A stretch of 32,463 nucleotides of DNA from Clostridia bacterium. GTDB taxonomy: Bacteria; Bacillota; Clostridia; Oscillospirales; RGIG8002. The stretch is taken from assembly GCA_017453725.1 (NCBI GenBank), contig JAFTEJ010000078.1, positions 1 to 32,463 of the forward strand, written 5' to 3'. The translations under genes and the position numbers were made by a program. The notes under the pieces were generated by a model that had not been told where the DNA came from, did not search any database, and saw only the letters and a program-made list of their open reading frames with translations. This document shows, piece after piece, positions 1 through 32,463 of the stretch (position 1 is the first letter of the stretch; the number at the start of each line of letters is the position of its first letter).

Positions 1-90
1 AAAGGCTCCCTTGTGTAAAGGGAGGCTCATTGTCGCCCGACAGTTCATCTGAAAGGTGTAACACACTATACCTTGTAAGCAAGGCGCGTG
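1..90. repeat. Palindromic repeat-like intergenic segment at window edge
   Basis: No gene is supported here. The stretch opens with an inverted repeat (CTCCCTT at 6-12 against AAGGGAG at 18-24) that resembles the core palindrome of the repeat units at 1128-1300. A second short palindrome is TGTCG-CC-CGACA at 31-42. It looks like part of an interspersed palindromic repeat cluster cut by the window edge. A small hairpin at 71-84 (CCTTG/CAAGG) was considered as a tRNA arm and rejected. Confidence 0.4.
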
Positions 91-133
91 AAAAGGAGTA
101 CGAACAAAACGCTCGTACTCCTTTTGCTTTTTT
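91..133 (+). terminator. Strong intrinsic terminator, plus strand
   Basis: A perfect 13-bp inverted repeat (AAAAGGAGTACGA at 91-103, TCGTACTCCTTTT at 113-125) with a 9-nt loop is followed by GC and a run of six T at 128-133. The T run lies on the plus-strand side only, so it should end a plus-strand transcript that enters from left of the window. The metallo-hydrolase gene converges on it from the right, and the stem may stop that transcript weakly as well. Confidence 0.85.
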
Positions 134-191
134 CGGCAGGTTAAACCTGCTTTATGGAAGGCACCCCTTCGGGCGGCGTTTTTTCGATTTC

Positions 192-1016
192 TTAAACCGT
201 CAGTTCAAGTCCGTCGTAGGAGGCGATGAAGCCCTCGCGCCCGGCGATTACCGACATATCGCGGTAGAGCGTGCGGACGCCGTTATGCGAAAAGTGATTG
301 AGCACGAAAACGGTGTTTTCGCCGGCGAGCCCCAGCGACTTCAGCCTGTCGCGCACCCTTTTGCAGCGCCCGACGCACATGTGTCCGTCGTATTCGATAT
401 CATCAACGTCGCCGTCGTTGCAGTCGAGCGAAACGAGGGACAGCCGGACGTTCGACCGCGCGAGGTATTCCCACGTTTCCTCCGGAAACGGGCCGGTGTC
501 GTGCGCGTAAAGGATCGCCTTGCCGTCCTGTTCGAGCAGGTAGATATACGGATGCGGGATGCCGTGGCTCGCCTTCAGCGGGGTCACGCGCACGCCGCCC
601 GCGTCGAACGGCGTGAACGGCGGCTCGAAACGGCAGACGAGCGCGCCCTTCGCGGCGGCAACGGTCTTTTCAAGCGCTTCCGCGACGTCCTCGCTGCCGT
701 GTACGGTCAGCGGCGGCATTCCGTCGCGGTGTGTGAAGCCGGGGCTGACGTAGAAAAACTCCGGCACGCAGAAGTGGTCGCTGTGGACGTGGGTTATGAG
801 GCAGTGGAAAACTCGCGTCATATCCAGCCCGAAGCGCTGCGCGTTCGCGGCGGTATCGCCGTTGAGGTCGATGAGAAGCGTATCGTTGATAAGCGCCTGA
901 GAACGCAGACGGAGCTCGCGGCCGCCCGCCTTCCTCGCTTCGCGGCAGGTCTCGCAGGCGCAGAACAGCGCCGGTATCGCCTCAGCGGCGGCGGTGCCGA
1001 GAAACTTTATCTTCAT
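192..1016 (-). CDS. MBL-fold metallo-hydrolase (PhnP-like)
   Basis: A 274-residue cytoplasmic protein of the metallo-beta-lactamase fold. The zinc motif HVHSDH (HxHxDH type) is visible at about residue 75, and further histidines follow, including SHGIPH and, near the C-terminus, LNHFSHNG. The N-terminus MKIKFLGTAAAEAIP and a CxxC pair (CACETC) resemble PhnP and related phosphodiesterases or lactonase-like hydrolases. The substrate cannot be named. The start at 1016 was preferred over a more upstream ATG because AAAGGAG sits a normal distance before it and the family begins with this strand. It is monocistronic here, separated from the next gene by palindromic repeats. The fold is certain; PhnP-like is only the nearest recognisable subgroup. 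Confidence 0.85.
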   Translation of the reverse strand: MKIKFLGTAAAEAIPALFCACETCREARKAGGRELRLRSQALINDTLLIDLNGDTAANAQRFGLDMTRVFHCLITHVHSDHFCVPEFFYVSPGFTHRDGMPPLTVHGSEDVAEALEKTVAAAKGALVCRFEPPFTPFDAGGVRVTPLKASHGIPHPYIYLLEQDGKAILYAHDTGPFPEETWEYLARSNVRLSLVSLDCNDGDVDDIEYDGHMCVGRCKRVRDRLKSLGLAGENTVFVLNHFSHNGVRTLYRDMSVIAGREGFIASYDGLELTV

Positions 1017-1127
1017 AAGTACGGCTCCTTTGGTGATTATATGGGTAACGGCGGCAAATACGACGCAAGTAGTATTTGACAGAGGGGCGTGCAATTACGC
1101 ATTCGGCTTTGAGGAAGCCAACAACCC

Positions 1128-1300
1128 CTCAGGCGCTTCGCGCCAGCTCCCCTTGCACAGGGGAGCCAATGCCGCCTGCGGCGGCTACACCTCATCCGGC
1201 GCTTCGCGCCAGCTCCCCTTGCACAGGGGAGCCAACGCCGCCTGCGGCGGCTACACCTCATCCGGCGCGTCGCGCCCCCTTACCCTCGAGGGGAAGGCTT
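1128..1300. repeat. Tandem 66-nt palindromic repeat, two copies plus a remnant
   Basis: Two near-identical direct copies (about 1128-1190 and 1191-1256) are followed by a partial diverged copy (1257-1300). The period is 66 nt. Each full unit carries three palindromes in order: GGCGC-ttc-GCGCC, GCTCCCCT-tgcac-AGGGGAGC and GCCGC-ct-GCGGC. In the third copy the middle palindrome is replaced by one centred on CCCTCGAGGG. It has no spacers of CRISPR type and no credible ORF. It resembles interspersed REP-like elements common in gut Clostridia (from memory). Confidence 0.8.
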
Positions 1301-1322
1301 CCGGCGCAGGCAGAAAACGCAG

Positions 1323-1339
1323 GGGCGATTAAATCGCCC
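1323..1339 (-). terminator. Possible terminator hairpin after the DUF2344 gene
   Basis: A 7-bp stem GGGCGAT-taa-ATCGCCC lies four bases beyond the stop codon of the minus-strand DUF2344 gene. No long T run follows it on the minus strand, so termination is uncertain. It may instead be another palindromic repeat in the same cluster. Confidence 0.4.
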
Positions 1340-1343
1340 GTCC

Positions 1344-1967
1344 CTACATAAAGACGCTGCCGTCGACGGCGAAAAGCTGCCTGCGGACGCAGCGGAAGTC
1401 TTCGATCGCGAAGCCGCCGTAGGTGTTCAGCGCCTCGACGACGTGGCGCGGGTTGAGGCAGCTTTCCCCCATCGGGAGAGTTATATCGAGCGCTCCGTCC
1501 GCGCTTTTCGCGGAAATCAGCGCCTCGTGGACGTCGACGGTTATCTGCCCGCGCTTCGTCTTTTTCTCTATGACGAGCCCGCCGCGCGAAAGCGTTTCCG
1601 CCGCCTTGCCGGCGTCGGCGTCGAAGCGAAGCGAATAGAGCACGGAGGCGACGTCCGAAAGGTCGGTCTGAGGCTCGTAGGCGTCGGTCACGCGCAGCAG
1701 GTCCGGCAGGACGGCGCGGAGCCGCCGCGCGACCTCGCCGTAAGGCGTTTCGTCCGTCAGCCGCATATCGAACGCCTCGCAGAGGCTCTCGTAGCCGAGC
1801 GAAAGCGGCGGCAGGAAGTTCATCTTTATATGCGGATTGAATCCCTCGGTGTAGTACACCCGCAGGTCGGCGCGTCTGACGGCGCGGGCGAAGGTGCGCA
1901 CGAGGTCGAGGTGGGAAACGAACCGCGCGTCGCCGGTCTTCTCGTATCTGACTCTAACGTTTCGCAC
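1344..1967 (-). CDS. TIGR03936/DUF2344 radical SAM-associated protein
   Basis: A 207-residue protein recognised by its opening, VRYEKTGDARFVSHLDLVRTF, and the downstream YTEGFNPHIKMNFLPPLSLGYES, both hallmarks of the DUF2344 family. The family has no established reaction. It is found either fused to or directly downstream of TIGR03960 B12-binding radical SAM proteins. Here it overlaps the 3' end of that gene by 14 bp, which points to translational coupling and a joint complex or pathway. Length is normal for the stand-alone form. It is the last gene of the folT operon. Function is unknown; the family assignment is firm. Confidence 0.9.
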   Translation of the reverse strand: MRNVRVRYEKTGDARFVSHLDLVRTFARAVRRADLRVYYTEGFNPHIKMNFLPPLSLGYESLCEAFDMRLTDETPYGEVARRLRAVLPDLLRVTDAYEPQTDLSDVASVLYSLRFDADAGKAAETLSRGGLVIEKKTKRGQITVDVHEALISAKSADGALDITLPMGESCLNPRHVVEALNTYGGFAIEDFRCVRRQLFAVDGSVFM

Positions 1968-3798
1968 AGTATCTCCCTCCTCCCAGCGCCGCGGCGCCGC
2001 AGCCGAGGCATTTCTCGGCGCAGTTCGGGGACGCCGCCGCCTGCTTCGCCTTTTCGTATTCGGACGCGAAGAATCTGTCGGTCACACCGATGTCTATATG
2101 CGACCACGGCAGCAGCTCGTCAGCGCTCCGTTCGCGGCAGGCGTAATCGTCGCCGTTTATACCGCATTCGGCAAAGATCTCTTTCCAGAAATCGAGCGAG
2201 AAGTTCTCGCTCCACCCCTCGAGGTAGGCGCCGCGCTCGACGGCGAGCGCAAGCGCGGGAACGAGCCGCCTGTCGCCGCGGGCGAGGACGGCTTCTATAT
2301 AAGACGTATCCGCGTCGTGAGTGGAGAGCTTTATCTTGTTCGAACGGACGTGCTCGCGCAGGAGCTTCTGCTTGCGCGCGTGCTCCTCCGCTGTGTCCTG
2401 CGGCACGTACTGGAACGGCGTGAACGGCTTCGGCACGAACGCCGCGACGGAGAGCGAAACGGAAACGCTCCTGCCCTTCTGTCTGCCCTCGCTCGCGTAG
2501 TAGGCGTCGACCACCTTCTGCGCGGTCTCGGCGATGGCGATTATATCCTTGTCCGTCTCGAACGGCAGTCCGAGCATGAAGTAGAGCTTGACGGATGTGA
2601 AGCCGCCGCCGAACGCCGCGTTCACGGCGCGCATTATGTCCGCTTCGTGCACGTTTTTGTTTATCACGTTGCGCATACGCTCGCTGCCCGCTTCGGGCGC
2701 GAGCGTGAGCCCGCTTTTGCGGAGCTTCTGCACGCGCTTCATCAGTTCTATCGAGAAGTTATCGACGCGCAGGCTCGGGAGCGCGAGGTTTATCCCCTTC
2801 GGCTCCGCCCATTCGTTTAGCCCGTCGACAAGGCCGCTGAGCTCGGGGTAGTCGCTGGTCGAAAGCGACAGCAGCGAAAGCTCGTCGTAGCCGGTGTTTT
2901 CGCAGAGCGTTTTCGCGGTCGCGTTAAGCTTTGCCGCGCTCTTGGTGCGGAACGGGCGGTATATGAAGCCCGCCTGGCAGAAACGGCACCCGCGTATGCA
3001 GCCGCGCTGCACCTCGACGGACGCGCGGTCGTGGACGATCTCGCCGTAGGGCACGACGTAGCTTTCCGGATAGAAGGCGTTATCGAGATTTTCGATGATG
3101 CGCTTCCTGATACGCGCCGGCGCTTCCGGGCGGTTTGGGGTTATCGACCTGACCTTCACGCCGTCGTATTCGACGTCGTAGAACGACGGGACGTATATCC
3201 CCTTAAGCCCCGCGAAGCGGCGGAGCGTTTCGGCGCGGGAGCAGCCCTCGCGCTTGCAGGCGCGGATAAGCTCAAGCGTTTCGTCGCCGACCTCCTCCCC
3301 TTCTCCGAGCACGACGAGGTCGACGAAGTCCGCGACCGGCTCGCTGTTATAGGAGCAGGGGCCGCCGACGATGACGAGCGGCTCGTCTTCGCCGCGGTCG
3401 CGGGAGTAAAGCGGGATGCCCGCGAGCTTCAGCATCTGCAGCATCGTGGTATAAGAAAGCTCGTATTGAAGCGAAAAGCCGACGAGGTCGAAGGACGCGA
3501 CGGGAAGCTTGTTCTCAAGCGAAAACAGCGCGGTATCCGTTTCGCGCATAAGCTCTATCATATCGCGGTCCGGCGCGAAGACGCGCTCGCAGCGCACGAA
3601 ATCCAGCCTGTTCGCGGCTGAATAGAGTATCTTCATACCGATATGCGACATACCGACCTCGTAGAGATCCGGGAAGCAGAACGCGTAGCTGACCTCCGTC
3701 GAAGCCGGATCTTTGATGACCGAATTGACCTCTCCGCCGCAGTAGCGGGAGGGTTTTTTCACCTCGGTCAGTCTTTTTTCGATATCGCTATAAGCCAA
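1954..3798 (-). CDS. TIGR03960 B12-binding-domain radical SAM protein
   Basis: A 614-residue protein. The N-terminal third resembles a cobalamin-binding Rossmann domain (YAFCFPDLYEVGMSHIGMKIL, then VGFSLQYELSYTTMLQML and VIVGGP). The radical SAM core follows, with the iron-sulfur motif RGCIRGCRFCQAG (CX3CX2C) near residue 260. The C-terminus has a cysteine cluster (CAEKCLGCG, then YC). Family knowledge: TIGR03960 proteins pair with TIGR03936/DUF2344, and their substrate is not known. In many Clostridia the pair sits by ribonuclease G and rplU. Here it lies between folT (11-bp overlap upstream) and DUF2344 (14-bp overlap downstream), so it should share the THF riboswitch transcript. No defects seen. 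Confidence 0.92.
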   Translation of the reverse strand: MAYSDIEKRLTEVKKPSRYCGGEVNSVIKDPASTEVSYAFCFPDLYEVGMSHIGMKILYSAANRLDFVRCERVFAPDRDMIELMRETDTALFSLENKLPVASFDLVGFSLQYELSYTTMLQMLKLAGIPLYSRDRGEDEPLVIVGGPCSYNSEPVADFVDLVVLGEGEEVGDETLELIRACKREGCSRAETLRRFAGLKGIYVPSFYDVEYDGVKVRSITPNRPEAPARIRKRIIENLDNAFYPESYVVPYGEIVHDRASVEVQRGCIRGCRFCQAGFIYRPFRTKSAAKLNATAKTLCENTGYDELSLLSLSTSDYPELSGLVDGLNEWAEPKGINLALPSLRVDNFSIELMKRVQKLRKSGLTLAPEAGSERMRNVINKNVHEADIMRAVNAAFGGGFTSVKLYFMLGLPFETDKDIIAIAETAQKVVDAYYASEGRQKGRSVSVSLSVAAFVPKPFTPFQYVPQDTAEEHARKQKLLREHVRSNKIKLSTHDADTSYIEAVLARGDRRLVPALALAVERGAYLEGWSENFSLDFWKEIFAECGINGDDYACRERSADELLPWSHIDIGVTDRFFASEYEKAKQAAASPNCAEKCLGCGAAALGGGRYCAKR

Positions 3799-4525
3799 AC
3801 TTCAGCACCTCTTGGAATGAAGGTATAAACAGATACGCAAGCAGCAGTCCCAGACCGAGCGCGGCGAGGGAAACGACGGCCGCGAGCTGCGTTTTCGTTA
3901 TCTTCTCCGTCCTGACCTCAGGCAGTCCGCCGACGTGCGGCAGGGCGCGGAGCATCGCGCCGAGGAATACGCAGAGCAGGAATATTTCGAGCGGCAGCAG
4001 GACTATGTTCTTGCCGACGCGGACGGTGACCGCCGCTGCGAACGAGCCCGCGCTGATAAAGCCGTAGTGATAGTTCAGATACGTATTCAGAAGGACGTTG
4101 TAAAACACCGTGTCCGCCGTCTTCGTCAGCGCGACGCGCCCGACGGAAAGCCCCTTTTGCGTGAGCGTGCGGTGGTAGAGAAGCGAGCCGTAAATCAGTC
4201 CGCGGAACGCGAAAGAGATAACGTAGCCGATAAGGAAGCCGTTGCCCTTCATCAGCGTTTCCACAAGAAGCTGATCCATCACGCCGAGCAGCATCGTCGG
4301 GACGGGGCCGTAGAGCGCGCCGCAGAGCGCGTAGATCAGGAACGAAAACTTGATCTGCAGCGCCTGCCCGAGAAGCGGTATCGTCAGCATTCCGAAGACG
4401 TAGCAGCACGCGAGCATTACCGCGAGCACGCAGACGGTCGGCAGCTTCGTCAGCTCCAGCGCGGAGGCCTTCAGAACTTTCAGCGGATTCAACAGCCGCC
4501 CGTTTTCGATTTTTGTTTCATTCAT
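3788..4525 (-). CDS. folT: Folate ECF transporter S component FolT
   Basis: A 245-residue integral membrane protein with about six hydrophobic segments, of the ECF substrate-binding type: KFSFLIYALCGALYGPVPTMLLGVMDQLL followed by a loop and NTYLNYHYGF. The S component binds the vitamin and works with the shared EcfA/A'/T module, whose genes are not in this window. Folate as substrate is inferred mainly from the THF riboswitch just upstream, since S components are hard to separate by sequence alone. The start at 4525 follows GGGGGAGG; a longer reading would run into the riboswitch and is rejected. The 3' end overlaps the radical SAM gene by 11 bp. A hydrophilic C-terminal linker precedes a last transmembrane helix (about 215-235), slightly longer than many S components. 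Confidence 0.88.
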   Translation of the reverse strand: MNETKIENGRLLNPLKVLKASALELTKLPTVCVLAVMLACCYVFGMLTIPLLGQALQIKFSFLIYALCGALYGPVPTMLLGVMDQLLVETLMKGNGFLIGYVISFAFRGLIYGSLLYHRTLTQKGLSVGRVALTKTADTVFYNVLLNTYLNYHYGFISAGSFAAAVTVRVGKNIVLLPLEIFLLCVFLGAMLRALPHVGGLPEVRTEKITKTQLAAVVSLAALGLGLLLAYLFIPSFQEVLKFGL

Positions 4526-4586
4526 AACAATACCTCCCCCATACATTCTCGCAATGATATCGGGAAGATATTTCAGTCCGATATTG

Positions 4587-4681
4587 ACAGCGGGATGCGG
4601 CGCGGACACCGCGGAACGTTCCTTCGTCCGCCGGGCAACTCCCCGTCCCGACGGCACTTCACGCGTCCGCGCCTACTCTGT
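4587..4681 (-). promoter_or_regulatory. Tetrahydrofolate (THF-I) riboswitch aptamer
   Basis: Read on the minus strand, the element opens with ACAG then AGTAG and closes with GCATCC then CTGT, so P1 pairs ACAG with CTGT. P2 is a perfect 9-bp stem (GGCGCGGAC with GTCCGCGCC). The internal-loop signatures GCGTGAAGTG and ACGAAGG...GCGGTG match the folT-motif consensus as I remember it. P3 pairs CCGTCGGG with CCCGGCGG around a GGGGAGTTG loop. It lies between a good promoter and folT, the usual place for this class. By family knowledge, folate binding should reduce folT expression. Confidence 0.94.
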
Positions 4682-4695
4682 ATGATTACTTTGAT

Positions 4696-4724
4696 ATTTT
4701 AGCACAGTTTCGCCGCCGATGCAA
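4696..4724 (-). promoter_or_regulatory. SigA-type promoter of the folT operon
   Basis: Minus strand -35 TTGCAT (4724-4719), 17-bp spacer, -10 TAAAAT (4701-4696), with TGTGC directly before the -10. It sits about 15 bp upstream of the riboswitch P1 strand, which gives a transcript that begins just before the aptamer. Confidence 0.8.
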
Positions 4725-4731
4725 GCGAAAT

Positions 4732-5592
4732 CTATACGACGTTTTCCTGTCGGCCCTCCGCCGAAGCAGGGGCGCGGGAAACCGCCGACCGCGCTTCTAT
4801 CGTTTTGTTCGTGAATTCAATCAGCGGTTCTATATCCCGCTTCGCCCTGCGGCAGGTGCGGTTCAGCTTCGGATAGCCCCAGCCGCCGAAAAGCTTGTTC
4901 GGTCCGACGACGCTTCCGACCGGCGGTTCGTTCGCAAGTATCCACGCCGCCGCGAGCGACGACTTCTCCGCGGAGTTGATCGGCACGATTTTCGACAGGG
5001 CGTTCATTCCGCCGAGGAAATGCGCCGCGATCGGCGTCAGCGCGATGCCCGGATGGCTCATATAGACGCGGATATTGCTGTCACCGTACTCTTCCGCGAG
5101 ATAGCGCGAATAACGCGCCAGGCAGAGCTTGGAGCGCGCGTACGCTCCGCGGCTGTCGTCGAAGCGCGGGAAGTTCACGCGCGCGACCTTGTGGATGATC
5201 GAGATCGTGTTGATATACGCGACCTCGCGTCCGCGCTCAGCGAGCTTCGGAAGCACCTTTTCGCCGAGGTAGAATACGCCGAGGTAGTTCGTGCCCATCA
5301 CCAGATCGAAGCCGTCCTTCGTCTTCTCTCCTCTGCGGTGGAAAACCCCGGCGTTGTTGATGAAGACGTCCACGTCCGGCAGCCGCTCCGCGAAGGCGTC
5401 TATCGAGCTGAAATCCGCGAGGTCGAGCGGCGTTACGCTTATTTTCGCAGTCGGGTATTCCGCGAGCAGCTTTTCACGCGCCGCGGCCGCCTTTTCCGCG
5501 TTTCTGCACGCCATAACCACCGCCGCGCCGAGGTATACCATCGTTTCGGCGGTCTTGAAACCGACGCCGCTGTTCGCGCCTGTTATCAGCAC
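4732..5592 (-). CDS. Short-chain dehydrogenase/reductase (SDR), start uncertain
   Basis: A 286-residue NAD(P)-dependent oxidoreductase of the SDR superfamily. The cofactor motif TGANSGVG, the NNAG motif (FINNAGVF) and the active-site YARSK (YxxxK) with an upstream serine are all present. It resembles the retinol-dehydrogenase-like subgroup, but the substrate is unknown. The first canonical start in frame is GTG at 5592, giving MLITGA and cutting the first beta strand short. The frame stays open and protein-like upstream (NTALSEKTKKFIREN, then CDCSLDGKTV) to about 5665, but without ATG, GTG or TTG. An ATG at 5671 with a GAAAAGG site is one base out of frame. It is the last gene of the trmN6 run. 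Confidence 0.85.
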   Translation of the reverse strand: MLITGANSGVGFKTAETMVYLGAAVVMACRNAEKAAAAREKLLAEYPTAKISVTPLDLADFSSIDAFAERLPDVDVFINNAGVFHRRGEKTKDGFDLVMGTNYLGVFYLGEKVLPKLAERGREVAYINTISIIHKVARVNFPRFDDSRGAYARSKLCLARYSRYLAEEYGDSNIRVYMSHPGIALTPIAAHFLGGMNALSKIVPINSAEKSSLAAAWILANEPPVGSVVGPNKLFGGWGYPKLNRTCRRAKRDIEPLIEFTNKTIEARSAVSRAPASAEGRQENVV

Positions 5593-5735
5593 GGTTTTCC
5601 CGTCAAGGGAGCAATCGCAGTTCTCTCTTATGAACTTTTTCGTCTTTTCCGAAAGCGCCGTGTTAACACATCCTTTTCGAGCCGCAGGCCGCGCGGTCAG
5701 AGATTTATTATCCGCTCAAAGAAGAGCGGCCGCGC

Positions 5736-6140
5736 TCATTCGCTCCATTCGAGGTAAAGGGTGACGCTGACATCCCCTTCGCCGAGCGCGGCGAGGATCT
5801 CCTCTTTCGTTTCTTTGCCCAGACGGGCAAGGCGGGTGCAATCCGCATCGGCTCCGTCGTAATAAAGGGCGAGCCCGCCGTCTTCGCACAGCACGAGGTC
5901 GCCGGGCCGCGCCGCGATCCGCTTACCGTTCCGCGGGAGCTCCCACGGAAGCGAGCCGACCTTCCCGAAGCCGCAGTCGCGCATATCAACGGTGACGCCG
6001 GCGGAATTCAGCTTTTCGGTCAGCGCCTTCGCCGACGGGTTATCCTCAATGTGCGCGTAGAAAATCCTGCCGTTCACCTTGACGACCATAACGGCTCTGG
6101 GCCTTATCGCTTCTATCATATCGACGAGATCGAGATCCAT
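5736..6140 (-). CDS. Cyclophilin-like fold protein
   Basis: A 134-residue soluble protein that fits the small cyclophilin-like family: VNGRIFYAHIEDNPSAKALTEKL, then a short VDMRDCGFGKVGSLPWELP segment, PGDLVLCEDGGLALYYDG, and a TRLARLGK close. Typical members are 110-150 residues and have no proven prolyl isomerase activity; the reaction is unknown. The start at 6140 has AAGGAG 12 bases upstream. It lies 24 bp after the alcohol dehydrogenase gene and before the SDR gene, so it is probably co-transcribed with both oxidoreductases. Such genes do turn up beside reductases, but no functional link can be shown here. Confidence 0.75.
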   Translation of the reverse strand: MDLDLVDMIEAIRPRAVMVVKVNGRIFYAHIEDNPSAKALTEKLNSAGVTVDMRDCGFGKVGSLPWELPRNGKRIAARPGDLVLCEDGGLALYYDGADADCTRLARLGKETKEEILAALGEGDVSVTLYLEWSE

Positions 6141-6164
6141 ATCCTTGATTCTCCTTAAAACAGA

Positions 6165-7334
6165 TCAAAGGCAAGCCTTGTATATTTCGACTATGTCCTC
6201 ATTCGTCAGCGGGACGAAGGCGTTTTTGAGGTAGCCGCCGAAGTTAGCGTGCGCCGCCATCTCTTCAAAGTGCTCTTCACCGATGCCGAGCTCGGTCAGC
6301 GTCATCGGTATCCCGGACTCTTTGAAGAAGCTCTCGAGCCTGTCTATCCCCGCGTTCGCGAGGGCGAGCCCGTCTTCGCCTTCGATACCCCAGACGTTCT
6401 GAGCGAATCTGACGAATCTCCAGGCGCAGGAGGGGTCCTTTTTCAGGATGAAGCGCATCCAGCGCGGAGTCAGTATCGCGAGCCCGACGCCGTGGGTGAT
6501 GTCATAAAACGCGGAAAGCTCGTGCTCCATCGCGTGGCAGGGCCAGCCCGTCCCCTGCTTGCCGTATTCGGGTATGCCCGAGCAGGCAACGGACGAAACC
6601 GCCATAAGGTTGGCGCGCGCGGTATAGTTATCCGGCTCCGCGAGCGCGACGGGAAGATACTTGATCGCGGTCTTCAGGACCCCCTCCGCGATGTGGTCGG
6701 AAAGGTCGCTGTCCTCCGTCGCCGAGAAGTATCCCTCGAAGATGTGGCTCATAATGTCCGCCGTGCCCGCCGCGGTCTGGTATTTCGAAACCGTGAAGGT
6801 ATAGGTCGGGTCGCAGATGGACGCGGCGGGATAGGTATACATATTCCCGAGCTTCTCGTTCGTCTTCAGATTCGTGATGACCGCGCCGCCGTCGTATTCC
6901 GAGCCTGTGGCGCTGAGAGTGAGGATATCCACGAGCGGGAGCGCCTTGAGCGCTCCGTGGTTCGAGTCCACCATCTGCCAGAGGTCGCCGCCCTCGTAAA
7001 AAACGCCGGCCGCGATGGCTTTGGAGCAGTCGATCGTGCTGCCGCCGCCGACCGCGAGGATGACGTCGATATTGTTCTCCTTGCAAAGACGGACTCCCTC
7101 CTCCACCGATTCGATGCGCGGGTTCGGCTCGATTCCGGAAAGCTCCGTAACGGTGAAGCCGCCCTTGTTCAGAATACCGATGACCTCGTCGTAAAGCCCT
7201 ATCTTCTTAATAGAGCCGCCGCCGTAGGTCAGGAGCACACGCTTGCCGAACTGATCGAGGATCTCCCCGAGACGGCTGATCTGTCCCTTTCCGAAATAAA
7301 GCTTCGTCGGGATGGCGTGAACGTAGTTCTTCAT
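6165..7334 (-). CDS. Iron-containing alcohol dehydrogenase (butanol dehydrogenase type)
   Basis: A 389-residue group III alcohol dehydrogenase, nearest to the NAD(P)H-dependent butanol dehydrogenases (BdhA/YugJ/YqhD type). It begins with NYVHAIPTKLYFGKGQI. The nucleotide-binding GGGSTIDCSKAIA lies near residue 95. The metal ligands are all visible: DIMSH (Asp and His), CHAMEHELS (His) and ITHGVG (His). The start at 7334 follows AAAAGGAGG; an upstream in-frame ATG (7394) lies inside the thioesterase gene and was rejected. It would reduce aldehydes such as butyraldehyde or acetaldehyde to alcohols in fermentation. It is 16 bp downstream of the thioesterase gene. Exact substrate and cofactor cannot be read from the sequence. 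Confidence 0.92.
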   Translation of the reverse strand: MKNYVHAIPTKLYFGKGQISRLGEILDQFGKRVLLTYGGGSIKKIGLYDEVIGILNKGGFTVTELSGIEPNPRIESVEEGVRLCKENNIDVILAVGGGSTIDCSKAIAAGVFYEGGDLWQMVDSNHGALKALPLVDILTLSATGSEYDGGAVITNLKTNEKLGNMYTYPAASICDPTYTFTVSKYQTAAGTADIMSHIFEGYFSATEDSDLSDHIAEGVLKTAIKYLPVALAEPDNYTARANLMAVSSVACSGIPEYGKQGTGWPCHAMEHELSAFYDITHGVGLAILTPRWMRFILKKDPSCAWRFVRFAQNVWGIEGEDGLALANAGIDRLESFFKESGIPMTLTELGIGEEHFEEMAAHANFGGYLKNAFVPLTNEDIVEIYKACL

Positions 7335-7350
7335 GGTTTTGCCTCCTTTT

Positions 7351-7794
7351 TTAATTGCCGCTTCCGGGCGCGGCTTCCGTTTGCTGTTCTTCAAATATGG
7401 CGCGGATTCTCGCGTCGGCTTCCGGCGCGACCTTTTTCAGCGACACCACTCTGCCGTTTTTCATAAAGCAGTTGCGGGTCGTCGCCTCCGTGCATAAGCA
7501 GCCGGTCGTAAGGTTGAAGAACTCGTAGCCGAGCTCCAGCACCGCGCCGGTGTATTTCAGTATAAAAACGCGGATCTCCACCTCGTCGCCGAACGCGACG
7601 GGGCGCTTGTAATCGACGTTCACGTTGACGATGGGCGAAAGAATGCCGCTTCCCTCCGCTTCCTTGAAGCTGACGCCCATCGCGGCGACGGTCTCTATAC
7701 GCGCCTCCTCCATCCACTTGACGTAGTTGGAGTGGTGAACGACGCCCATTTTATCGACCTCGTGATAGTGCGCTTTTCTTCTGTAAACGAGCAT
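7351..7794 (-). CDS. Acyl-CoA thioesterase, hot-dog fold (YbgC/4-HBA-CoA type)
   Basis: A 147-residue hot-dog fold protein. The N-terminus YRRKAHYHEVDKMGVVHHSNYVKWMEEARIE matches the family signature YxxTDxxGhVyxxxYxxwmExaR, with the catalytic Asp in EVDKMG. It should hydrolyse an acyl-CoA or acyl-ACP thioester, with unknown chain preference. The start at 7794 has AGGAGG upstream. It lies 9 bp after rsmI and 16 bp before the alcohol dehydrogenase gene. The C-terminal 20 residues are rich in Glu, Ala and Gly and lie outside the fold. The pairing with an alcohol dehydrogenase could suggest acyl or aldehyde metabolism, but that is inference. Confidence 0.88.
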   Translation of the reverse strand: MLVYRRKAHYHEVDKMGVVHHSNYVKWMEEARIETVAAMGVSFKEAEGSGILSPIVNVNVDYKRPVAFGDEVEIRVFILKYTGAVLELGYEFFNLTTGCLCTEATTRNCFMKNGRVVSLKKVAPEADARIRAIFEEQQTEAAPGSGN

Positions 7795-7803
7795 ACCGTC
7801 CTC

Positions 7804-8634
7804 CTATTCCTCCGCGCAGAGCTTGTACGCCTCGCCGCGCGAAATCCCCGTGCGCCTCGCCGTTTCCTTCGCGGCGGCGCTGCGGCTCATCCCCGAGGCG
7901 AGCAGCTCGCGCATAACCGCTTCCGCATCGGCGGAGTCGGTCTCCGCCTCGGCCTTCGCGCCCTCGACGACGAGCACGAACTCGCCGCGCGGCGGCGTTT
8001 CTTCAAAGTAGGCGCACGCTCCGGAAAGGGTCGTGCGCAGAGTTTCCTCGTGCAGCTTCGTCATCTCGCGGCAGAGCGCGACGCGACGGTCGCCGAAGGC
8101 TTCGAGCATATCCGCGAGCGTGCGGCGCAGCTTATGCGGCGCTTCGTAAAAGACGAGCGTGCGGCGGTCGTTTTTGACCTCGTCGAGATGCTCCCTGCGG
8201 CGCTTGGCGTTGACCGAGAGGAAACCCTCGAAGGCGAACCTGCCGGTTTCCATACCGCTGACCGCGAGCGCGGAAATAACGGCGCTCGGTCCGGGAACGA
8301 CGCATACCGGGACGTCCTCCTTCGCGCAGAGCGCGACGATCTCGCCGCCCGGATCGGAGATGAGCGGCATCCCCGCGTCGCTGACAAGGGCGCATATCTC
8401 CCCCGCCTTCAGCCGCGCGACTATCTCGGCGGAGCGCGTCGCTTCGTTATGCTCGTAGTAGCTGATCAGCGGCTTCTTCACGCCGACGCTGTTGAGCAGC
8501 TTCATCGTCACGCGGGTATCTTCGGCGGCGATGAAGTCGGCGTTTTCAAAGACCTCGACCGCGCGGGGCGAAAGGTCGGACAGATTGCCTATCGGCGTTC
8601 CGACTATATAAAGCGTGCCTTTTTCAAAAACCAT
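7804..8634 (-). CDS. rsmI: 16S rRNA (cytidine1402-2'-O)-methyltransferase RsmI
   Basis: A 276-residue SAM-dependent methyltransferase of the tetrapyrrole-methylase fold that 2'-O-methylates C1402 in the 16S rRNA decoding centre. The family motifs are clear: GTLYIVGTPIGNLSDLSPRA at the N-terminus, AAEDTR, YYEHNE, ALVSDAGMPLISDPG and VPGPSAVISAL. The C-terminal part (SRSAAAKETARRTGISRGEAYKL) is the usual small helical tail domain. Length is normal. The start lies 4 bp after trmN6, and its GGGGAG ribosome site runs into the trmN6 stop, so the two are coupled. The trmN6-rsmI order matches B. subtilis yabB-yabC. Confidence 0.96.
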   Translation of the reverse strand: MVFEKGTLYIVGTPIGNLSDLSPRAVEVFENADFIAAEDTRVTMKLLNSVGVKKPLISYYEHNEATRSAEIVARLKAGEICALVSDAGMPLISDPGGEIVALCAKEDVPVCVVPGPSAVISALAVSGMETGRFAFEGFLSVNAKRRREHLDEVKNDRRTLVFYEAPHKLRRTLADMLEAFGDRRVALCREMTKLHEETLRTTLSGACAYFEETPPRGEFVLVVEGAKAEAETDSADAEAVMRELLASGMSRSAAAKETARRTGISRGEAYKLCAEE

Positions 8635-8638
8635 AACG

Positions 8639-9349
8639 TCACTCCCCGTATATCCGCGCCGCTTCCGCGGTGTAAGCTCCGTTTTCGTAAAGTATGAACG
8701 GCTTCTCCTCCGGCTCGCCGGAGCCGCCCTTTACGGCCTGCGCAAGGAAGGTCTTCGACTTACCGCCCGCCTCGTGAAGTACCGGACGGATAAGCTTCGG
8801 GCTCAGTCCGTTCTCACGCGTAAGGCGCAGTATCTCCTCCACGCGGTCGGCGCGGTGAACGATGAACAGACTCCCGCCGTCGCGAAGCAGGAACGCCGCG
8901 GCCTTCATAACGTCGGCGGCGGTGCAGAGTTCCTCCCGGACGGCGATTTTCATAAGCTCGTCCTTCGGCGGTTTGCCGCCGCCCGCTTTCATATACGGCG
9001 GGTTGACGGTGACGCAGTCGAAAGCGGAGGCTTCAAGCAGAGCGCCGACGCATTTTATATCGCCGCTTATCACGCTTATCCTGCCGCCGAAGCCGTTTTC
9101 GGCGGCGTTTCGCGCGGCGGCTTCGCAGGCAGTCCGCGATATTTCCACGGCGGCGAAGGAAACGTCCGGCCTACGCTTGCACACCAGCACCGGTATCACC
9201 CCGCTGCCGGAGCAGAGGTCGCAGAAGCGCCCGCCCTCCCCGCGCTCCGCGGCGAAGGCGGCGAGCAGCACCGCGTCGGTGCCGCAGGGGTACACGCCCT
9301 TCGGCTGGAAAAGCGTATGACCGCCGCCGAGATCGACAGTTTCCTTCAT
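8639..9349 (-). CDS. trmN6: tRNA1(Val) adenine-37-N6-methyltransferase TrmN6-like
   Basis: A 236-residue class I SAM methyltransferase. Motif I is DLCSGSGVIPVLVCKR, an acidic residue follows in AAVEIS, and the N6-adenine motif NPPYMKAGG is present. The N-terminus (LGGGHTLFQPKGVYPCGTDAVLLAAF) is typical of the YfiC/YabB/TrmN6 group. It should methylate A37 of a tRNA, although for Bacillota members the exact target is by analogy. The start at 9349 follows GAGGTG; an upstream in-frame ATG at 9418 would overlap the promoter and was rejected. It is the first gene of a closely spaced run continuing with rsmI. A palindrome lies just before its ribosome site. Confidence 0.92.
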   Translation of the reverse strand: MKETVDLGGGHTLFQPKGVYPCGTDAVLLAAFAAERGEGGRFCDLCSGSGVIPVLVCKRRPDVSFAAVEISRTACEAAARNAAENGFGGRISVISGDIKCVGALLEASAFDCVTVNPPYMKAGGGKPPKDELMKIAVREELCTAADVMKAAAFLLRDGGSLFIVHRADRVEEILRLTRENGLSPKLIRPVLHEAGGKSKTFLAQAVKGGSGEPEEKPFILYENGAYTAEAARIYGE

Positions 9350-9360
9350 AAACACCTCAA

Positions 9361-9379
9361 GACCGATCGCTGATCGGTC
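9361..9379 (-). promoter_or_regulatory. Perfect 8-bp dyad in the trmN6 leader
   Basis: GACCGATC and GATCGGTC are separated by three bases. The dyad lies between the trmN6 promoter and its ribosome site. In RNA it would form a stable 5'-leader hairpin; in DNA it could be an operator. It lacks a T run, so it is not a terminator. No repressor gene is adjacent. Confidence 0.6.
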
Positions 9380-9391
9380 GACGATAAACAC

Positions 9392-9420
9392 ATAATACAA
9401 CAATAGGGCACGAGGCACAA
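9392..9420 (-). promoter_or_regulatory. Probable promoter of the trmN6-rsmI run
   Basis: Minus strand -35 TTGTGC (9420-9415), 17-bp spacer, -10 TATTAT (9397-9392). The -35 is imperfect; spacing and -10 are good. It lies about 43 bp upstream of the trmN6 start. Confidence 0.6.
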
Positions 9421-9497
9421 AACAGACTCGGATGATTCTCCGTTTTCCGTTTCAGCCTAGCACCCTGTTGCGTACATTTTTCAGCTCAAAGCCGCAA

Positions 9498-9668
9498 TTA
9501 CTGCTGCTTCGGAGCATCCACCGGGCATACGGACGCGCAGGCGCCGCACTCGATGCACTGTTCGGCGTCGATCACGTATCTGTCGTCGCCCATAGAAATG
9601 CAGGAATTCGGGCATTCAGCCTCGCAGGAACCGCAGGCGATGCACTCTTCACCGATAAAATAAGCCAT
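9498..9668 (-). CDS. Short 2[4Fe-4S] ferredoxin
   Basis: A 56-residue clostridial-type ferredoxin with two cluster motifs, [12 protein letters not shown] and [12 protein letters not shown]. Together they hold eight cysteines for two [4Fe-4S] clusters, with the pseudo-twofold symmetry of the family. It acts as a soluble low-potential electron carrier. The start at 9668 has GGAGG at the right distance; another ATG two bases upstream (9672) is out of frame. It has its own promoter, and the ricT-side terminator lies just upstream of it, so it is probably monocistronic. It occupies the position between ricT and trmN6 where B. subtilis has yabA. Which oxidoreductase it serves cannot be told. Confidence 0.96.
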
Positions 9669-9692
9669 TCATAACACCTCCGTTTGAGTAGT

Positions 9693-9720
9693 ATTTTAGC
9701 ACAAAATAGAAATTATGCAA
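9693..9720 (-). promoter_or_regulatory. Promoter of the ferredoxin gene
   Basis: Minus strand -35 TTGCAT (9720-9715), 16-bp spacer, -10 TAAAAT (9698-9693), preceded by TTGTGC. The -35 and the TGTGCTAAAAT block are the same as in the folT promoter. Confidence 0.78.
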
Positions 9721-9732
9721 TAGTTTTTTTAC

Positions 9733-9769
9733 AAAAACAGCCGAAAATAACGCCGCGAAGGCTGTTTTT
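9733..9769 (-). terminator. Intrinsic terminator after ricT
   Basis: A 10-bp inverted repeat (AAAAACAGCC at 9733-9742, GGCTGTTTTT at 9760-9769) with a 17-nt loop. The U-rich end is part of the stem in both directions, so it could act on either strand. It ends the long minus-strand run through ricT and insulates the ferredoxin promoter. Confidence 0.75.
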
Positions 9770-9793
9770 CGGACGTTTTCGCGGAAAAACAGT

Positions 9794-10654
9794 CTATTCA
9801 AGCCCCTTCAGGTCGTCCATTTCCTTTTTATCGACCTTGATGTCGCCGTCCTTGAGGAGCTTTACGTCCGCGCGCTTATAAAGCCTGACGCTTTCGGGCG
9901 CCTTTTCGAGCGTGACCTTCAGATCGCCGCGGAGCAGCGACACTTCGGTAACGACGCCCTTACCGTCCGGGGTCCTGACCTGCGCGCCGACCTTCGGAGT
10001 CGTCTTCCAGAGGGAGCGGTACGCCTCCTCCTCGTATTTAAGGCAGCACATAAGTCTGCCGCAGGTGCCGGAAATCTTGCCGGGGTTCAGGCTCATATTC
10101 TGTTCCTTCGCCATCTTGACGGAGACCGGCTTGAAATCGTCGAGGAAGGCGCAGCAGCAGAAGGGTCTGCCGCAGATGCCGAGCCCGCCGATCATCTTCG
10201 CCTCGTCGCGCACGCCGATCTGGCGCAGTTCTATCCTCGTGCGGAAGGTCGCGGCGAGATCCTTGACCAGCTCGCGGAAATCGACTCTGCCGTCGGCGGT
10301 GAAGTAGAACAGTATCTTGCCGCGGTCGAAGGTGTATTCGACGTCGACGAGCTGCATTTCAAGCCCGTGCTCCGCGACCTTTTTCTCGCAGACGCGCAGG
10401 GCGTCCTTTTCCTTCTCCTTGTTTTTCGCGTAGATCTCGTCGTCGTCCTTCGTCGCCTTGCGGACGACGTTTTTCAGCGGGGAGACGATCTCGGAATCTT
10501 CCAGCATTTTATTCGCGAGGACGACGGAGCCGTATTCAAGCCCGCGCGCGGTCTCGACGACGGCGTTCTCCCCCAACGAAAGCTTGAGTCCGTTGGGAGC
10601 GAAATAGTACATATTTCCGCCTTCCTTAAACTTTATGCCTACTACTTCTGTCAT
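9794..10654 (-). CDS. ricT: RicT/YaaT-type PSP1-domain protein
   Basis: A 286-residue PSP1-domain protein of the YaaT/RicT family. In B. subtilis RicT joins RicA and RicF in a [4Fe-4S]-containing complex that affects sporulation and RNase Y-dependent mRNA processing. The cysteine-rich signatures are visible: GICGRPFCCCAFLDDF and SGTCGRLMCCLKYEEEAY. The N-terminus VVGIKFKEGGNMYYFAPNGL and the ARGLEYGSVV segment are typical. Length is normal. A GAGAGGTG site precedes the start. It lies 29 bp downstream of holB, as in B. subtilis, and a strong terminator follows. RicA and RicF are not in the window. Confidence 0.94.
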   Translation of the reverse strand: MTEVVGIKFKEGGNMYYFAPNGLKLSLGENAVVETARGLEYGSVVLANKMLEDSEIVSPLKNVVRKATKDDDEIYAKNKEKEKDALRVCEKKVAEHGLEMQLVDVEYTFDRGKILFYFTADGRVDFRELVKDLAATFRTRIELRQIGVRDEAKMIGGLGICGRPFCCCAFLDDFKPVSVKMAKEQNMSLNPGKISGTCGRLMCCLKYEEEAYRSLWKTTPKVGAQVRTPDGKGVVTEVSLLRGDLKVTLEKAPESVRLYKRADVKLLKDGDIKVDKKEMDDLKGLE

Positions 10655-10666
10655 ATTATCACCTCT

Positions 10667-10679
10667 CGCTCACCGAGCG
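10667..10679 (-). other. Short hairpin between holB and ricT
   Basis: CGCTC-acc-GAGCG, a perfect 5-bp stem, sits in the 29-bp gap just before the ricT ribosome site. It has no T tract. It may affect ricT translation or mRNA stability. Confidence 0.45.
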
Positions 10680-10683
10680 TTAT

Positions 10684-11682
10684 TTATTTATTCTCACGAC
10701 GCGCCGCCGCGACCTTTACGGTCAGCTCGGTCACCGCCGCGTTGACGTTGACGTAAGCGGCTATGTCGTTCTCCGCCGCCGTAACGTATTCATAGACGTT
10801 AACGAGCGTCTGATAGCCGACCGCGGACGCGGCTTTACGCTCCGCCGCTTCTATCGGCAGCTTCGACGCGTTCGGGACTCCCGCCTTGACGCGGACCGCT
10901 TCCGCGACCGCCGCGGCGATCGCCGTCAGCAGGCTGCGCGCCTTTTCGCGGCTGTCGGGAAGCGCGGAAAACGTCATCATCAGCGCGTATTCGTCGCCTT
11001 CCGCGAGGGCGTTGAGGAACTTCTCCGCCGCCGCGATCCCCGCTGCGAGCGTTTCGCCCTTGAGGAAGCTTTTCGCGGCTCCGACGAAGCCGCCGGAAAG
11101 TCTTATCGCGGTCTCCGTCTTCACCTCGTCGGCGCCTCTGACTTTGCCGAGCACGGCTCTCGCGTCCGCTTCCGAAAGCGGCTCCATCGAGTAGCACACA
11201 GCTCTTGAAACAAGTGTCGGGAGCAGACCGTGGCGGTTATGCGTCAGCAGAATGAAGTATACGTTCTCGGGCGGCTCCTCGGCGAGCTTCAGCAGGGCGT
11301 TCTGTCCCTGCGGAGTCACCGCCTCGGCGTCCTCGACGATATAGACCTTGCACCTCGCGCTCGTGGGATTGATATAGACCTCCTCGCGCAGGGCGCGTAT
11401 CTCCCCGACGCCGACGGTCTTGTTCTCGCTCTTGAGCGGGACTATGTAATGCACGTCGACGTGCCCGCCGGCGGCGCGTTTGCAGTTGCCGCAGACGCCG
11501 CAGGGGCGCGTTTCGCCCTCGCACATCATCACGCGGCAGAAAAGCGAAGCGAAAGTGTGCCTGCCGGAGCCGTCCGGCCCTTCGATTATCCAGGTGTGCG
11601 GCACGGCGCCCGAAGTCACCGCGGACGAAAACGCGGCGAGGAGTCCCTTATTACCTTTCAGTTCAGTAAGCTCAAGCTGCAT
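10684..11682 (-). CDS. holB: DNA polymerase III subunit delta' (HolB)
   Basis: A 332-residue clamp-loader subunit of the AAA+ type. N-terminal features: VPHTWIIEGPDGSGRHTFA in the P-loop position, then a zinc-knuckle-like set of four cysteines (MMCEGETRPCGVCGNC), a Walker B-like VYIVEDAEAV, ALLKLAEEPPENVYFIL, and THNRHGLLPTLVSRA. The P-loop lysine is replaced (GRHT), and the usual SRC motif reads SRA. Delta' is often a non-hydrolysing subunit, so this need not be inactivating. It starts 4 bp after the decarboxylase-like gene, with AAAGGAA inside that gene's 3' end, so translation is coupled. Synteny with ricT supports the name. Confidence 0.9.
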   Translation of the reverse strand: MQLELTELKGNKGLLAAFSSAVTSGAVPHTWIIEGPDGSGRHTFASLFCRVMMCEGETRPCGVCGNCKRAAGGHVDVHYIVPLKSENKTVGVGEIRALREEVYINPTSARCKVYIVEDAEAVTPQGQNALLKLAEEPPENVYFILLTHNRHGLLPTLVSRAVCYSMEPLSEADARAVLGKVRGADEVKTETAIRLSGGFVGAAKSFLKGETLAAGIAAAEKFLNALAEGDEYALMMTFSALPDSREKARSLLTAIAAAVAEAVRVKAGVPNASKLPIEAAERKAASAVGYQTLVNVYEYVTAAENDIAAYVNVNAAVTELTVKVAAARRENK

Positions 11683-11686
11683 ACCG

Positions 11687-13000
11687 CTATTCCTTTACCA
11701 CGAGGATACGTTTCATATTGAGTCCTTCCGGAAGCGCCGCGATATACTCGCCGGGAAGCACAGACGGAAGCCCCGGAGGATAAACTCCGACGCATTCGGC
11801 GGCGATCCTGCCGACGCTTTCTTCGGCGGGAACACACTCGCACCGCGCGCGGAACGCCTCCGCTATGCTCATAGCCCTGCGGAGTATTATATCACGCCGC
11901 TCCGGCTTTGGCAAGAGTTGTTTCTTCTTTTCCGCCGTGACGAATACGCCCGTCAGCCTCGAAAGCTCCTCCTCGGTGTTCATCGGGGAGAACATGAGCA
12001 GAGCGCCGTTTTCGTCGGTGAACTCCGGCACGCAGCCGAAGCGGGCGAGCCTCGCGGCTGTTTCCGCGCCAGAAAGCCCCGTTTCGCCGCCGGTCACGTA
12101 AATCCGGCAGGGGTCTCCGCGAAGCACCCGGAAGCCGTAAGCCTCGATGTCGTTTTTGAGCCGTCCGAGCCGCTCCGCGAGCTTATTATACGCTTTTTCG
12201 CCCTCGTCCCTCGCCCAGCCGAGCGCCGCGGCGATCGACAGCATTATCGGATACGACGGACTGGACGAGCAGAAGCGCTTCATCAGCTTTTTCGCAGACG
12301 CGGCGAGCCGAGCGTCCGCGAAGTGGAGCAGCGCCGAGCCGGTCATCGCGGGCAGGGTTTTGTGTATCGAATCGCAGACGGCGTCCGCGCCGCATTCGAG
12401 CGGATGCTTCAAACCTTCGATAAAGCGCAGGTGTGAGCCGTGGGAGTTATCGACAAGCAGAAGCCTTTTATGTCTGCGGCATATCTCCGCAAAAGCGGAG
12501 ACGTCCGCGATATATCCGTAGTAATCGACCGACGTCAGAATCAGCGCGGAGATCGCGGGGTCGGCGAGGAACGCCGCCTCGACGGCTTCCGCGGGAACGA
12601 CGCCCGCCGGCGTTTCGTCGCTCGGCGCCGCGGGAAGCACGACAGCTTCCGCGCCGCAGAGTCCGACGGCGTTGAAGACGGAATAGTGGCTGTTTCTCGG
12701 GATCAGCAGCTTTCCCCTCGCCGCGGCGAGGGCGGTCATCGCCTGTATGCAGGAGGTGGCTCCGAACGGCGAAATCAGCGTCGCGCCGCTGCCGAAAAGA
12801 CGCGAAGCCTCCGCTTCAAGCTGCGCTATGGCGCCGTCCGCCTCGAAAAGCTCATCCGAAAACGGAAGCTCGGTCACGTCGAGCCCGTAAAGCTCCGGCG
12901 GCAGCACGCCGTCCGGCTTTCTGCCCTTGTGACCGGGCATATGAAACGAAGCGCAAACGCGTTCCGCGTGCTCCTTCAGCGCGCGTTCAAGCTCATACAT
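11687..13000 (-). CDS. Orn/Lys/Arg decarboxylase-like PLP enzyme (YaaO-type)
   Basis: A 437-residue fold-type I PLP enzyme. It opens with the family's FHMPGHKGRKPDG and shows DVTELPFSDELFEADGAI, ISPFGATSCIQAM, the pocket DNSHGSHLRF, and the PLP lysine in SIHKTLPAMTGSALLH. The C-terminal half ends with YPPGLPSVLPGEYI, typical of the group. It would decarboxylate arginine, lysine or ornithine; the specificity cannot be read. Members are commonly about 470-490 residues, so this one is slightly short. It overlaps the racemase-like gene by 8 bp. In B. subtilis yaaO sits upstream of tmk-yaaQ-yaaR-holB, but here holB follows directly. Confidence 0.9.
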   Translation of the reverse strand: MYELERALKEHAERVCASFHMPGHKGRKPDGVLPPELYGLDVTELPFSDELFEADGAIAQLEAEASRLFGSGATLISPFGATSCIQAMTALAAARGKLLIPRNSHYSVFNAVGLCGAEAVVLPAAPSDETPAGVVPAEAVEAAFLADPAISALILTSVDYYGYIADVSAFAEICRRHKRLLLVDNSHGSHLRFIEGLKHPLECGADAVCDSIHKTLPAMTGSALLHFADARLAASAKKLMKRFCSSSPSYPIMLSIAAALGWARDEGEKAYNKLAERLGRLKNDIEAYGFRVLRGDPCRIYVTGGETGLSGAETAARLARFGCVPEFTDENGALLMFSPMNTEEELSRLTGVFVTAEKKKQLLPKPERRDIILRRAMSIAEAFRARCECVPAEESVGRIAAECVGVYPPGLPSVLPGEYIAALPEGLNMKRILVVKE

Positions 13001-14087
13001 ATTTTCTCTCCACGCCCGCGGGAACGAACAGCGGGTTTGCGTTAAAGCGCACTACGTCGCCGACGGCGCATTCGACGTCCGTTACGTCGAGCGCGAGGCA
13101 ATGCTGCGATATTTTGCCGACGACGGGGACCTTTTTGCCGTTCACCCAACCGTATATCCCGTCGTCCTCAAACGCGTTGAAAAGCCCTTTTATCGCGTCC
13201 TTCAGCTTTGAGATACGCTTTCTGCCGTAAGGCAGTCTGCCCTCCGCGAGCCCGTCCGATATGCCGATATGCAGCAGCGCGAGCTTCGTTTTGCGCTTTG
13301 TCTTGAACTGGCGGCTGTAGCCGACGTACTGGCCTCTTTCGATCAGCTTGACCTCCGCTACGTCGCATTCGAGGCGGCCGATTTTAAACAGTCCCGCGTC
13401 GAAGCCGGCAGGCATCCTGCCGAGCAGACCGGAGCCGATGCGAACCGCGTCGTAGCGCGTTTCGGGATACTTGACGGCGGCGCAGGAGTTGGCGGCGTGG
13501 ACGAGCAGCTTCGAGCCGAGCTGCTTGGAAAAGAACCTGACCGCGCTCTCGAAGCGCTCGTTCTGCATCTCGGTGAAAAGCGGACGCGCGGCGTGGCTCT
13601 CGGTAAACTGCGTGAAAATGCCGGTCACTGTCACATAGCGCAGCGCGGGGATCAGGTTCGCGGCGCGCTCGTATTCAAACTCGCGCAAGCCGGAGTGGCT
13701 GAAGCCGGTGTCTATCAGCAGGTGCACTTTAACCTTTTTGCCGGCGCGGTCGCCCGCCTCGCTGATGAGCTTCAGCGACTGCATACTGCCGGCGGCGAGG
13801 GTCGCGCCCGTCGCGACGGCGCGTTCGATATCGCCGCGCATATCGCTCGACGAAAGCAGGATAAGCTCCGCCGCGCAGCCGTAGTTCGAAAGCAGCTCCG
13901 CTTCGCCCACGCGGCTGACGGCGATGCGCTTCGCTCCGAGCTCGCTGAATATACCCGCGGCCTGGAGCAGTCCGAGCCCGTAGGCGTTCGACTTGAGCAC
14001 GGGTATGACCTCGACGCCGCACATTTCGCGCAGCTTCAGGTAGTTTCTGATAAGGGCGTCCTTCTCAACGACTAATCTCGCTCCCAT
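12993..14087 (-). CDS. Divergent alanine-racemase-like PLP protein
   Basis: A 364-residue member of the fold-type III alanine racemase family. The PLP lysine (VLKSNAYGLG), a conserved ANS, the phosphate-site VRIGSGLLG and the catalytic tyrosine segment (VGYSRQF) are present. Several usual active-site residues differ: the DTGMxRxG arginine is His (DTGFSHSG), GIFTHF reads GIFTQF, GYADG reads GISDG, and the CMDQ-like motif reads QHCL. The C-terminus ends soon after VGDVVRF, without the usual YE(I/L) segment. It may be a racemase for another amino acid or have altered activity. The start at 14087 follows AAGGAG. It lies between the FemX and decarboxylase-like genes, which suggests a wall or amino-acid role. 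Confidence 0.85.
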   Translation of the reverse strand: MGARLVVEKDALIRNYLKLREMCGVEVIPVLKSNAYGLGLLQAAGIFSELGAKRIAVSRVGEAELLSNYGCAAELILLSSSDMRGDIERAVATGATLAAGSMQSLKLISEAGDRAGKKVKVHLLIDTGFSHSGLREFEYERAANLIPALRYVTVTGIFTQFTESHAARPLFTEMQNERFESAVRFFSKQLGSKLLVHAANSCAAVKYPETRYDAVRIGSGLLGRMPAGFDAGLFKIGRLECDVAEVKLIERGQYVGYSRQFKTKRKTKLALLHIGISDGLAEGRLPYGRKRISKLKDAIKGLFNAFEDDGIYGWVNGKKVPVVGKISQHCLALDVTDVECAVGDVVRFNANPLFVPAGVERKYV

Positions 14088-14107
14088 ATTTCTCCTTCCG
14101 GGCGGGA

Positions 14108-15235
14108 TCACTCCGCCTTTTCAACTCCGCCGTCCGGCTTCTCCTCCTTGTGCTGAGGCGCGGGGACGCGGTGGCGTTTATCCTTTGTCTTAGCGAGGAA
14201 GCGGCGCTTACGCATATGCTTGAAGGCGCGCGTGGCAAACTCGGTGAACGCGTAGCCGAAGCGTCTGAACACGGCGTCGATCTCGCCGACGAACTCGACC
14301 AGCTCGCCGTTGAAGCCGCGCTTGAATCTGTAAAGCCCGTAAAGCGGGTTGCTCTCGTCCATATCGCCGGATACGCCGCGGAAATCATATACCGAAACGC
14401 CGCTCTCTATCGCCCAGCGGATCATCTCCCACTGCAGCAGATAGTTGGGCATTCTGTTGCGCTCCCTGTTCGAGGAAGCGCCGTAGAGATACCATACCTT
14501 GTCGGCGTATCTTATCGCGAGCGTGCCGGCGATCATTTCGCCGTCGTAGTAGGCGGCGTAAAGGCGGGCGTCCTCGCCGAGCGATCTCAGCAGGCGCTCG
14601 AAATACTCCTTCGAGCGGCATATGAATCCGTCGCGTTCGCCGGTGACCTTCATCAGCGCGTGGAACTGCGCGATCGCCTCCGAATCGCTGTTTACGATAC
14701 GGGTTTCGACGCCGTTCTTTATCGCGACCCGGACGTTATAGCGCGTCTTTGATGTGAAGTTCGCCATCACCTCTTCTTCCGTTTTGCCCTTTATATCCAT
14801 ACGGTAGACGAAGCGCGGCTGGGTGGTCTCGAAATTCTTTCCGCCCTTGACCTTCAGCTTCATCGCGGCGAGCGCCTTCTCAAACGGCTCAAAGCCGGCG
14901 CGTATATCAGGATCCATCCGCAGGCAGACGCTGCGGTGTTTCTTCGCGATGCGGCGGACGCCGTTGACTATATCGGTGAACGCGGCGGAATCGTCTTCGT
15001 CAAAAATCGGGCCGCGGGGCGCGTACATAAGCGTATACGGAGTCATAGGTATCTTGCGGACAAGGACGGATATTCCTCCGCGCACGCTTCCGTCTCCGTT
15101 GCGTGTGACGACGACCTCGCGTTTCCAGTCGCTTTTCAGCGCCGCCCACTCCGCGGACTGCATAAAATGTCCGCGCGGGTGGTTCCTGTTGAAGCGCTCG
15201 AATTCCGCGTAGTTCTCCGGTCTGAGTAATTCCAT
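14108..15235 (-). CDS. FemAB/FemX-family peptidoglycan branching transferase
   Basis: A 375-residue aminoacyl-tRNA-dependent transferase of the FemABX family, with two GNAT-like halves. The family segments are clear: HFMQSAEWAALKSDW at the N-terminus, MYAPRGPIFDE, TSKTRYNVRVAIKNGVE in the middle, and YLLQWEMIRWAIESGVSVYDFRGVSGD followed by NPLYGLYRFKRGFNGELVEFVGEID. The enzyme adds one or more amino acids to the stem-peptide lysine of lipid II or immature peptidoglycan, at the membrane's cytoplasmic face. The basic tail (KHMRKRRFLAKTKDKRHR) may help membrane or RNA contact. The long helical arm of some FemA proteins is missing, as in FemX. The racemase-like gene follows after 20 bp. AAGGAG precedes the start. 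Confidence 0.94.
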   Translation of the reverse strand: MELLRPENYAEFERFNRNHPRGHFMQSAEWAALKSDWKREVVVTRNGDGSVRGGISVLVRKIPMTPYTLMYAPRGPIFDEDDSAAFTDIVNGVRRIAKKHRSVCLRMDPDIRAGFEPFEKALAAMKLKVKGGKNFETTQPRFVYRMDIKGKTEEEVMANFTSKTRYNVRVAIKNGVETRIVNSDSEAIAQFHALMKVTGERDGFICRSKEYFERLLRSLGEDARLYAAYYDGEMIAGTLAIRYADKVWYLYGASSNRERNRMPNYLLQWEMIRWAIESGVSVYDFRGVSGDMDESNPLYGLYRFKRGFNGELVEFVGEIDAVFRRFGYAFTEFATRAFKHMRKRRFLAKTKDKRHRVPAPQHKEEKPDGGVEKAE

Positions 15236-15278
15236 TATATCTTTCTCCTTATGCTTTCCTCGCGACGGATCCGCCTTA

Positions 15279-18200
15279 TCAGGCGTCCAGCCCGACGGCC
15301 TTCCGGAGTATCCGGAGCGCGTCCGCGACGGTTATTTCGCCGTCGCCGTCCATGTCGCCCGTCGCAATGTCGAGCGTATCGGCGGTAACGAGCCCCGCCG
15401 CTATGCGAAGCGCCTTCAGCGCGTCGGCGGCGGTCACGTTCCCGTCGTTATTCATATCGCAGCGTGTGTATTCGCGCACGGTTATCATATTAGAAACGCT
15501 CGTCACGTTGCCGTCCGAGTCGACCGCGGAGTAGGTCACAGCGTATACGCCGTATTTGTCAAGCGCGGCCGTACCGCCGGAAAAGACGTCGATACCGTCC
15601 GGGTCGATGACTTCGACGGTAACGGCGAGCTCGCCGTCGGGGTTATCCTGCGCGGTAGCGGCGGGAAGCGTTATGACGCTGCCGATAAGCGCTTTTTTCG
15701 GCAGACTGCCGTTCACGGTAAGTTCCGGCGGTATCGCCGCGATAAGCGCGGCAAGCGCCGCCTCGGCGGCTTCCAGCTCCGCAAGCCGCGTTACGAAGCG
15801 CTCGCGAAGATCCGGGTCGAGCGCGTCGCAGGCTCCGCGGACGGCGGAAATCGCGGCGGCGTCCGCCAGCGTTATATTTTCCGCAGCGGGAAGCGCGGCT
15901 ATACGCGCGTCCACGCGCTCGAAGCTCGCGGTCGAGAAAAGGTCGAGCGAGGCCTCGCCGTAGTTCAGGCGCAGCTTGCAGCCGTCTACGCTCGCCGTCG
16001 CCATTCCGCTCGCCGCGGAGGCGAGGTTGACGTAAGCGGTTCCGGCACCGGTGAAGTAATCGACTCCGCCGAGGGTTACGGTCTCCGCCCCCGTTTCGCA
16101 GGAAACGGCGGCTCCTCCGGAGCTGAACACCGCGTCGACGCCGTACTGCGCGGCTACGGCGGAAATCTGCGCCGCAAGCGGCGAAGCCGACGCGTCGCCT
16201 GTAATCGGCGCGTTCAGCAGCAGGAAGTTCCAGTCGGAGCCGCTCGCGCCGAGCGTCTTCGTCAGCCAGCCGAGCTGCTTTGTATTCAGCGTTCCGTCGG
16301 CGGCGAGATCGTTGGAATTGAGCACCGCGAAGAGTGCGTTTTTGTATACGAACGAGTAGTAAACGCCGGTCGCGTGCCCGGCTCCAGACTGCTCGGAAAT
16401 GTTATACTTCGTCCACCAGACGTTGCTGTCGGACGGGCCCGCGGTCGGGACGGCGCGGACGTTATCGAAAACGCCGGACATCACCGAGAAGTAATCCTTC
16501 CAAGCCGCTTCTCCCGCCGCCTCCCCGCCGGTCGTCAGCAGGAAATCGGGCGCGGCGCTCCAGTACGCGGCGTTCCACGCGGAGCGCACCTCGCCCGCGC
16601 TTCCGCCGGGGGCGACCGCCGCGAAGGCGAAGCTCTCGTCCGCGGACGCGGTCTCGACCACGCAGGGACGCGACCATACGTCGCGGTTCTTGTCGCCGTA
16701 GCGCAGCCAGTACTTCGCGCCCGCCTTCAGCCCCGTGATGCGCAGCTTGTGGACGTACTTGCCGGTCTCGTCGCTGTAGGTCGTGCTGCCGGTGTAATTC
16801 TTCGTTTCGTTGGAATTGAAATCCGGGTAGGCGCTGCCGTAAGGCAGAAGCTGGACGTGCGTTTTCATATCCTCCGCCGTCTGCCACGTCACCGAAACGC
16901 GGGTCGCGCTGTCGCCGCCGAAGTTCGCGTTGAACTGCTCGAGCAGCGCCGAGTTATCGACGGAAACGTCGAACGAACGAGTAGGAGAATAGGAGTTGTA
17001 AAGGTCGGCGGTGCCGACGATATACCAACCGAGAGCGGAGGTAACGTTGCCCGTGTAAACGACCGCGGCTGTGCTGTTTTTCAGCCCCGTCTGCGTTTCG
17101 CCTATCTGCGAATTGAAGCGCACGCTCGGCACGAAGGAAGTCGTCTTGAGATACTTCACATTCGAATCCGAAATCACGCGGAAGCGCAGCTTCATCTCGC
17201 CTCCGGAGGCGTAATCGGCGATATTGAGTCCGTTTTTGCCGAGATTGAAGCTCACCTCGCCGGTAAAGCTCGTCTTTGCCGCGAAAGGCTCCCATTCGCC
17301 GGCGATACCGTTGTATACGCTCATCTCGATCCTGTTGCCGATAGCGGTCTCGCCGGTATAGTCGGCGCAGACCTTCCCGGTCTTTCCGGAAACGTCGATA
17401 CTGAAGGTCTGATAAAGCTCGCCGCCGGTTTCGGTCTCGGTCAGAAGGCCGCCGTCGACCTGAGCTCCCATAGTGCGCTCGCCGGCGGGAACAGCCTCTG
17501 CGATAGAGCCGCTCGTCACGTTCTCGCTCGCGGACGCTTTCAGTATCTCCGCGAGGCAGAACTTCGCGCTGTAGCGCGTGAACGAACCGGTCAGCTTCGC
17601 GGAAACCCGGTAGCCGCCGTCGACCTGAGAGACTTTCATATCCGAATACGCGGGCGCGGGCTTGCGAACCTCAAAGCGCAGGCTGGTCGTCGCGCTGTTG
17701 CCGGCGTTATCGGTGAGCGTATAGCTCATATTGTGGTAGCCGCCGGTGATGAAATCGTATTCCACCTCGTAAGGCGGGGTAATGCCGCGCCCGTCGAGCA
17801 CGGCGGTGACGGAGGCGACTCCGCAGCCGTCGTCGGTCGGGTTGAAGGTTATATCAAAGGTCTGGCCGTCGCTCAGAACGATGATGTCGTCGGGATAGAC
17901 CTCCATATCGTAGGCGGTGTATCTGCGGCCGAGCGCGTCGATCGCCTCCCAGCTTCTGATATACGGGGCGGTGTTGTCGAAAAGCACCGTCTTTTCCGCC
18001 GCCACAGCGCCGCCGACCGAGAAGACGAGAGTCTTGTTCCCGTCCGCGTATGCGGTCGTATCGATGACGAAGGAGCGGCGGTAGCGCCCGCCCGTGTGCG
18101 ATACCGTCCCGCCGGGGACGTCCGTTCCGTCGAGCGTCAGCGTCATTTCGCTGCCCGAGACCGAGAAGGTCTCGACCGTGAGCGTGCCGGCGGCGTAGCC

Positions 18201-18323
18201 GGTCTCGGCTATGTTCCAGCCGTTATCCTCGCCGGCCGCGGACGCGGGCAGCGCGAAGAGTCCCGCGCAGAGCAGCGCGGACAGGAGCAGTGCCGTTGTT
18301 TTTTTGAAGAAAGCGTTTTTCAT
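15279..18323 (-). CDS. Secreted purple-acid-phosphatase-like protein with dockerin end; likely pseudoenzyme
   Basis: A 1014-residue exported protein. Residues 1-29 form a signal peptide ending ASA. Residues about 30-225 hold Ig-like beta repeats. A large beta-rich middle region follows, then a purple-acid-phosphatase N-terminal Fn3 domain (about 462-560: TRVSVTWQTAEDMKTHVQLLPYG). A metallophosphoesterase-like domain spans about 565-790. It keeps the outline (APDFLLTTGGE, VYYSFVYKNALFAVLNSNDL, QLGWLTKTL) but lacks the metal ligands: the GDxQ site reads APGG, GDxxD reads GGEAAG, GNHD reads AGPSD, the LxH site reads LLNAP, and GHxH reads SGGAAV. An Ig-like domain (about 865-950) and a two-repeat dockerin end (DMNNDGNVTAADAL, DMDGDGEITVADAL) follow. 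It starts 6 bp after the autolysin gene. Confidence 0.88.
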   Translation of the reverse strand: MKNAFFKKTTALLLSALLCAGLFALPASAAGEDNGWNIAETGYAAGTLTVETFSVSGSEMTLTLDGTDVPGGTVSHTGGRYRRSFVIDTTAYADGNKTLVFSVGGAVAAEKTVLFDNTAPYIRSWEAIDALGRRYTAYDMEVYPDDIIVLSDGQTFDITFNPTDDGCGVASVTAVLDGRGITPPYEVEYDFITGGYHNMSYTLTDNAGNSATTSLRFEVRKPAPAYSDMKVSQVDGGYRVSAKLTGSFTRYSAKFCLAEILKASASENVTSGSIAEAVPAGERTMGAQVDGGLLTETETGGELYQTFSIDVSGKTGKVCADYTGETAIGNRIEMSVYNGIAGEWEPFAAKTSFTGEVSFNLGKNGLNIADYASGGEMKLRFRVISDSNVKYLKTTSFVPSVRFNSQIGETQTGLKNSTAAVVYTGNVTSALGWYIVGTADLYNSYSPTRSFDVSVDNSALLEQFNANFGGDSATRVSVTWQTAEDMKTHVQLLPYGSAYPDFNSNETKNYTGSTTYSDETGKYVHKLRITGLKAGAKYWLRYGDKNRDVWSRPCVVETASADESFAFAAVAPGGSAGEVRSAWNAAYWSAAPDFLLTTGGEAAGEAAWKDYFSVMSGVFDNVRAVPTAGPSDSNVWWTKYNISEQSGAGHATGVYYSFVYKNALFAVLNSNDLAADGTLNTKQLGWLTKTLGASGSDWNFLLLNAPITGDASASPLAAQISAVAAQYGVDAVFSSGGAAVSCETGAETVTLGGVDYFTGAGTAYVNLASAASGMATASVDGCKLRLNYGEASLDLFSTASFERVDARIAALPAAENITLADAAAISAVRGACDALDPDLRERFVTRLAELEAAEAALAALIAAIPPELTVNGSLPKKALIGSVITLPAATAQDNPDGELAVTVEVIDPDGIDVFSGGTAALDKYGVYAVTYSAVDSDGNVTSVSNMITVREYTRCDMNNDGNVTAADALKALRIAAGLVTADTLDIATGDMDGDGEITVADALRILRKAVGLDA

Positions 18324-18329
18324 AACATA

Positions 18330-20747
18330 TTACCTGAAATACTCGACGACCGCGCTCGCTATCGCGCCCGCGAGCTTGTCGGTGTTACCCGCCGCGGAAA
18401 GCCACGCGGCGTCGTTTTTGTTTGACAGGAATCCGCATTCGAGAAGTATCGACATAAAGTCGTGATTGCGGTAAACGAATACGTTTTTATATTTGCCGCC
18501 GCGGTTCTTCATACCGCTGACGTTGTGCATCGCGTCGCTGACCTTCTGCGCCAGCGCCTGATTGAAGCCGTAAAAATACAAAGCCTCCGTGCCGTTGCCG
18601 GACGTATCTTCATAATAGTTGTGGTGGACGCTGATAAGCAGATCCGGGTCGCAGGCGGCGATGAGCTCAAGCCGGTGAACGCGTTCGGTGTCTTTGTTCA
18701 CGCGCACCCCGTCGGAGAAATAGAACTGTTCCGTGCGCGTAACGTAAACCGTCGCGCCGAGCGCCTCAAGCTTCGTGCGGAGCGCAAGGGCGACCTTGAC
18801 GTTTTCCTCCGCCTCGGTCAGGCCGTTGCCGCTCGCGCCGGTGTCGTAGCCGCCGTGACCGGCGTCAAGACAGATAACGGCTCCGTCGAGGCGGCCGTTG
18901 GAGGCGTCGATCGGATTATGGAAGCGCAGCACAAGGTTGCCGTTTTTGTCATAGTAGGAATTATATCCGCAGAACATCCCCTTGCGCTTCAGCGTGAAGA
19001 CGTATTTGACCGAGCCGTCCGCCGCCGTGACGGAAGCGGAGGAGAAAAGCGGATTCGCGTCGGCGGTGACGGCGGGAGTTCCCGCCGCGTCGGTGAAGGT
19101 AACGCTGACGGAGGTGAAGCTCGAACAGGTCGCGTCCGTGGCGTCCGTGCTGCCGGAAAACAGCCCGTGCATAACCACCTTGAAGGGGGTCTTCTGCGTC
19201 GCCGCGACGGTGAAATAGGTGTATTTCCCATCGGTTTTGAGTTCGGCGGCGAGCAGGTCGTTGGTCAGTATGGCGACGCCGTTTTTCACTTCGGAATCCT
19301 TCTGATAAACGCGGTGTCCGCCGCGCAGGTTGAAGTATTTGAGCGTGCTGTCGCTCGAGCATACCGATTCGCCGGTTATATAATCCCTCGTGCCCGCCGG
19401 CAGCCAGAAATACTGCGGAAGGCTCGTGTCGCTGTCGTTCGGGGTAAGGCGGAAAGTCTCGTTTCTCGAATTTTTCAGAACCGCCGCTCTGCCGGTCGGA
19501 TATTCAAGCTGCGGAACGCTCTCGATCCGCGCCGCTTCGCGCAGGACGGTCAGCGCGTCCGAAACGGCGACTTTTCCGTCGCGGTCGACGTCCGAAAGGA
19601 TGAACTGCGCTCCGGACACTTCCGACAGCCGCGCCGCGCCGCGCAGCACGTTCAGGGCGTCGGCGACGGTGATCTCGCCATCGCGGTCATAGTCGCCCCA
19701 GCGTTCGGGCACGGCGGCGACGGAACGCGTTTCACGCGCCATGCACTCCGTGCAGACGCGGGTCTCCTCGCCCGCCGCTGTGTGCGTCGCGGGAACGGTC
19801 ACGCGCCATTCGGTCCAGAAATGCTCCGAGGTCGGGGGTATCTCCTGCGTTTCGCGTTCTCCGCAGGTCCGGCAGACGCGGTATTTGCTCCCCGGAGTGA
19901 ATTCCCCGGCGGGAACGGTGACCGTCCATCCGCTCCAGTCGTGCCCCGTCGCGGGCAGGATCTCGCGATGAGTTTCGCCGCAGTCCTCGGCGTGCGCGTT
20001 CAGCGCAAGCGCCTTTGTGTAGGCGGCGATTATCGAGCCGCCGTAATCGGGGTCGCTCGTCCAGTCGTTCGTGCCGAGCTCCTTCCACGACGGCTTGCTG
20101 CCGTGGACCATATAGTAAAAGCGCGGATCGACGACGACCTCGCCCTCCGGGAGCGCGTCGGCGGTCGCGTAAGCGTATATGTGCTGGATATGCGCGGTAA
20201 CGCCCAGCTCGGCGGTCTCAAAACGGCAGAGGCTGGCTTCGTCACCGAGCTTGCCGGTGATGCCGAGGCCGCAGAAGTTGTTATCCGTCGGCACGGCGTA
20301 AAGTCCCTCCGGGCGCGGCTCGTAAACTCGCACCCAGCCGCCTTCGCCGTCCGGCTCGAGGTAGCTCTGCGGACGATTGAATTTGAACCAGCCGGTCTCC
20401 TTTATCGCCTGCAGATACGCGAGGTCGCCGCGCAGACCGTATTTCGCACCGATGGTCAGATAGTAGTTTATCAGCTCCTCGATAGTGCAGGTCAGGCGCA
20501 TATTCGGAATCTGCTTTTCAGAATAGGCGTAGAGATCCTCCGCCGTCAGGACGCTTTTGCCGAGTATCATAAGCGGATCCTCGACGACGTAGCCGCCGAC
20601 GCAGACGTAGTCAACGTAGCCGTCCTTGGTGCAGGTCGGCTCGACGCGCCCCGTTTCGGCGTAGTTATGGTACGCCGACGCGGTCGCCGCAGGTATCATA
20701 GCCGCGGCAAACGCGCATATCAGTATGAACGATACAAGCTTTTTCAT
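18330..20747 (-). CDS. Secreted bifunctional autolysin: glucosaminidase-like, internal dockerin, amidase_3
   Basis: An 805-residue exported cell-wall hydrolase. A signal peptide (about 1-25) is followed by a TCTKDGYVDYVC segment and a glucosaminidase-type domain (about 75-250: LAYLQAIKETGWFKF, NNFCGLGITG, DPDYGGSIIAAY). Two TGHDWSGWTVTVPAG...CRTCGERE-like repeats with CxxC pairs follow (about 265-345), then an internal two-repeat dockerin (about 350-412: DYDRDGEITVADAL, DVDRDGKVAVSDAL). The C-terminus (about 620-805) is an N-acetylmuramoyl-L-alanine amidase of the amidase_3 family. Its zinc and catalytic residues are present: LDAGHGGYDTGASG, EAEENVK, SVHHNYY and LLECGFLSN. It should cut both glycan and stem peptide. 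A GGGAGG site precedes the start, and manA lies 49 bp upstream. Confidence 0.93.
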   Translation of the reverse strand: MKKLVSFILICAFAAAMIPAATASAYHNYAETGRVEPTCTKDGYVDYVCVGGYVVEDPLMILGKSVLTAEDLYAYSEKQIPNMRLTCTIEELINYYLTIGAKYGLRGDLAYLQAIKETGWFKFNRPQSYLEPDGEGGWVRVYEPRPEGLYAVPTDNNFCGLGITGKLGDEASLCRFETAELGVTAHIQHIYAYATADALPEGEVVVDPRFYYMVHGSKPSWKELGTNDWTSDPDYGGSIIAAYTKALALNAHAEDCGETHREILPATGHDWSGWTVTVPAGEFTPGSKYRVCRTCGERETQEIPPTSEHFWTEWRVTVPATHTAAGEETRVCTECMARETRSVAAVPERWGDYDRDGEITVADALNVLRGAARLSEVSGAQFILSDVDRDGKVAVSDALTVLREAARIESVPQLEYPTGRAAVLKNSRNETFRLTPNDSDTSLPQYFWLPAGTRDYITGESVCSSDSTLKYFNLRGGHRVYQKDSEVKNGVAILTNDLLAAELKTDGKYTYFTVAATQKTPFKVVMHGLFSGSTDATDATCSSFTSVSVTFTDAAGTPAVTADANPLFSSASVTAADGSVKYVFTLKRKGMFCGYNSYYDKNGNLVLRFHNPIDASNGRLDGAVICLDAGHGGYDTGASGNGLTEAEENVKVALALRTKLEALGATVYVTRTEQFYFSDGVRVNKDTERVHRLELIAACDPDLLISVHHNYYEDTSGNGTEALYFYGFNQALAQKVSDAMHNVSGMKNRGGKYKNVFVYRNHDFMSILLECGFLSNKNDAAWLSAAGNTDKLAGAIASAVVEYFR

Positions 20748-20796
20748 AGCGCCTCCCTTTGCTTTCGGGTATCCTGACGGATAGCCGGCGTTGCTG

Positions 20797-21819
20797 TTAT
20801 TTCACAACTCCTTCGATCTGCTCCGCGGTGAAGCCGGCGGCCGCGAGCCGCGCACGCTCCTCCGCGAGATCGGGAACGTAAGATCTGATATAGGTGACTT
20901 CGCCGGAAACGGCGTATTCGCCGAAGCCGGCCGGCATTATGAAGCTGTCTCCCGCCTTCGCGGCGCTGCCGGCGATCCTTCCCTCGCCCTCGAGGACGGT
21001 GAAGATACAGAAGCTGCCGGAGCCGCACTCAAACCGCGCTTCTCCGCTGACGCTCACGCGCTCGGCGGCGAAGTAGCGGCACATCGCGAGCATGGAAATC
21101 TTCGCGCCGCCGGCCGCGTATTCGAGCGGCTCGGTGCGCTCCTTCCCCTTGCTGGACGCGACGTCGGAGACCTTCACGCCCTTCTCGATATGGAGCTGGC
21201 GCGGGTTGCCGTTTTTATCCACCCTGTTCCAGTCGAACAGGCGGTAGGTTGTATCGGAATTCTGCTGGATCTCCGCTATGAGCAGCCCGTCGCATATCGC
21301 GTGGACTCTGCCGGCGGGGATGAAGAAGACGTCCCCCTTGCGGGCGTCTACGAAGTTGAGCAGCTCGTTGAGGCGGCCTTCTTTTATCGCGTCCGCGTAC
21401 TCCTCGCGGGTAACGTCGCGGTCGAAGCCGTAGATGAGCCGAGCGCCGGGCGCGGCGTCGAGTATGTACCACATCTCGGTCTTGCCAAGCTCGCCCTGCT
21501 CAAGCTCCGCGGCGTATGCGTCGTCGGGGTGTACCTGCACGGAGAGCTTGTCGTTGGCGTCGATGAACTTTATAAGCAGCGGGAATTTTTCCGCGCCCGC
21601 GTTGAGGGCGCCCATTCCGTTCATATCGCCGAGCGCCTCGGTTATCTTCATTCCGTCGTATCTGCCGCCGTCGACGAGGGAGCAGCCGTTTTTATGCTCG
21701 GCGGCCTCCCAGCTTTCGCCGGTGCGGTCGGAGGGTATCGGCTTGCCGTAAACGGTTCCGAGCTTGCCGCCGCCCCATATCATTTCTTTGAAAACGGGTT
21801 TGAGTTTGAGAAGTTCCAT
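20797..21819 (-). CDS. manA: Mannose-6-phosphate isomerase, class I
   Basis: A 340-residue cupin-type phosphomannose isomerase that interconverts mannose-6-phosphate and fructose-6-phosphate. Signatures seen: LKPVFKEMIWGGGKLGTVYGK at the N-terminus, GESWEAAEHKNG, the zinc site region KFIDANDKLSVQVHPDD, GKTEMWYILDAAPGARLIYGF, and DVFFIPAGRVHAIC followed by AEIQQNSDTTYRLFDWNR. Length matches the short Bacillota form. The start at 21819 follows AAAGGA. A strong promoter lies 25 bp upstream. It heads the minus-strand run that continues into the two secreted dockerin-type proteins, so mannose or cell-surface sugar metabolism may be co-expressed with wall hydrolysis; that link is inference. Confidence 0.94.
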   Translation of the reverse strand: MELLKLKPVFKEMIWGGGKLGTVYGKPIPSDRTGESWEAAEHKNGCSLVDGGRYDGMKITEALGDMNGMGALNAGAEKFPLLIKFIDANDKLSVQVHPDDAYAAELEQGELGKTEMWYILDAAPGARLIYGFDRDVTREEYADAIKEGRLNELLNFVDARKGDVFFIPAGRVHAICDGLLIAEIQQNSDTTYRLFDWNRVDKNGNPRQLHIEKGVKVSDVASSKGKERTEPLEYAAGGAKISMLAMCRYFAAERVSVSGEARFECGSGSFCIFTVLEGEGRIAGSAAKAGDSFIMPAGFGEYAVSGEVTYIRSYVPDLAEERARLAAAGFTAEQIEGVVK

Positions 21820-21843
21820 ATGACCATTCCTTTCTGATTTTAT

Positions 21844-21872
21844 ATTATACAGCATAACGCGCGTTTCGTCAA
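21844..21872 (-). promoter_or_regulatory. Strong SigA-type promoter of manA
   Basis: Minus strand -35 TTGACG (21872-21867), 17-bp spacer, -10 TATAAT (21849-21844). It is near consensus in all parts. No other convincing promoter was seen between here and femX, so it may drive the whole wall gene run. Confidence 0.88.
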
Positions 21873-21875
21873 TCA

Positions 21876-21905
21876 TTGTTTTAATCTTTTGCGCTTTTGC
21901 ATAAT
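21876..21905 (+). promoter_or_regulatory. Possible divergent promoter, plus strand
   Basis: -35 TTGTTT (21876-21881), 18-bp spacer, -10 CATAAT (21900-21905), back to back with the manA promoter. It is a weaker match, but it sits at the only strand switch in the window and 45 bp before the next plus-strand gene. Confidence 0.5.
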
Positions 21906-21949
21906 ATTTTTAAGAATGGGAGCGATTTCCCGGAAAGGTGTGGTTTTTT

Positions 21950-22375
21950 ATGGCCAAAAAATTCAACGGAGTCGTCAAATACGCGGCGCTTTTTATCGCG
22001 GTCTTTCTTATCGCGCTGCTGTTTTTCGCGCTGATATTCGGGATAATTTTCCCCTCGAAGGCGCTCACGGAGGGACCGGTCTCGCCGTATTACTCCGCGC
22101 GGCGGTCGGCGCCGGAGAAGGCCGCCGTCGCCGCGGAGGAGCCGGAGCTTTCAACGCTGATATCCGTCTTTGACAAAATGACGGCTTCCGAAAAAATGCG
22201 GCTCTATTCCCTCTTCTCATCAAAGGTGACGGAGGAGGAACTCGAGGGGCTTATCGCGATGGCGTCCGACGGCGTCACGGAGGAGGAACGCGCGTATTTC
22301 AACGCGCTCGCCGCCGAAAGGCTGACCGCAGAGGAGCTCGGCGAGCTTTATTCCGTTTACGAAAAGTACGCTTAA
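21950..22375 (+). CDS. Small single-pass membrane protein, unknown
   Basis: A 141-residue protein not assigned to a family. A basic N-terminus (MAKKFNGVVKY) leads into one strongly hydrophobic helix at about residues 12-35 (ALFIAVFLIALLFFALIFGIIF). A short Pro/Ala/Glu linker follows, then two or three acidic amphipathic helices with repeated S/T-EEEL or TEEERA-type caps. The predicted topology is N-in with the helical part outside, or anchored inside if the orientation is reversed. The start at 21950 is preferred over a GTG at 21938, which lies within the GGAAAGG ribosome site. It has its own likely promoter and is followed by a separate copA promoter. Codon use matches its neighbours. Confidence 0.8.
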   Translation: MAKKFNGVVKYAALFIAVFLIALLFFALIFGIIFPSKALTEGPVSPYYSARRSAPEKAAVAAEEPELSTLISVFDKMTASEKMRLYSLFSSKVTEEELEGLIAMASDGVTEEERAYFNALAAERLTAEELGELYSVYEKYA

Positions 22376-22412
22376 CCGCAAACGGCGCGGCGACATATTT
22401 TTCATATTATGG

Positions 22413-22440
22413 TTGAATTTTCCCGATTTTCGGTTATAAT
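22413..22440 (+). promoter_or_regulatory. Promoter of copA
   Basis: -35 TTGAAT (22413-22418), 16-bp spacer, -10 TATAAT (22435-22440). It sits about 50 bp upstream of the copA start. No CsoR/CopY-type operator was recognised beside it. Confidence 0.75.
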
Positions 22441-22457
22441 ATACTTTGTATAAGATT

Positions 22458-22471
22458 GCGACTTCGGTCGC
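22458..22471 (+). other. UUCG-capped hairpin in the copA leader
   Basis: GCGAC-TTCG-GTCGC forms a perfect 5-bp stem with a UUCG tetraloop close to the predicted 5' end of the copA transcript. There is no T run after it, so termination is unlikely. It may protect the mRNA 5' end or tune translation. Confidence 0.6.
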
Positions 22472-22491
22472 TTACCCGGAAGTGAACGCAT

Positions 22492-24672
22492 ATGACCGAA
22501 AAATTCAACGTGACGGGAATGCACTGCGCGGCGTGTCAGGCGGCGGTCGAACGCGCCGTCAGAAAGCTCGACGGCGTTTCATCCGCGGACGTCAACCTGC
22601 TCGGCGCTTCGATGACCGTTGAATACGACGAAAACGCGCTTTCCGAAAAGGAGATACGCGCCGCGGTCAAGGCCGCCGGCTACAAGGCGGAGAAGGCGGA
22701 CGGCGCTCCGCGCCCCGAAAGCGACGAGGCGAAAACGCTCCTGCGCTGCTTCCTGCTCTCGCTGGCGTTCCTCGTCCCGCTGATGGCGCTGATGATACTG
22801 CATATGGCGGGCGCGACCCTGCCCGGCTTTATGACTCACGAATTCGTCGGATGGGCGCAGTTCGCGCTGACCGTTCCGATAACCGTTATCAACCGCAGGT
22901 TTTTCATAAGCGGCGGCAGGTCGCTCTTCCGCGGCTCGCCGAATATGGATACGCTCATCGCCGTCGGCTCAGCGGCTTCCTTCATCTACAGCTTCTATTC
23001 CCTGCTGACCGGCGGAGAACACTATTATTTCGACTCCGCCGCGATGATACTCACGCTGATAACGCTCGGCAAATACCTGGAGGCGCGTTCAAAGCGCGTC
23101 ACGGGCGACGCGCTCGAAGCGCTCGGGGATATGGCTCCGAAGACGGCGATCGTCGTCCGCGACGGAGCCGAAAGCGAGATACCCGCGAGCGAGCTGCGCG
23201 TCGGAGACGTCGTCGCGCTCAAGCCCGGGATGTCCGCGCCGGTCGACGGCACGGTAGTTGAGGGCAGCTCCTATCTCGACCAGTCCGCGGTGACCGGCGA
23301 AAGCGAATACGTTTTCAAGCAGGCGGGCGACACAATAATCTCAGCCTCCGTCAACCACGGCGGCTACCTGCGTTTCCGCGCCGACAGGGTCGGAGAGGAC
23401 ACCTCCTTCTCCCGCATCGTAAGGCTCGTTTCCGAAGCCGCCGCGTCGAAGGCGCCTATACAGCGCCTCGCGGACAAGATCGCCGGGGTCTTCGTTCCCG
23501 TCGTTATGGGCATAGCCGCGGTCACCCTCGCGGTGTGGCTGCTGCTCGGAGGCGGCTTCGAAGCCGCGCTGCTGCACGCGGTATCCGTCCTCGTCATCTC
23601 CTGCCCCTGCGCCCTCGGGCTCGCCGCGCCTGTCGCCGTTATGGTCGGCACGGGCAGAGGCGCGCAGCTTTCGATACTCTACGGCTCCGCCGAAATACTC
23701 GAACGCGCCGGGAAGATAACCGCCATCGCGCTCGACAAGACCGGCACCGTCACCTGCGGCAGACCGGAGGTCACGGACGTCGTTTCATTTGCCGAAGGCG
23801 ACCCGCTCCCCGCGGCCGCCGCACTCGAAGCGCTGTCCGAGCATCCGCTCGCTTCCGCGCTTTGCGCCCGCGCCGAAGGGCTCGCGCTGCCGGAGGTTTC
23901 CGACTTCATAAGCGTCACCGGCAAAGGCGTTTCAGGCACCGTAGGCGGCGTGCGCTGTCACGCCGGCAGCGCCGCGCTGATGGAGGAAAACGGCGTCGAT
24001 ATTTCCGACGCCGCCGAAAAAGCCGAGGCGCTGAAAGCCGAAGGCAAGACCGTCATATACTTCGCCGGGGGCGGCGCGCTCGCCGCGCTCTTCGCCGTCG
24101 CAGATCCGATACGCCCCACCTCCGCGGAAGCGGTCGCGGAGCTGAAAAGCTACGGCGTAAAGGTCCTTATGCTCACGGGGGACAACCCCTCCACCGCCGC
24201 CGTTATCGCCGCGAAGGCCGGCGTCGACGACGTCCGCGCCGGGCTTCTGCCGGAGGACAAGGAGGCGGCGCTGACCGCGCTCCGCGAAAGCGGCGAGATA
24301 ACCGCGATGGCGGGCGACGGCATAAACGACGCGCCCGCGCTCGCGAAGGCGGACGTCGGAATCTCTATGGGCGCGGGAACGGACATCGCGCTGAAATCCT
24401 CCGACATAGTCCTGCTCCGCGACGACCTCGCAGACCTGCCGACCGCGATACGCCTCAGCCGCGCGGTCCTGCGCAACATAAAGCAGAACTTCTTCTGGGC
24501 GCTCTTCTACAACGCCCTGTGCATACCGCTCGCGGCGGGAGCCTTCTCCTCACTGCTCGGCTGGGAGCTCTCCCCCGTTTACGCCGCCGCCGCGATGAGC
24601 GCCAGCTCGCTCTTCGTCGTCGGCAACTCGCTGCGCCTGCGCTTCTTCAAGCCGGCGAAAAAAGACAAATAA
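22492..24672 (+). CDS. copA: Copper-translocating P-type ATPase
   Basis: A 726-residue P1B-type ATPase that exports Cu(I) across the membrane. One N-terminal heavy-metal domain carries GMHCAAC (residues 8-14). The actuator motif TGES is near residue 268, the ion-path CPC (SCPCALGLAAPVAV) near 370, the phosphorylation site DKTGTVT near 415, the HP dipeptide (SEHPLA) near 450, and GDGINDAPAL near 608. The last helices contain FYNALCIPLAAGAF and MSASSLFVVGNSLRL, whose Asn, Tyr, Met and Ser residues match the Cu(I) subgroup. Length is normal for a one-HMA form. It has its own promoter. hisS follows after 25 bp without a terminator, so partial read-through is likely. No copper sensor or chaperone gene is adjacent. 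Confidence 0.95.
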   Translation: MTEKFNVTGMHCAACQAAVERAVRKLDGVSSADVNLLGASMTVEYDENALSEKEIRAAVKAAGYKAEKADGAPRPESDEAKTLLRCFLLSLAFLVPLMALMILHMAGATLPGFMTHEFVGWAQFALTVPITVINRRFFISGGRSLFRGSPNMDTLIAVGSAASFIYSFYSLLTGGEHYYFDSAAMILTLITLGKYLEARSKRVTGDALEALGDMAPKTAIVVRDGAESEIPASELRVGDVVALKPGMSAPVDGTVVEGSSYLDQSAVTGESEYVFKQAGDTIISASVNHGGYLRFRADRVGEDTSFSRIVRLVSEAAASKAPIQRLADKIAGVFVPVVMGIAAVTLAVWLLLGGGFEAALLHAVSVLVISCPCALGLAAPVAVMVGTGRGAQLSILYGSAEILERAGKITAIALDKTGTVTCGRPEVTDVVSFAEGDPLPAAAALEALSEHPLASALCARAEGLALPEVSDFISVTGKGVSGTVGGVRCHAGSAALMEENGVDISDAAEKAEALKAEGKTVIYFAGGGALAALFAVADPIRPTSAEAVAELKSYGVKVLMLTGDNPSTAAVIAAKAGVDDVRAGLLPEDKEAALTALRESGEITAMAGDGINDAPALAKADVGISMGAGTDIALKSSDIVLLRDDLADLPTAIRLSRAVLRNIKQNFFWALFYNALCIPLAAGAFSSLLGWELSPVYAAAAMSASSLFVVGNSLRLRFFKPAKKDK

Positions 24673-24697
24673 AACACACGATACATAAGAAAGGCGA

Positions 24698-25960
24698 ATG
24701 ACGATGGCTCTTATCACCACCGCTCCGAGAGGGACGCAGGACCTGCTCCCCGAAAACAGCTTCAAAAACCAATGGCTCGAAAGCACGCTCGCGAAGACGG
24801 CGGCGGACTTCGGCTTCTCCGAGATCCGCTTCCCGACCTTCGAGCACACCGAGCTTTTCAACCGCTCCGTCGGCGACACGACCGACATCGTGCAAAAGGA
24901 AATGTATACCTTCGAGGATAAGGGCGGCAGAAGCATCACGCTGCGCCCGGAGGGCACGGCCAGCGCGATGCGCCTTATGCTCGAAAACGGGCTCGACAAG
25001 GGTCTGCTCCCCGTCAAGGCGTATTACCTCATCCCCTGCTTCCGCTACGAGAAGCCGCAGGCGGGGCGTCTGCGCGAGTTCCACCAGTTCGGCGTGGAGT
25101 TCTTCGGCTCCGCGACTCCGAAGGCGGACTGCGAGATAATCGCGCTCGCCGACGAATGCATCCGCAGGCTCGGCGTCAGGGGCGTTTCGCTCAACATCAA
25201 CTCCATCGGCTGCCCCGAATGCCGCGCCGAATACAGAACCGCGCTCGTCGAATACTTCAAAAAGCGCGAGGACAAGCTCTGCAAGCAGTGCCGCGAACGG
25301 CTCGCGACCAACCCGCTGCGCGTCCTCGACTGCAAGGATACCGACTGCGACGGCGACGTTGAAAACGCGCCGGTTATAACCGATTACCTCTGCGGCGAAT
25401 GCCGCGAGCACTTCGAGCAGGTCAAGACGCTGCTCACCGAAAGCGGCGTCGCCTTCTCCGTCAACCCCCGCATCGTGCGCGGGCTCGACTACTATAACGG
25501 TATCGTCTTCGAGTTCATTTCGAGCGACATCGGAGCGCAGGGCACGGTGTGCGGCGGAGGCCGCTACGACGGGCTCTCCGCGCAAATGGGCGGCTCCCCG
25601 ATATGCGGGCTCGGCTTCGGGATGGGGCTGGAGCGTATGCTGCTCCTGCTCGAAAAACAGGGGCTGCTCCCCGACTCCGGCAACGGCTGCCGCGTCTTCA
25701 TCGGCTCGATGGGCGAAGCCGCCGGGAAGGAAGCCTTCCGCATCGCGCTTGAGCTTCGCCGCGAAGGCGTCGCCGCCGAATACGACTCCGTCGGCAGGAG
25801 CGTCAAGGCGCAGATGAAATACGCCGATAAGATCAACGCCGAATACACCGTCGTCCTCGGCGACTCCGAGCTCGAAAGCGGCGTCTGCCGCCTCAAACGC
25901 ATGAGCGACGGCGAAACGAAGGAACTCGCAATTTCCGACCTCGGCGGCTTCTTTCGCTGA
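24698..25960 (+). CDS. hisS: Histidyl-tRNA synthetase
   Basis: A 420-residue class II aminoacyl-tRNA synthetase. It shows APRGTQDLLP at the start, the motif 2 region CFRYEKPQAGRLREFHQFGVEFFG with RPEGT before it, the histidine-specific GLDYYNGIVFE, GGGRYDGL, and motif 3 GLGFGMGLERM. A cysteine-rich insert (CPECRAEYR, CKQCRERL, DCKDTDCDGD, CGECREHF) is of the kind seen in clostridial HisS and may bind metal. The C-terminal anticodon-binding domain is complete. Two ATG codons (24698, 24704) share the same AAAGG site; the first is given. No T-box leader was found in the 25-bp gap after copA. Confidence 0.96.
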   Translation: MTMALITTAPRGTQDLLPENSFKNQWLESTLAKTAADFGFSEIRFPTFEHTELFNRSVGDTTDIVQKEMYTFEDKGGRSITLRPEGTASAMRLMLENGLDKGLLPVKAYYLIPCFRYEKPQAGRLREFHQFGVEFFGSATPKADCEIIALADECIRRLGVRGVSLNINSIGCPECRAEYRTALVEYFKKREDKLCKQCRERLATNPLRVLDCKDTDCDGDVENAPVITDYLCGECREHFEQVKTLLTESGVAFSVNPRIVRGLDYYNGIVFEFISSDIGAQGTVCGGGRYDGLSAQMGGSPICGLGFGMGLERMLLLLEKQGLLPDSGNGCRVFIGSMGEAAGKEAFRIALELRREGVAAEYDSVGRSVKAQMKYADKINAEYTVVLGDSELESGVCRLKRMSDGETKELAISDLGGFFR

Positions 25961-25968
25961 TTTCTCAC

Positions 25969-25988
25969 CCGTCGGTAACGGATTTTTC
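25969..25988 (+). terminator. Weak terminator after hisS
   Basis: CCGT-cggta-ACGG followed by ATTTTTC, just after the hisS stop. The stem is only four base pairs, so termination would be partial. The next 66 bases up to the ABC ATPase gene hold no clear promoter. Confidence 0.35.
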
Positions 25989-26054
25989 ACGATTTATTGA
26001 TAAGATATTCAAGGAGCGGCACCGCCGCATTCTCACGAAAGGACTGACGTCCGC

Positions 26055-27050
26055 TTGATCACCGTAACGAATCTGACAAAGAAATACGGAAAGAAAGCCG
26101 CCGTGGACAACATCTCGTTCACGGTCAGCGAGGGCGAGATCGTCGGCTTCCTCGGTCCGAACGGCGCCGGGAAGACGACGACGATGAACATTCTGACCGG
26201 CTACCTTTCCATGACCTCCGGCTGCGCCTCCGTCGGCGGCTTCGACATACTCGAAAGCCCCAACGAGGCGAAAAGCCTCATCGGCTACCTCCCGGAGCAT
26301 CCTCCGCTCTATTCCGATATGACGGTGGACGCCTACCTGAAGTTCGTCTTCAGCCTCAAGAAGTGCAAGGGGCTCGATATGAAGGCGCACATCGCGCAGA
26401 TATGCGACGTCGTGAAGCTCTCCGACGTCCGCGGCCGCATAATCGGGCACCTTTCCAAGGGCTATCAGCAGCGCGTCGGGCTCGCGCAGGCGCTAATCGG
26501 CAATCCGCCGGTGCTTATTCTCGACGAGCCGACTGTCGGACTCGATCCGCGGCAGATAATCGAGATACGCGACCTGATAAAGGACCTCGGCAAACAGCGC
26601 ACCGTTATACTCAGCTCACACATACTGCCCGAGGTACAGGCGATATGCGGGCGCATAATCGTCATAAACCGCGGCAGGCTCGTTGCGGACGACTCCGCCG
26701 AAAACCTCACGCGAAACGCCGGCGGCAAGCCCGTCTACTCCGTCACCATCGACGGCGCGGAGGGACAGGTCATCGCCGCGCTGCGCGGCATAGCAGGAGT
26801 CACATCCGTCAAGCGCGTCGCGGAGCCCGAAAAGGGCACATTCGAATACCTCGTCGAGGCGGAAAAGGACACGGATATACGCAAGGCGATATTCAACGTC
26901 TGCGTTTCGCTCGGCACGCCGCTGATCGAAACGCACCCCGTCGCCTCGTCGCTCGAGGACGTCTTCATCAATCTCACCGGCGGCTCGCGCAGAGCGCCCG
27001 GCGGCAAGGCGAAGCGCTCCGTCAGAAAGAGAGAGGAGGACGACCGCTGA
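26055..27050 (+). CDS. ABC transporter ATPase, GldA-like
   Basis: A 331-residue ATPase of the ABC-2 export type. Walker A is GPNGAGKTT (about residue 36), the signature is LSKGYQQRVGLAQ, Walker B is VLILDEPTVGLDP, and the switch histidine is in LSSHILPE. The C-terminal 100 residues are the usual extra domain, and the tail is basic (KAKRSVRKREEDDR). Closest by context and order is the GldA component of the GldAFG set, which in Bacteroidota supports gliding and in Clostridia has no assigned role. The start is TTG at 26055, with AAAGGA 11 bases upstream; no ATG or GTG fits the family N-terminus MITVTNLTKKYG. The stop overlaps the permease start (TGATG). Confidence 0.9.
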   Translation: MITVTNLTKKYGKKAAVDNISFTVSEGEIVGFLGPNGAGKTTTMNILTGYLSMTSGCASVGGFDILESPNEAKSLIGYLPEHPPLYSDMTVDAYLKFVFSLKKCKGLDMKAHIAQICDVVKLSDVRGRIIGHLSKGYQQRVGLAQALIGNPPVLILDEPTVGLDPRQIIEIRDLIKDLGKQRTVILSSHILPEVQAICGRIIVINRGRLVADDSAENLTRNAGGKPVYSVTIDGAEGQVIAALRGIAGVTSVKRVAEPEKGTFEYLVEAEKDTDIRKAIFNVCVSLGTPLIETHPVASSLEDVFINLTGGSRRAPGGKAKRSVRKREEDDR

Positions 27051-27769
27051 TGCTTACGATATTCAAACGCGAGTTCAAGACCTATTTCACCTCGGTCATC
27101 GGCTATGTTTTCTTCACGCTGTTTATGATTTTCTACGGCGTATTCTTCTACGTTTCCATCATCGGAGGCGAAAAGAGCGGGATAGTTTCGAGCGGAATGT
27201 CCAACTTCTTCGGAATGATCTATTTCGTGCTCGTGCTTCTCGTTCCGGTGCTGACGATGCGCCTGCTCAGCGAGGAGCGCAAGCAGAAAACGGATCAGCT
27301 CCTGCTCACCTCCCCCGTCGGACTCGGGCAGATAGTTACCGGCAAGTTCTTATCCGCCTTCGCCATCTATTCCATCGCCGTCGGGACGACCGCGTTTTTC
27401 GCGATAGTCATCGCGGCGCACGGCAAGCTCAACTTCGTCGAGTATATAGGGATGGTCGTCGGCATACTGCTCATCGGCGCGGCGCTCATCGCCGTCGGCG
27501 AATTCATCTCCGCTCTGACGGAAAGCCAGGTGGTCGCGGCGTTCGCGACCTTCGGCGCGATAGTGCTTACCTTCGTGCCGGTGCTCCTATCCTCGATAGT
27601 TTCAAGCTCGCTGCTGAAAACGCTGCTGGGGCTCATCTCGCTGCACACGCGTTACACCGACTTCACCAGCGGCATATTCGACATAAGCAACATCCTGTTT
27701 TATATAAGCTTCACCGCCGTTTTCCTCTTCCTCACCGTGAGAGTGATGGAACGGCGCAGATGGTCTTAA
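27050..27769 (+). CDS. ABC-2 type permease, GldF-like
   Basis: A 239-residue membrane protein with about six transmembrane segments. It starts MLTIFKREFKTYFTSVIGYVFFTLFMIFYGVFFYVSI, as in GldF/ABC-2 permeases. The cytoplasmic loop LTMRLLSEERKQKTDQLLLTSPVGLGQIVTGKFLSA, the usual coupling-helix region, follows. The ATG overlaps the stop of the ATPase gene by one base. It should form the membrane pore for the ATPase, as a homodimer or with the GldG-like protein. The substrate is unknown. The next gene starts 13 bp downstream behind AAAGGAGG. Confidence 0.92.
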   Translation: MLTIFKREFKTYFTSVIGYVFFTLFMIFYGVFFYVSIIGGEKSGIVSSGMSNFFGMIYFVLVLLVPVLTMRLLSEERKQKTDQLLLTSPVGLGQIVTGKFLSAFAIYSIAVGTTAFFAIVIAAHGKLNFVEYIGMVVGILLIGAALIAVGEFISALTESQVVAAFATFGAIVLTFVPVLLSSIVSSSLLKTLLGLISLHTRYTDFTSGIFDISNILFYISFTAVFLFLTVRVMERRRWS

Positions 27770-27782
27770 AGGAGGCGCGGAT

Positions 27783-29372
27783 ATGAACGGCAATCTCAAC
27801 GGCGCCCCAAAGGGTAATATTCAGGAAACGCCGAAAAAGCGCTTCTTCTCCAACCCGCGCTTTAAGCACGGCTCCCTCGCGACGGCGATAACGGTCGTCG
27901 TCATCGCGGTCATACTCCTGCTCAACGTCGCCGTGACGCTCATCGGCGAGCGCGTCGACCTGCGCTTCGACATCACGGCGAACCATCTCTTCTCGCTGAC
28001 CGACGAGGCGAAGGCGTACTTCGAATCCGTCGACAGCGACGTTACGATAACGGTGCTTTCGTCGGAGCAGAGTCTGAAGACCTTCTCCGCCTTCACCGAC
28101 GCGGGCTACGACGGCGCGATCTACGAAGCGCCGATACGCCGCCTGCCGGAGATACTCTCCGACGTCGCGAAAAACGAGCGTATCACGGTCAAATACGTCG
28201 ATATGGACGCCAACCCGAACTACCTCAATAAGTACAATATGATTTCGCAGCCGTCGCGCCCGGAGCTGTGTATGCTGGTCGAGAGCGCCAAGCGCTACAA
28301 GCTCATCGAGCTGACCGACTTCATCAACACCGACTTCGGCGAAACGACGAGCTATAACACCGATTCCGACACTTATACCTATTACTACTTCACCGAGCAG
28401 CCGCTGGTCAACGCGGTCGGCTATGTTCTGCGCGACGATGTCGTCTCCGTCGCCGTTGTGAACGGGCACGGCGAACGCACCGAGGACGAGAGCAGCCTCG
28501 CCTTCATCAGCGGGATATTTGAGGATAACGGCTTGAAGGTCGAGGTCATAGACTTCGCGAAGGACGCGATCCCGCAGGACGCCAAGTTCCTCGCCGTCGT
28601 CGCTCCGCAGCGCGACTTCTCGCAGGCGGAGATCGAAAAGCTCAACGACTTCCTCGAAAACGGCAAGGACCACGGCCGCAATCTGCTCTACTTCGACGGC
28701 GGCACCGCCGATCTGCCGAATCTTTATGCTTTCCTCGCCGACGGCTGGGGCGTGAAAATCGATCCCGACTCCCGCGTTTACGATCAGGATAACTGCTTCG
28801 TTTATCCCTTCTGCGTCTTCTCCGAATACGCCGACAGCGACATAACAAAGGCGCTCGCGGATTCCGGGACAAAGACGCTGATAAACAATCCCGAGCCGAT
28901 CGAGGTGCTCTGGGAGGAGCGCGACATACGCTCCGTTACCGCGCTGATGAGCACATACGACACCTCTTTCAAACGCGCCGCCTCCGAAACGCCGGACGCC
29001 AATTCCGCCGCCGCGATAACCAAGCGCGACGACGACGTCACCGGCAGCTACGCCGTTATGACCCTGACCCGCAAACGCAACGCCAACCTGCCGGTCGAGG
29101 AGTCCTCCGGCGTGCTCGTGACGAGCGTAGGCTTCCTCGATTACTATTCCTCATCGAACTCCTTCGGCAACGGAACGCTCATCACCGGCATACTCGAATC
29201 GATGCAGGAGAAGTCCGACCCCGTCACCATCGTCAAAAAAGACCTCTCCGCCGAGGTCATCGACCTGACCAACAGTCAGATCAAGACATTCGCGCTGATA
29301 TTCTCGATACTGATCCCCGTCGTTATGATAGGCGTCGGCACGTTCGTTTTCATCAAGAGGAAGAACCTATGA
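27783..29372 (+). CDS. GldG-family ABC transporter auxiliary protein
   Basis: A 529-residue membrane-anchored protein of the GldG/ABC_transp_aux family. A cytoplasmic N-terminal tail (about 35 residues) leads into a first transmembrane helix (TAITVVVIAVILLLNVAVTLIG). Then comes the family hallmark RVDLRFDITANHLFSLTDEAKAYFESVDSDVTITVL. A large extracytoplasmic part follows, including VNGHGERTEDESS and LLYFDGGTADLPNLYAFLADGWGV. A second helix close to the C-terminus (FALIFSILIPVVMIGVGTFVF) ends in KRKNL. Family members act with GldA and GldF; the exported substrate is not known. The last four bases overlap the DUF4340 gene (ATGA). Confidence 0.9.
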   Translation: MNGNLNGAPKGNIQETPKKRFFSNPRFKHGSLATAITVVVIAVILLLNVAVTLIGERVDLRFDITANHLFSLTDEAKAYFESVDSDVTITVLSSEQSLKTFSAFTDAGYDGAIYEAPIRRLPEILSDVAKNERITVKYVDMDANPNYLNKYNMISQPSRPELCMLVESAKRYKLIELTDFINTDFGETTSYNTDSDTYTYYYFTEQPLVNAVGYVLRDDVVSVAVVNGHGERTEDESSLAFISGIFEDNGLKVEVIDFAKDAIPQDAKFLAVVAPQRDFSQAEIEKLNDFLENGKDHGRNLLYFDGGTADLPNLYAFLADGWGVKIDPDSRVYDQDNCFVYPFCVFSEYADSDITKALADSGTKTLINNPEPIEVLWEERDIRSVTALMSTYDTSFKRAASETPDANSAAAITKRDDDVTGSYAVMTLTRKRNANLPVEESSGVLVTSVGFLDYYSSSNSFGNGTLITGILESMQEKSDPVTIVKKDLSAEVIDLTNSQIKTFALIFSILIPVVMIGVGTFVFIKRKNL

Positions 29373-30766
29373 GCAAGAATAAGCGCCTGCTTATAATACT
29401 GCTTGCGATCGCCGCGGTACTCGCCGCGGGAGTCGCCGTCATACTCCTGACCGCGCCGGCGGAGACCGTTTCCTCGTCCGAGCCGGACGAGGCGGTCGTT
29501 ATGTATTCCGTGACGCGAGATCAGTTCCTGCGCGCGTCGGTCACCAACGAATCCGGCGGCTTCACGCTCGTGAAAACCGCCGACGGCGGCTACACCGTCG
29601 AGGAGGCCGAGGGCTTCGAGACGAACGACTATTCCACCGGCTGGGTCGGCGACAAGCTGCTCGCGCCGAACGCCTCGCGTACCGTTTCCTCGCCCGGTCC
29701 GCTCTCGGAATACGGGCTTGACTCCCCCGCGGCGACCTGCCGCGTCGAGCTTTCCGACGGCACGGCGAAAACGCTTCTGCTCGGCGGCGAAGCCCCATCC
29801 GGCGGACGCTATATGGCGCTCGAGGGCGAGGAGGGCGTTTACATCGTCACCCACAACCTGCCGCTTTATCTCACGCGCTCGGCGGCGTCCTACGTCGAGA
29901 CCGACGTCATACCCACGAAGGACGACTACCCCGAAGGCACCGATACCAACGTCAAATACGTCTTCCTCGGCGGCAAAAAGCGCGCCGAGAACGTCGAGAT
30001 AATCATGGACCCGAACTACGTCAGCGACGAAACCGCCTCCACCCCCTACGTTATGACGCAGCCCATCGAGTACCCCGTCAACTCCACGACGACGGGCGAC
30101 CTGGTCACCTACGCTTCGGGAATGAGCTTCACGGAGTGCGCCGAGATACGGCTGACGCCGGAGCGCCTCGCGTTCTACGGGCTCGACGACCCCGACTATA
30201 CGCTCGTATTCCGCTTCGCGGAAAGCGAGGTGCGCATAGACTTCGCCGACGCGGGCGACTTCTGCTACGCGAAGATGGACGGCTTCGACGCGGTATTCAT
30301 CGCCTACCCGACCTACACCTCGTTCCTCTCCGACCCCGCGGATAAGTATATGTCTCGCCTGACCTTCACGAAGTCGCTCTCCGCGCTCGCGGGGCTCACC
30401 GTGACCTCCGCAGACGGCACGCACGTCTTCCGCGTCGAGCACCCGGACGGCGAGACCGTTCCCTACTGCGGAAGCCTTAAGCTCGACGCCGACAACTTCA
30501 AGCAGTTCTACGAGAACCTCATAATGACCCTTTCCGAAGGCCGTACCGACGCGACTCCGAGCGGGCCCGCGTACCTGACGCTTATCTACTCCTTCAACGA
30601 CGGCAGTCCCGACGTCAAGGTCGAGTTCGTGCACGTCAACAATCTGCGATACGCCTACCTCATCGACGGCGAAGGCAGCTTCTTTATGCTCAAATCGCAG
30701 GTCGACGCCATCGTTTCGGACGCCGCGCTCGTCGCCGAAAACAAGCCGGTCAAGAGCACCATCTGA
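29369..30766 (+). CDS. DUF4340 domain protein, membrane anchored
   Basis: A 465-residue protein with an N-terminal membrane anchor or uncleaved signal (about 5-27: RLLIILLAIAAVLAAGVAVILLTA). The large extracytoplasmic part is beta-rich and repetitive, in the pattern of DUF4340 (for example LSEYGLDSPAATCRVELSDGTAKTLLLGGEAPSGGRYMAL and YGLDDPDYTLVFRF). DUF4340 genes commonly follow GldG-type genes; the role is unknown, possibly an external partner of the transporter. The start overlaps the GldG-like stop by four bases, so the two are translationally coupled. It is the last gene of the operon, and a terminator-like hairpin follows about 90 bp on. No catalytic motif was recognised. Confidence 0.88.
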   Translation: MSKNKRLLIILLAIAAVLAAGVAVILLTAPAETVSSSEPDEAVVMYSVTRDQFLRASVTNESGGFTLVKTADGGYTVEEAEGFETNDYSTGWVGDKLLAPNASRTVSSPGPLSEYGLDSPAATCRVELSDGTAKTLLLGGEAPSGGRYMALEGEEGVYIVTHNLPLYLTRSAASYVETDVIPTKDDYPEGTDTNVKYVFLGGKKRAENVEIIMDPNYVSDETASTPYVMTQPIEYPVNSTTTGDLVTYASGMSFTECAEIRLTPERLAFYGLDDPDYTLVFRFAESEVRIDFADAGDFCYAKMDGFDAVFIAYPTYTSFLSDPADKYMSRLTFTKSLSALAGLTVTSADGTHVFRVEHPDGETVPYCGSLKLDADNFKQFYENLIMTLSEGRTDATPSGPAYLTLIYSFNDGSPDVKVEFVHVNNLRYAYLIDGEGSFFMLKSQVDAIVSDAALVAENKPVKSTI

Positions 30767-30827
30767 CCGTGCTTTTCCGGCCGGATTCCGCCTTTCGCAA
30801 AGCCTGAAAAATATTTGCGGAAAAGTG

Positions 30828-30856
30828 TTTACTTTTATGCTTTTTAGTGTTAAAAT
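30828..30856 (+). promoter_or_regulatory. Promoter of the yerC-like gene
   Basis: -35 TTTACT (30828-30833), 17-bp spacer, -10 TAAAAT (30851-30856). It is followed almost at once by a hairpin with a T run, so promoter and terminator overlap here. Confidence 0.7.
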
Positions 30857-30882
30857 GCGTACGTGAAAGCGTGCGCATTTTT
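30856..30882 (+). terminator. Intrinsic terminator or attenuator after the DUF4340 gene
   Basis: TGCGTACG-tgaaag-CGTGCGCA forms an 8-bp stem with one G-U pair, followed by five T. It begins at the last base of the yerC-like promoter -10. Only transcripts entering from the ABC operon contain the complete stem, so it most likely ends that operon. Confidence 0.65.
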
Positions 30883-30911
30883 CGTGCGCTTTGCTATTAT
30901 CACGAAAGGAT

Positions 30912-30927
30912 GCGCGGGCCACCGCGC
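30912..30927 (+). other. Hairpin between ribosome site and start of the yerC-like gene
   Basis: GCGCGG-gcca-CCGCGC, a perfect 6-bp GC stem, lies between the AAAGGA at 30905-30910 and the ATG at 30937. Unfolded, the spacing (26 nt) is too long for initiation; folding would shorten it. Confidence 0.5.
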
Positions 30928-30936
30928 GGTACCGAA

Positions 30937-31227
30937 ATGGTTAACAAGACCGCAGACCCCCAGACCGACAGCCTTTTTGACGCGATTCTTTCTCTCAAAA
31001 CGCGCGAGGAATGCTACGTCTTCTTCGACGACGTATGCACCGAAAACGAGATCAACACGATGGCGCAGCGCTTCGCGGTGGCGCGGCTGCTGCTCGAAGG
31101 CGACGTATACGCCGATATAATCGGGAGGACGAGGGCTTCAACCGCCACCGTCAGCCGCGTCAAACGCTGCCTGAAATACGGCAGCGGCGGCTACAGACTC
31201 GGCGCCGAAAGGCTGGAGAAGAAATGA
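30937..31227 (+). CDS. YerC/YecD-family TrpR-like DNA-binding protein
   Basis: A 96-residue helical protein of the TrpR-related YerC/YecD family. The hallmark is TDSLFDAILSLKTREECYVFFDDVCTENEINTMAQRFAVARLLLEGDVYADIIGRTRASTATVSRVKRCLKYGSGGY, with a helix-turn-helix at IIGRTRASTATVSRVKRCL. It should bind DNA as a dimer; its targets in Bacillota are not known. The start is uncertain. ATG at 30937 fits the family N-terminus but has no close ribosome site. An in-frame ATG at 30910 directly abuts GAAAGG, too close to use it. The methyltransferase start overlaps its stop (ATGA), so the two are coupled. Confidence 0.9.
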   Translation: MVNKTADPQTDSLFDAILSLKTREECYVFFDDVCTENEINTMAQRFAVARLLLEGDVYADIIGRTRASTATVSRVKRCLKYGSGGYRLGAERLEKK

Positions 31228-31958
31228 GCGGATACGGCAGTTTCTCCGCCGTCTACGACCGGCTTATGTCCGATTTCGACTACGCCGGCGCGGCGGAATA
31301 CCTCGTCAAGCTCGCAAAGAAGCACGGCAGTCCGATGCTCAAGCCGCTCGACCTTGCCTGCGGCAGCGGGCGGCTCGCCGCCGAGCTCGTGAAGCTCGGC
31401 TTCGATCCCGTCTGCGCGGACGGCTCGCCGGAGATGCTTTCGCTCGCCAAAGAGCGACTGCCTTCGGACGCGCTCCTGCTCTGCCAGGATATGACCGAGC
31501 TCGACCTAAACGACACCGTCGACGTCTGCTTCTGCACGATGGACAGCGTCAACTATATCACGACGAAGGCCGCGCTGAAGGCGGCGTTCAAACGCCTCTC
31601 CGTCTTCACCGACAAAGGCGGCGTATTCATCTTCGACGCCGACGGCGAACGCAAGTTCTGCGAGGAGCTTTCCGGCGGGACCTACACCTACGACTTCGAC
31701 GACCTCTACCTCGTATGGAACACCGAATACTCGCCGCGCACGCGCAAGGCGCGATACGAGCTGACCTGGTTCGAACGCGAGGGCGGCGGCTGGCGCCGCT
31801 TCGACGAGGAGCAGGAACAGCGCTGCTGGACGCGCGAGGAGCTTACGGACGCGCTGACGGAGGTCGGCTTCGGGTTCGCCGCCGCCTACGACGCCTATAC
31901 CATTTCGCCGCCGAAGGCGGACAGCCGGCGCATCCACTACGTTTTCAAAAAGAACTGA
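31224..31958 (+). CDS. Class I SAM-dependent methyltransferase
   Basis: A 244-residue methyltransferase with a Rossmann fold. The opening SFSAVYDRLMSDFDYAGAAEYL is typical of small clostridial methyltransferases. Motif I is LDLACGSGRLAAEL, the acidic residue is in VCADGSPEML, and later motifs include LCQDMTELDLNDTVDVCFCTMDSVNYI and GGVFIFDAD. The substrate is unknown; the family is broad. The start overlaps the stop of the yerC-like gene by four bases, and a GNAT gene follows after 5 bp, so the three form one unit. No defects seen. Confidence 0.9.
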   Translation: MSGYGSFSAVYDRLMSDFDYAGAAEYLVKLAKKHGSPMLKPLDLACGSGRLAAELVKLGFDPVCADGSPEMLSLAKERLPSDALLLCQDMTELDLNDTVDVCFCTMDSVNYITTKAALKAAFKRLSVFTDKGGVFIFDADGERKFCEELSGGTYTYDFDDLYLVWNTEYSPRTRKARYELTWFEREGGGWRRFDEEQEQRCWTREELTDALTEVGFGFAAAYDAYTISPPKADSRRIHYVFKKN

Positions 31959-31963
31959 CGCCT

Positions 31964-32428
31964 ATGATTATCAGAACCGCAGAAAAGCGCGACATACCGC
32001 GCATATACGAACTGCTCGGGCAGATACTGCGCCTCCACGCGGAGCTGCGCCCGGACGTCTTCCGCGCCGACCGCGAGAAGTACGCCCCGGACGAGCTCGA
32101 GGCGCTGCTTGCGCGTCCCGACCGCCCCGCCTTCGTCGCCGAAGAGGACGGCGTCTGCGTCGGCTACGCGCTATGCGAGATACGGCAGCCGGACGCGGCG
32201 CAGATGCTTCCGCGCAGGGTGCTGTACCTCGACGATCTCTGCGTCGATTCCGCTTTCCGCGGGCGCGGGATAGGCAGGGCGCTGGTCGCCTTCCTCCGCG
32301 AATACGCGGCTCAGATCGGCGCGGATTCGCTCGAGCTGAACGTCTGGGAATGCAACGCGGACGCCGTTGCGTTCTACGAACGCATGGGCTTCAAAACGCA
32401 GTGCAGGCATATGGAGACGCCGCTGTAA
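31964..32428 (+). CDS. GNAT-family N-acetyltransferase
   Basis: A 154-residue acetyltransferase. It starts MIIRTAEKRDIPRIYELL. The acetyl-CoA binding core is YLDDLCVDSAFRGRGIGRALVAFLREYA (Q/RxxGxG type), and ELNVWECNADAVAFYERMGF closes the fold. The substrate, whether a small molecule or a protein N-terminus, is unknown. The start is 5 bp after the methyltransferase stop, inside the same operon. The gene is complete. After the stop, CGCC-cgac-GGCG and a T run (to about 32459) could be a weak terminator cut close to the window end. Confidence 0.9.
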   Translation: MIIRTAEKRDIPRIYELLGQILRLHAELRPDVFRADREKYAPDELEALLARPDRPAFVAEEDGVCVGYALCEIRQPDAAQMLPRRVLYLDDLCVDSAFRGRGIGRALVAFLREYAAQIGADSLELNVWECNADAVAFYERMGFKTQCRHMETPL

Positions 32429-32463
32429 TTCGCGCGCCCGACGGCGTTCCTCTTTTTTCATGC

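Follow-up and report, generated by a model that had tools for sequence, protein, structure and literature searches.

Vps29 and the small subunits of DNA polymerases possess inactive calcineurin-like (metallophosphoesterase) folds that serve as protein-binding scaffolds; these proteins are intracellular, do not belong to the purple acid phosphatases (PAPs) and carry no dockerin. The plant two-domain PAPs of red kidney bean (1KBP/2QFP), sweet potato (1XZW) and wheat (phytase 6GIZ), which were the top Foldseek matches of our weak structure models, consist of a Fn3-like N-terminal domain followed by a metallophosphatase core. It is well documented that pseudoenzymes can act as scaffolds, allosteric regulators or competitors (PMC10211241). 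The pseudophosphatases among them, such as STYX and MTMR13, belong to eukaryotic signalling and mostly to the Cys-based fold; they have a phosphatase fold without catalytic motifs, are kept by selection and are expected to bind (PMC10211241).

The window, the whole stretch of 32,463 nucleotides analysed here, comes from a rumen-type clostridial bacterium and encodes a dockerin-bearing PAP homolog, here called pseudo-PAP. Similar to the plant PAPs, pseudo-PAP has a Fn3-like domain before the metallophosphatase core; in contrast to them, it lacks the metal ligands, misses active-site loops, and carries extra surface domains and a dockerin. It shares with STYX and MTMR13 a phosphatase domain without catalytic motifs, the retention by selection and the expected binding, and differs in being a bacterial, predicted secreted protein with a probable dimetal PAP fold. 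Within the genus, other dockerin-PAPs (on contigs C144 and C27, with orthologs L045-L048) present the same architecture of unnamed N-terminal module, PAP N-terminal domain, PAP core and dockerin. These proteins keep the motifs GDPQ, GDES or GDET, GNHD, HQG and GHDH together with the active-site loops, whereas pseudo-PAP has lost the motifs and several of the loops in part or entirely.

The literature search found no relevant paper on dockerin-PAPs, on a dockerin-bearing pseudo-PAP or on a calcineurin-like pseudophosphatase. As far as this literature shows, pseudoenzymes are known as a kind, and the dockerin-bearing, secreted bacterial form of a dimetal PAP is new. While the best-characterised pseudoenzymes come from eukaryotic signalling, pseudo-PAP would represent a secreted bacterial case with a loss that covers the whole site and deletes loops. 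Together with its intact paralogs in the genus, it offers a clean before-and-after pair for the use of a dimetal phosphatase scaffold without the chemistry.

Domain organisation and gene neighbourhood

The pseudo-PAP gene starts with ATG and, according to the ORF list and its translation, is unbroken (Table 1), in agreement with the preliminary description of a frame intact over 3 kb. The same description regarded the Fn3, Ig and dockerin domains as intact; the Fn3-like and dockerin domains exceed their Pfam cut-offs, and the Ig-like regions were matched below cut-off, including matches to Pfam Big_7 and HYR in the N-terminal region. Residues 38-388 also match dockerin proteins that the source genome encodes on its contigs C14 and C25. 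The unnamed module was recognised from tblastn matches starting at query residues 12-14 in C144 and C27, and spanning query residues 12-140 in C25. Both calcium-loop sequences of the dockerin, DMNNDGNVTAAD and DMDGDGEITVAD, were read from the translation. The N-terminal modules of pseudo-PAP are also present in two dockerin proteins of about 1000 aa (L004:721-3972 and L052:175-3003), which have no recognised catalytic domain. Long antisense frames opposite the dockerin genes (window positions 16374-18425 and 18462-20777, plus strand) were attributed to GC-rich codon usage and not regarded as genes.

Table 1. Positions of pseudo-PAP, its parts and its neighbours in the window
Feature	Residues	Positions	Strand	Basis or remark
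Upstream neighbour, glucosaminidase-like + internal dockerin-like + Amidase_3 protein		18330..20747	minus	6 bp before the pseudo-PAP gene (gap measured in the window)
Pseudo-PAP, whole gene		15279..18323	minus	Predicted secreted dockerin-bearing pseudo-purple-acid-phosphatase, 1014 aa; intact ORF; orthologs in 3/3 other family genomes
Sec signal peptide (predicted), MKNAFFKKTTALLLSALLCAGLFALPASAA	1-30	18234..18323	minus	By eye from the translation
N-terminal Ig-like/OmpL47-type region	31-225	17649..18233	minus	NCBIfam NF047446, 37.3 bits, cut-off 40
Unnamed module	242-455	16959..17600	minus	Common to intact dockerin-PAP paralogs, partly to C25
PAP N-terminal (Fn3-like) domain	462-556	16656..16940	minus	PF16656, E=3.7e-12, 47.1 bits, cut-off 30
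Ligandless PAP core	565-820	15864..16631	minus	hhalign to canonical PAPs; ligand table
Former motif 1 (D ligand), FAFAAVAPGGS	565-575	16599..16631	minus	Alignments
Former GD motif 2, now LLTTGGEAAGEAAWKDYFS	595-613	16485..16541	minus	D replaced by G, in two orthologs by S
Former GNHD motif 3 and following segment	622-658	16350..16460	minus	GNHD to GPSD; alignments
Former His motif 4, now NFLLLNAPITGD	699-710	16194..16229	minus	H to N or gap; alignments
Former GHxH motif 5, DAVFSSGGAAVSCETG	730-745	16089..16136	minus	GHDH loop missing
C-terminal bacterial surface Ig-like domain	869-949	15477..15719	minus	PF16403, 19.4 bits, cut-off 27 (sub-threshold)
Dockerin type I	956-1005	15309..15458	minus	PF00404, 25.5 bits, E=1.5e-5, above cut-off
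Downstream neighbour, FemAB/FemX-like peptidoglycan aminoacyltransferase		14108..15235	minus	43 bp past pseudo-PAP; conserved neighbour
Alanine racemase-like gene		12993..14111	minus	Member of old femX-alr-(OKR_DC)-holB-PSP1 operon

The gene upstream of pseudo-PAP encodes a protein with a glucosaminidase-like N-terminus, an internal dockerin-like repeat just under the Pfam cut-off, and Amidase_3 at the C-terminus. This three-part architecture of a cell-wall enzyme is unusual. Downstream, the order is FemX-like, alanine racemase, OKR decarboxylase-like, holB and PSP1. The gene order is kept in two of the related genomes (G001 and G003), both flanks are visible in the third (G002), and the amidase and pseudo-PAP genes are adjacent in all four species, including G002. 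Ten femX-alr loci taken from further genomes in the order, one of them on a short contig, had holB and PSP1 mostly close by, and neither the amidase nor the PAP was found at them. Their absence there suggests that the pair was added, at the level of this genus, to an old operon of cell-wall and housekeeping genes.

Purple acid phosphatase core and former metal site

A profile of the four ligandless sequences aligned with eleven canonical PAPs at an hhalign probability of 100% (E=1e-51). The core also aligns with the intact paralogs across about 430-480 residues at 29-33% identity (tblastn E=6e-39 for C144). By these alignments, the core is certainly a metallophosphatase core of common descent with canonical PAPs. 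The Pfam search gave no match of PF00149 (Metallophos) in pseudo-PAP at E<=10, and a search of its own genome with PF00149 matched 12 other places, the pseudo-PAP ORF not among them. Pseudo-PAP is homologous to the purple acid phosphatases, yet judged by its motifs it is no enzyme of that class.

Two AlphaFold models built from few-sequence alignments had a mean pLDDT of 44.6 and 49.7. The best PDB matches of both models in Foldseek were purple acid phosphatases (E=8e-7 and 1e-5), with TM-scores near 0.3 that reflect the poor quality of the models and are too low for a superposition of the metal site. Searches of viral contigs to deepen the alignment returned three distant homologs or none.

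In alignments with the intact paralogs and with canonical PAPs, none of the canonical metal ligands and catalytic His is left in pseudo-PAP. The first Asp corresponds to P572 or a gap, the second Asp to G600, Asn and His of GNH to P630 and S631, and the fourth-motif His to N704 or a gap. Compared by motif with the paralogs, GDPQ is replaced by APGG, GDES by GGEA, and GNHD by GPSD. The preliminary description had listed all metal motifs that it could align as substituted (APGG, GGEAAG, AGPSD, LLNAP and SGGAAV), and this list holds except for the last entry, since the GHxH motif lies in an absent loop of about 8-13 residues and was deleted rather than substituted residue by residue. In addition, the loop after motif 1 is about 16-18 residues shorter than in the in-genus paralogs, which also have about 40 residues late in the core that pseudo-PAP lacks.

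The composition of the core differs from that of the intact paralogs. One His is present in the 270-residue core, versus 9-11 in the paralogs, and Asp plus Glu amount to 24-32 versus 49-55. Ala, Gly and Ser together make up 97-110 of 270 residues, versus 75-84 of 355-383.

Orthologs, origin and selection

The sampled genomes of the family are four, namely the source and G001, G002 and G003, and represent one genus here. Pseudo-PAP orthologs with 68-79% identity to the window copy and kept gene order were present in all three other genomes (3/3), with identical losses of ligands and loops. The copy of G002 is split across two contigs, the second of which holds the intact Ig and dockerin end. 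Agreement of four genomes rules out an assembly error, an isolated mutation or chance.

Homologs were searched in 394 genomes of the order and 391 of the class. The same ligand loss, for which the preliminary description had proposed to look among homologs, was found in all four family genomes, while about 50 other PAP homologs across order and class retain the metal-site motifs in every part that the match covers, apart from a few homologs with a single residue changed in GNH or GHxH. The scan of the GTDB genome collection gave as sole further record a contig of the water-buffalo rumen MAG RGIG8183, which corresponds to G002.

Single-residue variants were seen at class level. Six homologs (L091, L092, L094, L096, L097 and L099) have GNK[DE] in place of GNH[DE], and in three (L093, L100 and L101) the His of GNH[DE] is Tyr, giving G[NS]YH; nearly all their remaining metal-site motifs are kept. 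These His to Lys or Tyr replacements may be independent changes of the catalytic chemistry. A further PAP homolog, L113:1312-2325, shows PGDHD for GNH[DE] and GGDTH for GHDH, and possibly has a variant site.

In the maximum-likelihood tree, the four ligandless proteins form one clade (100/100) that adjoins the genus's own intact dockerin-PAPs (99/98), and the ligandless stem is long (1.05 versus 0.65). This position beside the intact paralogs places the loss after the duplication and before the split of the four species. Codon models gave an omega of 0.128 in the dead core, versus 0.058 in the corresponding core region from four intact paralogs, and omega=1 was rejected for the dead core (lnL -2478.5 vs -2342.6; 2dlnL=272); thus, the constraint is real, at about half the strength of that on the enzyme. 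Pairwise dN/dS of the core was 0.18-0.30, similar to the remaining domains. Purifying selection across the relatives (core omega 0.13), four full-length orthologs with the same losses, and the duplication in the tree bear out the earlier proposal of a kept pseudoenzyme rather than decay.

The stretches APGGS, at former motif 1, and VWWTKYN are invariant in the core of the four orthologs. A hand-picked test had indicated special conservation of the old active-site surface (71% versus 44% invariant, p=5e-5), which was lost with preset columns. With columns preset by distance from the ligand positions, conservation was not significant at three widths (best 65% versus 50%, p=0.07). Since near-site columns are not significantly more conserved, a binding role is not claimed for the old pocket itself.

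Possible roles and the cohesin-dockerin setting

All metal-binding residues are lost, yet selection keeps the domain, so that pseudo-PAP very probably has a binding or structural function and is no enzyme. As a whole, a retained pseudophosphatase with a binding or structural role at the surface is the best explanation, and we regard it as reasonably probable. A gene in slow decay, its frame open by chance, would agree with the weaker constraint (omega roughly double the value in the intact paralogs), but is scarcely credible in view of the full-length frame and intact dockerin in four species and of the rejected omega=1; for this genus, the orthologs and codon models refute it. Quite improbable is an enzyme with a rebuilt non-canonical site of migrated residues, catalysing another reaction with or without metal. 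Migrated catalytic residues are reported in some pseudoenzymes (PMC10211241), and the orthologs conserve polar residues, for example in VWWTKYN.SEQ.GAGHA.G.YYSF and CETG.ET; however, the small number of His and acidic residues speaks against a relocated metal site, and loops around the old site are missing. The weak structure models favour neither side.

The PAP core could also be passive, a spacer or structural filler that binds no ligand within the multidomain surface protein. The ligand substitutions to mostly small residues, the enrichment in Ala, Gly and Ser, and the non-significant conservation near the site are consistent with this; nevertheless, a large domain at omega 0.13 with invariant stretches exceeds the needs of a spacer, and we consider it unlikely. 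A specific version of the retained pseudophosphatase, in which it acts as regulator or docking partner that places or restrains the adjacent amidase/glucosaminidase on peptidoglycan, appears somewhat less doubtful, though still tentative. Both genes bear dockerins, lie directly before femX-alr, stay adjacent in all four species, and were not found at the ten outgroup loci. However, the link is one of adjacency, for which shared regulation or a shared cohesin would suffice, and the outgroup set is small.

Under the preferred reading of a retained pseudophosphatase, a dockerin-bearing PAP would have been duplicated in the ancestor of the genus, and one copy would have lost all canonical metal ligands along with the catalytic His and several loops of the active site. 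The stripped copy may then have been fixed upstream of femX along with the dockerin-bearing peptidoglycan amidase. Once exported, its dockerin would be captured by cohesins, some of them membrane-anchored, and the stripped core with the Ig and Fn3 domains would form a surface binding or structural module without canonical dimetal phosphatase chemistry. The most likely setting would be beside the cell wall and the co-encoded amidase. The signal peptide, the dockerin and the cohesins with apparent membrane anchors are in keeping with this proposed role in a surface assembly.

Cohesins (PF00963 over cut-off) are encoded in all four genomes. A short protein with a single cohesin is present in all four species (L033:1279-2304, L119:964-2145, L120:1363-2310 and L121:1009-2364), and ends in a hydrophobic segment followed by a basic, Lys-rich tail. 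It is likely membrane-anchored by this C-terminal end, and capture of the pseudo-PAP dockerin by it is plausible from the sequences. The 1.64-Mb source genome contains about 70 dockerin-like matches, whose carriers are leucine-rich repeat, transglutaminase, tyrosine-phosphatase and unknown-domain proteins. Dockerins on LRR_5, transglutaminase-like and tyrosine-phosphatase-like proteins were observed, for example, at L007, L010, L013, L014 and L020. With such carriers, the cohesin-dockerin system does not resemble a cellulosome purely for fibre degradation, and the findings suggest that such assemblies in this gut lineage hold non-enzymatic parts and cell-wall enzymes besides fibre-degrading enzymes. 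A more far-reaching proposal, that the demetallated PAP is a dedicated non-catalytic partner, together with the amidase, in a cohesin-dockerin system for the bacterium's own cell wall and not for plant-fibre digestion, is speculative and seems unlikely.

A further PAP homolog, the 942-aa ORF L056 on contig C26, is an intact PAP without dockerin and possesses repeated C-terminal segments resembling SLH anchoring repeats, which would give PAPs another means of surface attachment.
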